From Frankia alni ACN14a (GTDB lineage: Bacteria; Actinomycetota; Actinomycetes; Frankiales; Frankiaceae), in NCBI RefSeq assembly GCF_000058485.1, contig NC_008278.1:6256962-6320961 (forward strand): a stretch of DNA of 64,000 bases. The letters are read 5' to 3'. Both the position numbers and the translations under genes were made by a program. Positions 1 through 64,000 of the stretch are shown here, in pieces; within the stretch, counting starts at the first letter, position 1, and every line of letters starts with the position of its first letter. The notes beneath the pieces are model-generated. The model did no database searches. It was not told the origin of the DNA and saw nothing but the letters and a program-made list of their open reading frames with translations.

Positions 1-608
1 AGGTCCGGGGCGAGGGTCAGCTGCCGGCCGTCGCGCTCCACCACGAGCGAGGCGGGCCCGGCGCCGTGTTCGCGCACCCGGCGGGTGAAGTCCTTCCAGG
101 TGTGCACCGCGACGCCGTCGAAACTGACGATCCGGTCGTCGGGCCGCATTCCCGCGGCGGCGGCGGGGCCGGGGCCGGAACACTTTGCGGTCGTCGCCAC
201 GCAGCTCGTCGAACCGATCTTCGATTCGCTGACCTGTTTGGTGCCGAGCGTGACCAGAACCGCGTAGATCAGGACGATGGCGATGACGAAGTGCACGAAG
301 GAGCCGGCGGACATGACCACCAGGCGGGCCCGGGCCCGGGCGTTGTGGAACGCCCGCGGCTCGTCTTCCGGATCGATCTCCTCCAGCGGCGTCATCCCCT
401 CGATCTTGACGAAGCCGCCGGCGGGGATCGCCTTGATGCCGTACTCGGTCTCGCCGCGCTGGCGGGACCAGATCGTCGGTCCGAAGCCCACGAAGAACTT
501 CGACGCCTTCAGGCCGTAGTGCCGGGCGGTGACGAAGTGACCGCCTTCGTGCAGCACCACGGACACGAGGAGCGCCGCGGCGAACGCCACGATGCCGAGA
601 ATCGCCAT
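1..608 (-). CDS. rip: M50 site-2 zinc metalloprotease (RseP/Rip1 family), 3' end outside window
   Basis: Membrane-embedded site-2 protease that in this family cleaves transmembrane proteins such as anti-sigma factors. The first 202 residues are visible; the rest lies before base 1. The zinc motif HEGGH is at residues 20-24 inside the first hydrophobic segment, a second membrane segment (SAGSFVHFVIAIVL) follows, and a PDZ domain begins at GMRPDDRIVSFDG. The ATG at 608 puts the zinc motif at the usual distance from the N-terminus. It is the distal gene of a dxr-rip arrangement, the usual actinobacterial order. The second catalytic Asp motif cannot be checked because the gene is cut. Confidence 0.93.
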   Translation of the reverse strand, partial: MAILGIVAFAAALLVSVVLHEGGHFVTARHYGLKASKFFVGFGPTIWSRQRGETEYGIKAIPAGGFVKIEGMTPLEEIDPEDEPRAFHNARARARLVVMSAGSFVHFVIAIVLIYAVLVTLGTKQVSESKIGSTSCVATTAKCSGPGPAAAAGMRPDDRIVSFDGVAVHTWKDFTRRVREHGAGPASLVVERDGRQLTLAPD

Positions 609-786
609 CAGGCCGGCCTCCGACCGACGGGACACCGGTCGGGGGTGCCCGCACGGGCCCTGGCACCCCGCGAACCACCGCGCCCGGCCCGGCCCGAGCG
701 GATCACGCCGATCCCGGATCGGAAGCCGGCAGGGTGGGATTCACCGCCCGCCAGGGACCCACCGCTCACTGCGGACCGAGCGTGCT

Positions 787-2013
787 TCACGCCGATTCCC
801 GTTCGCTCTCGCGCCGGATCAACCGCTGCGCCGCGTCGCGTGCGGCCCGCTCGGTGGCGAACACCTCGTCGAGCGAAGGGTGATCGACGACCTCGTGTTC
901 GGCGATGACCTCGGCCACCAGATCGACGATACGGACGAAGGGCAGGCGTCCGGCCAGGAAGGCGGCCACCGCCTCCTCGTTGGCCGCATTGAACACCGCG
1001 GGAGCGGTGCCACCCCGGCGACCGGCCGTGCGCGCGAGCTCCACGGCCGGGAAGGCCACCTCGTCGAGTGGTTCGAACGTGAGCGCCTGGGACCGGGTCC
1101 AGTCCATCGGCGGCTGCGCCTCGGCCACCCGTTCCGGCCAGCCCAGGGCCAGCGCGATGGGCAGGCGCATGTCGGGTGGCGAGACCTGGGCCAGGGTGGA
1201 CCCGTCGGTGAACTCGACCATCGAGTGCACCAGCGACTGGGGGTGCACGACGACGTCGATGTCGTCGTAGGGCACCCCGAAGAACAGGTGCGCCTCGATC
1301 AGCTCCAGCCCCTTGTTCATCAGGGTGGCCGAGTTGATCGTGACCACGGGGCCCATGTCCCAGGTGGGATGGGCCAGCGCCTGCTGCGGGGTGACGGCGG
1401 CGAGCTCGTCGCGGCGGCGCCCGCGGAACGGGCCGCCGCTGGCCGTGAGGACCAGCTTGCGTACCTCGTCCCGACGGCCGCCGCGCAGGCACTGCGCCAA
1501 CGCCGAGTGCTCGGAGTCCACCGGAACGAGCCGGTCCGGGTCGCCGCCGAGCGCGTCCAGGACCAGGGGACCCCCCGCGACCAGCGACTCCTTGTTCGCC
1601 AGCGCCACCGTCCGGCCGGCGGCCAGCGCGGCGAGCGTCGGCGCGAGTCCGACCGACCCGGTGATGCCGTTGAGAACAATGTCACAGGGCCACTCGGCGA
1701 TCTCGCTCGCCGCATCGGGCCCGGCCAGGATCTTCGGCACGGCGAACTCGCCCCGGCGGTAGCCCCGCCGTGTCGCCTCCGCGAAGAAGGCGAGCTGCAG
1801 GTCCTGGGCCGCCGATGCCGCCGCCACGCCCACCGCCTGGACACCGAGATCGAGTGCCTGGGCTGCCAGCAGGTCCACCCGGGACCCGCCGCCCATCAGC
1901 GCAACCACCCGGAAGCGCTGTGGATTGCGGCGTACGACGTCTATGGCCTGGGTTCCGATCGAGCCCGTGGACCCGAGCAGAACAACTTCACGCAGGTTCG
2001 AAGCCTCCACCAC
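787..2013 (-). CDS. dxr: 1-deoxy-D-xylulose 5-phosphate reductoisomerase
   Basis: Second enzyme of the non-mevalonate isoprenoid pathway: converts DXP to 2-C-methyl-D-erythritol 4-phosphate with NADPH and a divalent metal, in the cytosol. The 408-residue product shows the NADPH fold GSTGSIG (14-20), NKES (140-143), metal-site DSEHS (166-170), ASGGPF (191-196) and [19 protein letters not shown]. Length and motif spacing are normal. Two GTG codons (2013 and 2010) follow a GGAGGT directly, so the exact start is uncertain by a few codons. It precedes rip by 178 bases and follows the esterase-like gene. Confidence 0.96.
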
Positions 2014-2196
2014 ACCTCCATTGTCTCAGGCCCGTCGACGCCTCGGCGCCGCCCTGTTCGGTTCATGACAGGTGCCACCCGTAGATGTGCAATGGGTCTG
2101 ACGGCCACTACCTTTTGTGACCTCATCCTCTCCCCGTCGGAGCCAGGTCGTCCTCGACCCGGCGGGGTCGCCGGTCTCGCACCCAACCGGGGGGGC

Positions 2197-3543
2197 TCAT
2201 CCGTCCGAGGCCGCCGACGAGGGGGTCCCGGTCGCCGAGGGTGACACCGCCGGCACGGGAGTCCCCGACCCGCCCGTCCCGGCGCCCGGGCTGGTACTCG
2301 CCGAAGGCGATGCGTTCGCCGTCGACGACGGCGGCGCCGGCGTGGTCGGCGTGGCCGAGGCGGCGGGCGGACCGCTCGGGGCAAGCGGTCCGGGCGGGCG
2401 GAGCACCCCGCCCGAGCCCGCCGTTCCCGCGTCGCCGCCGCCGACGTCCCCGGACGTGGGGGTGTAGCCGAAATAGGTCAGTGCCACGACGGTGGCGCTG
2501 AAGGCGTCCGAGGTCGGTCCAAGCGCCGGACGTGCCTGCGCACCGGGCCAGGTGTGTCCGGCACCCTGCATGGCCAGCAACCCGACGTCGTGCCCGCTCG
2601 GGCAGCCGGTCCACACGGTGCGCTGCCAGGCCGCGGTGTCCCGGGAGGCCTGGGTGGCGCCGCTGCACCGGAGCGCGGAGGCGTAGCGGGCGAGCCGGTC
2701 GGGCGTCGACTGGGCGACCACGCCGGCGAACGGTGCGGGACGGGGGGCGCCGCCGCCGTCGAGCGGCGCGATCTGGTCGGCCGTCCCGTGGATCTCCAGC
2801 AGGTTCGTGGTGGGCGCCGCGCAGGAGGCGGGCAGCACGCTCGAGCCGACCGTGACCGCCGCCGCGAACCGGCCCGGCAACGCACAGGCCGTGGTGAGCA
2901 CCATGTTCGCGCCGTCGGCGTACCCCACGGCGAAGATGCGTTTCGCGTCGAGGCACATCCGACCGGTGAGCTCGTTGAGCAGCGTCCCCGCGAACAGCAC
3001 GTCGTCGGGGCCGACAGCGGCGGAACGCGGAAAGTTCCACCGATCCTGGGCCCCGATCGGCGCCGCGACCGCGAAGCCGGCCTTGGTGGCCTGGTCGGCG
3101 AGCCCGGTGTAAGCCTCCAGATCGTCGGTGCTCTGCCCGAGATCGTGGAAGGTGAGGATCAGTGGCAGCGCCCGAACCTGCGCGCCCGCGGTGGGAACGG
3201 CGAGCACGTAGGTGCGGTCGGTGCCGCCGACCCGCAGCGTGCGGGTACTCACCCCGGACGGCAGGGTCCTGCCGGTGACGCACCCGCTGGGCGGCGGCGG
3301 GGGGACGGTGGGCGTCGGCGACGCCGAGGCCGCCGCCGCGTGCGGCTCACGCCCGCCGGCGGGACCGATCGCGGAGGATGGCCCCGAGGCGTGGTCCGAG
3401 CCGGGATCCCGCGAGATGGCGTACCACAGCAGGAGCAGGAGCACGCCGACCGCAGCCGTGATCGGCAACCAGACCGTGTTCGCCGTCCGCGCACGATGCC
3501 GAAGAGAACCGCGCCGACGGCTCGCCGGACTACCGTAGGACAC
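2197..3543 (-). CDS. Membrane-anchored PHB-depolymerase/LpqC-family protein with Ala at the nucleophile position
   Basis: Alpha/beta-hydrolase of the polyhydroxybutyrate depolymerase / LpqC esterase family, predicted outside the membrane: one N-terminal membrane segment ([19 protein letters not shown]), a Pro/Ser linker, the hydrolase domain, then a Gly/Pro/Ala/Ser-rich tail of about 90 residues. The oxyanion region FHDLGQS, acid [11 protein letters not shown] and histidine GAGHTWPG are present. The nucleophile elbow, normally GxSxG, reads GYADG; codon 2917-2919 is GCC (Ala). It may be inactive, or bind rather than hydrolyse. GTG 3543 overlaps rlmN by 14 bases; an upstream GTG at 3636 would overlap by 107, so 3543 is preferred. 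It is not a usual member of this operon. Confidence 0.8.
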
Positions 3544-4798
3544 GGCTGCCGTGCGCAGGCGAGCCACTCGCCGCGCCGGCGACCCCGACAGGTCTCGCGG
3601 ACTCGACGGGCCTCGCCGACTCGACGCGTCTGGCACGTCCGGCGGGCTCGGCGGCGAGCTGACCGCAGGCCGCCGCTATCTCCCGACCACGGGTGTCGCG
3701 CACGGTGGTCGCGATCCCCCGCTCCCGCAGCCGTCGGACGAACGCGCGCTGGCCGGCGGGCGCACTGGCCTGCCAGGACGAACCTTCCGTCGGGTTCAGC
3801 GGAATGAGATTGACATGCGCGAGGCGGCCGGCGAGCAGGGTCGCGAGCGCGTCGGCGCGGGCCACGTCGTCGTTGACCCCGTCGATCAGCGCGTACTCGA
3901 TGCTCACCCGCCGGCCGGTGACCTCGGCATACTCCCAGGCGGCGGCAAGCACCTCGGCGACCGGCCAGCGCGTGTTGATCGGCACCAGCTCGTCGCGCAG
4001 CTCGTCGTCCGGGGCGTGCAGCGACACCGCCAGGGTCACCGGCAGGCCCTCGCCCGCCAGCCGGCGCATCGCCGGCACGAGTCCGACGGTGCTGACCGTC
4101 AGCCCACGCGCCGACAGCCCCAGCCCCTCCGGCGACGGCGCGATCAGACGACGCAGCGCAGCGGTCACCGCGGTGTAGTTGGCCAGCGGCTCACCCATGC
4201 CCATGAAGACCACGTTGGACAGGCGCCCCTGGCCGCCGGCCAGCTCCTGGCGGCGCAACACACGAGCGGCGTGCACGACCTGTTCGACGATCTCCGCCGT
4301 CGACAGGTTGCGGGTCAGCCCCCCCTGACCGGTGGCACAGAACGGGCAGCCCATGCCACAGCCCGCCTGGCTGGACACGCAGACCGTCGCCCGATCGGGA
4401 TATCTCATGATCACGGACTCGAGGAGCGCGCCGTCCGCGGTCCGCCACGCCGTCTTGCGGGTCAGGCCGTCGTCGCAGCTCAGCGTTCGGGCGGGCACGA
4501 GCAGCCGCGGGAGCAGCGCCTCGAGGAGCGGTCCGCGGGCGTTCTCGGGCAGGTCGGTCATCGCGTCGGTCTCGTCGGCGTCGACCAGCCGGGCGAAGTA
4601 GTGACGCGACACCTGATCGGCGCGGAAGGCGGGCTGGCCCAACGCGACCGCGACCTGGCGGCGTTCGTCCCTGGACAGATCTGCCAGGTGTCGCGCGGGT
4701 CGCGCGGCACGCCGGGTCAGAGACAGGCGGACCGGCCGGCCGGTCCCGGCGGACACCGGGCCGTCCGGGGAGTCGGATTCGGCGGTCATGGGAGTCAT
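3530..4798 (-). CDS. rlmN: Dual-specificity 23S rRNA/tRNA adenine-C2 methyltransferase RlmN
   Basis: Radical-SAM enzyme that methylates C2 of A2503 in 23S rRNA and A37 in some tRNAs. With the ATG at 4798 the protein has 422 residues. The [4Fe-4S] motif is CGMGCPFC at about 147-154, SAM-binding stretches lie around [14 protein letters not shown] and [11 protein letters not shown], and the second catalytic Cys is in [12 protein letters not shown]. The start was chosen because GGAG lies five bases upstream; the open frame continues to 4942 without support. The C-terminus ends in a low-complexity tail with a repeated ESARPV. It lies between cdsA and the esterase-like gene. Confidence 0.95.
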
Positions 4799-4982
4799 CG
4801 CGGCTCCAGTGTGCCAGGAGGCCGCCGCCCAGACGAATGCGGCGATCGCCCACGCGGGCCGCGCGCACCGCCCGGCGCCCCCGACCAGGCCACCACCACC
4901 GCGGATGTTGGCCGCTGCCACCGGCCCGTACCGGGAGGGCACTCAGGTCTCGCCGCGTCGACTCCCGCGGGCGGACGGCTGC

Positions 4983-5900
4983 TCAGTCGAGGAAGGCGGT
5001 GAGCAGCAGCCAGGCGACGGGGGCGGTGCACAGCAACGAGTCCAGCCGGTCCATCACGCCGCCGTGCCCGGGCAGCAGGTTGCTCATGTCCTTGATGCCG
5101 ATGTCCCGCTTGAGCAGCGACTCGCCCAGGTCCCCGATCGTCGCCGTGCAGGCGGTCGCGAGACCGATCAGGACCCCCTGCCACGCGTGTGCTCCCAGCG
5201 GCCAGGCCAGCAGGATCCCCGCCACCAGCACGCAGCCCACCGCGGAGCCCGCGAACCCCTCCCACGACTTGCCGGGAGACACGCTCGGGGCCATCTTGTG
5301 GCGCCCCCCGGAGAGGACCCCCGCGGTGTAGCCGCCGACGTCACTGGCCACGACGGTGGCCAGGAAGGCGAGGACCCGCCAGCTGCCGTCGGATGGTTCG
5401 GTCAGCAACGCCGCGAACCCCGCCGGGAACCCCACGTATCCGGCGACGAAGGCGATGCCGCCCACGTCCCGGACCAGCCCTTCGGCCGGCCCGACGGCGC
5501 GCACCGCGACGCCGGCGCCGACGGTGGCGGCCAGCGTCAGCAGCAGGCCGGTCGTCCCCTCGACGTAGGCCACAGCCGGCATCGCGAGCGCCCCGGCGAC
5601 CAGCGGCACGGGCGGTACCCGCACTCCGGTGAGCCAGACCGCCCGGATCACCTCCCAGGTGCCCAGGGCGACGGCGACGCTGATGACGCCGACGAACGCC
5701 GCCCGCACGGTGAACAGCGGGACGAGAATGATCGCGCCGAGCAGGACGCCGACCGCGATCGCGGCCGGCAGGTTGCGGCCGGCGCGGGAACGGCGCGGTG
5801 GGACCTCTGCGGGCCCGGCGCCGCCGGCAGCGGCCCCGGTCGCTTCGGCGCTTCCGGAAGGCCCGCCGTCAACCACGGCGCGGCCGTCGACTGCCGTCAT
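4983..5900 (-). CDS. cdsA: Phosphatidate cytidylyltransferase (CDP-diglyceride synthase)
   Basis: Integral membrane enzyme making CDP-diacylglycerol from phosphatidic acid and CTP, the branch point of phospholipid synthesis. The 305-residue product has an Ala/Gly-rich N-terminus and several membrane segments. The family signature spans the C-terminal third: SPGKSWEGFAGS and GDLGESLLKRDIGIKDMSN followed by LLPGHGGVMDRLDS, with the Asp residues that bind Mg-CTP. ATG 5900 was chosen over 5972 because the extra N-terminus looks like leader sequence. It is the usual neighbour of frr and rlmN. Confidence 0.95.
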   Translation of the reverse strand: MTAVDGRAVVDGGPSGSAEATGAAAGGAGPAEVPPRRSRAGRNLPAAIAVGVLLGAIILVPLFTVRAAFVGVISVAVALGTWEVIRAVWLTGVRVPPVPLVAGALAMPAVAYVEGTTGLLLTLAATVGAGVAVRAVGPAEGLVRDVGGIAFVAGYVGFPAGFAALLTEPSDGSWRVLAFLATVVASDVGGYTAGVLSGGRHKMAPSVSPGKSWEGFAGSAVGCVLVAGILLAWPLGAHAWQGVLIGLATACTATIGDLGESLLKRDIGIKDMSNLLPGHGGVMDRLDSLLCTAPVAWLLLTAFLD

Positions 5901-6041
5901 GAATGCCTGTATCTCGACTATCTCGACAGAGGCGGACAGAACCGGCACGCATGCCCCGCCGTCGCCCTGCACGCGCCGCCACGATCATCTGGCTCGCATC
6001 GAGGGGTGGGCGGGCCGAACCGGCTCCGGGGGCGACGATGG

Positions 6042-6599
6042 TCAGACCGACAGCAGGTCCGCTTCTTTGAGGCGGAGGAGCTCGTCCACCTGCCCGACGT
6101 AACGGTGGGTCGCCTCGTCGAGGTCCTTCTCCGCCCGCCGGCCCTCGTCCTCACCGGCATCGCCGTCCCGGACGATGCGGTCGATCCCGTCCTTGGCATG
6201 ACGTCGGACATTGCGGATGCTGACCCGGGCCTCCTCCGCCTTGGAGCGGGCAACCTTGACCAGGTCGCGCCGGCGCTGCTCGGACAGCTCAGGGAAGACG
6301 ATGCGGATGATCGTGCCGTCGTTGCTCGGGTTGACCCCGAGATCGGAGTCGCGCACCGCCTTCTCGATCGAGGCCAGCGACGACTTGTCGTACGGGGTGA
6401 TGATCACCATGCGCGGCTCGGGGATGTGGAAGGACGCGAGCTGCTGCACCGGGGTCGGCGCACCGTAGTAATCCACCACGATCTTGGAGAAGACCGCGGG
6501 CGTGATACGACCGGTACGGATGTTCGCGAAGTCCTCCTTGGCGACCGAGACGGCCTTCTCCATCTTCTCCTCGGCATCGAGAAGTGTGTCGTCGATCAC
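6042..6599 (-). CDS. frr: Ribosome recycling factor
   Basis: Cytosolic factor that with EF-G splits the post-termination ribosome. The 185-residue length is exactly that expected of the family. Recognisable stretches are the N-terminal helix [17 protein letters not shown], the conserved [10 protein letters not shown], and the C-terminal [13 protein letters not shown] region followed by a charged coiled-coil helix. The GTG start at 6599 is preceded by GGAAGGA, a strong ribosome-binding site; longer upstream reading is not supported. In most actinobacteria pyrH lies directly upstream; here a 342-base gap without a gene separates frr from tsf. Confidence 0.97.
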
Positions 6600-6941
6600 C
6601 GGTTTTCCTTCCGTCCACTCTGACTCGCCGGCATCCGTCCGGCTCCAACAGCAGCCTGCCGGCCGGCCGCCCTCCGGACAGGGACGCCTTCCGACCGGCG
6701 ACATGACACGTGCTGCCCGTGCGCGCCAGGGCCCCGGCCCCGTCGATGATCGCACAACCGTGGCAATCAGTGTCCCGCACGAAGCCGCCCCCGCGGAGCC
6801 CGGGGGGACGCGCCACGCCGAACATGTCGAACCGTCGTGTTGCCGTCCCGGTACGTGACACCGGGCGCCGTCGCGGCGGTCTCTCGCGAACGCGAAACAG
6901 GCGGGCGGCCACTGTCCGCCCGCCGTCCCGTGTACCTGCGC
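6600..6941. other. Gene-free gap where pyrH is expected
   Basis: This 342-base stretch lies between tsf and frr. None of the reading frames in it encodes anything resembling UMP kinase. It contains the terminator hairpin described at 6900-6924 close to tsf; the rest shows no recognisable element. Because of that hairpin, frr and the genes after it probably have their own promoter here, but no convincing -35/-10 pair was seen. Confidence 0.6.
6900..6924 (-). terminator. Hairpin terminator downstream of tsf
   Basis: Perfect 9-bp inverted repeat GGCGGGCGG / CCGCCCGCC (6900-6908 and 6916-6924) with a 7-base loop, 18 bases past the tsf stop. On the minus strand it is followed by TGTTTC, a short T-rich tail. 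It would end rpsB-tsf transcription before frr. Confidence 0.6.
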
Positions 6942-7556
6942 TCAGGCCTGCCGGATGTTGAACCGGGAGAACCGGCCGACCTCGATCTTCTCGCCAAGCG
7001 AGGCGCCCGCCTGGTCGAGCAGGGCTCGGATGGTCACCTTGCCATCCTTCACCCACGGCTGGTCCAGCAGCACGCTGCTCTTGACGTAGCCGTTGACCTT
7101 GCCCTCGACGATCTTCGTAATCGCCTGCTCGGGCTTGCCCTCCTCGCGGGCAGCAGCCTCATAGATCTTGCGCTCGGCCTCGAGCACCTCGTTGGGAATC
7201 TGGTCCGCGGTGACGTACAGCGGGTCCGCGGCCGCGATGTGCTGGGCGAGGTCGCGGGCGAGCTGCTTGAAGTCGTCGGTCTTCGCCACGAAGTCCGTCT
7301 CGCAGCGCAGCTCGACGAGCACTCCGAGAGTCGGGGGCAACTGCGGGTCCGTCCGGTGCAGGTAGGACTCGACCAGGCCGTTGGCGGCGCTGCGCGCCGC
7401 GCGCTTGGCGACCTGTGCCTTGCCCTTCTCCCGCAGCCAGGACTTCGCCTTCTCGACGTCGCCGTCGTTGTCGACCAGCGCCTTCTTGACGTCGCTCATC
7501 CCAGCCCCGGTGAGCTCCCGGAGCTTGCGAATGTCGGCGGCTGTGATGTCTGCCAT
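6942..7556 (-). CDS. tsf: Translation elongation factor Ts (short form)
   Basis: Nucleotide-exchange factor for EF-Tu. The 204-residue product has the N-terminal UBA-like domain (ITAADIRKLRELTGAGMSDV), the core motif RCETDFVAKTDDF and the family-typical end VGRFSRFNIRQA. It is clearly shorter than the roughly 270-280 residues of Streptomyces and Mycobacterium EF-Ts and near the size of the Thermus form, so one dimerisation-domain repeat appears absent; the ends are intact, so it is not a truncation. It follows rpsB after 302 bases. Confidence 0.97.
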   Translation of the reverse strand: MADITAADIRKLRELTGAGMSDVKKALVDNDGDVEKAKSWLREKGKAQVAKRAARSAANGLVESYLHRTDPQLPPTLGVLVELRCETDFVAKTDDFKQLARDLAQHIAAADPLYVTADQIPNEVLEAERKIYEAAAREEGKPEQAITKIVEGKVNGYVKSSVLLDQPWVKDGKVTIRALLDQAGASLGEKIEVGRFSRFNIRQA

Positions 7557-7858
7557 GGTGCTCTTCTCGTCGGTGTCCGTCGGAATGCTGTCGTTGTCCT
7601 AGAGGCGTGGCGCGGTCCCAGAGGCGTGGCGCGGCGGGAGGGCCACCAGTGGCCGGCTACCGCCGCCGGTACTCCGCCCTCGCGCCCGCCGACCGGGCGC
7701 TCCAGGCCCTCAGGTCAGCGGGCTCCCCGCGTCGGCGATCTTGCGCCGCCTGCCCGGACCGCCCCGGGTAGCCGCCACGAGGTGGCCGCAACCGATACCG
7801 GCTGCCGGGCGGCGCGCGCCGGGCGCCACGAAGGCCCGGCGCGCGGAGCGACCCGAGG
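7557..7858. other. tsf leader / rpsB-tsf intergenic region
   Basis: A 302-base gene-free region. It holds a strong hairpin (7813-7845) next to the rpsB stop and a tandem 19-base duplication whose first 15 bases, AGAGGCGTGGCGCGG, are identical at 7601 and 7620. No promoter could be assigned. Confidence 0.5.
7813..7845 (-). terminator. Hairpin terminator or attenuator after rpsB
   Basis: A 12-bp perfect stem: CGCGCGCCGGGC-type arm at 7813-7824 pairs with 7834-7845, loop GCCACGAAG, 14 bases beyond the rpsB stop. There is no T-run after it, as is common for GC-rich actinobacterial terminators. It may attenuate read-through into tsf. Confidence 0.5.
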
Positions 7859-8734
7859 TCAGACCGCCGTACCGACCGCCGCGTCGGTCTGGGCCTCGGC
7901 AGCGGCCGGCGCCGGCTCCTCTGCTGGCTGCTCCTCGCTCGCCGCCGGCGCGGTGCCCTCGCCGCGCAGCAGCGCCTGCTCCCACTCGGCCAGCGGCTCC
8001 TCGCCTGCGGACTGCTCGGGCTTGGCGTCGGCGGCCTTGGAAGCACCGGCCCGCGCCATGAGGCCGTCCGCGACGGCGTCGGCCACCACGCGGGTCAGCA
8101 GCGCCGCGCTGCGGATCGCGTCGTCGTTGCCGGGAATCGGGTAGTCGACCTCGTCGGGGTCGCAGTTCGTGTCAAGGATCGCCACGACCGGGATGCCCAG
8201 CTTGCGCGCCTCGCCGACCGCGATGTGCTCCTTCTTCGTATCCACCACCCACACCGCGCTCGGCACCCGGCTCATGTCCCGGATGCCGCCGAGGGTGCGC
8301 TCCAGCTTCGCCTTCTCCCGGGTCAGCACGAGCTGCTCCTTCTTCGTGCGGACCTCGGTACCGCCGGTCACCTCGATCTCCTCGAGCTCCTTGAGCCGCT
8401 GGAGACGCTTGTAGACGGTGGAGAAGTTGGTCAGCATGCCGCCGAGCCAGCGCTCCTTCACGTAGGGCATGCCCACCCGGGCGGCCTGCTCCTCGATGGC
8501 CTCCTGGGCCTGCTTCTTCGTCCCGATGAACAGCACCGTGCCACCGTGCGCCACCGTCTCCTTGACGAAGTCGTAGGCGCGGTCGATGTACGAGAGAGTC
8601 TGCTGCAGGTCGATGATGTAGATGCCGTTACGCTCAGTGAAGATGTACCGCTTCATCTTCGGGTTCCAGCGCTTGGTCTGGTGCCCGAAGTGCACGCCGC
8701 TCTCGAGCAGCTGCTTCATGGTGACGACGGCCAT
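7859..8734 (-). CDS. rpsB: 30S ribosomal protein S2
   Basis: Small-subunit ribosomal protein. The 291-residue product starts [19 protein letters not shown] and has the family motifs [32 protein letters not shown] and the region [19 protein letters not shown]. The C-terminal 50 residues are an Ala/Glu/Pro-rich extension, seen in other actinobacterial S2 proteins. ATG 8734 is preceded by GAGGAG at good spacing; the longer open frame upstream is not coding. Confidence 0.98.
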
Positions 8735-9294
8735 GGCGCGTCGCTCCTCTCCGTCCGGCCGCGGCCGGACGCCTCGGTTGTGACGGCGCCGCCTGACGAC
8801 GGCTGCCCCTGACGCCCGGAGTGGTCGTGGCCGTCGCGATGCGACGGACCGAGGAGACCCTTCCGACGGCCTGGTGAGGACCCTCGGAAGCGGGCGTGCG
8901 AACTGAACCCGCGATGCGGGCCCTGCCGACCATGATACCCGGACCCGCGCCACGGCCCAGCGGAAAACCCGCCCACCCCGGCCGTCAAGATCATGTGCCG
9001 CCGCGGCATGCCCGCCGGCGGCGCCAGCCTTCGCCGATCTTCGGCCCGGCGGGGCGAACGGAGTGCAACGACCGCACAGCAGGCCGATCCGCGGGTCGAC
9101 GTCTCATCTCGAATCAATGCCGGAGCAAGTTATCCACAGCCATAAATCCCGGACTACCCAACCAGCGCAAAACATCGCACCGTGGAACCGGCCGATCCGC
9201 CGCTCTCGCGGACCGGCCAAGCGGCGGCCGGGATCGTCGCCCCGGACGCCACCCGGCCGCCGCGCCTCCCTCGACCCCGGAGGTTGACACCGCC
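8735..9294. other. Divergent intergenic region rpsB / M23 peptidase
   Basis: 560 bases between two divergent genes. On the minus strand a possible -10 (TATCAT, 8932-8937) lies about 200 bases before rpsB but without a good -35. A perfect DnaA-box match lies at 9130-9138. Nothing else is recognised; open frames here are extensions of the neighbouring genes. Confidence 0.5.
9130..9138 (+). promoter_or_regulatory. Isolated DnaA-box match TTATCCACA
   Basis: Nine of nine match to the classical DnaA box in an AT-richer patch upstream of the M23 gene. It stands alone, so it could be chance, a DnaA titration site or a regulatory site. Confidence 0.35.
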
Positions 9295-10320
9295 ATGCCA
9301 AGACTGCCCCGCTTCGATCCGCTCTGGCTCGTCATCCCGGCGATCGCGCTGCTGATCGCCGTCGGCTGGCCCAGCAGAGTCCCGATCAACCCGCGAGCGA
9401 GCGGGCCGCCCGCCACCGTCGCCGCACGCGCCGCCGACCCGGACGGCTCACTGCCAGGCAGCGAGCCGGAGACCGGCCTCGGGACCGGTCCGCAGGGCGG
9501 GGCGCTCCCGGACGACCCGATCGCCCAGGCGCTGGCGGTGGCACAAGGACCTGTCGCCGTCACACCCCGAGCGCCCGTCCAGGAGGTGGGGACCACCAAC
9601 CCGCCCCCGCGTCCGATCATGTCGCCTGGCGCGCCCTCCGCCCGAACGGTCCCTTCCGCACCGGCGCCCAGCGCCTCCCTGCCCGGACGCGACGCCGCCT
9701 CCGCACCGGGGCCCGACGAACCCTTCTCCGTCCACCGACCCCCCGAGCCGGGCTCGACCCGGCCCGGGGACGCTCGGCGACCGGCCCTGTCCCCGCCGGT
9801 CGCCAGTCCGCCGGGCGGTGGCGCGCTGGCGCCTCGCCGCGCATCACCGCCCGGCGCTTCGGACCGGCTCGCCGCCACGACGGCGCCCGCGGCCGCAGCG
9901 GGCATTCCGCTTCTGCGGTGGCCGCTGCCGGGTCCGGTGGCGGTGAGCCGAGCCTTCCAACGTCCTGCGACGCCCTTCGGCCCCGGCCATCGTGGCGTCG
10001 ATCTGCGGGCCTCGCCGGCCAGTGCCGTGCTGGCGGCCGCCGCCGGAACGGTGAGCTTTGCGGGTCCCGTAGCGGGACGGGGAGTGGTGACCGTCGACCA
10101 TGGAACGGTCCGGACGACCTACGAACCCCTGCGGCCTACCGTCCGCGTTGGCGCCGTCGTCCAGGCGGGTGATCTGCTCGGCTGGATCACCGACGGCCAC
10201 CCCGGTTGCCCCACGACGACGTGCCTGCACTGGGGGCTGCTACACGGCGTGGAATACCTCGACCCGTTGCGTTCGTTCCGGCGGGTTCCGCCCCGGCTTC
10301 TACCCCTTCGCCCTGGATGA
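9295..10320 (+). CDS. M23-family peptidoglycan endopeptidase, membrane-anchored
   Basis: Predicted cell-wall hydrolase of the LytM/M23 type. The 341-residue product has an N-terminal membrane segment (LWLVIPAIALLIAVGW), a Pro/Ala/Ser-rich linker of about 180 residues, and a C-terminal M23 domain from about residue 210. Zinc-ligand stretches GHRGVDLR and CLHWGLL are present; the first His of the usual HxH is Cys here, as in some actinobacterial relatives, so metal binding should not be taken for granted. GGAGG lies 11 bases before ATG 9295. It converges on xerC with a 21-base gap. Confidence 0.88.
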   Translation: MPRLPRFDPLWLVIPAIALLIAVGWPSRVPINPRASGPPATVAARAADPDGSLPGSEPETGLGTGPQGGALPDDPIAQALAVAQGPVAVTPRAPVQEVGTTNPPPRPIMSPGAPSARTVPSAPAPSASLPGRDAASAPGPDEPFSVHRPPEPGSTRPGDARRPALSPPVASPPGGGALAPRRASPPGASDRLAATTAPAAAAGIPLLRWPLPGPVAVSRAFQRPATPFGPGHRGVDLRASPASAVLAAAAGTVSFAGPVAGRGVVTVDHGTVRTTYEPLRPTVRVGAVVQAGDLLGWITDGHPGCPTTTCLHWGLLHGVEYLDPLRSFRRVPPRLLPLRPG

Positions 10321-10341
10321 CCGACGACAGTCCGCTGCGAG

Positions 10342-11448
10342 TCACGCGCGCGGGTGCGCCTGCTCGAAGGCCGCGCGAAGTCGCTCCGGGGTCACATGCG
10401 TGTAGATCTGTGTGGTGGCGAGACTGGCGTGGCCGAGAAATTCCTGGACAGAGCGCAGATCTGCACCTCCCTCAAGCATGTGCGTCGCCGCCGAGTGGCG
10501 CAGTCCGTGCGGCGTCAGCCCCGGGGGAACGATCCCCAGCTCCACACAACGCGCCAGGACCCGCCGCACCGTGCGTGGATCGAGCCGGCCCCCGAGCTGT
10601 CCCAGCAGCAGAGCCGACCCACTTTGGGGTGCGGCGAGGAGCGGACGGCCCGAGGTCCGCCACGCCCGCAGCGCACCGGCAGCGGGCACTCCGAACGGAA
10701 CACTGCGCTCCCGGCCGCCCTTGCCCAGTACCCGCAGCAGCCGCCGCTCGTCGTCGATGTCCCCGAGGTCCAGGCCGCACAGCTCGGACACCCGTACCCC
10801 GCTGCCATAGAGCAGTTCGAGCACCAGCGCGTCACGCAGGCCGAGGGCCTCTCGCACGGCTGCATCGTCATCGCGGCCTGGTCGTGTACCCGTAAGGTGC
10901 CGTACCTGCGCAGCGGCCTGGTCGCCCGGCGCCTGGCCAGGCCCGGACACGGCGTCCAGGAGCTGACGCGCAGCGACGGCGGTCAGGACCTGTGGCACCT
11001 GCCGGACCGCGCGCGCGCCGACCAGCCTGGCGGCCACGTCGGTTGTCAGGAACCCGCGGCGGGCCGCGTAGGCCGAGAACACCCGGGCGAGCGAGGCCCG
11101 CCGTGCACGTGTCGCCGGAGCGGCACCGGCCGCGCGCATACTGGCCAACCAACTGCGCAGCACCGTCAGATCCAGGTCGGCGAGCTCCGGGCGTCCCTCC
11201 CGCTCCGCGTGCGCCCGCAGACTCGCCAGATCGGCGACGTAGGCACGGACCGTCTCCGGCGACCGGTCAAGCTCCGCGACCAGATGGCGCCGGAAGCCGG
11301 CGATCGCCGCGGCCCAGCCCGCTTCGGCGCCCTCGACCGCCGCCGGCCCCGAAACAGCGCGCGCGCTCGCCGTCCGGGCTCCGTCGGGGGCCGAAACCGC
11401 CGGAACCACCCGGCCGCGCACAGGACCACGCCCGTGGTGCGATGCCAT
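10342..11448 (-). CDS. xerC: Tyrosine recombinase XerC
   Basis: Site-specific recombinase that with XerD resolves chromosome dimers at dif. The 368-residue protein has the N-terminal SAM-like core-binding domain (about 35-130) and a catalytic domain with the full set of residues: Arg in GSGVRVSEL, Lys in LGKGGRERSVPF, HxxR in HGLRHSAATHML, and nucleophile Tyr in LGHASLATTQIYTHV. A roughly 30-residue Ala-rich N-terminal extension precedes the core, and an insert (AAQVRHLTGTRPGRDDD) sits before the catalytic Arg. ATG 11448 was chosen because upstream frame is repeat sequence. It is next to dprA and comM, as in other actinobacteria. Confidence 0.93.
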   Translation of the reverse strand: MASHHGRGPVRGRVVPAVSAPDGARTASARAVSGPAAVEGAEAGWAAAIAGFRRHLVAELDRSPETVRAYVADLASLRAHAEREGRPELADLDLTVLRSWLASMRAAGAAPATRARRASLARVFSAYAARRGFLTTDVAARLVGARAVRQVPQVLTAVAARQLLDAVSGPGQAPGDQAAAQVRHLTGTRPGRDDDAAVREALGLRDALVLELLYGSGVRVSELCGLDLGDIDDERRLLRVLGKGGRERSVPFGVPAAGALRAWRTSGRPLLAAPQSGSALLLGQLGGRLDPRTVRRVLARCVELGIVPPGLTPHGLRHSAATHMLEGGADLRSVQEFLGHASLATTQIYTHVTPERLRAAFEQAHPRA

Positions 11449-11542
11449 GCGATGACCGTCTCCGGACCTGGTCGCCGCGTCAAGACCCGCTGACAGCGGA
11501 CGTTGTGTCGCGTGGCGTCGCGTGCATGCGACGGATTCGGCT

Positions 11543-11569
11543 CGGCGGCATCGGCGGCATCGGCGGCAG
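11543..11569. repeat. 9-bp tandem repeat upstream of xerC
   Basis: Three copies of CGGCGGCAT/G in a row. It lies in the 239-base space between xerC and dprA, just upstream of the chosen xerC start. Confidence 0.7.
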
Positions 11570-11687
11570 CGTCGGCAGCGCGTCGGCTCCGCGGCACCGG
11601 CGCGACCGCGTCGGCTCAACCGCACCGGCCAATGATCATCGAAGAGAGACCCCGCCGGATCGGACAGCATCCGGACGGGGTCTTCGC

Positions 11688-13007
11688 TCAGCTTCGGCGA
11701 GATCGGGACCGGGCGTTGGACGGCGCCCGGCCCAGCGAGGTCAGTCGGTACCCAGTAGGGACGCTCTCGACCAGCCCCTCCACGGTCAGCGGCCCCAGCA
11801 TGGCCAGCACCTCCTCCGGGCGCAGCCCAGTCCGCTGGGACAACACCGACACGCCGACCGCCGCGCGGGAAGGCATGGCGTCGAGCAGGCCACGCACCAT
11901 CGCTGACAGTTCGTCGCGAGGCCCGGCGGCTGTCGGTGGGCGCTCAGCGAACCTGCCTACGGCCGCGATCTCCTCGCTGATGTCCTCGGCCCCGGTGACC
12001 AGCACGGTCTGCTCCCGGAAGTCACGGAGCAGCCGGTGGCACCCGGCGCTCATCGCGCTGGTGACGGGGCCGGGTACGGCCATCACCTGGCGGCCGAGGC
12101 GACGGGCGTGGGCGACGGTGTTGAGGGCCCCGCTACGCAGGCCCGCCTCGACCAGTACGGTCCCTCGGCACAACGCGGCGATCACCCGATTCCGGGTCAG
12201 GAAGCGCCGGCGGAAGGGCGGGGTCCCAGGCGCGACCTCGCTGACGACGGCTCCCGTGCGACCGATCTCGGCCAGCAACTCCACATGGGCGGCCGGATAG
12301 GGTACGTCGACGCCGCCGGCGAGGACGGCGACGGTCGGTCCGGCCGCGGCCAGCGCGCCGCGGTGTGCTGCCGCGTCGATCCCGAACGCCGCCCCCGACA
12401 CGATCGCCCAGCCCTGCTCCGCCATCGCGAAAGCTATCTCGCCGGCGAGATGCAGTCCGTAGCTCGTCGCGGCCCGGCAACCCACCAGGGCGACCGCCCT
12501 TGATGCGAGTTCACGCAGGTCTCCGGGGCCGCGCACCCACAGGCACAGGGGCGCGCCGATCGCGGAGCCGTCGCCCTCGTCGCGCAGGCGATCCAGCGCG
12601 TCGAGCTCGATCGGCCATTCAGGATCCTGCGGGCATACCAGCCGGGCACCGACCCGGGACGCGGCGTCCAGGTCGCGGAGGGGATCCACGCCGGGATGCG
12701 CCGACCGCACCTCGGCCCACACCCGGGCGGCACCTCGCCGCCCCACCTCGACGGCCACGCGCTGATGTTCGGGTCCGAACACCCGGGTCAGAGCGATCCG
12801 GCCGAGGCGATCCGCGTCCGTCTCCACCGTGCCAGCGGGCACCGCCGGCAGCGGGGTGACGCCATCGGTCGGCTCCCCGCCGTCCTGCTCGGGCGACGGA
12901 GCTCCGAAATCGGCCCCACGCGCCGGCGACCGCAGCGGGGCCGCCCCGGGTGCGGGCCGGCCGGTCCCGGGCTCGGGCAGCTCGGAGGGCATGCCGGACG
13001 CGCTCAT
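11688..13007 (-). CDS. dprA: DNA-processing protein DprA
   Basis: Single-strand DNA-binding protein that loads RecA on incoming DNA in transformation. The 439-residue product has an N-terminal SAM-like part, the Rossmann core with GCRAATSYG, SGAAFGIDAAAH and GGVDVPYP, and a C-terminal winged-helix domain (SQRTGLRPEEVLAMLGPLTVEGLV). ATG 13007 overlaps the comM stop as ATGA, implying translational coupling; an ATG at 13016 is also possible. The comM-dprA pairing is common, but competence itself is not shown here. Confidence 0.95.
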   Translation of the reverse strand: MSASGMPSELPEPGTGRPAPGAAPLRSPARGADFGAPSPEQDGGEPTDGVTPLPAVPAGTVETDADRLGRIALTRVFGPEHQRVAVEVGRRGAARVWAEVRSAHPGVDPLRDLDAASRVGARLVCPQDPEWPIELDALDRLRDEGDGSAIGAPLCLWVRGPGDLRELASRAVALVGCRAATSYGLHLAGEIAFAMAEQGWAIVSGAAFGIDAAAHRGALAAAGPTVAVLAGGVDVPYPAAHVELLAEIGRTGAVVSEVAPGTPPFRRRFLTRNRVIAALCRGTVLVEAGLRSGALNTVAHARRLGRQVMAVPGPVTSAMSAGCHRLLRDFREQTVLVTGAEDISEEIAAVGRFAERPPTAAGPRDELSAMVRGLLDAMPSRAAVGVSVLSQRTGLRPEEVLAMLGPLTVEGLVESVPTGYRLTSLGRAPSNARSRSRRS

Positions 13008-14542
13008 GCCGCCCATCCGGGCAACCTCAGGTCCAGCGCGGCACCGAACTGTTCCGGTCCGGGCGATGGTCGCCCGGCGAGGTCGGCGAAGGTCCAGGCC
13101 AGGCGGTGGACACGGTCAAGGCCACGGGCGGTGAGCAGGCCTGCGTCGAAAGCCCGCTCGGCCACCGCGGTGACCTTCGTGGGTAGCGGCCAGAGCCGAC
13201 GCAACGCCGGACCGGGCACCTCCGCGTTGACCCGCCATGGGGTACCCGCCAGCCGGGCGCCGGCACGTTCCCTGGCTCCCGCCACCCGGGTGGCGACCTG
13301 CGTCGAGGTCGCCGAGCGGCCCACATCTGCCCTGAGCTCGGCCCGGCTCGGCGCGCTCAGGGCGACCTGGATGTCGATCCGGTCCAGCAACGGGCCGGAG
13401 AGTCGGGCGAGGTAGCGCCGACGCACCAGGCTCGGGCACTCACAACCCGTCCCTCGCGGCCCCCGGGCCTTCGCGCAGGGGCACGGATTTGCGGCGAGGA
13501 CGAGCTGGAACCGCGCCGGAAAGCGGGCTGTCGCCCGAGCTCTGGCCACCTCGATCGTGCCACTCTCCAGCGGCTGGCGCAGCGCGTCGAGACTCTGCCG
13601 ATTGAACTCGGGGGCTTCGTCGAGGAAAAGAATTCCGCGATGGGCCTGGCTGGCCAGCCCCGGGCGGATGACCGCCGAGCCCGACCCGATCAACGCCGCC
13701 GGGGTCGCGCTGTGATGCGGGCTGCGGTAAGGCGGGCGGGTGACGAGAGGAGCGTTGGACGGTAGCAGGCCGGCCACCGAGTGCACGGCCGTCACCTCCA
13801 GCGAGGCGTCGGTGTCCAGCATGGGCAGCAGGCCGGGCAGCCGATCGGCCAACATCGTCTTCCCGCTGCCGGGCGGCCCCTGCATGAACAGGTGATGCCC
13901 GCCCGCCGCAGCGACCTCGACGGCAAGCCGACCCCGGGTCTGGCCGGCCACGTCCGCCAGGTCCAGGCCCGGCACTTCGGCCGGGGTGGGCGCGGTGGGC
14001 GGCGGCGCCGTCACCTCCGGCGCCGCAGCTTCCCCACGCAGGACCGACAGCACGCCGGCCAGATCGATGGCCGGTTCGACACGGGCGCCGGGCACCAGCG
14101 CCGCCTCGGCCGCATTGGCCGCCGGGACCACCACGCGATCGACACCCGCAGCTGCCGCCTTGAGCACCGCCGGCAGCACTCCCCTCACCGCGCGCACACG
14201 ACCGTCCAACGCCAGCTCGCCGATGAACACCCGACGCAGCAGGGACTCGGGCGGAACCACCGCGGCAGCGCTGAGCACCGCAACCGCCATCGCCAGGTCG
14301 AAGCCGCTGCCCGCCTTCGGCAGGGTGGCGGGAAACAGGCCGAGGGTGATCCGCCTGTCCGGCCACTTGTGGCCGGAGTTGACCACCGCGGCGCGGATCC
14401 GGTCGCGCGACTCGTGCAGGGCAGTGTCGGGCAGGCCGATAAGAGTCAGCCGCGGCAGGCCGTCGGCCAGATCCGCCTCAACCTCGACCAGATGTCCCTC
14501 GACCCCGAGGACCGCGACCGCCCGGGCTCGGGCGAGCGCCAT
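13004..14542 (-). CDS. comM: YifB/ComM-family Mg-chelatase-like AAA ATPase
   Basis: Hexameric AAA+ ATPase; ComM promotes branch migration during natural transformation. The 512-residue protein has an N-terminal Lon-like fold with LIGLPDTALHESRDRIRAA, Walker A GPPGSGKTMLA, Walker B GILFLDEAPEFNRQ, a Cys cluster (NPCPCAKARG, GCECP) and the C-terminal Mg-chelatase domain. Length is normal. Its ATG shares one base with the yraN stop (TGATG) and its stop overlaps dprA, so yraN-comM-dprA is a coupled operon. Confidence 0.95.
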   Translation of the reverse strand: MALARARAVAVLGVEGHLVEVEADLADGLPRLTLIGLPDTALHESRDRIRAAVVNSGHKWPDRRITLGLFPATLPKAGSGFDLAMAVAVLSAAAVVPPESLLRRVFIGELALDGRVRAVRGVLPAVLKAAAAGVDRVVVPAANAAEAALVPGARVEPAIDLAGVLSVLRGEAAAPEVTAPPPTAPTPAEVPGLDLADVAGQTRGRLAVEVAAAGGHHLFMQGPPGSGKTMLADRLPGLLPMLDTDASLEVTAVHSVAGLLPSNAPLVTRPPYRSPHHSATPAALIGSGSAVIRPGLASQAHRGILFLDEAPEFNRQSLDALRQPLESGTIEVARARATARFPARFQLVLAANPCPCAKARGPRGTGCECPSLVRRRYLARLSGPLLDRIDIQVALSAPSRAELRADVGRSATSTQVATRVAGARERAGARLAGTPWRVNAEVPGPALRRLWPLPTKVTAVAERAFDAGLLTARGLDRVHRLAWTFADLAGRPSPGPEQFGAALDLRLPGWAA

Positions 14543-14904
14543 CAGAACGCACCCCGAAGATGCTCGACGCGCACCGGGCCGACCGGCGGCCGCGACACCA
14601 ACACCACGTCGAAACGCACGGAAGAGGGCGCGTGCGGGTGCTCCGCGAGCCAGCGGGCGGCCAACCGGCGGATCCGAGCCGCCTTCCGACCGACCACCGC
14701 TTCCGCGGCGGACCCAAAGCGCGTCCCGGATCGGGTCTTGACCTCGCAGAACACCAGATCTGCGCCGTCCCGGAGCACGAGATCGAGCTCGCCTTCCCGG
14801 CAGCGCCAGTTACGGTCGAGGATCGCCGCGCCCCCTGCCGCCAGATGCCGGGACGCGACCTCCTCTCCGAACCGACCCAGTGCGTCCTTCGCGCGCATCG
14901 CCAC
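14542..14904 (-). CDS. yraN: YraN/UPF0102-family endonuclease-like protein
   Basis: 120-residue protein with the Holliday-junction-resolvase-like nuclease fold of UPF0102. Motifs are GEEVASRHL, ILDRNWRCREGELDLV and FCEVKTRSG, which hold the E-D-ExK residues of the fold. Function in the family is not settled. It is the first gene of the yraN-comM-dprA operon. Confidence 0.93.
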   Translation of the reverse strand: MAMRAKDALGRFGEEVASRHLAAGGAAILDRNWRCREGELDLVLRDGADLVFCEVKTRSGTRFGSAAEAVVGRKAARIRRLAARWLAEHPHAPSSVRFDVVLVSRPPVGPVRVEHLRGAF

Positions 14905-14978
14905 GCTCCCGTCCGCCGGGGGACGTGCGCCCGCCGGCCTGCTTCAGCGTCGGCGCTGCGGGCGGAAACAACCAGGGG

Positions 14979-15014
14979 TCTTGATCAAGATGTGGATGAC
15001 GGACTTTGTCCACA
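14979..15014. promoter_or_regulatory. 12-bp palindrome followed by convergent DnaA-like boxes
   Basis: The perfect palindrome TCTTGATCAAGA (14979-14990) is joined directly to TGTGGATGA (14991-14999; TCATCCACA on the minus strand, one base off a DnaA box) and TTGTCCACA (15006-15014), the actinobacterial DnaA consensus. Together these make a 36-base symmetric site 75 bases before yraN, in the yraN/DUF2469 intergenic region. It could bind DnaA or a dimeric regulator. Confidence 0.45.
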
Positions 15015-15195
15015 GGTAGCGCGCAAACAGACGGGTCCGGTCGGGCACAGGCCAGGGGACCCCGGCGGAGGTGGGCGGCCGATGAACGAAGCGCCCCGGC
15101 CGGAGCGCCGCCTACGTAGTCACCAGGGCGAGGGCGGAGTCGAGGCAGAGCCGGCTGGCAGCATCACAGAGGGCCTGCGACCCACGAGCGGAGCG

Positions 15196-15492
15196 TCAGA
15201 GCTCGGCCTTGGTCAGCTCCTCCACATTGATGTCCTTGAAAGTGACGACCCGGACATTCTTCACGAAGCGCGCAGGCCGGAACATGTCCCACACCCAGGC
15301 ATCCCGGAGGGTCAACTCGAAGAAGACCTCACCGTCCGTACTGTTCCTGACCTCGATCTGATAGTCGTTGGCGAGGTAGAACCGGCGTTCGGTCTCGATG
15401 ACGTACGAGAACAGCCCCACCACGTCGCGATACTCGCGGTAGAGCTGAAGCTCCATCTCGGTCTCGTACTTCTCGAGATCTTCCGCGCTCAT
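15196..15492 (-). CDS. DUF2469 family protein
   Basis: 98-residue acidic protein of a family restricted to actinobacteria, function unknown. Landmarks are [36 protein letters not shown] and [14 protein letters not shown]. Its ATG overlaps the rnhB stop by four bases (ATGA), so it is translated with rnhB. The lepB-rnhB-DUF2469 order is conserved in actinobacteria. Confidence 0.95.
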
Positions 15493-16214
15493 GCGGTCTC
15501 CGTGACGCCGTGCAGGCTGGTCGCAAGCACTCTGTCCTCCAGCCGCAATGATCGGGCTTCCCTCGTCGGCACCGCATGCGCGGCCACGTTGACGTACGAC
15601 TTCCGATGCTCGTCACACGGTCCGTACCGCGCCAGCGCCGCCGCGTGGGCCGCGGTGACGTATCCCTTGTGCTGCGCGAAATCGTACTCGGCATAGCGCG
15701 TGTGCAACGCACGCATGATCCGGTCCCTCGTCACCTTCGCCACGATCGAGGCCGCCGCGATGCAGGCGGCAACCCGATCCCCCTTCACGACCGCCAACGA
15801 CTCCGTACCGAAGCCGGCGACCGCGAACCCGTCCGTGAGCACGTAGCCCGGCCGATGTCCCAACCGCGCGACAGCACGTCGCATGCCGGTGATGTTGGCC
15901 ACGTGTACTCCGGTCCGGTCGATCTCCGCTGCCGGGATCACCACCGCGGACCAGTCCGCGGCCGCTCGCAGGACCTCGTCGAAGAGTCCTTCTCGGACCT
16001 GCTCGGTTAGCAGCTTGGAGTCGGCCAGCCGGGGCGACAGCCGGCGCCTGCCATCAGGACCGAGCACCACAGCGGCCACAACCAGAGGACCGGCGCAGGC
16101 ACCACGACCGGCCTCGTCGACGCCGGCGACCGGGCCGAGCCCACAACGCACCAACGCCCGTTCGTAACCGAACAGGCCGGCGTCGCGCCGGATCACGACC
16201 CCACGCGGCCTCAT
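15489..16214 (-). CDS. rnhB: Ribonuclease HII
   Basis: Removes misincorporated ribonucleotides and RNA in RNA-DNA hybrids. The 241-residue product has [20 protein letters not shown] with the first catalytic Asp-Glu pair, a KLLTEQVRE region, YVLTDGF with a further Asp, and [21 protein letters not shown]. Length is normal. The start overlaps the lepB stop by four bases and its stop overlaps DUF2469. Confidence 0.96.
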
Positions 16215-17455
16215 GGGGATCCGGGCCGCGGCGGGACCGGACTCCCTGCCATGGCGGGCGGCCGGTGGCGGCGCCGGGCCCGCCAGGCCGGCGGGGCCAG
16301 CGCGACGATCGCCACCAGGGACGTGTCGTCTGTCGCCGGCAGGCCCGGCCTGGGCTGGGCCGCCCCCGCACCGGATGCCGCCGACGCCCCGGGTGCGGTG
16401 GGCGCCGGCGTCGCGCGAGGAGCAACCGACGCGTCGGGGATCCCGCTGAAGGTGCCCGGTACGCCGAGAAACCCGAGCCGACTCAGCGGCCAGACCCGGA
16501 CGAAGGCACGCCCCACCACCTTGTCCTTGGGGATCGGTCCGTTCTGGCGGGCATCGGACGACGCCCCCCGATGATCTCCCATCACCCAGAGATAGCCAGC
16601 AGGTACCTTCACCGGGCCGAAACGCTGGTAGTCGTTCTGATACACGTATGGCTCGTCCAGCGGGTGGCCGTTCACCGTCACGCGGCCCTCCGCATCACAG
16701 CACGCAACCGTGTCGCCGCCGACCCCAATGACCCTCTTGATGAAATCGGTTTCGCTTGGGGCCCCGAGGCCGAGCAGGTTCTGTGCACCGCGGACGAACT
16801 TGCTGACGACATTGGTGGGCTTGGGAACGATCGACTCCTGATGGTCGAAACCCGTTCCCTTGCCGTTGAAGACGACGATCTCGCCCCGATGCACGTCACG
16901 AAAGTGATAAACGACCTTGTTGACCAGCACACGGTCGTCGACCAGCAGGGTGCGTTCCATCGACTCCGACGGGATCCAGAAGGCCTGGACCAGCAGGGCC
17001 TTGATGAGCAGCGCCAGCAGAAACGCGACCAGAACGAGCACGGGCAGCTCGCGCAGGAAGGAGCCCCGGCCCCGGACACCCGATCCGGGTCGACCGACTC
17101 GGCGACCACTCCCCGGTTCGTCCGCGCCTGGGGCCGGCTCTCCGCCCGCGCCGTCGAGCGCGGCCGGGCCGCCGACGTCCTCACGGGCCTCTGCGGGGTC
17201 AACAGTCCGGTCGGACCGTTCGTCGGCGGATTCACTCCGCAGAGGTGAAACCCGCGGTGACCCCTCGGAGGCGGGGCCGACCCGTCGTGGATCATCGACG
17301 GGCCGGCTGCCACCTGCGTCTCCCGGCGGACGATGCCCACCCGGACTGGATGCGTTCACTCCGCCACCTCGCTGGATCGACCGTCTGACCTCATCGGACC
17401 GGTCGACGTGCCACCAGCCGCCCCATGCGACGTCGTTGCGGACCGTGCCGCCCAT
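16211..17455 (-). CDS. lepB: Type I signal peptidase
   Basis: Membrane serine protease that removes signal peptides from secreted proteins. The 414-residue product has a long charged cytoplasmic N-terminus (about 130 residues), one membrane segment ([20 protein letters not shown]), the catalytic Ser in [10 protein letters not shown], the catalytic Lys in [12 protein letters not shown], and box [19 protein letters not shown]-terminal Ala/Pro-rich tail of about 80 residues after the catalytic fold is unusual. The start of the long N-terminus is uncertain. It is coupled to rnhB. Confidence 0.93.
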
Positions 17456-17544
17456 CTTCGTCCAAGAAGGGGGTCAACACGCGCACGGAGTACCGGCAAG
17501 TCGCCGACAATCGGCCCGGGCGGGGCACTGAGTGACTGAGGACG

Positions 17545-17901
17545 TCAGCGCGAGATCGGGTCCCGCTTCTCCTTGATCTTGGCGGCCTTACCGCGGAGCT
17601 GACGCAGGTAGTACAGCTTCGCCCGACGAACGTCACCGCGGGTCACGATCTCGATCTTGGACACGATCGGGCTGTGCAGCGGGAAGGTGCGCTCGACGCC
17701 GACGCCGAAGCTCACCTTCCGGACGGTGAAGGTCTCCCGCACTCCGCCACCCTGGCGACGGATGACAGCACCCTGGAAGACCTGGATGCGCTGACGGTTT
17801 CCTTCGACGACCCGCACGTGGACCTTGAGGGTGTCGCCCGGCCAGAACTCGGGCACGTCGGTCCTCAGCGACTCGGCGTCGAGGCTGTCCAGGGTGTGCA
17901 T
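17545..17901 (-). CDS. rplS: 50S ribosomal protein L19
   Basis: 118-residue ribosomal protein at the subunit interface. Recognised by [53 protein letters not shown] and the [17 protein letters not shown] end. ATG 17901 is preceded by AGGAAG; the frame continues upstream but is not coding. Last gene of the rpsP-khpA-rimM-trmD-rplS group, before lepB. Confidence 0.98.
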
Positions 17902-18164
17902 GGCAGTCGCTTCCTGAAGAGGTTGAGAGTGGATCGTCCGCGCCCTCGGCCCACGACCGCGGCGAACAACCCATGGCCGAGCCCGACCCGGACCCGTGCG
18001 TCGACAGGTTCCACCACGGAGACGTCCCGCAGGGATCATTCGACCTGAGGCCACCCGAGCCGGTCACGAACCGGCGGACACTGCATTGTACTGTGCCACA
18101 CGCGCGGGCGACTCCGACCACGCACCCCAGGGCGGCCACCCGCCCCGGCCGTCGGCCGAGCCTG

Positions 18165-18959
18165 TCAGGCCCGAGAATCACGATGCCACGGCGGTCTGCG
18201 CTGACCGCCAGGCGTGGCGGCCTGTTGGACTTCGGCCGCGACGGCGTCGAGAACGGCACGGTCTGCGTCGGACAACTCGGCCTGCGCCACCAGATCAGGC
18301 CGCCGCGCCACGGTACGGCGAAGCGCTTGCGCCCGCCGCCACCGGGCCACCGCCGCGTGGTCCCCGGATCGCAGGACCGCCGGTACCTCGACGCCCCGCC
18401 AGACCTGCGGACGCGTGTACGCCGGGGCCTCAAGCAGACCGTCGGAAAACGAGTCGTCGGCCGCCGACGCGCTGTTGCCAAGCACCCCCGGCAGGAGACG
18501 GGCTACCGCCTCGAGGATGACCAATGTGGCGACCTCGCCGCCGGCCAGCACGTAATCACCGATCGAGATCTCGTCATCCGCCCAGGTTTCGATCACCCTG
18601 GCGTCGATACCCTCGTAACGACCACAGCAGAAGACCAGCCACGGCTCCTGCGCGAGCTCCTCGGCGTGACGCTGCGAGAACGGCCGGCCCGCCGGGGTCG
18701 GCACCACGACACGCGGGCGGCGCGCCGGGTCCGATGCCGCGATCTCCGACAGCGCCGCGTCCCACGGCTCGGGGCGCATCACCATTCCCGGGCCACCGCC
18801 GTAGGGGGCGTCATCGACCGTCCTGTGCACGTCACTGGTCCACGCGCGCAGGTCGTGGGTACGGACCTCGAGGGTGCCACGTTCCTGGGCCCGGCCCACC
18901 AGGGACAGGCGCAACGGCTCCAGGTAGGCAGGAAAGATCGTCACGACGTCGGCGCGCAT
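18165..18959 (-). CDS. trmD: tRNA (guanine37-N1)-methyltransferase
   Basis: SPOUT-class methyltransferase that makes m1G37 in tRNAs and prevents frameshifting. The 264-residue protein shows [33 protein letters not shown] and the knot loop [13 protein letters not shown], then the C-terminal substrate-binding part ([20 protein letters not shown]). It follows rimM by 83 bases. Confidence 0.97.
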
Positions 18960-18986
18960 CGGCAGCTCCCGGAGCGTCGGGGTCGG

Positions 18987-19016
18987 CCCCGAACCGGGGG
19001 CGCCCGCAGTGGCGGG
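18987..19016 (-). terminator. Small hairpins between rimM and trmD
   Basis: Two short inverted repeats lie side by side: CCCC/GGGG (18987-18999) and the palindromic GCCCGCAGTGGCGGG (19002-19016), whose CCCGC and GCGGG pair. The latter 15-mer recurs exactly at 34062-34076. They may act as a weak terminator or an RNA-processing site. Confidence 0.3.
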
Positions 19017-19042
19017 TCGTCGCCGGCCGGTCCGGAGCGGAA

Positions 19043-19585
19043 TCAGTCGAGATCGAGCAGACCGGGCGGTGGGTCGACGACGATCCGACCCGCCGCCGGA
19101 TCCACGGTCGGGACGATTTCCCGCACAAACGGAACGAGATGCTCGCCCCCGCCCGGACGCCCGACAGCGAGCAGGTCGCCCGCCGGCGCATGGATGACAT
19201 CCGTCACCCGCCCCAGCGTGGCACCGGCAGTCGTGACCGCTTCCAGGCCGACGAGGTCACGGTCCCACCAGATGTCGCCGCCTTCACCCTCGGCGTCCTC
19301 GTCGTCGTCCACCGGTGGTCCGGCCTCGGCGGAGTCGATGGTCAGCAGAACGTCGCGGAGAGCCTCCGCGGCGCCACGATCCTCGACTCCCTGGAAGCGG
19401 AGAAGCAGACGGCCCGAATGCCAGCGGGCCTCGGCGACCGTGAGGGGGGCACCGCCGCCCTCACGCCCGAGCACCGCACCCAGCGCGAACCGGCGCTGCG
19501 GCAGATCCGTCCGCACCTCGATCGTGACGTCGCCCCGAACACCATGCGGTCGGCCGATCCGGCCGACGACGATCGGCTCAGTCAC
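19043..19585 (-). CDS. rimM: 16S rRNA processing protein RimM
   Basis: Assists maturation of the 30S head, with S19. The 180-residue protein has the N-terminal barrel [18 protein letters not shown] and the C-terminal PRC-barrel with [17 protein letters not shown] and [14 protein letters not shown]. An acidic insert ([15 protein letters not shown]) lies between the domains. GTG start at 19585. It is preceded by khpA with a 47-base gap. Confidence 0.95.
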
Positions 19586-19632
19586 GGAGGTGAACGCCGG
19601 GTGGACCGGTGACGTCGCCAGACCGACGCGTG

Positions 19633-19866
19633 TCAGCGGTCCACATCGACGACGTCGATCCGCAGTCCACGGCCGCCAACGCCGCCCATCACCGTGCGCA
19701 GAGCACGGGCTGTGCGGCCCCGCCGACCGATGACCTTCCCGAGGTCGTCGGGATGCACCCGCACTTCCAGGGTTCGGCCGCGCCGACCGTTGTTGAGATC
19801 CACGCGAACATCATCTGGATGATCGACGATGCCCCGCACGAGATGCTCGAGGGCCGCTTCCAGCAC
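19633..19866 (-). CDS. khpA: KH-domain RNA-binding protein KhpA
   Basis: 77-residue single KH domain with the RNA-binding loop in VIGRRGRTARALRTVM and a LEVRVHPDDLGK strand. The family binds RNA broadly and affects cell-wall and division mRNAs in Gram-positives. The GTG start directly follows the rpsP TAG, so translation is coupled. The rpsP-khpA-rimM-trmD order is standard. Confidence 0.95.
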   Translation of the reverse strand: MLEAALEHLVRGIVDHPDDVRVDLNNGRRGRTLEVRVHPDDLGKVIGRRGRTARALRTVMGGVGGRGLRIDVVDVDR

Positions 19867-20313
19867 CTACTGCCCCGCGGCGGTCGGCGCGTCCGCGGCC
19901 GGCGCGTCCGCGCCATCCGCCGACGCGGCCTTCTTGGCCTTCTTCGGAGTGGTCGCCGGACGGTCCTCGGCGCCCGCGGCGGCCCGTGCCGCCGCCTGGA
20001 AGATCTCCCGCTTGTCCGCCTTCGGCTCGGCGACCTTCATCGGCGGCGGGGCCGGCAGGTTCTTGAACTTCTGCCAGTCACCGGTGACCTTGAGGATCGC
20101 GAGAACCGGCTCGGTGGGCTGAGCCCCGACCGACAGCCAGTGCTGGGCCCGCTCGGCGTCGACCTTGATGATGCTCGGGTCGGACTTCGGGTGGTACTGC
20201 CCGATGGCCTCGATGACCCGGCCGTCCCGCTTGGTGCGGGCGTCGGCCACGACGATGCGGTAATGCGGCTCGCGCATCTTGCCGAGACGCTGCAATTTAA
20301 TCTTGGTTGCCAC
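19867..20313 (-). CDS. rpsP: 30S ribosomal protein S16
   Basis: 148-residue S16: the conserved part is [39 protein letters not shown] and [14 protein letters not shown] Lys/Ala/Asp-rich C-terminal extension of about 55 residues follows the core of about 90, typical of actinobacterial S16. The start is a GTG at 20313; sequence upstream is not coding. First gene of its operon. Confidence 0.97.
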
Positions 20314-20536
20314 GGTGGTCGAACGGCTCCAGACGTGTCGGTGACCGCCGAACCCCGGAGGTACGGGAGGTCCGACGGTGGGAAGCACCAGCGCCGGAAC
20401 AACCACTCGAATCACTCTCGTACAGCACGAGATCGGAGGGCAGCCACACCGACGCTGGCAGGCAGGGCCTGCACTAGAGCTTACAGTCTGCCAGACCGCA
20501 GCCGTCAGCCGCGCACCCGGGAGAGCACGGACTCTC

Positions 20537-20554
20537 CAGGCGGGGCCACGCCTG
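20537..20554 (-). terminator. Hairpin immediately after ffh stop
   Basis: CAGGCG / CGCCTG stem with a 6-base loop, starting at the base next to the ffh stop codon. Short, without a T-run. Confidence 0.3.
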
Positions 20555-22108
20555 TCAGCGACCGCCGCGCGAACCTCCGGGCGGCATTCCGCCAAGGCCG
20601 TCCTGCTGACGCATGAGGGCCGCCAGATCCGGCATGCCCTCCGGGAAGCCAGGCGCCTTACCGAGGCGCTCCTGGGCCGCGGACTTCTGCGCCTTGGCCT
20701 GCGCCGCCCGCGCCGCCGGGTTTCCCTTGCGGTTCGCGCCCTTCCCCTTCTTGGCGGCCTTGCGGGCGGAGGCGGCCTTCGCCCGGGCCATCCCGCCGGG
20801 CAGCCCCATCCCACCCGCCATCTGGCGCATCACCTTGCGGGCCTCGGCGAAGCGGTCGAGCAACTGGTTGACCTCGGTAACCGTGACGCCGGACCCGCGG
20901 GCCACGCGCGCCTTACGAGAGGCCTGAAGGATCTTGGGGTCACGCCGCTCCCCCGGCGTCATCGACCGGATGATGGCGACCACCCGGTCCACGTCGCGGT
21001 CATCGACCTGGGCGAGCTGCTCCTTCATCTGCCCCATGCCGGGCAGCATGCCGAGCAGGTTGCCGATCGGACCCATCTTGCGGACCGTGAGCATCTGGTC
21101 GAGGAAATCCTCGAGGGTGAACTCCGAGGCCGCCATCTTCGCGGCCATCGCCTCGGCCTGCTCGGCCTCGAACGCCTTCTCCGCCTGCTCGATCAGGGTG
21201 AGGACGTCGCCCATCCCGAGGATCCGCGACGCCATCCGCTCCGGATGGAAGACGTCGAAGTCGTCGAGGGCCTCGCCGGTGGAGGCGAACATGATCGGAC
21301 GCCCGGTCACCTGGGCGACCGACAGCGCCGCGCCGCCGCGGGCGTCACCGTCGAGTTTGGTCAGAACCACGCCGCTGAACCCGACGCCGTCGGCAAAGGC
21401 GTTGGCCGTCGCGACGGCGTCCTGACCGATCATGGCGTCGAGGACGAAGAGAATCTCGTCCGGCGAGACGGCATCACGGATGTCCGCGGCCTGACGCATC
21501 AACTCCTCGTCGACGCCCAGCCGGCCGGCCGTGTCGACGACGACGACGTCGAAGACCTGGCGGCGGGCGTGGGCGAGGGCGTCACGAGCCACGCGGACCG
21601 GATCTCCGACGCCGTTACCGGGTTCGGGGGCGAAGACTTCGACACCGGCGCGTGCCCCGACCACCTGGAGCTGGTTGACCGCATTGGGGCGCTGCAGGTC
21701 GGCAGCGACCAGCAGCGGGGTGTGCCCCTGTGCCTTCAGCCACCGCCCCAGCTTGCCCGCGAGGGTGGTCTTGCCCGTGCCCTGCAGGCCGGCGAGGAGG
21801 ATCACCGTGGGCGGCGTCTTGGCGAACCGCAGAGTCGTCGTGCCGCCGCCGAGGATGGCGACGAGCTCCTCGTTGACAATCTTGATGACCTGCTGGGCCG
21901 GATTCAGCGAGGCGCCGACCTCGGCCCCCCGCGCCCGGCTCTTGATCGCCGCGACGAAGCTGCGCACCACCGGTAGCGCGACATCCGCCTCCAGCAGCGC
22001 CACCCGGATCTCCCGTGCCGTGGCGTCGATGTCCGCATCGGTCAGGCGCCCCCGACCACGCAGCGACGTGAAGACCTTGTCGAGGCGGCTGGAAAGGGTG
22101 TCGAACAC
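20555..22108 (-). CDS. ffh: Signal recognition particle protein Ffh
   Basis: GTPase that binds signal sequences and delivers ribosomes to FtsY. The 517-residue protein has the N domain, G domain ([41 protein letters not shown]) and methionine-rich M domain ([41 protein letters not shown]). It ends in a Lys/Gly/Met-rich tail. GTG 22108 is nine bases after GGAG; GTG 22114 is also possible. No 4.5S RNA gene was recognised nearby. Confidence 0.97.
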
Positions 22109-22591
22109 GCGCACACACTCCGAGATCGCAGGCGGACCGCAGGCACCAGCGTACGCACCCGACGACGAGGACAACACACCCCGCGTCCGAACACCCCCGG
22201 CCACCCGGCTACGGTCAGCCGGCACTGGACGGCCCCTCGCCCTACGGCAGGCCCTGGTCCCGCTGGGCGACCAGGCACGCCGACGCACCGCGCGACGCTG
22301 CCGGGCCACCCCGCAACCATGCGCGGCCCGGCGAGGCATACCCGCACGGACGCCGACCAGGTCTCCTACCGGCCGGATCCGCCCTCTGCGCTGAGGACGG
22401 CGAGACGCCTCGCCGGACGCTCACCCCCCAGCCGGAAACTCGCCGAGGACGATGGTCGCGGCTTACCGAGGAGCCTCCCGGCTCCGCTCAGCGCTGAAGC
22501 CTAGATCACATTCAGAGCGACGGGAAGACCTTGACGTGTGACACTCCGTGGTCTTCTTGCGGCGCACGACGAGATGGGCGCGCCCGGTCCG
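22109..22591. other. ftsY-ffh intergenic region
   Basis: 483 bases without a recognisable gene. In Streptomyces amtB-glnK-glnD lie between ftsY and ffh; none of them is present. Only the hairpin near ftsY (22524-22556) was noted. Confidence 0.5.
22524..22556 (-). terminator. Hairpin downstream of ftsY
   Basis: GAAGACC / GGTCTTC arms (22524-22530, 22550-22556); a second small pairing GTGT/ACAC sits inside the loop. It lies 36 bases past the ftsY stop and likely ends the smc-ftsY transcript. Confidence 0.45.
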
Positions 22592-23860
22592 TCAGACCGG
22601 CTCGCCGAGCAGGGCGTCAACGAAGGCCTCGGGCTCGAAGGGAGCAAGGTCGTCCGGCCCCTCACCCAGGCCGATCAGCTTGACCGGCACGCCGAGCTCG
22701 CGCTGCACAGCGATGACGATCCCGCCCTTAGCCGTGCCGTCGAGCTTCGTCAGCACGACGCCGGACAACTCCACCGCCTCGGTGAACACCCGGGCCTGGA
22801 CCAACGCGTTCTGCCCGGTGGTGGCATCCAACACCAGCAGGACCTCGTCAACAGGGCCGTGCTTGCCGACCACTCGCTTGATCTTCGCCAACTCGTCCAT
22901 CAGTCCGGTCTTGGTGTGCAGACGGCCGGCGGTGTCGATCAGCACCGTGTCGGCGGCTGAATCGATGCCCCGCTTCACCGCATCGAAGGCGACCGAGGCC
23001 GGGTCGCCGCCCTCGGCCCCGCGGACGGTCACGGCGCCGACCCGCTCCCCCCAGGTCTGCAGCTGGTCCGCGGCCGCCGCTCGGAAGGTGTCGGCTGCGC
23101 CGAGTACCACCGTTCGCCCCTCGGCCACCAGCAGCCGCGCGACCTTGCCGCAGGTCGTGGTCTTTCCGGTGCCGTTGACCCCGACGACGAGAACGACGGC
23201 CGGACGATCCGGCACCGACGTCCGCAGCGAACGATCGGTCGCGGTGCCCACCTGGGCGAGCAGCTCATCGCGCAACATCGCCCGCGCCTGGGCCGGAGTA
23301 CTCGCGCCGAGCACTTTCGTGCGTTCCCGCAGCGCCGCCACCAGCTCACCGGTGGCCACCACGCCGACGTCGGCGAGGAGCAGAGTCGCCTCCACGTCCT
23401 CCCACGTCTCCTCGTCGAGATTGTCACCCGAGAGCAGGGAGAGCAGGCCGCGGCCGAGTGCGTTCTGCGAACGGGACAGGCGCAGACGCAGGCGCACCAA
23501 CCGGCCGGCCGCCGGGGCCGGCATCTCCGCCGGGGGACGCTGCTGCGGCGGAACCGAGGGCGCGAGGTTCTCCGCCGGGCCCGCGGTCGCGACATCCCCG
23601 ATCACCGGCGGACCGGACGCGTCCGCTCGGGGCGGCGCGGTCTCGGGCGCGGCGGGCAGGCCAACGTCATCGATCGTCCGGGTCGGCGCATCGCGAGGCA
23701 CCTCGGCGTCGTCACCGACACCGGGAGACAGGTCGGTGTCGGACCGACCGCCCCTTCCGACAGCCCGGCGGGGGCGCCGCCGCACGGCACTGCCCACCAC
23801 GAGTCCCATGGTGGCCAGTGCGACGACGGCGATGACGACGATCAGGATGAGGAGCTCCAC
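22592..23860 (-). CDS. ftsY: Signal recognition particle receptor FtsY
   Basis: Membrane-associated SRP receptor GTPase. The 422-residue protein begins with a true membrane segment (MELLILIVVIAVVALATMGL), typical of actinobacterial FtsY, then an acidic/Pro-rich linker, and the NG domain from about 130: GVNGTGKTTTCGKV, DTAGRLHTKTGLMDEL, LVLDATTGQNAL and TKLDGTAKGGIV. It follows smc by 69 bases, so the two are probably cotranscribed. Confidence 0.96.
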   Translation of the reverse strand: MELLILIVVIAVVALATMGLVVGSAVRRRPRRAVGRGGRSDTDLSPGVGDDAEVPRDAPTRTIDDVGLPAAPETAPPRADASGPPVIGDVATAGPAENLAPSVPPQQRPPAEMPAPAAGRLVRLRLRLSRSQNALGRGLLSLLSGDNLDEETWEDVEATLLLADVGVVATGELVAALRERTKVLGASTPAQARAMLRDELLAQVGTATDRSLRTSVPDRPAVVLVVGVNGTGKTTTCGKVARLLVAEGRTVVLGAADTFRAAAADQLQTWGERVGAVTVRGAEGGDPASVAFDAVKRGIDSAADTVLIDTAGRLHTKTGLMDELAKIKRVVGKHGPVDEVLLVLDATTGQNALVQARVFTEAVELSGVVLTKLDGTAKGGIVIAVQRELGVPVKLIGLGEGPDDLAPFEPEAFVDALLGEPV

Positions 23861-23929
23861 CCCCCGATCCTGACAGATGGCCGGGGCGGTCCGGGGTGCT
23901 CACCCACCCCGGCACCCACCCGGGCCGGG

Positions 23930-26900
23930 TCAGACAGCCGCGCGATCCCGCAACCGCTGACTGATCACAGTCGTGACTCCGTCACCGCGCATCGCCACGC
24001 CGTACAGGGCGTCGGCGATCTCCATGGTCCGCTTCTGGTGAGTGATGATGATCAATTGGGACTTCTGCCGCAGTCCCTCGATGGCGTTCAACAACCGGCC
24101 GAGGTTGCGATCGTCCAGCGCCGCCTCGACCTCGTCGAGGACGTAGAACGGTGACGGACGAGCCCGGAAGATCGCCAGCAGCAGCGCGAGTGCGGTCAGC
24201 GATCGCTCCCCACCCGACAGCAGTGACAGTCGCTTGACCTTCTTGCCCGGCGGGCGGGCCTCGACCTCGATTCCGGTGGTCAGCATGTCGTCGGGATCCG
24301 TGAGCACCAGCCGCCCCTCCCCGCCGGGGAAGAGGGTGGCGAAGACCACCTCGAACTCCCGGGCGGTGTCGGCGAAGGCCGCGGCGAACACCTCACGAAC
24401 CCGGACGTCGACCTCCTCGACCACGAGCAGCAGGTCCCGTCGGGTGCTCTTGATGTCGTCGAGCTGCGCCGACAGGAACGCCGCCCGCTCCTGCAGAGCA
24501 GCGAACTCCTCCAGGGCGAGTGGGTTGATCCGGCCGAGGCGGGTCAACTGCTTCTCCGCGGCGGCCGCCCTCGCGGTCTGCTCGGCCCGATCAAACGGCG
24601 CCGGCGTACCGTCCGGATCGTCGGGCGGAACCGGCACCTGCGGCCCGAACTCGGCCACCAGGTCCTCGGCTCCGATCCCGAACTCCTCCATCGCCCTGGT
24701 CTCGAGCGTCTCCGCCCGCAGACGCTTCTCCGCGCGGGCCAGTTCGTCGCGGTGGGCCGCATCACGCAGCGCCGCGACCTCGGCAGCGAGCGCCCGCGCC
24801 TGCTCGCGCACGGCGGCCAGGTTCGTCTCGGTCGCCCGGCGCAGGGCTTCGGCCTCCGCACGCTCGGTCGCGGCTCGGGCCAACGAACGGTCCAACCGAT
24901 CCAGGGTCACCTGGGTGGCGTCCCCAAGCGCCGCCGCGACCGCGGCCTGCCGCTCGCGCACCTCGCGCCGACGGGCGGCGGCAACCCGGGCCGCGCGTTC
25001 GCTCGCCGCGGCCCGGATCAGCCCGTCCGCTCGGCCCTGCAGGCCGCGCGCCCGTTCCTCGCTGGTCCGCACGGCAAGCCGAGCCTCGACCTCGGCGGCC
25101 CGCACGGCCGAGGTAGCGGAGACCAGCCGGTCCCGCTCGGCCGGCGTCGGCTCGTCGATCTCCGGCTGCGCCGAGGTCGCGGCGAGGGCGGTCTCCAGCT
25201 CGGACAGAGCACCATAGGCCCGGTCCCTGGCCGTCTCCGCGCGGCCGCGGGCGGCCTCGAGCCGCGCCACCTCCGAGCCCGCACCGCCCCACGCCCGCTC
25301 AAGCTGTGCGACCTGCTCGGACAGCGCCCGATACCGGGCGTCGGCCCCGTGCAGGGCGGCCAGCGCCGCGTCGATGGCCGAACGGGTCCGCGCCACTTCG
25401 GTCCTGGCGGGCTCGAAGGACTCGTGCGCCGTCTCGGCCCGTCGAGCTGCTTCCACTACTCCGGCCTCCGCCTCGTCGGCCGCTGCACGCAGCTCGATCG
25501 CCGACGGCGGATGTGCGCTGCCCCCGATCGACGCTGCGGGACCGAGGACGTCGCCGGACCTTGTGACAGTCCGCAGGTCGGGCCGAGACCGGACGGCGAG
25601 CTCGGCGGCGGCCAGATCGTCGACGACGACGGTGCCTTCGAGCAACGACACCAGCGCGAAACGGAAGCGGTCGTCGATGAACTCCACCAGCTCCAGAACG
25701 GGCACGCAGCCTTCGGGGAGCGGGCCCGCCATGCCAGCGACCGGCTCGTCCAGCTCGCCGCGACCCCGGCCGGGACGCGGCCAACCGCCGGCATCATGGG
25801 CGTCGCCTGCGGCCTCGCTCCCGTCGCTCATGGTCCCGGGAATCACCACCGCAGCTCGGCCGGCATCGGCCTGCCGCAGCCAGGCGAACGCGGTCAGTAC
25901 CTCGGTCGGCGTGGCGACCAGCAGCGCGTCGGCGGCCGGCCCCAGCGCCGCGGCCACCGCCACCTCGGCTCCCGACCGCACGGTCACAACGTCGGACAGC
26001 CGACCGAGGGGCACAAAAGAGGGGTCCAGGGGCGGGAGTTCGGATCGTCGCCCGTCGGCGGGGCCGGAGTCCTTCGCCGCACCTGATCGATGCCGACGGC
26101 CACCAGGTCCGCTTCTCTTCCCGCCAGAGGACCTCGCGGGCGACGCTTCGCCTGCGGAGGTCCCGTCATGAGCCCCCTCGCCGCCGCCCCGCGGGACGCC
26201 CGTGTCGGCGGTCGGCTCGCTGTCGGAGGCCCGCACCCGCGCGACGGCCTCGAGCAGAGCCGCCACGCCGTCGGCTGGCGCGAGCGAAAGCTGCAGTGCA
26301 TCACGGCGCGCCGTCCAGGATGCCCGGTCCCGCTCGGCCGCACGCTCCTCGGCCCGCAGCATCTCCAGGCGATCGGTCGCGCTGGCGTGCACCGCCACGG
26401 CGGCGTCGTGCCTTTCGGCGAGTTCCTCTCGAGCGCCCTCCATCTGGGCGAGCTCCGTCTGCAGCGCGGTCGTGGACTGTGCGGCCTCCGCATCGCGCTC
26501 CCGCGCGGCCGTCAGGGCCTCCGTCGTCCGCGCGATCTCCTCCTCCGCGCCGGTCGCCCTCGACCGCGCGGCCTCGACCTGACCGGCGAGCCGAGCGAGC
26601 TCCTCACGCCGGGAGGACGCGGCGCGAGCGGCGGCGATCAGCTCGCGTTCCTCGTCTGCCAGCGCTGCCTCGAGATCCGCCCGTCTGACGACCACCTCCT
26701 CGAGCAGCTCGCGATCGCGTTCCAACCGCTCGGTGAGCGCGATCTCCTGCTCCCGGACCGCGATCGCCTCCTGCTCGAGCTCATCTGGATCACGGCGACC
26801 TCGTAGTTCATCGGATCCGATCCGCAGCAGCCGGGCTCGCTCGGTCGCCAGCGAGCGGGTTCCCAGCAACCGCTCCCGCAGGGAGGCCATCGCATACCAG

Positions 26901-27766
26901 GTCTCCTGCGCCGCGGCCGCGCGGGGGACGACGGCGGCAAGCTCCGACTGGAGCTGCGCCTCACGCTGCGCTGCGGCATGTTGCGCCGATTCCGAGTCGG
27001 TGAGCCGTCGCCGCAGCGCCTCCTCGTCCACGACGTCCGAGGCGATCGCGGTCCGGGCAGAGTTCAGCTCGTCCGCGAGCAGCCGAAGCCGGGCGTCTCT
27101 GAGCGATGCCTGGATGACTCCGGCCTTCCGCGCGATCTCCGCCTGCCGGCCGAGGGGGCCGAGCTGCCGACGTAGCTCCGCGGAGAGGTCGGTGAGTCGG
27201 GTGAGGTTCGCCGCCATCGCCTCAAGCTTGCGCAGCGCCTTCTCCTTGCGCTTGCGGTGCTTGAGAACCCCGGCGGCCTCCTCGATGAACGCACGGCGAT
27301 CTTCGGGGCGTGCGTGCAGCACGGCGTCAAGCTGGCCCTGGCCCACGATCACGTGCAACTCGCGGCCGATCCCCGAGTCGCTCATGAGCTCCTGGATGTC
27401 GAGGAGCCGGCATCCCGTACCGTTGATCGTGTATTCGCTCTCCCCGCTGCGAAACATGAGACGACCGACGGTTACCTCGGTGTACTCAATCGGCAACGCG
27501 CCGTCGGAGTTGTCGATCGTGAGCAGCACCTCCGCCCGACCAAGCGCCGGGCGCGCGGGTGTGCCCGCAAAGATGACGTCCGACATGGTGCCGCCCCGCA
27601 ACGCCTTGGCGCCCTGCTCCCCGAGCACCCAGGCGATGGCATCGACCACATTGCTCTTACCCGACCCATTCGGGCCCACCACACAGGTAATTCCGGGCTC
27701 GAGATGCAAGGAGGTCGAGCTCGCAAAGGACTTGAAGCCCCGCAGGGTCAGGCTCTTGAGATGCAC
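23930..27766 (-). CDS. smc: Chromosome segregation protein SMC
   Basis: ATPase of the condensin complex. The 1278-residue protein has Walker A GPNGSGKSNVVDAIAWVLGEQ near residue 33, two long Ala/Glu/Arg-rich coiled coils, a hinge at about 585-700, and C-terminal signature LSGGERSLTALALLLA with Walker B YVLDEVEAALDDRN. Residues 510-582, just before the hinge, are a Gly/Ser/Pro-rich insert not usual in SMC, which explains the extra length. GTG 27766 is four bases after GGAG; upstream frame is leader sequence. Confidence 0.97.
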   Translation of the reverse strand: MHLKSLTLRGFKSFASSTSLHLEPGITCVVGPNGSGKSNVVDAIAWVLGEQGAKALRGGTMSDVIFAGTPARPALGRAEVLLTIDNSDGALPIEYTEVTVGRLMFRSGESEYTINGTGCRLLDIQELMSDSGIGRELHVIVGQGQLDAVLHARPEDRRAFIEEAAGVLKHRKRKEKALRKLEAMAANLTRLTDLSAELRRQLGPLGRQAEIARKAGVIQASLRDARLRLLADELNSARTAIASDVVDEEALRRRLTDSESAQHAAAQREAQLQSELAAVVPRAAAAQETWYAMASLRERLLGTRSLATERARLLRIGSDELRGRRDPDELEQEAIAVREQEIALTERLERDRELLEEVVVRRADLEAALADEERELIAAARAASSRREELARLAGQVEAARSRATGAEEEIARTTEALTAARERDAEAAQSTTALQTELAQMEGAREELAERHDAAVAVHASATDRLEMLRAEERAAERDRASWTARRDALQLSLAPADGVAALLEAVARVRASDSEPTADTGVPRGGGEGAHDGTSAGEASPARSSGGKRSGPGGRRHRSGAAKDSGPADGRRSELPPLDPSFVPLGRLSDVVTVRSGAEVAVAAALGPAADALLVATPTEVLTAFAWLRQADAGRAAVVIPGTMSDGSEAAGDAHDAGGWPRPGRGRGELDEPVAGMAGPLPEGCVPVLELVEFIDDRFRFALVSLLEGTVVVDDLAAAELAVRSRPDLRTVTRSGDVLGPAASIGGSAHPPSAIELRAAADEAEAGVVEAARRAETAHESFEPARTEVARTRSAIDAALAALHGADARYRALSEQVAQLERAWGGAGSEVARLEAARGRAETARDRAYGALSELETALAATSAQPEIDEPTPAERDRLVSATSAVRAAEVEARLAVRTSEERARGLQGRADGLIRAAASERAARVAAARRREVRERQAAVAAALGDATQVTLDRLDRSLARAATERAEAEALRRATETNLAAVREQARALAAEVAALRDAAHRDELARAEKRLRAETLETRAMEEFGIGAEDLVAEFGPQVPVPPDDPDGTPAPFDRAEQTARAAAAEKQLTRLGRINPLALEEFAALQERAAFLSAQLDDIKSTRRDLLLVVEEVDVRVREVFAAAFADTAREFEVVFATLFPGGEGRLVLTDPDDMLTTGIEVEARPPGKKVKRLSLLSGGERSLTALALLLAIFRARPSPFYVLDEVEAALDDRNLGRLLNAIEGLRQKSQLIIITHQKRTMEIADALYGVAMRGDGVTTVISQRLRDRAAV

Positions 27767-28194
27767 CGGTCTCCGGAGCGGTGAGGAGGGCTCGCCGGAC
27801 TGGTGACGGATGGCCGGGATCAGCCGACGTGGGAGTGCCCATCCTATCGAGCAACACAAAGCGACCGTACGGATACACTCCGCGCTTGCGTCCCGAACAG
27901 GGCCCGCAGAGCCGGAGAAGTAACCTATTACGCCAGGATTCCCGCAAGACCGACACTGCGGTCCCAGCCCCCGAACGGGGACGGAACATCGCAGCACTTC
28001 GGGGCCACGCCAGGAGTCCTCCCCCAAGCGACGACCCCGACGCCACGACGACCGCCCCCGACCAAGCAACGCCTCAATTACAGTATGTAGCCATTCGCGC
28101 ACATACCGAGGCCAAAAAATCGCTCAGAGCCGGGCGTAGTCAGTACGAAGGGGCGCTCCGGTCAGGAAACGCCCCCGATAGCCGACCTTGCGGT
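27767..28194. other. Leader region upstream of smc
   Basis: 428 gene-free bases, less GC-rich than the surroundings. It should hold the smc promoter; TAGGAT-like hexamers occur on the minus strand near 27842 but lack a good -35. The hairpin at 28150-28175 belongs to the upstream gene. Confidence 0.4.
28150..28175 (-). terminator. Hairpin after the coiled-coil gene
   Basis: GGGGCG (28150-28155) pairs with CGCCCC (28170-28175) around a 14-base loop, 20 bases past the stop of the 65-residue coiled-coil gene. Confidence 0.4.
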
Positions 28195-28392
28195 TCAGCT
28201 GTACGCCGGCTCGGCGTCGAGTGCCCGGACATCCTCCGGTACGTCGACACCACCGACCAGTGCCTCGTTAACCTCGCGTACTCGGGTCAGTTCAGCCTCA
28301 AGCTCCGCAACTCGAGCACGGAGCCGGCGTACCTCGTAGGAGAGACGCAGGTCGCTGCCGGAACCGACGTGGCCGAAAAGGGCCTTCGCCAT
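28195..28392 (-). CDS. Small conserved coiled-coil protein
   Basis: 65 residues: a short basic head (MAKALFGHVGSGSDLRLSYE), a heptad-like helix RRLRARVAELEAELTRVREV, and an acidic tail. Similar short proteins with this head are conserved in actinobacteria near smc or acyP; no function is known. ATG 28392 follows a strong GGAGGA at ideal spacing, which makes it a real gene despite its size. A role in protein-protein contacts is only an inference. Confidence 0.8.
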   Translation of the reverse strand: MAKALFGHVGSGSDLRLSYEVRRLRARVAELEAELTRVREVNEALVGGVDVPEDVRALDAEPAYS

Positions 28393-28605
28393 AGTGATGG
28401 TCCTCCACGATGAGTGACCTAGTGGGTGTCGGACAACACAAGATCCGAACAGATCAGAGTGCGCCCCAAACAATGGCCCTAGAGTCCCACGCCGAGTGAC
28501 CGAAAGTCAAGAGCATGCCACATGCCCCCCGACTGATCCGGTGAACACGCAAAAACTTGACCGTCATCCTGACGACAGTTGGGCCAGCACAGTGTCCACA
28601 AGCAG

Positions 28606-28917
28606 TCACTTCCGGCGAAAGTCAGCCAGATCGCCCTGTGCCCTCTGCCACACCACCTCGACCCGATCCGTCCAGCCTGGAGTGTGCCCCGTCACGAGCA
28701 GACGGGCAAGATTCTGGCACGCTGGCGCCCCGCCCTCCGCAATCACCACGACAGCACCATCGGGCATATTGGTAGCCGTTCCCACCAAGCCGAGCCGGCG
28801 GCCGCGGGTGCGCACGTAGTCACGAAAACCGACGCCTTGAACACGGCCGACGACACGAGCCGTGAAGCGGACCACGGTCGGGCCAGGCATCGTCTGCTTG
28901 ATGGGTACCTCGCTCAT
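28606..28917 (-). CDS. acyP: Acylphosphatase
   Basis: Small enzyme hydrolysing acyl phosphates. The 103-residue product has the phosphate-binding loop VGRVQGVGFRDYVR with its catalytic Arg and the catalytic Asn in GTATNMPDGAVVVIAEG. ATG 28917 is taken; an in-frame GTG at 28923 is equally possible and neither has a clear ribosome-binding site. It is divergent from the lipoprotein gene, with under 50 bases between them. Confidence 0.93.
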   Translation of the reverse strand: MSEVPIKQTMPGPTVVRFTARVVGRVQGVGFRDYVRTRGRRLGLVGTATNMPDGAVVVIAEGGAPACQNLARLLVTGHTPGWTDRVEVVWQRAQGDLADFRRK

Positions 28918-28965
28918 CAGCACGGTAGGGTACAGCCCATCGTGGACACCTCATCTCTCTCAGAC

Positions 28966-29292
28966 ATGGCAGGCCGATCGAGCGAGGCGCGACGGCCGGT
29001 GGAACCTCAACGGAAGCGGCCGCTGGGGCCGCACTCCCGCCGCAGGTCCACCGCCGTGGCACTCGTCTGCGGAGCCCTCGGGTCGGCGCTGCTGATCAGC
29101 GGTTGCGGACAGAACTTCTCCCAGGACGGTGGAGCGCTACCCGTCCCGCACGCAAGCACCGACGGCGATCGTCATGTGACGCCGGAACCGGTTGACGGCG
29201 CAAACAAGATCATTGGACCTGGCTACGCTCCGCCACGGACCTCCGGCCCCACGCAGACCGCGGTTCCCAATCTTCCGGGCGGCAAGCTCTAG
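28966..29292 (+). CDS. Predicted small lipoprotein
   Basis: 108 residues. A basic N-region (QRKRPLGPHSRRR) precedes a hydrophobic stretch and a lipobox LISGC with the Cys at about residue 47, so the mature part (about 60 residues, Pro/Gly-rich) would be lipid-anchored outside the membrane. No family recognised. An in-frame GTG at 28942 lies 11 bases after TAGGGT (28926-28931), a good actinobacterial -10, and could be a leaderless start. Confidence 0.6.
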   Translation: MAGRSSEARRPVEPQRKRPLGPHSRRRSTAVALVCGALGSALLISGCGQNFSQDGGALPVPHASTDGDRHVTPEPVDGANKIIGPGYAPPRTSGPTQTAVPNLPGGKL

Positions 29293-29309
29293 CCAGGAAG
29301 ATCTGTCAT

Positions 29310-30074
29310 CTATCCACGCGAGCCGATCGCTGGCGAGACTCGACCGGACACCCGGTTGCCGAGCCCGAGATCGGCTCGCTCGCCGGCCAGGTAGCCCTCC
29401 CGACCGCCGCTGCCGGAAAGCTGACGCGCTCGCGGTGTACGCAGGCGCGGGTAGACGGCGGCGAGATGCGCGTCCACCCGCTGACTCCGGTCCGCGAGGA
29501 CCACCGCGACCGAGGGGTGGCTCTCCAGGCCGTCGCGTTCGTCTGCCCGCTGCTGAGCCTGGGCCCGCTCACGCGCCGTCCGCTCCGTACGGGCCAACCG
29601 CTGCGCGACGGCCAGGGCGAACCCGGCCATCCACGACCGGCGGAACGCTCTCGGGTCCTCATGCCGCGGCGGACGCGTGACGGCCAGTCCGTGTGCTTGC
29701 TGCACAAGCACCGACGTGAACAACACCTGCACCCGGCGAATGTCCGCATCCATGCCGAAAAGGTGCGCGGAATGCTCCGTCCCGCGGTCACGGCGAACCG
29801 TGCGGTGCACGAGCCGGCACCCCAGCGGGGCCGCGATGCTCGCCAACAGCGAGACCTTGTCTCGGGCGTAGGGCGAGTCGAGGGCAACCACAAGGTCTGC
29901 GGCGGCGACCCGGCTCGGCGCGGCCTCCTCGATGAGCGCGCGGTCGATCCCGTACTGCGCGATGAGCTCGGCCGCCTTGACGTTGTACGACTCCCTGGCG
30001 GCCTCGGTGAGACCTTCGGCCTCCGCCATGGCCAGGAGTTTCCGCACCCGGCCGAGCAGCGCATCCGGATTCAT
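29310..30074 (-). CDS. DUF2786 domain protein
   Basis: 254 residues. The N-terminal 40 residues (LGRVRKLLAMAEAEGLTEAA and YNVKAAELIAQYGIDRALI) match the DUF2786 helical domain; the middle is a metal-free-looking helical domain with SWMAGFALAVAQRL, and the C-terminus is Arg/Gly-rich. Function unknown; related proteins occur in phages and actinobacterial chromosomes. ATG 30074 follows GGAG at six bases. It converges on the lipoprotein gene. Confidence 0.8.
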   Translation of the reverse strand: MNPDALLGRVRKLLAMAEAEGLTEAARESYNVKAAELIAQYGIDRALIEEAAPSRVAAADLVVALDSPYARDKVSLLASIAAPLGCRLVHRTVRRDRGTEHSAHLFGMDADIRRVQVLFTSVLVQQAHGLAVTRPPRHEDPRAFRRSWMAGFALAVAQRLARTERTARERAQAQQRADERDGLESHPSVAVVLADRSQRVDAHLAAVYPRLRTPRARQLSGSGGREGYLAGERADLGLGNRVSGRVSPAIGSRG

Positions 30075-30279
30075 GGCATCTCCGTCCCTCTCGCCTCGGG
30101 CGGCCACAGCACGACCCGACGCCGTCGGTGGAGCCTCACCGAGCCGGGAACATCCCGACTCGGCCCCGGATGAGGCGGCAGTGTGGTCCAGCGCGAGAGC
30201 GGGCTCTCACCGGCCTCGCGCTGCCACGTTCGCGGTCACCTCTCAAGGAGGCGTGCATCTTCGAACGTCTGATCGAATC

Positions 30280-31245
30280 CTACCATCTGGGTCGGCGGGG
30301 TGGGCGCTGGCAGGTGGGGCAGGTGAAGCTGGATCTGTTCATGAATGCGTCGCGGCGGATCGTGTCCCCACACCGGCCGCAGGGCTGCCCTGCGCGACCA
30401 TAGACCGCCAGTGACCGCTCAAACAGTCCACTGACCCCGTCGGTCGAGACATACAGCCTGTCGAAGGACGTCCCACCCGCGTCGAGGGCCGCAATCATGA
30501 CCGTGCGGACACAATCCAGCAGCCGGCGGACCTCGGGACGGGTCAACGTCTCGGTCGGATGGGCGTAGTGCATCCTGGCCGCCCACAGCGCCTCGTCCGC
30601 ATAGATGTTGCCCACACCGCTGACCAGCGTCTGATCGAGCAGCGCCCGCTTGACGCCGGTACGGCGGTCACGCAGTCGCCGGACGACGAGGTCCTCGTCG
30701 AAGGCGGGATCAAGCGGGTCCCGGGCGATGTGGGCGACCGGCTCGGGCAGCTCCCCGCCGCCGACGGCGACCGCCAAGCCGCCGAAGGTGCGCTGGTCGA
30801 CGAACCGCAGTTCCCGGCCTCCGTCGACGAAGGTGAAGCGAATGCGCAGGTGTCTCTGGTCCGGAGTCGTCGGCGGCACCACGAGTAGTTGACCACTCAT
30901 ACCGAGATGCGCGATCAGGGCATCGTCGGGTGCGGCAGACGGGGGCGACTCCAGCACGGGCAGACCCGCCGGCGCACCCTCTGTCCCCGGTTCGATCGCC
31001 AGCGCCGGCGCCGCGGCCGCAACCGCGGCCGCGAGGTCCGTCCTCAGCGCTAGCCAGAGGTACTTGCCGCGACGTCTCGCGGCCGTCACCCGCTGCCCGA
31101 CGAGCAGAGCGGCGAAGTCGCCGGCGCCGGCCGGATGACGGCGCACGGCACGCGGATGACACACCGCAACCGAGGCGATCACCCGGCCAACGACACCGCG
31201 CTGCAGCCCGCGGCGCACGACCTCCACCTCTGGTAGCTCAGGCAT
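30280..31245 (-). CDS. mutM: Formamidopyrimidine-DNA glycosylase
   Basis: Base-excision enzyme removing 8-oxoguanine, with AP-lyase activity. Starts [14 protein letters not shown] with catalytic Pro2 and Glu3. [11 protein letters not shown] holds the conserved Lys, the helix-two-turn-helix is [10 protein letters not shown], and the C-terminal zinc finger has four Cys (CGRCGD, FTCPTC). The 321 residues are about 30 longer than typical, from an Ala/Pro-rich insert after residue 75. It follows rnc by 97 bases. Confidence 0.96.
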
Positions 31246-31342
31246 GATCTCCGACCGTCGGGGATGATGTCAGGGGCGGAACCGATCCGGGCCATCCGTA
31301 CGAAACGGGACGTCAGTGCATGACAGTCGCCGATCACCAGCG

Positions 31343-32161
31343 TCAGGGGCCCGAGACGTGCCCCCGGCTCGATGGACCTGCCACGGAAGCATCGCCGAGC
31401 ACTGCGGGACCGGTCGGGCGGCTGTCTCCATCCTGCTGTGCCGCCGCGGCCGCTCGGCTCTCCAGCACTGCGAAGGCCGCTGCCGCGGCTCGCTGCTCCG
31501 CTTCCTTCTTGCTGCCGCCCTCTCCCTCTCCCAACGGCTCGCCGGCGATGCGCGCGTGCGCGGTGAACCTCTTGGCGTGATCGGGACCGGCCTCCTCGAC
31601 TACATATTCGGGCGGCCCGAGGGCGAGCAGGGCCGTCTGCTCCTGCAACGAGGTCTTCCAGTCCAGGCCGGCGCCACGACCCGCAGCCTCGTCCAACAAC
31701 GGATCGAACAGGCGATGCACGAAAATGGAAGCCGCGTCGAGGCCGGCCGAGAGATAGACCGCCCCGATGATGGCCTCAAGGGTGTCGGCCAGGATGCTCG
31801 CCTTGTCGCGGCCTCCGGTCGTCTCCTCCCCCCGGCCGAGCAGCAGGTAGGGCCCGAGACCGTCTGGACCGATGCCACGGGCCACGTCAGCGAGTGCCCG
31901 CATGTTCACCACCGAGGCTCGTTGCTTGGCCAGCTGCCCCTCGGGAAGATCAGGATGACGGAGGAAAAGCGCGGCGGTCACGACGAGACCGAGCACCGCA
32001 TCACCCAGGAACTCCAACCGCTCGTTGGTTGGAAGACCGCCCTTTTCGTAGGCGTAGGAACGGTGCGTGAGCGCCCGGTCCAGCAGCTCCGGATCGACGG
32101 CAGCCTCGAGGACCTCGATCAGGCCATCCCGGGGCGGAGGAGGCGGAAGATGGCGCGTCAT
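31343..32161 (-). CDS. rnc: Ribonuclease III
   Basis: Double-strand RNA endonuclease for rRNA and mRNA processing. The 272-residue product has the signature [15 protein letters not shown], the second acidic pair in [17 protein letters not shown], and a C-terminal double-strand RNA-binding domain ([44 protein letters not shown]). A 50-residue disordered tail follows. Its ATG overlaps the plsX stop by four bases. Confidence 0.96.
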
Positions 32162-33231
32162 CCGGCCAACCCAGCCAGCGCCCGCCGCCGCGCAACCAGA
32201 GTCGCCATCGCAGCCCGGGTTCGAGGGACGAGATCCCCGCGTACAGCCAAGGACGCCACCCTCAGCGCCGCGAGCAGCCCGCCGGCCCCGGCGTCCACGG
32301 ATCCTCCTCGGGTGTGCTCCGCATGGACCGCGATACCGTCGACCCCTAGCACGATCGTTCCCCCTCGCACATCAGGATCTTCCAATGTTCCCCATGCCGG
32401 ATCCAGGCCGGCATCGGTGCCGCCGGCAGAACCTCGACGTTCCCAGCTCGATACACCTCGAATGGTCGACAGCACGACATCTCCGGTGTAGCCGTCAGTC
32501 ACCGCGACCTCCAGCCGCCGGTCTGAGCCTGCTACGGAAGACCAGCCAGCCGCCGCCCGATCCTGACCGGCCGACTCAGGTCGGGCCAGGACACTCTCCA
32601 CCGTGCACGGACCGGCATAATTCAGATCGAGCGACCGAAGCAGCTCGTCGGCGAGGCGCCGTGCCGGATCCAACAGCGCTTTTCGTGGTGCCACCAGCCC
32701 GACCCGGGGTGCCTCCACCGCGAATCGCAGGGCCGCATATGCGCTGCCCAGCAGCGCGGACTGGGCAAGCTCATCGGCCGTCACCCCTGTGGCCGATCCT
32801 GCGTCGCACAACACGACGCCCGCATCCTGCCGCCCGATGATCGCAGCCAGTACCGCTCGTGTCGCGCCCGGAAGCAGTCCGTGGGTGAACTGGGCGGCGG
32901 CGACAACCGACTCGACGGGTGCCACCGACACCATCGCATCGGCGTCACCCTCACGTGCCAGCCGGGCTGCCACCCGGACGCCGGCGTCCCTGCGCGAGCG
33001 GACCTGACGAAGGGCAGCGGGCCCGCCGGCCACCGTGTGGGTGGCGGATCTCAGCAGCACCCTTTCGCCAGCCGAGATTCCAAGCCGTGCCAGCTCCTCA
33101 CGGACACCTTCGGCAGGCGAAACCAGGATCAGCACCAGGCGCGGGTCCGCGTCCAACGCGGTGGGCAACGCCTCAAGGAGGGGCCCGAAAGGGAGCCCCT
33201 CCCCAAGCAGATCAACGGCGATGCGGGTCAC
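32158..33231 (-). CDS. plsX: PlsX-type phosphate acyltransferase, divergent
   Basis: PlsX makes acyl-phosphate from acyl-ACP for phospholipid synthesis. The 357-residue protein keeps the fold markers [25 protein letters not shown] and [13 protein letters not shown] and sits in the usual rpmF-plsX-rnc order. It is divergent: the N-terminal MGGD is LGEG and the DxGAN motif reads DAGSA, so activity is less certain than the family assignment. GTG start 33231, seven bases from the rpmF stop. Confidence 0.8.
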
Positions 33232-33237
33232 ATCGGC

Positions 33238-33408
33238 TCAGACGTCTAGCACCTGACGGTCGTTGTACCGGCCGCACGTCGTGCACACAGTGTGCGGCCG
33301 GATCACATGCCCCCGGGAGCACTTCGCGAGGGTCGGCACCTTGGCCTTCCACTGCGAACGGCGAGACCGGGTGTTGCTGCGCGAGGTGCGTCGCTTCGGG
33401 ACGGCCAC
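33238..33408 (-). CDS. rpmF: 50S ribosomal protein L32
   Basis: 56 residues beginning [20 protein letters not shown], the L32 hallmark. The C-terminal zinc site has one canonical pair (VCTTCG, Cys42 and Cys45), but the first pair reads KCSRGH, giving Cys30 and possibly His34 as ligands instead of CxxC. GTG 33408 shares a base with the DUF177 stop (TAGTG). Gene order DUF177-rpmF-plsX is standard. Confidence 0.96.
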
Positions 33409-34022
33409 TATTTCTTCTCCTTGCTCTCGTCAGGGTCGGACCGACCCTGATCAGTTCCCGTCGGAGCGCCGTCTTCCGCAAGAGCGGACAACGCAGCCCA
33501 CCGCGCGTCGAGGCGGTCGTGGGAGTGATGTGGCCCGACCTCGTCGAGCCGTGCCCCGCAGTCCGCGCACAGTCCCGCGCAGTCCGGCCGGCAGGTGGGG
33601 GACAGCGGCAGGTCCAGCACAAGCGCGTCCCGGACCACGGGCTCAAGGTCGGCGTGGTCGTCGACCAGGACCCGCGCGTCGTCGTCATCCGCCACGTCCA
33701 CGGCCCGGTCAGCGTAGTAGAAAAGCTCCCGGACCTCGACAGTGCCGACGTCGGACACCTCGTCGAGACAACGACCGCACTCGCCTCGCAGCGGGGCCAC
33801 GATCGTGCCGCTGACCAACACCCCCTCGATCACCGACTCCAGTCGGAGATCCAGCGCGGCAGTGGCTCCCGCGGGCACCCACATCATCTCGGTCCCGAGA
33901 TCGGCAGGTAGCGCCGCCTGTGTCCGGACACGGCGCATCGACCCCGGCCGTCGGCCGAGCTCACGGGTGTCGAGCACCAAGGGGCCCTTGGGCGCCCTAC
34001 GGCGGGGGTGGGATCCAGTCAT
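33408..34022 (-). CDS. DUF177/YceD family protein
   Basis: 204-residue protein of the YceD family, which is linked to 23S rRNA metabolism and always precedes rpmF. Seen are [17 protein letters not shown], the Cys pair [25 protein letters not shown] and the Cys set [16 protein letters not shown], a probable zinc site. The end is a Lys/Asp/Glu-rich tail. ATG 34022 is used; the frame runs open to 34175 but that part looks intergenic. Confidence 0.93.
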
Positions 34023-34368
34023 GGCGGCAGTCGAATTCACGTCTAGGTTCGGCTCGGGAAAGCCCGCAGTGGCGGGCCCTACGTGGAGGGTGGGACTGTT
34101 GCAGCGCCGGCTGACGACCGAGAAGCCAGCCCCCCGGCCGCCCTTCAAGGCACCCCGGAGGACCGCCGGACGCACCCCAGCAGTCGCCGACTACGCGTCC
34201 AGCGTATCCGATCGCGTCGCGACCCGACCGGCCCGCTGCCGGCGCCTGCCAGTCGGCACCTGCCAGGAGACAGGCCTCATGGCCACCCATCCAGCCCATT
34301 CCAGCCCCCCTGCAAAGTGGACTGGCGGGCGAGCGGCATCGGACGCACCCCGGCGGCTGCAGAAGCGG
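34023..34368. other. coaD-DUF177 intergenic region
   Basis: 346 bases with no recognisable gene. It holds a second exact copy of the palindromic 15-mer GCCCGCAGTGGCGGG (34062-34076). The promoter for DUF177-rpmF should lie here but was not identified. Confidence 0.4.
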
Positions 34369-34857
34369 CTACTCGACCGCGCGCTCGCGGAGCTGCTTGA
34401 GCACCACGTCGGGCACGAGGTGCGAGACGTCCCCGCCGTAGCGAGCGACCTCCTTCACCAGGCTCGAGGACAGAAAAGCATACTGCGGGTTCGTGCTCAT
34501 GAAGAGCGTCTCCACACCTGCGAGCGAATTGTTCATCTGGGCCATCTGCAGTTCGTAGTCGAAATCGCTGACCGCGCGCAGACCTTTGACGATCGACTGG
34601 ATACCACGGGCACGACAGAAGTCGACCACCAGGCCGTGTGATGCGTCCACCACGACGTTGGACGGCGCCATCGGATGATTGCGCACCGCCTCACGAATGA
34701 GCTCCATGCGCTCGTCGATGGTGAACAGGGTGGCCTTGTTCTTGTTGATCGAAACGGCGACCACCACCTCGTCGAAGAGCTTGCTCGCCCTGATGACGAT
34801 GTCGAGATGGCCATTGGTGATCGGATCAAATGAACCGGGACAGACTGCCCTCCTCAT
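34369..34857 (-). CDS. coaD: Phosphopantetheine adenylyltransferase
   Basis: Penultimate step of coenzyme A synthesis. The 162-residue protein has the nucleotidyltransferase motif CPGSFDPITNGHLD, KGLRAVSDFDYELQMA, and FMSTNPQYAFLSSSLVKEVA. Length is exact for the family. Its ATG overlaps rsmD by four bases. Confidence 0.97.
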   Translation of the reverse strand: MRRAVCPGSFDPITNGHLDIVIRASKLFDEVVVAVSINKNKATLFTIDERMELIREAVRNHPMAPSNVVVDASHGLVVDFCRARGIQSIVKGLRAVSDFDYELQMAQMNNSLAGVETLFMSTNPQYAFLSSSLVKEVARYGGDVSHLVPDVVLKQLRERAVE

Positions 34858-35426
34858 GATCGAATACCGTACCAGAGAACACCCTCCCCGTACCTCCGGT
34901 CACGTAGTGCACACAGGCCGTCCGGCCATGCAACCGGACCCGACCGGTGGGACCTTTCGACCACGCAGACACCGTCCGCAGCCAGCCATGCGCTGCCGCG
35001 GAGCTTTGCGAGTACTTCGCCGAGCTCGACGTCGCTCATCGCATAGGGCGGATCGAGAAACATCACATCGTAGGGATCCCCGGAAGTGTTCTGCACCACA
35101 CGCGCTACCGAGGCCTGGATGATCTCTGCGCCCGAAAGACCCAGGGCAGTCACGTTTCGCCGCAGGGCTCGGACCGCTGCCGGGTCATGGTCGACAAGAA
35201 GCGCGTGCGCCGCGCCACGGGACAACGCCTCCAGGCCCACCGCACCCGAGCCCGCGTAGAGATCCGCGACCCGGGCACCCGGCAGGTCGACACACGTCGA
35301 CAGCGTGTTGAACAGACCCTCGCGGGCGCGATCGGATGTCGGCCGGGTGGCTCGACCTGCGGGAACGAGGAGTTGGCGTCCACCTGCGGTTCCACCGATA
35401 ATTCGCGTCATCGAGGCGCCGGTCAT
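34854..35426 (-). CDS. rsmD: 16S rRNA (guanine966-N2)-methyltransferase RsmD
   Basis: Rossmann-fold SAM methyltransferase acting on the 30S subunit. The 190-residue product has IIGGTAGGRQL, RPTSDRAREGLFN, SAM motif DLYAGSGAVGLEALSRGA and catalytic FLDPPY. The start overlaps the recG stop by four bases; an internal ATG at 35411 is an alternative. recG-rsmD-coaD form a coupled unit. Confidence 0.96.
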   Translation of the reverse strand: MTGASMTRIIGGTAGGRQLLVPAGRATRPTSDRAREGLFNTLSTCVDLPGARVADLYAGSGAVGLEALSRGAAHALLVDHDPAAVRALRRNVTALGLSGAEIIQASVARVVQNTSGDPYDVMFLDPPYAMSDVELGEVLAKLRGSAWLAADGVCVVERSHRSGPVAWPDGLCALRDRRYGEGVLWYGIRS

Positions 35427-37600
35427 CCCTTCTCGAGAAACGCGGCACTGGCGTCATCGAGCGCGGCGTCAAGCAGCCGCCGCAGAGCAGGATGCCGATC
35501 CAGTTCGGGATCGGCATCAACCAGCCGGGTTGCCTCGGTGCGCGCCTCTCGGATCAGGTCCTCGTCTCTCAGCAGCGCCAGCAACTTCAGGGATCGGCGT
35601 CCCCCGGACTGAGCCGCGCCGAGTACGTCCCCCTCCCGGCGCTGAGCCAGATCGAGTCGAGCGAGTTCGGCGCCGTCGTTGGTCGCGGCGACCGCTCCCA
35701 GCCTGTGCCAGGCTGGCGTTCCCTGGTCCGTCGCTGTATGCAACAGACACCACCCGGGTGCGGTGCCGCGCCCCACCCGTCCCCGCAGCTGGTGCAGCTG
35801 CGACACCCCGAACCGATCCGCGTCGAGAACCACCATCACCGTTGCGTTGGGCACGTTCACCCCGACTTCGATGACTGTGGTCGCCACCAGCACATCGATC
35901 TCTCCCTGGGCGAAGCGGGTCATCGTGGCCTCCCGCTGCGCCGCCGGGAGACGGCCGTGAAGTGGTTCCACCCGCAGGCCCGCGAGTTCACCGTCCATCA
36001 ACTGTGGCAGCACGTCCGTCACCGTCGCCGCCGGACGTCCCGTTTGCCCCGCCGGCTCGTCCGAGAGCGCGCCGGGGTCGTCGTCCAAGCTGTCCCCGCC
36101 GATTCGGGGGCAGACAACATAGGCCTGGCGACCGGCCGCGACCTCGTCACGGATCCGGCCCCACATCCGATCGGCCCACGAGCGGATGGCCGCGGGAACG
36201 ACGAACGTGGCGATCGGAGAACGGCCGCTCGGCAACTCGGTGAGCTCGGATACCTCGAGATCACCGAAGACCGTCATGGCCACGGTCCGTGGGATCGGGG
36301 TCGCCGTCATGACCAGCAGATGCGGGGGTCGCCGGCCCCGCGCCCGCAGTGCGTCTCGCTGCTCGACCCCGAATCGGTGCTGCTCGTCGACGATGATCAG
36401 CCCGAGATCCGCGAAGACGACCTCCTCGTGTAGCAGAGCATGCGTCCCCACGACGAGACCGGCTGAACCCTCTGATATGTCCGCCAACGCTTCCCGCCGA
36501 GCGCGGGCGCCCATCGAACCAGTGACCAGGATCACACGAGTCGCTTGTTCATCGGCGCCGAGCTCACCGGATCGCGCGAGATCACCAAGCATCTCCCGCA
36601 GGCTCCGGTAGTGCTGGGCAGCGAGCGTCTCGGTCGGAGCGAGGAGAACAGCCTGGCCGCCCGCGTCAACCACGATGAGCATCGACCGCAGCGCCACGAC
36701 CGTCTTGCCCGACCCGACCTCGCCCTGCAGGAGGCGGTGCATCGGCACCGGGCGCCCGATGTCCGCCGCGATGGTGGCACCCACCTCACGCTGGCCCGCT
36801 GTGAGAGGGAAGGGCAGTGCGGCGTCGAATGCGGCCAACAGGCCGTCCGGCCTGGCGCTGCGGGCGGTCGTCGCCAACGCTTGCACGTCGCGGCGGCGGC
36901 GCGCCAGCGCGACCTGCAGAACCAGAGCCTCGTCCCAGGTCAGACGCTTGCGCCCCGTAGCGACCTCGACGCGGCTGGAAGGCTGATGCACCAGCCGGTA
37001 CGCCTCGGCGAGCGTGCACAGTCGATGCCGCCGACGCAGGTCCTCCGGCAGCGGGTCCTCAAGAGGGCCGAGGGAGTCCAAGGCCAGGCGGACGCATCTG
37101 GCCAAGGTCCAGCTCGGTACTTTGGCGGCGGCGGGGTAGATCGGCACCAGCGCGTTTGCGAACTGCGCGCCGGTGACGTCGCCCTCGACCTCCGACTCCA
37201 GCAGCTGGACCTCGGGGTTGGTCAGCTGGCGGTGGCCGCGGTACTCGTCGACCTTTCCGGCGAACAGCGCCGTTGTCCCAGCACGAAGGTCGCGTTCCCG
37301 CCAGCTCTGGTTGAAGAAGGTCAGAGCGAGTGGATGGGTGCCGTCCGTCACTGTGACCCGCAACATGGACCGGCGGCTGCCCCGCATCGGTCGGCGCTCG
37401 ATCTTCTCCACCCGCGCCTGGACCGTGACTGTGTCACCGACGACCAGGTCGGCAAGATCCGTCAGTTCGCCCCGCTCGTGATACCGGCGGGGCAGATGCG
37501 CCAGGAGGTCACCGACCACATGCAGCTCGAGGCCCTCCGCCAACAGGGTGGCGGCCCGCGGACCGAGGAGTGACTTCAGGGGCGTGTCGAGGTCGACCAC
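35423..37600 (-). CDS. recG: ATP-dependent DNA helicase RecG
   Basis: Branch-migrating helicase for stalled forks and recombination. The 725-residue protein has the N-terminal wedge/OB domain, Walker A GEVGSGKTVVALRS, DEQH box IIVDEQHRFGVEQR, motif III MTATPIPRT, and C-terminal motifs ATTVIEVGVNVPNAT and QLRGRVGRG. An insert around SDEPAGQTGRPAA in the helicase domain is Gly/Pro-rich. It is divergent from rpmB across 217 bases; a DAK-domain gene usually found between them is absent. Confidence 0.97.
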   Translation of the reverse strand: MVDLDTPLKSLLGPRAATLLAEGLELHVVGDLLAHLPRRYHERGELTDLADLVVGDTVTVQARVEKIERRPMRGSRRSMLRVTVTDGTHPLALTFFNQSWRERDLRAGTTALFAGKVDEYRGHRQLTNPEVQLLESEVEGDVTGAQFANALVPIYPAAAKVPSWTLARCVRLALDSLGPLEDPLPEDLRRRHRLCTLAEAYRLVHQPSSRVEVATGRKRLTWDEALVLQVALARRRRDVQALATTARSARPDGLLAAFDAALPFPLTAGQREVGATIAADIGRPVPMHRLLQGEVGSGKTVVALRSMLIVVDAGGQAVLLAPTETLAAQHYRSLREMLGDLARSGELGADEQATRVILVTGSMGARARREALADISEGSAGLVVGTHALLHEEVVFADLGLIIVDEQHRFGVEQRDALRARGRRPPHLLVMTATPIPRTVAMTVFGDLEVSELTELPSGRSPIATFVVPAAIRSWADRMWGRIRDEVAAGRQAYVVCPRIGGDSLDDDPGALSDEPAGQTGRPAATVTDVLPQLMDGELAGLRVEPLHGRLPAAQREATMTRFAQGEIDVLVATTVIEVGVNVPNATVMVVLDADRFGVSQLHQLRGRVGRGTAPGWCLLHTATDQGTPAWHRLGAVAATNDGAELARLDLAQRREGDVLGAAQSGGRRSLKLLALLRDEDLIREARTEATRLVDADPELDRHPALRRLLDAALDDASAAFLEKG

Positions 37601-37817
37601 ACCCAGATATTGCCCGAACCGCCGACGGCGCCAAGCTCGGTCGCCCCGTGCCCCACGACCGAGACCACATCGCCTGGGGTAACCTCAACCTGGTCTCTGC
37701 TGCGCGAGTTCTCCCGACCAGGCCATCAGGCTCACGGGATGAGTATGATCGCGGTCCTGACCGCCCGACGTCCCGGGCATACGCCGGGATCATTACTACT
37801 TCGACGGAGTGTTTCTC

Positions 37818-38006
37818 GTGTCTTCGGTGTGCGACGTCTGCGGCAAGGGGCCGGGCTTCGGTATGTCGGTCTCCCACTCCCACCGACGCACTCGCCGTCG
37901 CTGGAACCCGAACATTCAGACCGTCCGGGCCGTCGTGGGTGGAACCCGTCGGCGGCTGAACGTCTGCACCTCCTGCATCAAGGCGGGCAAGGTCGCGCGC
38001 GCCTGA
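37818..38006 (+). CDS. rpmB: 50S ribosomal protein L28, zinc-binding form
   Basis: 62 residues. [20 protein letters not shown] and [18 protein letters not shown] are diagnostic; the Cys pairs CDVC and CTSC mark the zinc-binding form. GTG 37818 is eight bases after GGAG. It is the only plus-strand ribosomal gene here and converges on the HNH gene with a 6-base gap. Confidence 0.97.
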
Positions 38007-38012
38007 CGCGCT

Positions 38013-39329
38013 CTACGCCACTTCGTCGAGGTAGGGCTCGGGTTCGCTGACGAACTGATGCCCGGTCTGGCTCGTCCAGACATGGTGGCCTGGCACGGGT
38101 TGGCTCAGGGTCCAGATCCCGGCATGCTTCAACCGGTGGTGGTGACGGCACAGTGGATCCGTGTTGTCGACCCGGGTTCTCCCACCGTCCGCACGCGACG
38201 TCGTGTGATCAAGGTCGCAGTCTCGGGCTGGCTTGGAGCATCCTGGAAAGACGCAGGTCCTGTCCCGCGCGCGGATGAACCGGGCCATCGCCGGCGAAGG
38301 GTGGCGTCTGTCTCCCACCTCGAGTACCGATCCGTCGATGGGGTCGGTGACGATGCGCCGCCAGCTCGAACGTGAGCCGTGAGCGAGTTCGCGGGCAAGC
38401 TCCGCCGGGATCGGGCCATACCCCTCGAGCTCGCCGGGTGCGCTCGATAGCCCCATCAACGCTGCCAGGGACACCACGACCGAAACCTCGGTGGCGACCG
38501 GGCCGTGCCGCTCGCCCAGCACCAGATCAACCAGAACGTCGGCCCGTCGCTCACCGATACTGCGCTCGTCGTCCGGTCCTCCGGCGTCCCGGGCCAGCGC
38601 ATCGATGTGTCGATAGGCGGCGACCATGCGATCCGCGGGCAGCAACGCCAACAGCTCCCCCATGCCGTCCTCCCTGGGGCGGGTTCGGACGTGGCGATCA
38701 CGTTCGCGCCGGCGCCGACGCTGGTCCGCTCCGGCCGGGTCGACGGCGAGAACCGACCTGGTCACCGCCGATCGGAAGCTGGGGCAGCTCGCCCGCGCTC
38801 CGCGTGCCAGCACCCTGTTCTCGACCGTCCGAGCCTGGCTGGCGTCGAGGCTCTTCGTGACGTCGGCCATCGCCCTCACTCGGTCAGGATCGATCTCGCC
38901 GGACTCCAACGCCGCAAGTGTCTCGGGTAGCCGACTGACCACGGCCACTGCCAGCTCAAGCTGGCGCCCGGCGGCGGCAGGCGCGCAACGTGCGACGGCG
39001 GCGAGCTCGTCCCCGGCGAACTCGCTGAATCCCCGCTCCACGCCCTCCCGGTCGCCCGCGAGCGGCGGACGCAGCTGAGCGAATCTGGCCCGCACGCGCA
39101 GGCGCCACGCCTCGAGCCTCGCCAGTTCCCGGGCGATCCGGCCGTCGAGCTGGAGGCACTCTGCATCGCTCAGATCATCCACGGACCGCCCGAACACGGT
39201 GGCCGATCCGGGTGGCGGACTCGCCCGGTCCGCGTCCACTGATGCGGACCGGCCTGCGCGCTCACCCTCGGTGGACAGGGCCTCGCCATCTTGAGGAGTC
39301 TTGTCGACCCCTGACATCGAATCGAACAT
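38013..39329 (-). CDS. DUF222/HNH endonuclease (13E12 repeat family)
   Basis: 438 residues. An N-terminal DUF222 helical domain (about 60-330) is followed by an HNH nuclease: CVFPGCSKPARDCDLDHT, then DNTDPLCRHHHRLKH, with the metal-binding His and Cys residues intact. This is the family of the mycobacterial REP13E12 proteins, often linked to mobile DNA; no element ends were found here. ATG 39329 is seven bases after CATAAT on the minus strand, so it may be a leaderless mRNA. Confidence 0.9.
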   Translation of the reverse strand: MFDSMSGVDKTPQDGEALSTEGERAGRSASVDADRASPPPGSATVFGRSVDDLSDAECLQLDGRIARELARLEAWRLRVRARFAQLRPPLAGDREGVERGFSEFAGDELAAVARCAPAAAGRQLELAVAVVSRLPETLAALESGEIDPDRVRAMADVTKSLDASQARTVENRVLARGARASCPSFRSAVTRSVLAVDPAGADQRRRRRERDRHVRTRPREDGMGELLALLPADRMVAAYRHIDALARDAGGPDDERSIGERRADVLVDLVLGERHGPVATEVSVVVSLAALMGLSSAPGELEGYGPIPAELARELAHGSRSSWRRIVTDPIDGSVLEVGDRRHPSPAMARFIRARDRTCVFPGCSKPARDCDLDHTTSRADGGRTRVDNTDPLCRHHHRLKHAGIWTLSQPVPGHHVWTSQTGHQFVSEPEPYLDEVA

Positions 39330-39526
39330 GTATTCGATTATGCACCACCGCTGCGGCAGCGTGGCTGCGACTCCCGCATCGACGTGGCCGGCGCAGGTCG
39401 GACGCAGGTCGACGCCGGCCATCGGGCCGTCCGTCGCCAGCCGGTCAGACCCGAACGGTGACGGCGCCGGACGCCGTCACCGGGTGCGGCCCCGGACCTC
39501 GGCCGCCGATCCGTTAGTGTCCCGGC

Positions 39527-40630
39527 ATGGCAGGCACCAGGCGTCGGATTCGACTCGCCCTCCTGTTCGGCGGCCGTAGCACGGAGCACGCGATCTCCTG
39601 CGTGTCTGCCGGCGGCGTGCTGCGCGCGCTCGACCCCGACGTCTACGACGTCGCCCTGGTCGGCATCGACCCGTCGGGGCGGTGGGTCTTCATGCCCGAC
39701 GCGAAGGCCCTCACGCCGGCAGACGGGGCGCTTCCGCAGGTCACGGCGTCTCGAGGGACGAGTGTCGTGCTTGCTCCGGACCCGACCGCGGCACGTTGGT
39801 ACCCGCGCGATGGCGGGGAGTCCATCCAAGGCCCACTCGGGGACGTCGACGTGGTCTTCCCGCTTCTGCACGGCCCCTTCGGCGAGGACGGGACCATCCA
39901 GGGTCTCCTCGAGATGGCCGGGGTACCTTACGTCGGCTCAGGTGTCTTCGCGAGCGCGGCTGCCATGGACAAGCAGCACATGAAGTCCATGCTTCAGGCC
40001 GCGGGCCTGCCCGTCGGCCCGTACGCCGTGGTGCGGGCCGGCCAGACCCTGTCCGAGGCCGACCAGGACCGCCTGGGCCTGCCGGTCTTCGTCAAGCCGG
40101 CCCGCGGTGGCTCCAGCATCGGCATCAGCCGCGTGGATGCCTGGGCCGATCTGGACACGGCGGTCAAGACGGCCCGGGCGAACGACCCCAAGGTCCTCGT
40201 CGAGGCGGCGATCACGGGACGTGAGATCGAATGCGGGGTGCTCGGCCGGCTGGACGGGCCCGGTGCGCAGGCCAGCGTCCCGGCCGAGATCACAGTCACC
40301 TCGGCTACGGGCTTCTACGACTTCGAGGCGAAGTACGTCTCCGACCAGACCCGCTTCGACATCCCCGCGCGACTGTCTCCGTCGGCGCTGGCCCGAGTGC
40401 GGCAGGTGGCGGTGGCGGCGTTCGAGGCACTCGACTGCGCGGGACTCGCGCGGGTCGACGTGTTCGTCACCCCGGACGATCACGTGGTCGTCAACGAGGT
40501 CAACACGATGCCTGGCTTCACCCCGACGTCGATGTTCCCCAGGATGTGGGCGGCGAGCGGGATCACCTATCCGGATCTGGTCGACCGGCTCGTGCGGCTT
40601 GCACTACGTGACGGCGCCGGACTGCGATGA
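39527..40630 (+). CDS. ddl: D-alanine--D-alanine ligase
   Basis: ATP-grasp enzyme making the D-Ala-D-Ala dipeptide of peptidoglycan. The 367-residue product has LLFGGRSTEHAISCVSA, LLHGPFGEDGTIQGLLEM, MDKQHMKSMLQAAGLP, VKPARGGSSIGISRV and FVTPDDHVVVNEVNTMPGFT, with the Mg and substrate residues. Length is normal. It converges on DUF3515 with a 47-base gap. Confidence 0.97.
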   Translation: MAGTRRRIRLALLFGGRSTEHAISCVSAGGVLRALDPDVYDVALVGIDPSGRWVFMPDAKALTPADGALPQVTASRGTSVVLAPDPTAARWYPRDGGESIQGPLGDVDVVFPLLHGPFGEDGTIQGLLEMAGVPYVGSGVFASAAAMDKQHMKSMLQAAGLPVGPYAVVRAGQTLSEADQDRLGLPVFVKPARGGSSIGISRVDAWADLDTAVKTARANDPKVLVEAAITGREIECGVLGRLDGPGAQASVPAEITVTSATGFYDFEAKYVSDQTRFDIPARLSPSALARVRQVAVAAFEALDCAGLARVDVFVTPDDHVVVNEVNTMPGFTPTSMFPRMWAASGITYPDLVDRLVRLALRDGAGLR

Positions 40631-40677
40631 CCGTCCGGCCGCCGGTCCCAGGGACGGCGTCGAGCGGCCGCCGGGGG

Positions 40678-41310
40678 TCACGGCGTCGTCGAGGCGCTGT
40701 GCGCGCGCACGGCCGGGCCGACGGAGACCAGGATGTCGAAGGGTTGCACCTCGCTCGACGCGGAGCCCGGCAGGGTGAGGACGACGTGGGGCGATCGGGT
40801 CGGAGTCGAGTACCGCACGGTCTCACCGAGCTTGTCCGCGAACCAACCGACACCATCGACCTCCGACAGCATCGAATCCGGTCGGTAACTCGCCGGCACC
40901 CCCGAGATTCCGCAGGTCAGGACGATCGGTCCGCCACCGTAGGCCGCCGCGGTGTCCTGTGGCGGATCAAGGTGACGCCGCTCGAGGCCGTGACCGAGCG
41001 AGGACGGCAACACCCGGATGAGGGCCGCGCAGGACGCCCGGTCGGCCGGCGCCGGCACCGGGACATTGGTCAGCCGGACCGGTCCCGGCCCACCGCAACC
41101 GGCCATCAACAGGCATGCCACGGCGCCGCAGGCGGTGAGTCCGACGGCCACCCGGCGCGGCGCCAGAACCAGGGGCCGGGTCCACGGCCGCCAGCCGGCG
41201 CTGCTCGAGGTGACCCGCCAGGCCGCCGCCGACCGGCACGCCCGTCGAGCGGCGAGCAGACGTCGACGGTGGTTGTCACGACCCACTTCTGTCACGACCG
41301 CTGCTGTCAC
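40678..41310 (-). CDS. DUF3515 family lipoprotein
   Basis: 210 residues. After a basic N-region there is a hydrophobic stretch and lipobox LLMAGC, then a DUF3515 domain with Cys residues (RASCAALI, VLTCGISG), so it is exported and lipid-anchored. The family is actinobacterial and usually lies beside ddl; function unknown. The start is uncertain: GTG 41310 lies inside a tandem repeat (41274-41320) and gives an unusually long N-terminus. Confidence 0.85.
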   Translation of the reverse strand: MTAAVVTEVGRDNHRRRLLAARRACRSAAAWRVTSSSAGWRPWTRPLVLAPRRVAVGLTACGAVACLLMAGCGGPGPVRLTNVPVPAPADRASCAALIRVLPSSLGHGLERRHLDPPQDTAAAYGGGPIVLTCGISGVPASYRPDSMLSEVDGVGWFADKLGETVRYSTPTRSPHVVLTLPGSASSEVQPFDILVSVGPAVRAHSASTTP

Positions 41311-41320
41311 GACCCACTGC
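41274..41320. repeat. 15/16-bp tandem repeat over the DUF3515 start
   Basis: Three units beginning TGTCACGACC at 41274, 41290 and 41305 (16, 15, 16 bases), with a partial fourth (TGTCATGTCC) at 41321. The repeat covers the proposed DUF3515 start and its upstream region. Confidence 0.7.
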
Positions 41321-41520
41321 TGTCATGTCCTGATTGTGGCCGTCGCAGAGGCCGCCCGCCGAGTGGTCAGCGACCCCACCGACAGCAGCCATCGCCGGCT
41401 AGTGGTCGGAGTCTGCCCATGATCCTCCCGGATCCCCGGGCGCATGACTGGCACGCGAACGATCGGCGGGCGGAGCGCCAGCACGGCCGCCGCCCCTGCC
41501 AAGGCGCGGGCCGATGGCCG

Positions 41521-41754
41521 TCAGAAGTGGACGACCGGACAGGTCAGCGTGCGGGTGATGCCGTCGACCGACTGCACCCTCGACATGACCATCTTGCCCA
41601 GATCGTCCACCGTGGGCGCTTCGGCGCGCACGATGACGTCGTAGGGACCAGTCACGTCCTCGGCCTGGGTGACCCCAGGGATCTGCTCGATCTCCTTGGC
41701 AACCGACGCGGACTTGCCGACCTCGGTCTGGATAAGGATGTACGCGTGGACCAC
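41521..41754 (-). CDS. Stand-alone Lrp/AsnC ligand-binding (RAM) domain protein
   Basis: 77 residues matching only the amino-acid-binding RAM domain of Lrp regulators (VHAYILIQTEVGK, IPGVTQAEDVTGPYDVIVRA); there is no DNA-binding domain. Such proteins form effector-binding oligomers. GTG 41754 follows GAGGGAG. In actinobacteria this gene usually lies between DUF3515 and thiL; thiL is not present here. Confidence 0.92.
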   Translation of the reverse strand: MVHAYILIQTEVGKSASVAKEIEQIPGVTQAEDVTGPYDVIVRAEAPTVDDLGKMVMSRVQSVDGITRTLTCPVVHF

Positions 41755-42002
41755 AGACGCTCCCTCGTCGGACGTCAACAGCCCGTCGAGCAGAACTACG
41801 GGCCGACAGAAGGTAACAGGCAAACGGGCCGGATGAGAGCCTCTGAGGCCGAGGAATTTCTTCGACTCGACCGACGGGCGCCGGTCGACGCCCCCCCACA
41901 CGCTCATCCGGCCCCAATCCTGGGGTCCGACGGCCCGACCTCGTACCCGATTGTGATGGCAACCACGATTCTCGCTACTGATAGTGAAGCCCGAGGAGAC
42001 AC

Positions 42003-42026
42003 ATGAGGGTTCGGAGCGTCCCGTGA
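42003..42026 (+). CDS. Possible 7-codon leader ORF coupled to thiD
   Basis: ATG at 42003 follows GAGGAG by four bases and encodes MRVRSVP, ending in TGA that overlaps the thiD GTG as GTGA (42023-42026). It may serve as a translational coupler. It is too short to judge by composition. Confidence 0.3.
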
Positions 42027-42859
42027 TCGAATCCGCTCCCGTCGCCGCATCCCCGGTCGCCCCCCCGGCCGCGGCGCCGCCACGGGTACTGACCATCGCG
42101 GGTTCCGACTCGGGCGGCGGGGCGGGGATTCAGGCTGATCTCAAGACGATGCTTGCGTTCGGTGTCCATGGGATGAGTGCCGTCGTCGCCGTGACGGCAC
42201 AGAACTCGCTTGGCGTCCATGGCGTCTGGGATCTTCCGGCCGAGGCGGTCCGCGCCCAGATCAGGGCGGTGGTGGACGACATCGGGGTCGACGCGGTCAA
42301 GACCGGCATGCTGTCCTCGGCGGCCCTGGTCGCCTTGGTCGCCACGGAGCTGGAGCGCGTGGGGGCGCCGATCGTGGTCGATCCGGTGGGCGTGTCGAAG
42401 CACGGCGATCCGCTGCTCGCACCGGACGCGGTCGACGTCGTCCGTCGGGAGCTCATGCCGCTGGCGACGATCGCGACTCCGAACCTGGACGAGGTCCGCC
42501 TGTTGACCGGTGTGGCTGTGCGAGACGAGACCGACCTGCCCCGAGCCGCTGCGGCGATGCTCGCGCTGGGGCCGCGCTGGGTACTGATCAAGGGTGGTCA
42601 TCTCCCTGGTGATGCAGTCGATCTGCTGACCGACGGCTCAACGGAGATCCTCTTGCGTAGCCGTCGGATGGACCGGCGACACACCCACGGCACTGGTTGC
42701 ACACTGGCCTCGGCGATCGCCTCGAGGATGGCGCGAGGAGATTCACCCACGCAGGCAGTTCGGGCCGCGAAGGAGTACGTCAGTGGCGCGCTCGCGGCCG
42801 GTTTCCCCCTCGGGGCTGGGATCGGCCCAGTAGATCACGGTTATCGTCACCGCAGGTAG
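42023..42859 (+). CDS. thiD: Hydroxymethylpyrimidine/phosphomethylpyrimidine kinase
   Basis: Thiamine synthesis: two phosphorylations of HMP. The 278-residue ribokinase-fold protein has [50 protein letters not shown] and the anion hole [17 protein letters not shown] 42023 is six bases after GGAG; GTG 41984 would add 13 residues without a ribosome-binding site. No TPP riboswitch is seen upstream. Confidence 0.95.
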
Positions 42860-42960
42860 CGGGCGGCAATCCGGGCCGAGCCGGCCCGTGTGATGTCTGG
42901 TTCAATCGCCCCGCCGCATGTGACCGAACGCATCCGCATCATCGCCGTGGGAGGTAGCCC

Positions 42961-44463
42961 GTGAGGGCGAACAGTGCTGCAGTGGCCACGCAGGGAGGGG
43001 CTACCCCGGGAGACACCACCCAGGCAGGCACCACCCAGGCAGGCATCACCCAGGCAGGCACCGACCATCGGTGGTACCGGATCAGCGGCGGCGTTCCGCT
43101 GCGGGGCTCGGTCGAGGCGTCCGGTGCCAAGAACTCGGTCACCAAGCTGCTCGTGGCCACCCTGCTCACCGCACAGCCGTGCACGTTGACCCGGGTGCCG
43201 CGGATCGCGGAGGTCGACGTCGTCCTGGGCATGCTCACGGAGCTCGGAACCCAGGTGGAATGGCTCGACGAGCACACGGTGCGGCTCACCACCGAACAGA
43301 TCGTCGACGCCTCGCTGTCGGAGGCCTACTCCGGGGTGAACCGCATCCCGATCCTCATGATGGGTCCGCTGCTGCACCGCGTCGGCGAGGCCGTGATCCC
43401 GCTCCCCGGCGGGTGCCGCATCGGGAAACGACCCGTCGACTTCCATCTCGCCGGGCTGCGGGCGATGGGTGCGGAGATCGTCGAACAGGTGCGTTCCGTG
43501 CAGGTCAAGACCCTCGGCCTGCGCGGCACCCACGTCGCCCTGCCGTTCCCGAGCGTCGGCGCGACCGAGAACCTGCTGCTCGCGGCGGTGCGCGCGCAGG
43601 GCACCACGGTGATCTCCAACGCCGCGGTGGAACCGGAGGTCGTCGACCTCATCCTGTTCCTGCAGCAGATGGGCGCCCTGGTCGACGTGGAGGCCGATCG
43701 GACGATCGTCGTCCAGGGCGTCGCAACGCTGCGCGGCGCCACGCACGCGCCCATCCACGACCGGATCGAGGTGGCCTCGTTCGCCGCCGCCGCGGTCGCC
43801 ACCGGGGGCCGGGTGGAGGTGATCGGCGCCCGGCAGGAACACCTGATGACGTTCCTGAACCACCTGCGCCGGCTCGGCGGCGAGTTCGAGGTGACCCCGC
43901 GTGGCCTGACGTTCTTCCGAGCCCGGCCGCTCAACGCCGCCCATGTGCAGACCGACGTGCACCCCGGCTTCATGACCGACTGGCAGCAGCCGCTGGTGGT
44001 GCTGTTGACACAGGCCCGGGGAGTCTCGGTGATCCATGAGACGATCTACGAGGACCGGTTCGGTTACACCCGCCAACTCGCGGAGATGGGGGCCGACATC
44101 GCGCTGTCGACGCTCTGCCTCGGCGGAAAGTCGTGCCGGTTCGCCGCACGCGACTTCGAGCACTCGGCGGTCGTGAGCGGCCCGACGCCCCTCACCGGCG
44201 GTGATCTTACGATTCCCGACCTGCGGGCGGGCTTCGCCTATGTGCTCGCCGCGCTGGTAGCGGACGGAACGAGCGTCATCCGCGGGACCAGGTTCCTCGA
44301 ACGCGGATACGAGGACCCGATCGGCAAACTCCGCTCGATCGGAGCCCGCGTCGACGCCGATCCGGTACCCGCCCCCCACGCAGCCGGGCCCTTCGATCTG
44401 GCACCGATCATCACCGATGTGGTCGGTACTCCGGTCCCGGCTCCCGGCTCATCAGGTCCTTGA
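42961..44463 (+). CDS. murA: UDP-N-acetylglucosamine 1-carboxyvinyltransferase
   Basis: First committed step of peptidoglycan synthesis. The 500-residue protein has the inside-out barrel with [15 protein letters not shown], the active-site loop [15 protein letters not shown] with the fosfomycin-target Cys, and [13 protein letters not shown] 15-bp repeat makes [10 protein letters not shown] copies at residues 19-33, before the enzyme fold. GTG 42961 follows GGGAGGT. Its 3' end overlaps gpsA on the other strand by 53 bases. A second murA elsewhere is possible. Confidence 0.95.
43014..43058. repeat. 15-bp tandem repeat inside murA
   Basis: Three units CACCACCCAGGCAGG (third with one change) starting at 43014, 43029 and 43044. 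In frame, they lengthen the N-terminus without disturbing the catalytic fold. Confidence 0.85.
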
Positions 44464-45421
44464 CCGCCTCCAACGGCGGCAGCCCCTCGTAGAGCACCCG
44501 CTCGACCTGTTGCGTGATGGGCATCGAGACGCCGAACTGATCGGCCATGGCGAGCAACGGTCGACAGGACCGCACCCCCTCCGCGACCTGCCGCTGCTCC
44601 GCCTCCACCTGCTCCAGGCTGAGTCCGCGCCCCAGCTTCTCGCCGAAGGTCCGGTTGCGCGACAGCGGTGAGCCACAGGTCGCCACGAGGTCGCCGAGCC
44701 CCGCCAGGCCGGCGAAGGTCATCGGTTCGGCGCCCAGCGCGATGCCGAGCCGTGCCGTCTCGGCCAGGCCCCGGGTGATCAGGGAGGCGAGGCTGTTGGT
44801 GCCGAAACCCATCCCCTCGAGCATGCCCGCAGCAAGAGCGATGACGTTCTTCACCGCGCCGCCGAGCTCGCAACCCGTCACATCATGGTTGGTGTAGGGC
44901 CGGAAGTACGGGGTCCAGCAGGCGGCCTGGACGACTTCCGCCGTCCGGGCCGAGGTGCTGGCCACCACGGTCGCCGCCGGATGCTCCGCGGCGATCTCAT
45001 GGGCCAGGTTCGGGCCGCTGACGACCGCGATCCGGTCCGGCGTCACTCCGGCGACCTCGGCGATGACCTGGCTCATGCGCAGCCGGCTACCCGCCTCGAC
45101 TCCCTTCATCAGACTGACGTAGATCGCGTCGGGAGCGATCCGCGGTACCCAGCGACTGAGCACCGAACGCAGCGCCTGGGAGGGAACGGCCAGCACCACG
45201 AGCTCAGCGCCCGCCAACGCGCCGCCCGGATCGGACCTCGCCCGGATCCGGTCGGGGAGCTGGACGGAGGGCAGGTAGCGCGGGTTGACGTGCCGGTTGT
45301 TGATTGAGCGGACGACCTCCGGGTCCCGCGCGACCAGGTCGACCCGGGCGCCCGCATCCGCAAGGACCTTCGCGAAGACGGTCCCCCACGACCCGGCGGT
45401 CAGCACCGCCGCCCGCCTCAC
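44411..45421 (-). CDS. gpsA: Glycerol-3-phosphate dehydrogenase [NAD(P)+]
   Basis: Makes sn-glycerol 3-phosphate for phospholipids. The 336-residue product has the NAD fold, [22 protein letters not shown], the catalytic Lys in [13 protein letters not shown], and [12 protein letters not shown] with NRTFGEKL. The first Gly of the NAD motif is Thr (TAGSWG rather than GxGxxG). GTG 45421 follows GGAGGA. It overlaps murA tail-to-tail. Confidence 0.95.
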
Positions 45422-45959
45422 CTCGTCCTCCGGGGAGCGGCGCGACGACCGCCCTCGGTCGCGACGACGCGGGCTCCGCCCGGCCGGGCCGAGGCCGGGG
45501 GCGGGGCCGCGACACCGCTCGCGGCATCCTCGGATCGGTTGTTGGGATCGGCGGTAATGGTTCCCTCCGGATGGGTCACGGGACCGGCGTCGGCGTCCGG
45601 TGCGGCGAGCACCCCGACGCTGCGATGGCGTGCCCACCGCGTCCTCACACTCGACCGTAGACGCCGCTCTGGCGGGCATCGCGCAAGATGCGGCGCTCAC
45701 CAGCGACGTTGCCACCCACCAGGGAGATTCCCACAGCTCCATCGCCAAGAGGCCACGCTCAGCGAAGGGCCGCGTCCGCCGCCCACACGATCAACGCGGG
45801 CAGCGATCGGAGGCGGACACTGGGGATACGCGTGCGGACGACGCTCACCCCACGACCAAGGCGAGGCGTCGGCCGATTCTTGCGATATCCCCTCGTCCTT
45901 CGCTGGCCATCGACCGGACCGGGGCGTGCGGCTCGCGACGCCACGCGGCGTCATGGCCT
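45422..45959. other. Divergent gpsA / cofC intergenic region
   Basis: 538 bases. Long open frames run through it as extensions of both neighbours but none looks like a protein, so it is read as the shared upstream region. No promoter pair was convincing. Confidence 0.4.
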
Positions 45960-46712
45960 ATGGTCACCTTCGTGTGGCTCCCACGAGGCGGGGCGTCCTG
46001 GACGGTCCTTCTGCCCCTGAAGAACCTGGCACGGGCGAAGAGCCGGCTGGACCGGCCGGACCGAAGCCTGCTGGCGCTCGCGATGGCCCTCGACACCGTG
46101 ACGGCCGTGCTCGCCTCGGCAACCGATCTCGTCGGCGCCGTCGTGATCGTGACCAATGACCAGACGGTCCGCCGGGCGCTGTCGCGGTTGCGGGACCAGG
46201 GTGACGTCAGCGCCGGACACGAAGCGGGCCGGACGCCGGCCCGCGCGCTGTCGACGCAGGAGCGGGCCCGCCTCGTCATCGTTCCGGACACCCCCGATCA
46301 GGGGCTGAATCCGGCCCTGGCGCACGGCGCAGAGCTCGCGGCGGACCGCTGGCCAGGGCGTTCGCTGGCGGCCCTCTCCGGGGATCTGCCGGCGCTGCGG
46401 ACCGCGGAGCTGCACCAGGCCCTGGCCGCCGCCGGCAGTCACCGCCGCGCGGTCCTCGCCGACGCCGCGGGCACGGGCACCGTGTTGCTCACCGCCACGA
46501 CCGGGTCGCCGCTGGGCCCGTCGTTCGGACCGCTCAGCCACGATGCGCACCGTCGCTCAGGCGCCGTCGACCTGACCGACGCCCTCGGATCCTCGGTTCC
46601 CGGGCTGCGACGCGACGTTGACACTGTCGATGATCTCGCGCAGGCACGTCACCTCGGGGTGGGCGGTGCAACAGCGGCAGCGCTCCTGGTCGGCCAGGCG
46701 CCGGTGCCCTGA
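45960..46712 (+). CDS. cofC: CofC/FbiD-type guanylyltransferase of F420 synthesis
   Basis: Nucleotidyltransferase (PEP or 2-phospholactate guanylyltransferase) for coenzyme F420. The 250-residue product has VLLPLKNLARAKSRLD, ATDLVGAVVIVTNDQTVR, VIVPDTPDQGLNPALAHGAE, LSGDLPALRTAELHQAL and AVLADAAGTGTVLLTA. ATG 45960 fits the domain start; no clear ribosome-binding site. In actinobacteria the enzyme uses phosphoenolpyruvate (FbiD). Next to gpsA, as elsewhere. Confidence 0.92.
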   Translation: MVTFVWLPRGGASWTVLLPLKNLARAKSRLDRPDRSLLALAMALDTVTAVLASATDLVGAVVIVTNDQTVRRALSRLRDQGDVSAGHEAGRTPARALSTQERARLVIVPDTPDQGLNPALAHGAELAADRWPGRSLAALSGDLPALRTAELHQALAAAGSHRRAVLADAAGTGTVLLTATTGSPLGPSFGPLSHDAHRRSGAVDLTDALGSSVPGLRRDVDTVDDLAQARHLGVGGATAAALLVGQAPVP

Positions 46713-46760
46713 CCAGGCTCGGCTGCCTGCCCGGCAGGGACCGCCGCGCAGGCGACGTCG

Positions 46761-49274
46761 TCAGCCGCCCAGGTCCGCCCCTCGCATGGGCCTGGCGGCC
46801 GGCAGCCGGCCACCGGACGGGGGCCACGGCCGGATCGGGGGGAGCGGCAGCGGACCCGGCCGCGCAAAGAGGAATCCCTGGCCCAGCTCGCACCCAAGCT
46901 CCTCCAGCTCGGCGATCTGGCCCTCGCGCTCGATGCCCTCGGCCACGACGACGGCGCCGAGCGCGTGTGCCAGAACAATCATGGAGCGGCGCATCGCCGC
47001 GGCCCGGCCCCCGTCCTGCGGCGGCTCCAGCAGCGTCCGATCCAGCTTCACGACGTCCACGGGAAGCAGGTGCATCGCGGCAAGCGTGCTGTTGCCCGCG
47101 CCGACGTCGTCCAGAGCGACGGCGACGCCCAGCGCACGCACCTCGTCGAGCACCTCGCGCGCACCATGCAGGTCGTCGATCCGGCTCGTCTCGGTGATCT
47201 CGACCACCAGGCGCCGGGGATCGAAGCGACTGGCGGCGAGCGCGCGGGCAACGCTGTCGAGCAGGGTGGTGTCGGTGACCCTGCTGGCCGAGACGTTCAC
47301 GTGCAGGCGCAACGTGGAGTCCGGGTAGGCCAGCGCTATCTCGGCGCAGGCCTGGGTGAGGATCGTGTCGTCAAGCGCGCCGACGATGCCGCCGTTCTCC
47401 GCCGCGGCGACGAAGGTGCCGGGCGGCACCGGCCCGCGGCCCGGCGCCGTCCACCGGGCGAGTGCCTCCAGGGCGACGGGACTGCGGTCGCGCAGGCGCA
47501 CGATGGGCTGGTAATGGACGTCGAACCCGGCCGATCGGCCACCCCGGCGCAGCGCGGTGGCCAGTGCGTCGGCGAGATGGGTGCCGGCGACGAGGTGGGG
47601 GCCGGCAGTGACGCACTGCCCGGGCCGATAGACGACCAGGCGGTTCTTGCCCGTCCGCTTCGCCGCGTGCACGGCTGTGTCGGCCCGGCGCAGCAGGGCC
47701 TCGGTCGTCTCCTGGGTGCGGCCGGCCACGACCAGCCCCACGCTGCCCCGTACGGCCCAGTGATGGCCACCCACCGACACGGGTTGGCGCAGGGCCGCGA
47801 GCACGCGTTCGGCAACCGTCTCGGGCAGCTCCCGCCCCCCGTCGAGCAGCACGGCGAACTCGTCGGAGCCCAGCCGGGCGACGGTGTCCGTGGCGCCCAC
47901 GCAGTGTCGCAGGCGCTGGCCGACGGCACGCAGCAGATGGTCCCCGGCCGCATGACCGAGGCTGTCGTTGATGATGCGGAAGTCATCGAGGTCGCAGTAC
48001 AGGACGGCGACGTCCCGACCGTCGTGACGGCTGGCGGCGAGGGCGTCGGTCAGCCGCCGGTGGAACAGTGTGCGGTTGGCGAGCTCGGTGAGCGGATCGT
48101 GGGACGTCCAGTGCCGCGCCTCGCGCTCGGCGTTCCCGACGAGGGCGATCAGTCGCTGGCTCGCCCGCAGGGTGACCATCTGCCGGACGAGGACCGCGGC
48201 GATCAGGGCCGAGCCGACCACGATCTCGACCGGGTCGAGCACGACACCTGCCCTCGATCGGTCGAGCATCAGCGCGGCGACTCCCGCGGCGGGCACATAG
48301 GGCAGCGCAAGACGCAGCCAGCCGACGAGGTCGCCGCATGGCCTGTCCCGGGCCGCCCGGACGCCGTCGCCCGCCCAACCCGCACGCCACGCAGCCAGGA
48401 CGACGAGCAGAGCGCCGATCACCGCGCCAAGGCCCGCCAGCGAGCTCCCCAGTCGGCCGGCATCGCCGCCGACCTGCGTGCACCAGGCTCCGACCACGGC
48501 CAGGAACACCAGGCCGGTCCCGGCCGCGGCGACGGCCGGCAGGTCGACCGGCTGGCGAAAGCCCGCGACGTGCAGGACCGCGAGCGCCAGGACGAGGACG
48601 ACGATCGGGTGCGCGACCATTATCAGGTGTCGCAGCACCCCGACGCCGCTTTCGCCCCCTGCGACGTCGGCGGCGTCGGCCTCACCGAGGCCGGCCAGGA
48701 TGCCCGACCAGGTGAGCAGGAACAGTGAACCGCCAAGGATGATCTCGTCCAGAGCGGTGGACGGAACGCCGACGAGCCCGCCGGTGGACCGGAACCCTCC
48801 GCCCGCGCCTCCCCCGCCACCACCTCCCGGGTCACCATCGCCACCCGCACCGCCGGCCCCGCCGGCGGACCGTACGCCGTCGGCGAGGCGGCTCAGCCGT
48901 GTGCCTGCGCCGACGGGCCAGCCCGTCTCGCCCCGTCCCCCGCCCGAGGTCGAGGAGGCGAGCAGCGAGCAGCGGGCCCGGGAACGCCGCGCCCGGCTCG
49001 CCGGTACCGCAGCGAGCGCGGCGAGGGCCAGGACGGGCATGGCGAGCTGCCCGGCGTCGGCGAGGTACCCGACATCCGCGACCGACGGGCGGGCGGTGGC
49101 GAGCCGATCCCAGCGACGCAGGGTCCAGGCCGCCTGCCCCACGGTCCAGGCGGTCAGCGCGAACGCCAGCCAGACCAGCCAGCGGCCGCGGGGCCGGCCG
49201 AGCCGGCGCCCGGCCCATGCGCAGCTCAGCGTCGCGATCAGGCCGGCAGCGATTGCGGCGGCGTTGACGAGCAT
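46761..49274 (-). CDS. Membrane GGDEF-EAL protein, GGDEF site degenerate
   Basis: 837-residue c-di-GMP protein. Eight or so membrane segments (residues 1-340, broken by a Gly-rich stretch) precede a GGDEF domain whose site reads RLGSDEFAVLL, with no RxxD inhibitory site, and a C-terminal EAL domain with EALARW, NVSASRV, VEITET, ALDDVGAGNS, VKLDRTLLE and VAEGIE. The EAL residues look complete, so a phosphodiesterase with a regulatory GGDEF is likely. ATG 49274 was chosen at a good start of the first membrane helix. Confidence 0.93.
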   Translation of the reverse strand: MLVNAAAIAAGLIATLSCAWAGRRLGRPRGRWLVWLAFALTAWTVGQAAWTLRRWDRLATARPSVADVGYLADAGQLAMPVLALAALAAVPASRARRSRARCSLLASSTSGGGRGETGWPVGAGTRLSRLADGVRSAGGAGGAGGDGDPGGGGGGGAGGGFRSTGGLVGVPSTALDEIILGGSLFLLTWSGILAGLGEADAADVAGGESGVGVLRHLIMVAHPIVVLVLALAVLHVAGFRQPVDLPAVAAAGTGLVFLAVVGAWCTQVGGDAGRLGSSLAGLGAVIGALLVVLAAWRAGWAGDGVRAARDRPCGDLVGWLRLALPYVPAAGVAALMLDRSRAGVVLDPVEIVVGSALIAAVLVRQMVTLRASQRLIALVGNAEREARHWTSHDPLTELANRTLFHRRLTDALAASRHDGRDVAVLYCDLDDFRIINDSLGHAAGDHLLRAVGQRLRHCVGATDTVARLGSDEFAVLLDGGRELPETVAERVLAALRQPVSVGGHHWAVRGSVGLVVAGRTQETTEALLRRADTAVHAAKRTGKNRLVVYRPGQCVTAGPHLVAGTHLADALATALRRGGRSAGFDVHYQPIVRLRDRSPVALEALARWTAPGRGPVPPGTFVAAAENGGIVGALDDTILTQACAEIALAYPDSTLRLHVNVSASRVTDTTLLDSVARALAASRFDPRRLVVEITETSRIDDLHGAREVLDEVRALGVAVALDDVGAGNSTLAAMHLLPVDVVKLDRTLLEPPQDGGRAAAMRRSMIVLAHALGAVVVAEGIEREGQIAELEELGCELGQGFLFARPGPLPLPPIRPWPPSGGRLPAARPMRGADLGG

Positions 49275-49519
49275 CCCCTGTCCCGCCCTTCTCCCCGTGC
49301 GTCGGCCGCCTGGGACAGAGGATCCTTGAGCGACGGAAACAACCAGGCAAATCACCGCATGTCATCAACAAGCGCGTGGACGCCCGTCGCCAAAGTAGCG
49401 CGTGACCGCTCTACCACAAAGAGTAGGTAGATGCCTCGCGTGCCGCGCGGTCCTCTCGGGCGTTCACCGTGGCGACCGTCACGCTCCGACCCCTGGAAGC
49501 GGCGCACCCCGACGGGGAA

Positions 49520-50608
49520 TCACGACACGGGTTGGACGTCGACGACGGTGACCTGCTGACTGGCGGCCAGGGTCCCCCGCCCCGCTCCGGTGTACCAGCC
49601 GGACGTCGGCGCGACGTCGGAGTAGTCGCGGCCGACCGCGATCGTCACGTAACGAAGATCCGCAAGCCGGTCGTGGCACGGATCGTAGGCGACCGCGAGA
49701 GCGCCGGGTTCCCAGCTGGCCGCGCCGGTCGCCACCCCTCCCTCCGCGCCGGTCCGGGGAACGCCATCGGCCGCCCCATCGCTCATGACGACCTCCACCC
49801 AGGCATGCGACGGGCCGTCCCCGACGAGATGCCCGGACACATAGCGGGCGGGCAGCCCCGCCGCGCGGCACAGGGCGAGCATCACATGCGCCTGGTCCTG
49901 GCAGACCCCCGAGCCGCCGGCAAGGGCCTGGGCCGCGGTGGTCGTCACGTCCGTGCTGCCGGGGACATAGCGGATCCGGCTGTGCACCCAGCCGCAGAAC
50001 CGGCGTGCCGTCGCCGCCGGATCGTCGGTGGCCAGGGCGCGGGCAGCCGCGGTGAGCGCGGCGTCCGGCGCGGTCAGTGGGGTGGCGTCGAGCAGCCGAC
50101 GGCCGGCGAGCGCCGTGGCCCGCAGCCAAGGCCGGGCACCCCCGGCAATTCGGTCGACCGTCACGGTCACCTCGAAGTCGAGTCTGGGCGGTACCCGGTC
50201 GAGGCGCACCAGCGCACTGCGCGTCCCGTCGGCGCCACGTCGCCAGGTGGTACGCGCCGCGTCGGAGGAGACCGCCAGCCGAGCGTCGCGGACGGTCTGG
50301 TCGCCATGTCTATTCGGCGGGACCACGACGAGCCGGTGCACCAGATCAATGGCATCGCCGTCGTAGGTGTAGCGGAAGCGCTGCGTGACCCGATAGGTCA
50401 CCCGCGTTCCAGCCGGCAGGGCGGTCAGGTCGATCTGTGCAGTCGGGTCGATCTGTGCAGTCGGGTCGATCTGTGCAGTCGGGTCGGTGAAGTCGGTCAG
50501 GTCGGCGGCAGCCGCCCCTGGATGGTCCCCGGCGGGCAGATCACCCCCGGACGCCGTCGGGGGTTGCGGCAGCGTCGCAGCCCCGCCTGGTTCGAACGGA
50601 TCCGCCAT
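49520..50608 (-). CDS. Transglutaminase-family protein
   Basis: 362 residues with a bacterial transglutaminase N-terminal region ([19 protein letters not shown]) and a transglutaminase-like catalytic core: Cys in [13 protein letters not shown], His in PSHAWVEVV and Asp in AYDPCHDR. No signal peptide is seen, so likely cytosolic. Family members are often beside circularly permuted ATP-grasp genes; here they are not. The N-terminus holds an 18-bp repeat giving DPTAQI three times. ATG 50608. Confidence 0.88.
50428..50481. repeat. 18-bp tandem repeat in the transglutaminase gene
   Basis: Three perfect units GGTCGATCTGTGCAGTCG at 50428, 50446 and 50464, in frame, each encoding six residues (DPTAQI) on the minus strand. 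Confidence 0.9.
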
Positions 50609-50959
50609 CCTCACCCGAGGTCTCCCCGCTCCAGCACCAGCCCGCCATTGCATGTGATATCAGACACACAGCGCACACTTGACCGAGGAACGGCCACAAG
50701 GACCAGTTTCGAGAGGAAAGACCGGTCAACGGCGGATGTTTCCATCACGCTGCCGATCGTCGCCTTCGACTGTTTCCACGCCGTTAACCATGGCTCCCGG
50801 AACCCGACGCGCAACCACCGAGCGGCGACCAGACCACTACAACGGGCACGGATCGAACCGGTGGCCCGCCGTGATGCCCCCGATGCGTCATCACCACCGC
50901 CGTATCCGGACATCGTCCCGCGCTGCCGAGTTCACCGTCGGCTGGCACCATCTACAGGC
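50609..50959. other. Divergent region transglutaminase / ppk
   Basis: 351 bases of moderate GC between two divergent genes. GTTCACCGTCG at 50930-50940, 20 bases before ppk, resembles one 11-base unit of the Streptomyces PhoP box (consensus GTTCACC). The following 11 bases fit poorly. No other element assigned. Confidence 0.35.
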
Positions 50960-53158
50960 ATGAGCGAGCTGGTGGCGACCCGTCCAGAACAGCCTCAGCG
51001 CAAGGCCCGCAGCGGCCTGCTCGAACCTCTGGAGGCGCCCCGCCCGCCCGCGCCGTCCGATCTGCCGGCCGATCGGTTCATCAACCGCGAGGCGTCGTGG
51101 CTCGATTTCAATGCCCGGGTGCTCGCGCTCGCGGAGGACGTCGCCACGCCCTTGTTGGAGCGGGCCAAGTTCCTGGCGATCTTCGCCAGCAACCTCGACG
51201 AGTTCTACATGGTCCGGGTCGCCGGTCTGATGCGCCGCGAGGCCACCGGGCTCGCGGTCCGCTCGGCCGACGGCCTGAGCGCACGCGAGCAGCTCGACCT
51301 GGTCAGCCGGGCGACCGCCCAGCTGACGGAGCGGCACTCGCGCTGCTTCACCGACGAGGTCGTGCCGTCGCTGGCGCACGCCGGGATCAGCATCCGGTTC
51401 TGGTCCCAGCTCAGCGAGGCCCAGCGGGAACACCTGCACGACTATTTCCACGAGCAGATCTTCCCGGTGCTCACCCCGCTCGCGGTCGACCCGGCGCATC
51501 CGTTCCCCTACATCAGCGGCCTGTCGCTCAACCTCGCTGTTCAGGTCCGCGAGCCGGGCGGGGAGGTCGACCACTTCGCCCGGGTGAAGGTGCCACAGAA
51601 CGTGCCGCGGCTGGTCGCCGTCGCGGTGGATCCGGCCGCGGACTTCCCCGCCGATGGCCCGACGCCGGCGCAGAGCGCCTGTTTCGTCCCGCTCGAAGAG
51701 TTGATCGCCGCCCACCTCGACCAGCTGTTCCCCGGCATGGAGGTGATCAACTCCCACCTGTTCCGGGTCACTCGCAACGCCGACCTCGAGGTCGAGGAGG
51801 ACGAGGCGGAGGATCTGCTGCAGGCCCTCGAGCGGGAGCTGGCCCGCCGACGCTTCGGTCCCGCCGTCCGGCTGGAGGTCGACGACGACATCGATTCCGA
51901 CCTGCTGGCGCTGCTCATGCGCGAGCTCGAGGTGACCGAACGGGAGGTACACCGAGTCGCGGGAATGCTGGACCTGTCGGCCCTGTGGGCCCTGTACGAC
52001 GTCGACCGGCCGGAGCTGAAGGACGCGCCCCGGGTACCGATCACTCATCCTCGACTGATCACCGAAGAGGGGGAAACCCCCGACTTCTTCAGTGTGCTGC
52101 GCGAAGGTGACATCCTCGTTCACCATCCGTACGACTCGTTCACGACCTCGGTGCAGAGGTTCATCGAACAGGCCGCCGCCGATCCGCACGTCCTGGCCAT
52201 CAAGCAGACGCTCTACCGCACGTCGGGCGACTCCCCGATCGTGGATGCCCTCGTCTCGGCGGCCGAGGCGGGCAAGCAGGTCGTCGTGCTGGTCGAGATC
52301 AAGGCGCGGTTCGACGAGAGCGCCAACATCCGATGGGCGCGGGAGCTGGAGCGGGCCGGCTGCCACGTCGTCTACGGTCTGATCGGGTTGAAGACCCACT
52401 GCAAGACCTGCCTGGTCGTCCGGCAGGAGCGCGGAGGGCTGCGCCGGTACTGCCACGTGGGCACCGGCAACTACAACCCCAAGACCGCGCGGCTCTACGA
52501 GGACCTCGGCCTGCTCACCGCCGATCCGGAGGTGGGCGCCGACCTCACCGACCTGTTCAACGTGCTCACCGGGTACAGCCGGCAGACCGAGTACCGATCG
52601 CTGCTGGTCGCTCCGCAGCACATGCGGGACGGGATCCTGCAGCGCATCTCCGCGGAGGCGCGGGCGGCGCAGGAGGGCCGTCCGTGCGGCATCCGCCTCA
52701 AGGTGAACAGCCTGGTCGACGAGCAGGTGATCGACGCGCTCTACCGCGCGTCCATGGTGGGTGTTCCCGTGCACTGCCTGGTGCGGGGTATCTGCGCCCT
52801 ACGGCCCGGCGTACCGGGCCTGTCGGAGACGGTGCACGTCCGGTCGATCCTCGGCCGCTTCCTGGAGCACAGCCGGGTCCTGGAGTTCGCGTCCTCGGAC
52901 GAGTTCTGGATCGGTAGTGCCGACATGATGCATCGCAACCTGGACAGGCGGATCGAGGCGCTCGTCCGGGTGCCGCATCCGGAGCGCCGCGACACCGTGC
53001 GCCGCATCCTCGATCACGCCTTCTCCGACGAGGTGTCCGGGTGGGTGCTGCAGTCCGACGGCCGGTGGGAGAGGCGGACGGCCGGACCGGACGACGTCCG
53101 GCTGTCGGACTACCAACACGACCTCATGGCGGAGGCCATGCGGCGCGGGCACCGGTAG
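50960..53158 (+). CDS. ppk: Polyphosphate kinase PPK1
   Basis: Makes long-chain polyphosphate from ATP. The 732-residue protein has the N and head domains ([36 protein letters not shown]) and C1/C2 catalytic domains with [48 protein letters not shown] and [10 protein letters not shown]. The phospho-acceptor His lies in the C1 region. ATG 50960 gives the standard length; the frame open to 49469 is not coding. hupB converges on it with a 20-base gap. Confidence 0.97.
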
Positions 53159-53178
53159 CCCGGCGCCCGCACCGTGGA

Positions 53179-53463
53179 TCAGTCGCCGCTCGCGGAGACG
53201 CTCGACTTGAACTCGGAGCCGGGCCGGAACTTCGGCACCACCGAGGCCGCGACGTGCACGGGCTCGCCCGTCGCCGGGTTGCGCCCGGTGCGCGCGGCCC
53301 GCTCGACCCGCTCGAACACGCCGAATCCGGTGATGGTCACCTTCTCGCCGCTGGCGACGGCTTCCTGAATGGCGTCGAACACGGCGTCGACGGCTTTGGT
53401 GGCGTTCGACCGTCCGCCCTCGATCTGCTGGGCGATGCGGTCAACCAACTGGGACTTGTTCAC
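53179..53463 (-). CDS. hupB: HU-family nucleoid protein
   Basis: DNA-bending nucleoid protein, 94 residues: MNKSQLVDRIAQ, FDAIQEAVASGEKVTITGFG and RTGRNPATGEPVHVAAS with the DNA-binding arm. It is the short form, without the Lys-rich C-terminal tail of mycobacterial HupB. GTG 53463 follows GGAGG at six bases. Two promoters can be proposed upstream (see the separate entries). Confidence 0.97.
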   Translation of the reverse strand: MNKSQLVDRIAQQIEGGRSNATKAVDAVFDAIQEAVASGEKVTITGFGVFERVERAARTGRNPATGEPVHVAASVVPKFRPGSEFKSSVSASGD

Positions 53464-53528
53464 AACAACCTCCGGACGCCCCCCGCAGGCGCGGGGTGGG
53501 GAGCAGATCGGGCATCACACTGCGCTGC

Positions 53529-53557
53529 ACCGTAGGCATCTCCACTGTCGAGGGCAA
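53529..53557 (-). promoter_or_regulatory. hupB promoter P1
   Basis: TTGCCC (53552-53557) and TACGGT (53529-53534) on the minus strand, 17 bases apart, close to the housekeeping actinobacterial pattern. The start site would be near 53522, a 58-base leader for hupB. Confidence 0.5.
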
Positions 53558-53675
53558 TTCCCACGAGCGTGTCGCGTCACACAAACCCGCACGTCAACGG
53601 GTTCGAGCCAGTGGGCGACGGGATGCGTGCTGTACGGCCAGCGCGCAGCATCCGGTAGTTTCATCACGTTGAGTA

Positions 53676-53704
53676 ACGATAGGCGTCTGTTTTTTTGGGC
53701 ACAA
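53676..53704 (-). promoter_or_regulatory. Second minus-strand promoter upstream of hupB
   Basis: TTGTGC (53699-53704) and TATCGT (53676-53681), exactly 17 bases apart, with an A7 tract in the spacer. It would start a transcript near 53669, giving hupB a 206-base leader, or an independent small RNA. Confidence 0.4.
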
Positions 53705-53841
53705 TGTCACGCTTTGGTAGCCAGCCGCCTCCGCCACCGTGGGACCAGCTCTGCTACGTAATCGACCAAACGCCACAGGCGATGACGGACGGGGCGGCGT
53801 CAGTCGGTAGTCGGCCGCCCACTCGGGCGGACCTGCCCATA

Positions 53842-53881
53842 CATCGGCCCCGATGTTATTTTCATCACATCGGGGCCGATG
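53842..53881. terminator. Perfect 14-bp inverted repeat downstream of leuD
   Basis: CATCGGCCCCGATG (53842-53855) pairs fully with CATCGGGGCCGATG (53868-53881) around a 12-base AT-rich loop. Each arm is itself a near-palindrome, so alternative cruciform pairings are possible. It lies 104 bases past the leuD stop and probably ends the leuCD transcript. Confidence 0.6.
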
Positions 53882-53984
53882 GTCGAGTAGGGCGGCCGAA
53901 TCGACTGTGCCGCAGTCCTGCGCCCGGCCGGCACGCAACCCCCCGGCGGAGCCGCTGCCGACGTCGCAGCGCCCGCCCGTGGCA

Positions 53985-54572
53985 CTACACCGCCGAGGGC
54001 AGCCAGGCCGGCCGGGTCGCCTCGAAGCCGGTGATCAGCTCCTCGTGCCGCAGCGTCAGGCCGACGTCGTCGAGCCCCTCCATCAGCCGCCAGCGGGTGA
54101 AGTCGTCGAGTTCGAACGGGGCCACCAGTCCGGCTCCCCGCACCTCGCGCGCGGCCAGATCGACAGTGATCTCGACGGACGGGTCCTGCTCCGCGGCCGT
54201 CTGCAGGGTCTCGACCGTCTCCGCCGGCAGCTGAACCGGCAGCAGCCCGTTGCCGAGCGCGTTGCCCCGGAAGATGTCGGCGAACCGGGGCGAGATCACC
54301 GCCCGGAAGCCGTAGTCCTGCAGCGCCCACACGGCGTGCTCACGCGACGAGCCGGTGCCGAAGTCGGGGCCCGCAATCAGGATCGACGCCTCGGCGTAGG
54401 CCGGGTTGTTGAGCACGAACCCCTCGTCGGCCCGCCACTCGGAGAACAGACCGGCACCGAACCCGGTGCGCTCGATGCGCTTGAGCCACTCGCTCGGAAT
54501 GATCTGGTCGGTGTCGACGTCGCTGCGCCGCAGCGGCACGGCCCGACCGGTGTGAATCGTGAACGCCTCCAT
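53985..54572 (-). CDS. leuD: 3-isopropylmalate dehydratase small subunit
   Basis: Leucine synthesis: with LeuC isomerises isopropylmalate. The 195-residue product has [34 protein letters not shown] and [16 protein letters not shown]. Length is normal. It follows leuC by 100 bases and ends 104 bases before a strong inverted repeat. Confidence 0.97.
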
Positions 54573-54672
54573 CGCCGGAAACGCTCCCCTCTGGACGATG
54601 TCGTGATCGGATGGCGGTCGCGGTCGCGGGCACCCGCCGGTTCGACGGGAACGGCGACCACGCAGGCGCGGC

Positions 54673-56070
54673 CTACAGCTGAGCCGGGGCGGTGAGCTGG
54701 CCGGTGACCGCGGTGGCGGCGGCGACCGCCGGCGAGACGAGGTGGGTCCGCCCGCCCGGACCCTGGCGTCCCTCGAAGTTCCGGTTCGACGTGGACGCGC
54801 TGCGCTCCCCCGGACGCAGCGTGTCCGGGTTCATCCCGAGGCACATCGAGCAGCCGGCGCTGCGCCACTCCGCCCCCGCGGCCCGGAAGACCTCGTCGAG
54901 CCCCTCCGCCTCGGCCTCGGCCTTGACCTGCATCGACCCGGGGACGACCAGGGCCCGGACACCGTCGGCCACGCGTCGGCCACGCAGCACGTCGGCCGCG
55001 GCCCGCAGGTCGCTGAGCCGGCCGTTGGTGCAGGAGCCGATGAAGACCGTGTCGACGGTCACCTCGGACAACGGCGTTCCCGCCGTGAGTCCCATATAGG
55101 TCAGCGCACGTTCGACGGAGGCCCGCGCGGCCGGGTCCGCGTAGTCGGCGGGCGCGGGGATCAGCGATCCCAGCGGCGCCGCCTGGCCCGGATTGGTCCC
55201 CCAGGTCACGTACGGGGTGAGGCTCGCGGCGTCGATGACGACCTCCCGGTCGAACACGGCGTCGTCGTCCGAGGCCAGCGTGCGCCAGTAGGCCACAGCC
55301 TGGTCCCAGTCCGGTCCGGTGGCGGCGTGTGCCCGACCGGCGAGGTACTCGAACGTCGTGTCGTCGGGAGCGATCATCCCGGCCCGCGCCCCGGCCTCGA
55401 TGGACATGTTGCAGACGGTCATCCGGCCCTCCATCGACAGGCCCCGGACCGCCGCGCCGCGGTACTCGATGACGTGCCCGGCACCGCCACCGGTGCCGAT
55501 CCGGGCGATGATCGCCAGGATGAGGTCCTTCGCGGTGACGCCGGCCGGCAGGTCGCCGTCGACCGTGACCGCCATCGTCTTCGGGCGGCTCTGCGGCAGC
55601 GTCTGGGTTGCGAGCACATGTTCGACCTGGCTGGTGCCGATGCCGAAGGCCAGCGCCCCGAACGCGCCGTGGGTGGAGGTGTGGCTGTCGCCGCACACGA
55701 TCGTCATCCCCGGCTGGGACAGCCCGAGCTGCGGGCCGACGACGTGGACGATCCCCTGGCCGGGGTCGTTCATCGGGTACAGCCGCACCCCGAACTCCGC
55801 GCAGTTCTTGCGCAGCGCCTCGACCTGGGCCGCGGAGATCGGATCCGCGATCGGCGCGAGCGTGTTCGTGGTCGGCACGTTGTGATCCTCGGTGGCGAGG
55901 GTCAGGTCGGGACGGCGCAGCGGCCGCCCGGCCAGCCGCAGCGCCTCGAACGCCTGCGGCGAGGTGACCTCGTGCACGAGGTGCAGATCGATGTAGAGCA
56001 GATCCGGTTCACCGTCGGCGCGGCGCACCACGTGGGCGTCCCAGACCTTCTCCGCGAGTGTGCGCCCCAT
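54673..56070 (-). CDS. leuC: 3-isopropylmalate dehydratase large subunit
   Basis: Fe-S aconitase-family enzyme. The 465-residue product has [32 protein letters not shown], the first cluster Cys in [13 protein letters not shown] and the CSMCLGMN pair, all three ligands being present. ATG 56070. Divergent from ndgR across 156 bases with a shared operator candidate. Confidence 0.97.
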
Positions 56071-56192
56071 GGCCCACTCCCCTCCCTGCGCCGGGCAAGC
56101 TGCCCGCGCGGTCGTCCGACTGTCCTGAGTTCGGGGTCGTGCAACGACCAGGTGCCGCGCCGTCGACCCGATCCTGCCATCTCAGCATCCTT

Positions 56193-56215
56193 GCTATCCC
56201 ATTATTTGGGATGGC
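56193..56215. promoter_or_regulatory. Palindromic operator candidate between leuC and ndgR
   Basis: GCTATCCCA and TGGGATGGC (9-base arms, one mismatch) flank a TTATT centre; the core ATCCCA-N5-TGGGAT is perfect. IclR-family NdgR/AreB proteins bind between their own gene and leuCD in Streptomyces, and this is the only palindrome in the 156-base gap, so it is the likely binding site. The AT-rich centre also makes it a plausible overlap with the leuC promoter. Confidence 0.6.
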
Positions 56216-56226
56216 AGTATCAACTT

Positions 56227-56934
56227 ATGGAACAGCCTAGCGGAGTCGGGGTCCTGGACAAAGCAGCACTCGTCCTGGCCGTGGTGGAGCAGGGGCCGGC
56301 CTCCCTCGCCGACCTGGTGGCTCGGACCGGGCTCACCCGGGCGACCGCGCACCGCCTGGCCAGTGCGCTCGAGATTCACCGCCTCGTCGGACGGGACGGC
56401 GCCGGCCGGTTCGTCCCCGGCCCGCGGCTGGCGGCCGGGGTGGCCACCCCGCTGCCGTGGGACGTGCTCGACCGAGCCGACCGGATCCTTACCGACCTGC
56501 GCGACGTCACCGGAGAGAGCACCCAGCTCTACGTCCGGCGCGGCGCGCTGCGACTGTGTGTGGCCGCCTCCGAACGGGCGAGCGGCCTGCGCGACACGGT
56601 GCCGGTCGGCGCCGCGCTGCCGATGACGGCGGGGTCAGGGGCGCAGGTCCTGCTCGCGTTCGCGGATCACCCCGCCCCCGACCTGCTTGCCGCCGCACCG
56701 TTCGACAGCACGACGCTCGCCCTGGTGCGCGAGCGCGGGTGGGCCGAGAGCGTCGGCGAGCGGGAGACCGGTCTGGCCTCGGTGTCCGCCCCCGTGCGCG
56801 GGGAGTCGGGGGCAGTGATCGCGGCGGTGTCGCTGTCCGGCCCGCTGGAGCGCCTGACCCGATCGCCCGGGCGCCGGCACGGGGCGGCCGTGCTCGCCGC
56901 GGCGGCACGGCTGTCGACATCGGCCGTCGACTGA
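56227..56934 (+). CDS. ndgR: IclR-family transcriptional regulator (NdgR/AreB type)
   Basis: 235-residue regulator with an N-terminal winged helix (VLAVVEQGPASLADLVARTG, LTRATAHRLASALE) and a C-terminal effector-binding domain (GESTQLYVRRGALRLCVA, VGAALPMTAGSGAQVLLAF, GERETGLASVSAPV). Divergent placement from leuCD is typical of NdgR, which controls leucine and other amino-acid genes. ATG 56227 gives the normal length and lies 11 bases after the palindrome; the frame open further upstream is a shadow of leuC. Confidence 0.93.
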   Translation: MEQPSGVGVLDKAALVLAVVEQGPASLADLVARTGLTRATAHRLASALEIHRLVGRDGAGRFVPGPRLAAGVATPLPWDVLDRADRILTDLRDVTGESTQLYVRRGALRLCVAASERASGLRDTVPVGAALPMTAGSGAQVLLAFADHPAPDLLAAAPFDSTTLALVRERGWAESVGERETGLASVSAPVRGESGAVIAAVSLSGPLERLTRSPGRRHGAAVLAAAARLSTSAVD

Positions 56935-57402
56935 CGCATCCACCCGCCGTCAACCCCAGGCCACCGGAGATCGGCCGGCCGGCCCGTCCGGTCGGGCCCT
57001 GCGTGCGGCTGGCGTGACCACGCGGACACGTTTTCCCCGCTTGTCCTGGCTTTCTCGAGATTGCGGATGCCCCGATCGGGCCCCACAACCAAACGGAACG
57101 CGGACTACGCCCGCCGGGCGCATGTCGGCGTCCCGGTGGCACGGGTCTCCCCCGCCGCAGGCAGTGTCCTTCCGCCGTCGTAGCCTGTTCGAGTCGTCCG
57201 TCTCGGATGATCGGAGAAGTAGGCCGGATGACCCAGTGGGGTCATTGCCATCCAGCGAGCAAGCGATATAGGTCGCCCGCGCACTGGGGGCGCCCGTCCG
57301 GAGGACTCTTCCGGGTTCCGCATGGCCGGGCGGTCGCCGCCCGCGGGCGGCGCCGCCGTAGGTTCGGCCGCCTCGTGCGGCGCCAAGGAGGGACAGGGCG
57401 CG
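56935..57402. other. ndgR-kinase intergenic region
   Basis: 468 bases with no gene recognised; the frames on both strands are extensions or shadows of the kinase. The kinase promoter should lie here but was not identified. Confidence 0.4.
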
Positions 57403-59547
57403 GTGCGCAAACTGGGTTCGCGGTACGTACTGCACGAGCTGCTCGGGCAGGGTACGACCGGCCAGGTCTGGCGAGGTGTCCGGGTCCAGGACGACGCCGC
57501 GGTGGCGATCAAGGTGCTGCGTCCCGAGCTGGCGGGCGACCCGGAGATCGTCGAGCGGTTCCTGCGGGAGTGGGATCTCCTCGTGGATCTCGACAGCCCC
57601 GATCTGGTCGCCGTCCGCGACCTCGTCAACGAGCCGGACGCGCTGGCCATCGTGATGGATCTCGTCGAGGGCCACGACTTGCGGGCGCACCTGCGCGAGT
57701 TCGGCCCGCGGCCGGCCCAGGAGGCGGTCCGGCTGGCGATCGGCACCCTCTGGGCGCTCGACAGCGTGCACGCCGCCGGCATCGTCCACCGGGATGTCAA
57801 GCCCGAGAACATCCTCATCGACACCTCCCAGCCCGACCGCCCGATCGTCCGCCTCACCGACTTCGGCATCGCCCGCGTGATCAGCACTCCGTCCCGCATC
57901 AGCGCGACCGGGCCGATCGGCACCCCCCTCTACATGGCGCCCGAGCTCGGCACCGGCGCCCCGCCGACCCCCGCCGCCGACGTCTACTCGGCGGGAGTGG
58001 TGCTCTACGAGCTCCTTGCCGGATCGCCCCCGTTCGACTCGACGAATCCCGCGGAACTGCTGCGGGCGCACCGGGAGGACGACCCGCAGCCCATCGCCGG
58101 GGTGCCGGCGCCGGTGTGGGACGTGCTCGTCGGCATGCTTGCCAAGTCCCCGCGGCGACGGCCGGCGAGCGCCGCCGACGCGGCCGACGACCTCAGCGAC
58201 GCGCTCGAGGTGGGCCTGCGCGGCGCTGCGGGCGCCTCCGACAAGCGCGACCGGGCCGGCGCCGCGCGCAGTTCGGGACCCGGCGCGCTCCCCGACGAGG
58301 CGGCGCCGACCGGCGCCTTCCACCGGCGGGCCGGCGAGCGGCCGGCAGCACCGACCGCCACCCGGCGGGTGGTCCGGCCCGCGGCGGCCGTCGGGGCCGC
58401 CGCGGGCGCCGGTGCCTGGAACGACCTCGAACACACCCAGATCGCGGGCAGCCTCACCGCGGCCGCGACGAAGGTCAACGGCTGGAACGGCGGCGAGCCC
58501 GAGCACACCCGGATCGCCCCGGTGACCGGCACCCAGAGCGGCGATCGCGGCGGTTGGGACAGCGACGCGCCGACCGGGATGAGCCCCGCGGTACGCGTTC
58601 CCGCCCGCTCCGGTGGCCCCGCCGCCGACACGAACACGGTGATGTCGGCGATTCCGGCCAGCAAGCAGCCCGGAGCGTCCGGCGGAGCCGCCGGGGGCGG
58701 TTCACGGGCGGCGGCCGACCGCCGCCGGCGCACCCGGATCGCGGCCGGTGCCGGTCTCGTCGTCGCCCTTGTCGCCGGGGCCGGGGGCTGGGCACTCGCG
58801 TCCGGCGGCAGCACCGACACGGCGTTGTCCGCCGACCTCGCCGTCGAGTCCTCGGCCGATCCGAGCGCGGGCGCCCCGGCCGCCGGTTCCCCCGGTGCCG
58901 GTGCGCCCGGCATCGCGGTCGGCGTCGATGGAAGTGCCCCCGGAGCAGTCGCCGGCCGGCCCGGGGCGAAGGACACCCCCGCGCCCGGCGCGCACCCGTC
59001 GGCCGGCGCCTCCGCCGCGGCCACGACCCCGGCCGGCAGCCCGACCGCGGGCAGCAGCCCATCGCCATCGCCGACCGACGATGGCACGGCGACGGTCCCC
59101 AACACCGAGGGCAGCGCGGCCGACACGGCGGTGAACACGCTGAAGTCCGCCGGTTTCACGAACGTCAACAAGACCTTCGGCTGCTACAACACCGGCAAGG
59201 CCGACAACGTCGCCCATCAGTCCCCGAAGACCGGCAAGGTCGCCAGGACGACGGCCATCAGCCTCCAGGTCGAGGACTGCGCCCAGGTCCCGAACGTCAC
59301 CGGGATGTCGGAGTCGGACGGCAAGTGGCAGCTCTACTGGGCCGGCTTCACCTCTACCGCGGTCAACGGCGCGTGCGCCAACGGTGAGACGAGCAAGATC
59401 TCCGGGTACGCGCCGACAGGACAGCGCGCCCGGCACTCCACCACGGTGACGCTGACGGTGACCTGCACCAAGCCGGCCCCGGCCCCGACGACGGCCGCAC
59501 CCGCGCCGACCCCGTCGACAGCTCCCACGACGGCCACGAAGGCCTGA
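57403..59547 (+). CDS. PASTA-domain Ser/Thr protein kinase (PknB type)
   Basis: 714-residue membrane kinase. Kinase domain 1-270: GQGTTGQVW (15-23), Lys38 in VAIKVL, HRDVKPEN (129-136), DFG (153-155) and APE (179-181). A Gly/Ala-rich juxtamembrane part, a membrane segment at about 445-466, an Ala/Pro linker and two PASTA-like repeats (about 564-625 and 627-695, each starting VPN) outside the cell complete it. Two repeats is fewer than the four of PknB. GTG 57403 follows AGGAGGGAC; frames to 57322 are possible. Confidence 0.95.
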   Translation: MRKLGSRYVLHELLGQGTTGQVWRGVRVQDDAAVAIKVLRPELAGDPEIVERFLREWDLLVDLDSPDLVAVRDLVNEPDALAIVMDLVEGHDLRAHLREFGPRPAQEAVRLAIGTLWALDSVHAAGIVHRDVKPENILIDTSQPDRPIVRLTDFGIARVISTPSRISATGPIGTPLYMAPELGTGAPPTPAADVYSAGVVLYELLAGSPPFDSTNPAELLRAHREDDPQPIAGVPAPVWDVLVGMLAKSPRRRPASAADAADDLSDALEVGLRGAAGASDKRDRAGAARSSGPGALPDEAAPTGAFHRRAGERPAAPTATRRVVRPAAAVGAAAGAGAWNDLEHTQIAGSLTAAATKVNGWNGGEPEHTRIAPVTGTQSGDRGGWDSDAPTGMSPAVRVPARSGGPAADTNTVMSAIPASKQPGASGGAAGGGSRAAADRRRRTRIAAGAGLVVALVAGAGGWALASGGSTDTALSADLAVESSADPSAGAPAAGSPGAGAPGIAVGVDGSAPGAVAGRPGAKDTPAPGAHPSAGASAAATTPAGSPTAGSSPSPSPTDDGTATVPNTEGSAADTAVNTLKSAGFTNVNKTFGCYNTGKADNVAHQSPKTGKVARTTAISLQVEDCAQVPNVTGMSESDGKWQLYWAGFTSTAVNGACANGETSKISGYAPTGQRARHSTTVTLTVTCTKPAPAPTTAAPAPTPSTAPTTATKA

Positions 59548-59552
59548 CGCGA

Positions 59553-59638
59553 TCGGGCGGGCCCCGGCACTCCTCCGCGGCCCGCCCGACTACCGGCGAA
59601 GCCGCGACTCCTGCCTCGCGTGCGGCGGGAGTCGCGGC
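59553..59638 (+). terminator. Two tandem hairpins after the PASTA kinase
   Basis: TCGGGCGGGCC pairs with GGCCCGCCCGA (59553-59563, 59579-59589) and GCCGCGACTCC pairs with GGAGTCGCGGC (59601-59611, 59628-59638). Both are perfect 11-bp stems and begin 5 bases past the stop. Confidence 0.65.
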
Positions 59639-59805
59639 CGACAGGTCCGCCCGTGCGGCGTGGTCGGCTACCCGGGACGGATCCCAGCTGCCGCCTCTCC
59701 GTCCGAACCAGATCGCGGTCATCACCGCCCCGGATCTCATCGAACACACGGCCGCCACCTGTTCGGCGTTTCGGCCGGCACAGGCGTGGGGGGTCAGGCC
59801 GCCGC

Positions 59806-61386
59806 TCAGCCGAGCTTGTCCATGGGCAGCGACCGGAGGTCGTCCCGGGCCAGCGGACCGCCGCCCAGCCGCCGCACGCGAGGCTCCTCGTCGTCCGCCC
59901 GGATGCTGCGGGGTAGCGGCATGGGCACCGGCAGCGCCGCCTCCGGCTCCGGCGTGAGGGCCGCGTGAGCGGTGGCCGCCCACAGGTCGACCTCGACGAT
60001 GATCTCGCCGTTTTCCGACGACATCCGCAGCCGCCCACCGTGCACCTCGACGAGCCGCCGGACGACGTACAGGCCCATGCCGGCACCGTCGGTGGGCCGG
60101 GTGGCGGTGCCGTCCCGCTGCGTGAACGGTTCGAAGAGCTGGCGGATCGTGCCGGGGTCGAGGTCGGGCCCGGGGTTGCGGACGCGGAGAACGACCTCGT
60201 CGCCGACCCGACCCGCGATCAGCCGCACGGGCGCACCCGGCCAGGAGTGCACCAGGGCGTTGTCGACCAGGTTCGCCACCACCTGGATGAGGGCCTGCCG
60301 CGCCATCCGCACGGGTAGTTCGGGCGGCAGATCCACCGTGATGCTGCTGGGCGAGCTGGTGTACGACAGGTTGGCGATCACATGCCGGACCACCTCCGGC
60401 AGATCGGCGATGGTCGTCTCGTCCGTGCCGGTGGCCGTGGCGGCCGTCAGCATGTTCTCCAGCAGGCGAGAGAGCCGGTCGGAGTAGTTCACCGCGGCAT
60501 CCAGCAGATCGTCGAGCTGGGCGTCGGAGAGCCGGTTGCGGCGCCGCTTGATGGTGAGCAAGTTCCCTCGGATTCCGGTCAGCGGCGTGCGGAACTCGTG
60601 CGAGACGGTCGCGACGAGGTCGCTGCGGATGCGGTCGGTCTCCTCCAGCCGGGCCATCAGGCTCTGCTGGCCCTCGTAGAGCTGCTGGCGGTAATGCTCC
60701 ACCCGCCGCCGGGACTGCTCGTTGTAGTGCCAGAAGACCATCTGCGCGCAGGCGAGGGCGAAGATGAAACCCGCGTGCAGGCCGGCGAGCAGCCAGGCGT
60801 TGTCCAGCACCGCCGCGCCGGCGCTGACGATGTTTCCCATCGCCAGGTTCGCGACGAACACGAACGCGATGGCCAGCAGGTAGACCGTCCACTCCTCATA
60901 CAGCGCGATCAACGCCACGACCACGAAGAAGTGGAAGTACATCGGGGTGAGGCCGTCGGAGATGTGCACGAGCACGACCGAGCAGCACAGCAGGCCGAGG
61001 CTCGCGGCAAGGGCACGGACCCGGCGCCGGCCGGGCACGACCGCGGCGGCGAACAGCAGGGCAGGCGGGCTGGCCGCCAGGAACCCGTGGGCGAGGCTCA
61101 GGTTCTGCCAGATTGCGTAGCCGACGATGACCGGCAGGTGCATCGCCAGCACCAGGCACATGAGAGTGTGCCGGGCCGTCCAGTCCTCGATCGGCAGACC
61201 GCGACCCTGCGGGAGCAGCGCGGTGAGGCGCCGGCCCATCCCCGGCTGCGATCCCCCGCCCTCGCCCTCCGGCCCCGCCGCCCCGGCCGAACGCAGCCGT
61301 CCGGCGCGGCGCGCGACGCGACCCGCGTGGGCGCTGCCGTGCCGGCGCCGGGCCCGTTCGGGCGTCGATGGACTGACGGTGGACAT
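59806..61386 (-). CDS. Orphan membrane sensor histidine kinase
   Basis: 526 residues: about six membrane segments (72-220), then dimerisation helix with phospho-acceptor His263 in ATVSHEFRTPLTG, N box NLVDNALVHS, G boxes and DGAGMGLYVVRRLVE. The C-terminal 60 residues are Pro/Arg-rich. All kinase residues are present. No response regulator gene is adjacent, so it is an orphan. ATG 61386. It is divergent from the small Cys-rich protein gene across 201 bases. Confidence 0.93.
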   Translation of the reverse strand: MSTVSPSTPERARRRHGSAHAGRVARRAGRLRSAGAAGPEGEGGGSQPGMGRRLTALLPQGRGLPIEDWTARHTLMCLVLAMHLPVIVGYAIWQNLSLAHGFLAASPPALLFAAAVVPGRRRVRALAASLGLLCCSVVLVHISDGLTPMYFHFFVVVALIALYEEWTVYLLAIAFVFVANLAMGNIVSAGAAVLDNAWLLAGLHAGFIFALACAQMVFWHYNEQSRRRVEHYRQQLYEGQQSLMARLEETDRIRSDLVATVSHEFRTPLTGIRGNLLTIKRRRNRLSDAQLDDLLDAAVNYSDRLSRLLENMLTAATATGTDETTIADLPEVVRHVIANLSYTSSPSSITVDLPPELPVRMARQALIQVVANLVDNALVHSWPGAPVRLIAGRVGDEVVLRVRNPGPDLDPGTIRQLFEPFTQRDGTATRPTDGAGMGLYVVRRLVEVHGGRLRMSSENGEIIVEVDLWAATAHAALTPEPEAALPVPMPLPRSIRADDEEPRVRRLGGGPLARDDLRSLPMDKLG

Positions 61387-61587
61387 CCGCGCAAGTTTCT
61401 ACCGTTCCAACCCGGGAGCACCATGGTTGTCAAGGGTGGTGTCGCATGGCGACAGTGCCCAGGTTTGACTAGGCCATCCGCACCACTCGGGACCGGGCTC
61501 AACGGAGCATGGCGCGAACCTTGGTCGCGCCGCCAGGCTGTGGTCCGCGAGGTGGCCCCAGGACGGCCGCCCATGGAGGAGGACACC

Positions 61588-61872
61588 GTGCCCCCAGTGG
61601 CCCTGACAGCCTCGACCGCGTCCGCGATCGTTCCGCCGACCGCGGGACGCGGCGGCCCGTCGACGGCCGGCGCCACCGACGAGCCCGCCGGGCCCGCCGT
61701 CCTGACCCACCCGGCCCGCCCGCAGCTTCGGCTCGTCGCGTCGGCCCAGGGTGGACTGGTCGGTCCCGAGGCCGAGGTGCACGGCTGGGGCGGTCCCGCC
61801 TCCTGCAGCTGCCGGGAGTGCGCGATGGCCCGCCACCCGGCCGCCATGCCCCGCCTCACCGTCGTGCGGTAG
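61588..61872 (+). CDS. Small protein with a CSCREC motif
   Basis: 94 residues, unrecognised. An Ala/Pro-rich N-terminus is followed by LRLVASAQGGLVG and the Cys-rich ASCSCRECAMARHPA (Cys73, 75, 78), a possible metal or redox site. GTG 61588 is preceded by GGAGGAGGAC, a strong ribosome-binding site; an ATG at 61573 is an alternative. A long stem-loop closes it at 61895-61930. It is divergent from the orphan histidine kinase. Confidence 0.65.
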   Translation: MPPVALTASTASAIVPPTAGRGGPSTAGATDEPAGPAVLTHPARPQLRLVASAQGGLVGPEAEVHGWGGPASCSCRECAMARHPAAMPRLTVVR

Positions 61873-61894
61873 GCGGCACCTGGTCCCTGACATG

Positions 61895-61930
61895 ACGATG
61901 GCCCCCGGAGGGAAATCCGGGGGCCATCGT
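61895..61930. terminator. Perfect 15-bp stem-loop between Cys-protein gene and tRNA-Glu
   Basis: ACGATGGCCCCCGGA (61895-61909) pairs perfectly with TCCGGGGGCCATCGT (61916-61930), loop GGGAAA. It can serve both converging transcripts, the plus-strand gene and the minus-strand tRNAs. Confidence 0.75.
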
Positions 61931-61989
61931 GAGTTCTGGGAGGTGGGCATATCTCTGATCCTCTGCGAAGAAGGAAGATAAACCCGTTG

Positions 61990-62062
61990 TAGCCCCGACC
62001 GGATTCGAACCGGCGCTACCGCCTTGAGAGGGCGGCGTCCTGGGCCGCTAGACGACGGGGCC
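61990..62062 (-). tRNA. tRNA-Glu (CUC)
   Basis: 73 bases. Acceptor stem GGCCCCG with CGGGGCT (first pair G-U), anticodon stem CCGCC/GGCGG and loop CTCTCAA giving anticodon CUC, and a T arm GGTTCGAATCC. CCA is not encoded. It lies 94 bases downstream of tRNA-Gln on the same strand, so they are probably cotranscribed. Confidence 0.95.
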
Positions 62063-62156
62063 AAGACTTTCGCTATTCCGTGCTGAGGTGCACGTCGTAC
62101 TGTACACGATACCGGAGCAGTCCATCGAAGCGGTGCAACTCCGACCTTTGGTGCAG

Positions 62157-62228
62157 CTGGGGTACCAGGACTCGAACCTAGACTAACGGAGCCAGAATCC
62201 GTTGGGCTGCCAATTACCCCATACCCCA
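62157..62228 (-). tRNA. tRNA-Gln (CUG)
   Basis: 72 bases. Acceptor TGGGGTA pairs with TACCCCA; D arm GGGT/GCCC; anticodon stem ACGGA/TCCGT with loop TTCTGGC giving CUG; T arm has GGTTCGAGTCC. The start was set at 62228 because a second TGGGGTA copy inside the D arm could mislead to a 65-base reading. CCA is not encoded. Confidence 0.95.
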
Positions 62229-62370
62229 TGGGGCCCTGTTCGGGCGTTGCCCACTGTACCTCATGACGCGGGGTCGTCTGCGCTCCGGGGGTCCGATGCA
62301 CACCCGTCATCCCCGACACCGCAGCCGTCCCGCGCCACCCCACCAGGGCAGGCGCCCGGGTGAGCCCCCG

Positions 62371-62443
62371 CAACCCGCAGAGCGGTGCGGGTTGTCCGGC
62401 CGGCGCAGGACCGAGGAATGCCCCACCCCGCCCGCGGGCGGGG
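62371..62443 (-). terminator. Two inverted repeats after the FAH-family gene
   Basis: The perfect 18-base palindrome CCCCGCCCGCGGGCGGGG (62426-62443) begins four bases after the stop, and CAACCCGC / GCGGGTTG (62371-62378, 62387-62394) follows. The second would make a good stem with an 8-base loop. Confidence 0.45.
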
Positions 62444-62447
62444 GAAC

Positions 62448-63227
62448 TCAGCGGGCCGTCACCGGGTTGGTCAGGGTGCCGATGCCCTCCACGGTCACCG
62501 CCACGGTCTGGCCCGGTCGCATCGGCCCCACCCCCGCCGGCGTGCCCGTCAGGAGCACGTCGCCAGGCAGCAGGGTCATGGCGGCGGACATGGCGGCGAT
62601 GAGGGCGGGCACGTCGCGCAGCAGCAGCTTCGTGCGGGAGTTCTGCCGCAGCTCACCGTCGAGGGTGGTGCGGATCGAGAGGTCCGTGGGATCGAGCTCC
62701 GTCTCGATCCAGGGACCGATCGGACAGAACGAGTCGTGTCCCTTGGCCCGGGTCCACTGGCCGTCGGTCTGCTGCTGATCCCGCGCCGTCACGTCGTTGG
62801 CGCAGGTGTAGCCGAGCACCACGTCGAAGGCCCGCTCCGCGGGGACGTCCCGGCACAGTCGCCCGATGACGACCGCCAGCTCCCCCTCGAAGTCGACCCG
62901 GTCGCTGTCCGGCGGGAGCGTGATCGGATCGCCCGGGCCGGAGACGCTCGTCGACGGCTTGAGGAACAGGATCGGGCGCTCCGGCGGGGTGTCACCGCCC
63001 ATCTCCCGAACATGGTCGGCATAGTTCTTGCCGACGCAGAGCACCTTGCTGGGCAGGACCGGAGCAAGCAGCCGGACGTCGCCGAGCGGCCGCCGGGCGC
63101 CGGTGAAGGAGAAGGGGCCGAAGGGATGGGGGGCGATGACCGAGATGACGGCGTTGCCCTCCTCGACCGCCCCCTCGACGACCCCGAATCCGGGCTCCGA
63201 ACCATCGGTGAACCTCGCGATACGCAC
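62448..63227 (-). CDS. Fumarylacetoacetate hydrolase-family protein
   Basis: 259 residues of the FAH superfamily, which covers hydrolases, decarboxylases and isomerases of 2-oxo acids. Motifs are GKNYADHVREMG, RVDFEGELAVVIG with a metal-binding Glu, GYTCANDVTARD and the C-terminal LLPGDVLLTGTPAGVG. The substrate cannot be told from sequence. ATG 63227. In Streptomyces a FAH-family gene lies next to gltX near leuCD-ndgR, which agrees with this position. Confidence 0.9.
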   Translation of the reverse strand: MRIARFTDGSEPGFGVVEGAVEEGNAVISVIAPHPFGPFSFTGARRPLGDVRLLAPVLPSKVLCVGKNYADHVREMGGDTPPERPILFLKPSTSVSGPGDPITLPPDSDRVDFEGELAVVIGRLCRDVPAERAFDVVLGYTCANDVTARDQQQTDGQWTRAKGHDSFCPIGPWIETELDPTDLSIRTTLDGELRQNSRTKLLLRDVPALIAAMSAAMTLLPGDVLLTGTPAGVGPMRPGQTVAVTVEGIGTLTNPVTAR

Positions 63228-63484
63228 GCCCTGACCGTATCCAGCCGGGCGACGGAACCCGGCGGCCGTCGCCGCGGGCGTCCGGCGAGCGCACCACGAG
63301 GCGGCGGCCTGTGATCGGGTTCGCCAGAACGCCGGGTGTGCCAGAGAATCGGGCCAGATCGAGTGACAGGTCCAGGCACCGGGCGGCAGCCGTTGCGGCC
63401 CGGCGTCCCGCCTGCCCGGTACTTCCGGCGCCGGCGGCGGTGAGCCCGTATCGGGCGTGTCACACCCGGATTGGAAGGAGAACG

Positions 63485-63748
63485 GTGAGCGAAATCGATA
63501 CCACCCCCGTCTACGACGTCGGGGCGCCGGAGCCCAAGCCGATCGACGAGGAGCTGAGCGTCAAGCTGGGCCACCTTGCCGACGACGCGATCCTGCGCGG
63601 CAAGCCCAACGGGGACGAACGGTGCGACAACTGCCTGTACTACCTCGACACCGACAAGGACCTCACCTACTGCTGGCACCCGAAGCTGCGGATCCTCGTC
63701 GGCGGTGACTGGTGGTGCCAGTGGTGGGAGGAGATCCCGGAGGACTGA
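63485..63748 (+). CDS. Small HiPIP-like four-cysteine protein
   Basis: 87 residues. C-terminal Cys47, 50, 63 and 78 are spaced C-x2-C-x12-C-x14-C, with aromatic residues (LYYL, WHPK, WWCQWW) near them, resembling the [4Fe-4S] site of high-potential iron-sulfur proteins and the small subunits of benzylsuccinate synthase. The N-terminal 40 residues are acidic and lack a signal peptide, so it is cytosolic. GTG 63485 follows GGAAGGAG closely. Function is not known; iron-sulfur binding is an inference. Confidence 0.75.
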   Translation: MSEIDTTPVYDVGAPEPKPIDEELSVKLGHLADDAILRGKPNGDERCDNCLYYLDTDKDLTYCWHPKLRILVGGDWWCQWWEEIPED

Positions 63749-63946
63749 CGGGCCGTCGGACGCGGCTGGTCGGTCCGATCGCGGCCCCCGGTGCCGCGGC
63801 ACCCCCTGAGCCGGCCGCTGTGTGCCTGCCAGGGGGTGCCGTCGGGGCTCGTCACCCGAGCGGCCGGCGCGTCCCTCTGCCGACCCAGCCGCCCCAGCCG
63901 TGAACGCGGCCAGCCGATCAGCGGCTGCCGGCGGCTACGAGGCTGT

Positions 63947-63994
63947 TCAGGTCGCGTTCGGATCGGCGCGTCAGGTCGCGTTCGGATCGGCGCG
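63947..63994. repeat. 24-bp tandem duplication at the window end
   Basis: TCAGGTCGCGTTCGGATCGG plus GCGCG-type end: two perfect 24-base units, 63947-63970 and 63971-63994. On the minus strand each unit reads RADPNAT then TGA, so it may be the duplicated 3' end of a gene that starts beyond the window. Confidence 0.7.
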
Positions 63995-64000
63995 CTCGCC
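63971..64000 (-). CDS. Possible 3' end of a minus-strand gene (GERADPNAT then stop)
   Basis: Thirty bases of open frame ending in TGA at 63971-63973 lie next to a duplicated copy of the same end. Only 10 codons are in the window, so no family can be named. The gltX gene is expected around here in actinobacteria but cannot be tested. Confidence 0.2.
   Translation of the reverse strand, partial: GERADPNAT

Follow-up and report, generated by a model that had tools for sequence, protein, structure and literature searches.

A divergent UMP kinase as the probable replacement for native PyrH in Frankia and in one clade of Pseudonocardia

The UMP kinase gene pyrH is usually regarded as an essential gene with one copy per genome and a set place in the rpsB-tsf-pyrH-frr cluster. 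Two actinobacterial lineages depart from this rule. Throughout the genus Frankia and in one clade of Pseudonocardia, the native copy is lost and a divergent homologue is the sole UMP kinase gene, while sister lineages keep the native one. We are confident that this pattern reflects the xenologous displacement of a gene that is normally essential, with the incoming UMP kinase probably bringing altered regulation.

The tsf-frr locus across Frankiaceae

The window, a stretch of 64,000 nucleotides of the Frankia alni ACN14a genome that was analyzed as a whole, carries tsf and frr as direct neighbors (Table 1). The initial annotation had reported pyrH as missing between them, and this is borne out: the 342 bp spacer contains no PyrH, and a tblastn search with canonical PyrH against the equivalent spacers of 13 Frankia genomes gave a best E-value of 0.053 and revealed no relic.

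Table 1. Features of the tsf-frr locus (window coordinates).
Feature	Position	Strand	Remark
cdsA, next gene after frr	4983..5972	-	presumed name
frr, ribosome recycling factor, 185 aa	6042..6599	-	NCBIfam cut-off passed
tsf-frr spacer, 342 bp	6600..6941	-	site of canonical pyrH in sister genera; no pyrH relic
G+C-rich hairpin, 9-bp arms, directly 3' of tsf	6900..6924	-	terminator-like, without T-run
tsf, elongation factor Ts, 204 aa	6942..7556	-	TIGR00116 174 bits, cut-off 104
rpsB, ribosomal protein S2	7859..8734	-	start set by eye inside ORF 7859-8953; presumed name

Comparison of the same locus in related Frankia, as the initial annotation had proposed, places tsf and then frr without an intervening pyrH in 13/13 genomes of the genus (spacer 270-475 bp). 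The other six genera of Frankiaceae retain pyrH just upstream of frr in all 22 genomes, and the order tsf-pyrH-frr, correctly described beforehand as usual, is present in each of the 17 for which the frr locus was compared. In these 17 loci, the tsf-pyrH spacer measures 136-422 bp, and the pyrH stop overlaps the frr start by 4 bp in all but one. The surroundings are otherwise stable: the ORF at 7859..8734, which we take to be rpsB, has tblastn matches in the same order at the compared tsf-frr loci, and the presumed cdsA lies beside frr at 56 of 56 frr loci. The genome of the window is a single contig of 7,497,934 bases. Two of the remaining twelve Frankia genomes are likewise assembled in one contig; the distance between pyrH and frr is 748-855 kb in these three, and in the ten drafts the genes are on different contigs. 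Because all 13 Frankia share the arrangement, the missing gene is a trait of the genus and not an artefact.

The terminator claimed to follow tsf was upheld in part. A strong G+C-rich hairpin is present, and when the 13 Frankia spacers are aligned it can be made out by eye in most, though not in L062 and L063. However, it has no T-run, a terminator scan was negative, and folding of the 86-nt stretch is ordinary relative to shuffles (z -1.2). A promoter scan likewise gave nothing, and an Rfam search over 5900-9200 returned a single, sub-threshold match.

The Frankia spacer has no blastn match in the tsf-pyrH spacers of the sister genera, and a profile built from an outgroup block gives Frankia spacers a mean score of -10.0 against shuffled means that average -16.5 and reach -9.6, which is not above the shuffles overall. 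Two of the 13 spacers, L062 with 3.9 and L063 with 6.8, score above 3.3, the 99% level of the shuffles (shuffle maximum 5.9). A promoter-like pattern occurs 171-193 bp before frr in 7/13 Frankia spacers, and the block that holds it has columns partly conserved in the remainder; its derivation from the old pyrH promoter is putative, as is its function. In the 17 aligned spacers from the other genera (L066-L082), a GGCAGACT block precedes canonical pyrH without exception and is a possible promoter element.

The EF-Ts encoded in the window is short. Alignments of most Kribbella and Pseudonocardia EF-Ts sequences to it are broken into two separate segments, and Frankiaceae EF-Ts may for this reason lack an internal stretch.

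PyrH2, the remaining UMP kinase of Frankia

A single gene in the genome of the window exceeds the TIGR02075 cut-off (282.8 bits versus 243.9), and the match spans positions 1-232 of the 233 in the profile. It lies at C1:7118836-7119534 on the minus strand, in an ORF at 7118773-7119567 (L001 1438-2232), about 855 kb from the tsf-frr gap; two further matches are partial and, at 38 and 22.5 bits, far below the cut-off. All 13 genomes of the genus have one gene above the cut-off, located away from frr. We refer to its product as PyrH2, our own name for UMP kinases of the BA1797/2jjx type.

Frankia PyrH2 is not an orthologue of native Frankiaceae PyrH: it shares 47-51% identity with the 22 native sequences and belongs to another clade. 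Identity within the genus is 92-100% (97-99% to Frankia torreyi, F. tisae, F. gtarii and others), and the native proteins are 85-96% identical to one native reference (six rows). Its gene is native-like in composition (GC 0.668 and GC3 0.876, compared with 0.665 and 0.897 for frr, the control being drawn from 7 of the 13 Frankia genomes). A pN/pS of 0.031 over 78 Frankia pairs establishes that pyrH2 is under purifying selection.

The active site is conserved. Residues K15, R62, D77, T145, D146, and D201 (E. coli numbering) are unchanged in 138/138 distinct sequences, and D168 and D174 are each kept in 137, the exception in either case being one Firmicutes sequence. We take these residues, including T145, to be those of substrate binding and catalysis, and they are unchanged in all 12 distinct Frankia PyrH2 sequences. 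Profile score and catalytic residues thus identify Frankia PyrH2 as a likely bacterial UMP kinase that would be active in the cell.

The effector site is different. According to a study of S. aureus PyrH, it comprises R101, K109, R118, R119, R122, K126, and R128, with R122A having little effect and R101 and R119 being needed (PMC12847342). We placed the corresponding columns by a check on the S. aureus chain. The arginine at the R128 column (R130 in E. coli) is present in 51/51 canonical and in 0/87 PyrH2 distinct sequences, which have Ala, Ser, Gly, Tyr, or Cys instead. The R122 column holds His in 12/12 distinct Frankia PyrH2 sequences and Arg in those of Pseudonocardia. PyrH2 retains the residues of the R101 and K126 columns, and R119 is likewise found in the PyrH2 rows of the printed alignment. 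Given the mild phenotype at R122 and the need for R101 and R119, this combination of altered and retained residues leads us to predict that effector control in PyrH2 is probably changed rather than abolished.

Among solved chains, the nearest to Frankia PyrH2 is 2jjx, BA1797 of B. anthracis (305 bits); the next is from Xanthomonas (224 bits), and a chain from M. tuberculosis scores 206 bits. The same preference is seen in Paenibacillus, where PyrH2 scores 375 bits to 2jjx and 208 to the next chain; canonical Paenibacillus PyrH scores 207 bits to 2jjx and 355 to an S. aureus chain. An AlphaFold model of Frankia PyrH2 (mean pLDDT 84.3) adopts the fold of UMP kinases, and 2jjx leads the structural matches by E-value. 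The fold itself does not separate PyrH2 from canonical PyrH, since a TM-score of 0.85 is also obtained with canonical chains.

Pseudonocardia and other holders of PyrH2

A second group of genomes with PyrH2 as the only UMP kinase was found in Pseudonocardia. Among 62 genomes, 12 encode PyrH2 only, 46 canonical PyrH only, and none both, and four have no match at E<=1e-40; identity is 67-71% in the first group and 41-45% in the second. A tree of frr and cdsA that covers 26 of these 62 genomes unites the 12 in a single clade (100/100), within which G454 also falls. All 12 have tsf and then frr without pyrH (90-212 bp between), and in all 12 pyrH2 adjoins tatC, with helY visible beyond in 11. G454 likewise has no pyrH in the tsf-frr interval, and because its contig ends just after tatC, its pyrH2 may fall in an assembly gap. 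In G448 and G462, no frr was found and no pyrH2 lies beside tatC. In G447, one of the four genomes without a match, canonical pyrH is split in two frames (L233 2079-2782), through either sequencing error or decay. Frankia and the Pseudonocardia clade each have close kin that carry the native gene, and the two losses were therefore separate; the gains of PyrH2 could have come from related donors.

Elsewhere, PyrH2 accompanies a second gene. The best 80 of 182 relatives in a collection scan comprise 11 Frankia, 15 other actinobacteria (Streptosporangium, Pseudonocardia, Kribbella, and Kutzneria), and 54 Firmicutes, the majority of them Paenibacillus; two UMP kinase genes are found in Paenibacillus, Neobacillus, and others. 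Two genes are present in 20 of 24 genomes examined, from 12 actinobacteria and 8 Firmicutes; the other four, all Pseudonocardia, have one. By sequence, in a typing that left out matches under 215 aa, the additional gene of the 20 dual genomes is canonical, and it occupies the tsf-pyrH-frr position. A further 46 Firmicutes, all with two genes above the TIGR02075 cut-off, were typed by score only, with one gene at the PyrH2 place and the other at 331-345 bits; judging by the scores in the 24 genomes above, we took the second gene to be canonical. PyrH2 is thus joined by a second pyrH in 66/66 genomes (54 Firmicutes, 12 actinobacteria), with canonical status established in 20 of them.

Among records of mobile elements, sixteen from phages match, and as the best reaches 45.7% identity, none is of the PyrH2 type. 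Of 55 matching plasmid records, two reach 58%: one is a megaplasmid of Paenibacillus, the other a Nonomuraea record of 11.85 Mb with two matching places. The others are at 47% or less among the 30 of 55 listed. The viral contigs gave one partial match (50% over residues 142-243).

The genomic setting of pyrH2 in Frankia is distinct from that in the Pseudonocardia clade. In 11/13 Frankia genomes, the gene lies on the same contig as a ponA-yqeY-metallophosphoesterase block, 0.4-2.0 kb from its metallophosphoesterase gene; the distance is 11.7 kb in G002, and the two are on separate contigs in G012. The block is present without pyrH2 in four outgroup stretches of 14.5-17 kb. The commonest neighbor family of Firmicutes pyrH2 occurs at 16 of 54 loci, and hence there is no general operon partner. 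In both Kribbella loci that were scanned, out of six, a gene near pyrH2 encodes a ribosomal protection protein resembling Otr(A) (L119 7629-9593 and L121 7460-9445), with scores of 741 and 734 bits that fall short of the 900-bit cut-off; this is only a hint that pyrH2 may sit within a resistance cluster.

Origin of the exchange and comparison with known systems

In a tree of 88 rows, hand-picked to include 15 of 54 Firmicutes PyrH2, 8 of 22 native Frankiaceae PyrH, and, from Pseudonocardia, 10 of 12 PyrH2 and 10 canonical sequences, PyrH2 and canonical PyrH are split by a long branch with support of 100/100. Frankia PyrH2 forms one clade (100/99), as does that of Firmicutes (99/95); Frankia and the other actinobacterial PyrH2 are grouped at only 75/79. 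AU tests reject neither a joint PyrH2 clade of Frankia and Pseudonocardia (p 0.217) nor one of Frankia and Firmicutes (p 0.299).

Taken together, these data suggest a model in which an ancestor of Frankia acquired, by horizontal transfer, a gene for a divergent bacterial UMP kinase of the BA1797 type, which settled near the metallophosphoesterase-yqeY-ponA locus. PyrH2 would have been tolerated beside native pyrH, as in present dual genomes, and would then have taken over UMP phosphorylation, rendering the native gene dispensable. Subsequent deletion of pyrH from rpsB-tsf-pyrH-frr would have left the spacer between tsf and frr, with frr transcribed from what remains of the locus. The Pseudonocardia clade would have undergone an equivalent change with insertion beside tatC. 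Gain before loss is presumed in this sequence of events.

Alternatively, an actinobacterial ancestor could have possessed both genes, with most descendants losing PyrH2 and Frankia and one Pseudonocardia clade losing the canonical copy. Given the 75/79 support and the non-rejecting AU tests, an ancient duplication with differential loss is compatible with the tree alone, which does not pin the donor, and many present genomes hold both genes. The native-like GC and GC3 of pyrH2 likewise count against displacement by a foreign gene. We nevertheless consider ancient duplication improbable. A class-wide search at E<=1e-75 found the PyrH2 type in only 14/393 genomes and 2/137 genera (13 Frankia and one more), and the neighbors of pyrH2 differ among Frankia, Pseudonocardia, Kribbella, Kutzneria, and Streptosporangium. 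Moreover, nothing pyrH-like lies beside tatC in 14/14 examined Pseudonocardia without PyrH2, where helY is found in the same stretch in 10 and not in 4.

Displacement also accounts better for the data than the idea that PyrH2 mainly serves some other purpose while UMP is phosphorylated in Frankia by an unrelated route. That PyrH2 is an additional copy in other hosts would fit such a purpose, but the protein retains its catalytic residues and scores above the equivalog cut-off, no other gene in the genome of the window reaches that cut-off, and in two lineages its presence coincides with the disappearance of canonical pyrH; we give this possibility very little weight. Of the explanations offered by the initial annotation, relocation elsewhere holds insofar as a whole-genome search finds one TIGR02075 gene at another locus. 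A simple move of the native gene is nonetheless refuted, as the distant gene falls in the other clade with full support and has the low identity to sister-genus PyrH noted above; replacement is the option that the data favor, since the sole copy is a PyrH2, in a clade apart from native Frankiaceae PyrH. An assembly deletion or false join at 6600-6941 is refuted in practice by the recurrence of the arrangement in all 13 genus genomes, three of them one-contig.

A broader proposal, which we hold tentatively and think somewhat doubtful, is that PyrH2 is a distinct mobile class with a remodeled effector site, free of normal GTP/UTP control or of a natural PyrH inhibitor. Its genes would move between soil Gram-positives, acting there as second copies of a backup or resistance type, and on two occasions PyrH2 would have ended up as the only UMP kinase of a lineage. 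Were this so, membership of BA1797 in the class would explain a reported conflict over the site of UTP inhibition, which is the active site according to work on B. anthracis and an allosteric site according to work on M. tuberculosis, as recounted in PMC12847342. As a PyrH2-type enzyme without the effector arginine R128, BA1797 offers a concrete reading of that disagreement. The same paper describes pyrH as an antibacterial target (PMC12847342). Our results warn that not all proteins named PyrH can be pooled as orthologues, and the two lineages with a swapped pyrH constitute natural experiments on core-gene displacement. Among the matches listed in a literature search that covered mostly freely accessible papers, there was no report of this displacement.

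B. anthracis presumably also holds a canonical pyrH beside BA1797. In the printed alignment, BA1797 (2jjx) has GNGQPF and a Tyr at the effector-Arg column, like Firmicutes PyrH2. Published work cites it as a PyrH of Gram-positives, yet its residues in that alignment are of the PyrH2 type, and published comparisons may for this reason mix two subfamilies. The canonical enzymes of S. aureus (9uvk) and M. tuberculosis (3nwy) have their fold and catalytic residues in common with PyrH2 but form a separate clade in which the effector-site Arg is kept. The closest precedent for the exchange itself is orthologous displacement of single-copy core genes, described in a paper whose main text makes no mention of pyrH, Frankia, or uridylate (PMC3151239). 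There, as proposed here, a transferred homologue replaces a core gene and the native copy is lost. The Frankia case differs from that account in that the newcomer belongs to a deep subfamily, resides far from the old locus, and has taken the place of the native gene in two lineages (PMC3151239).
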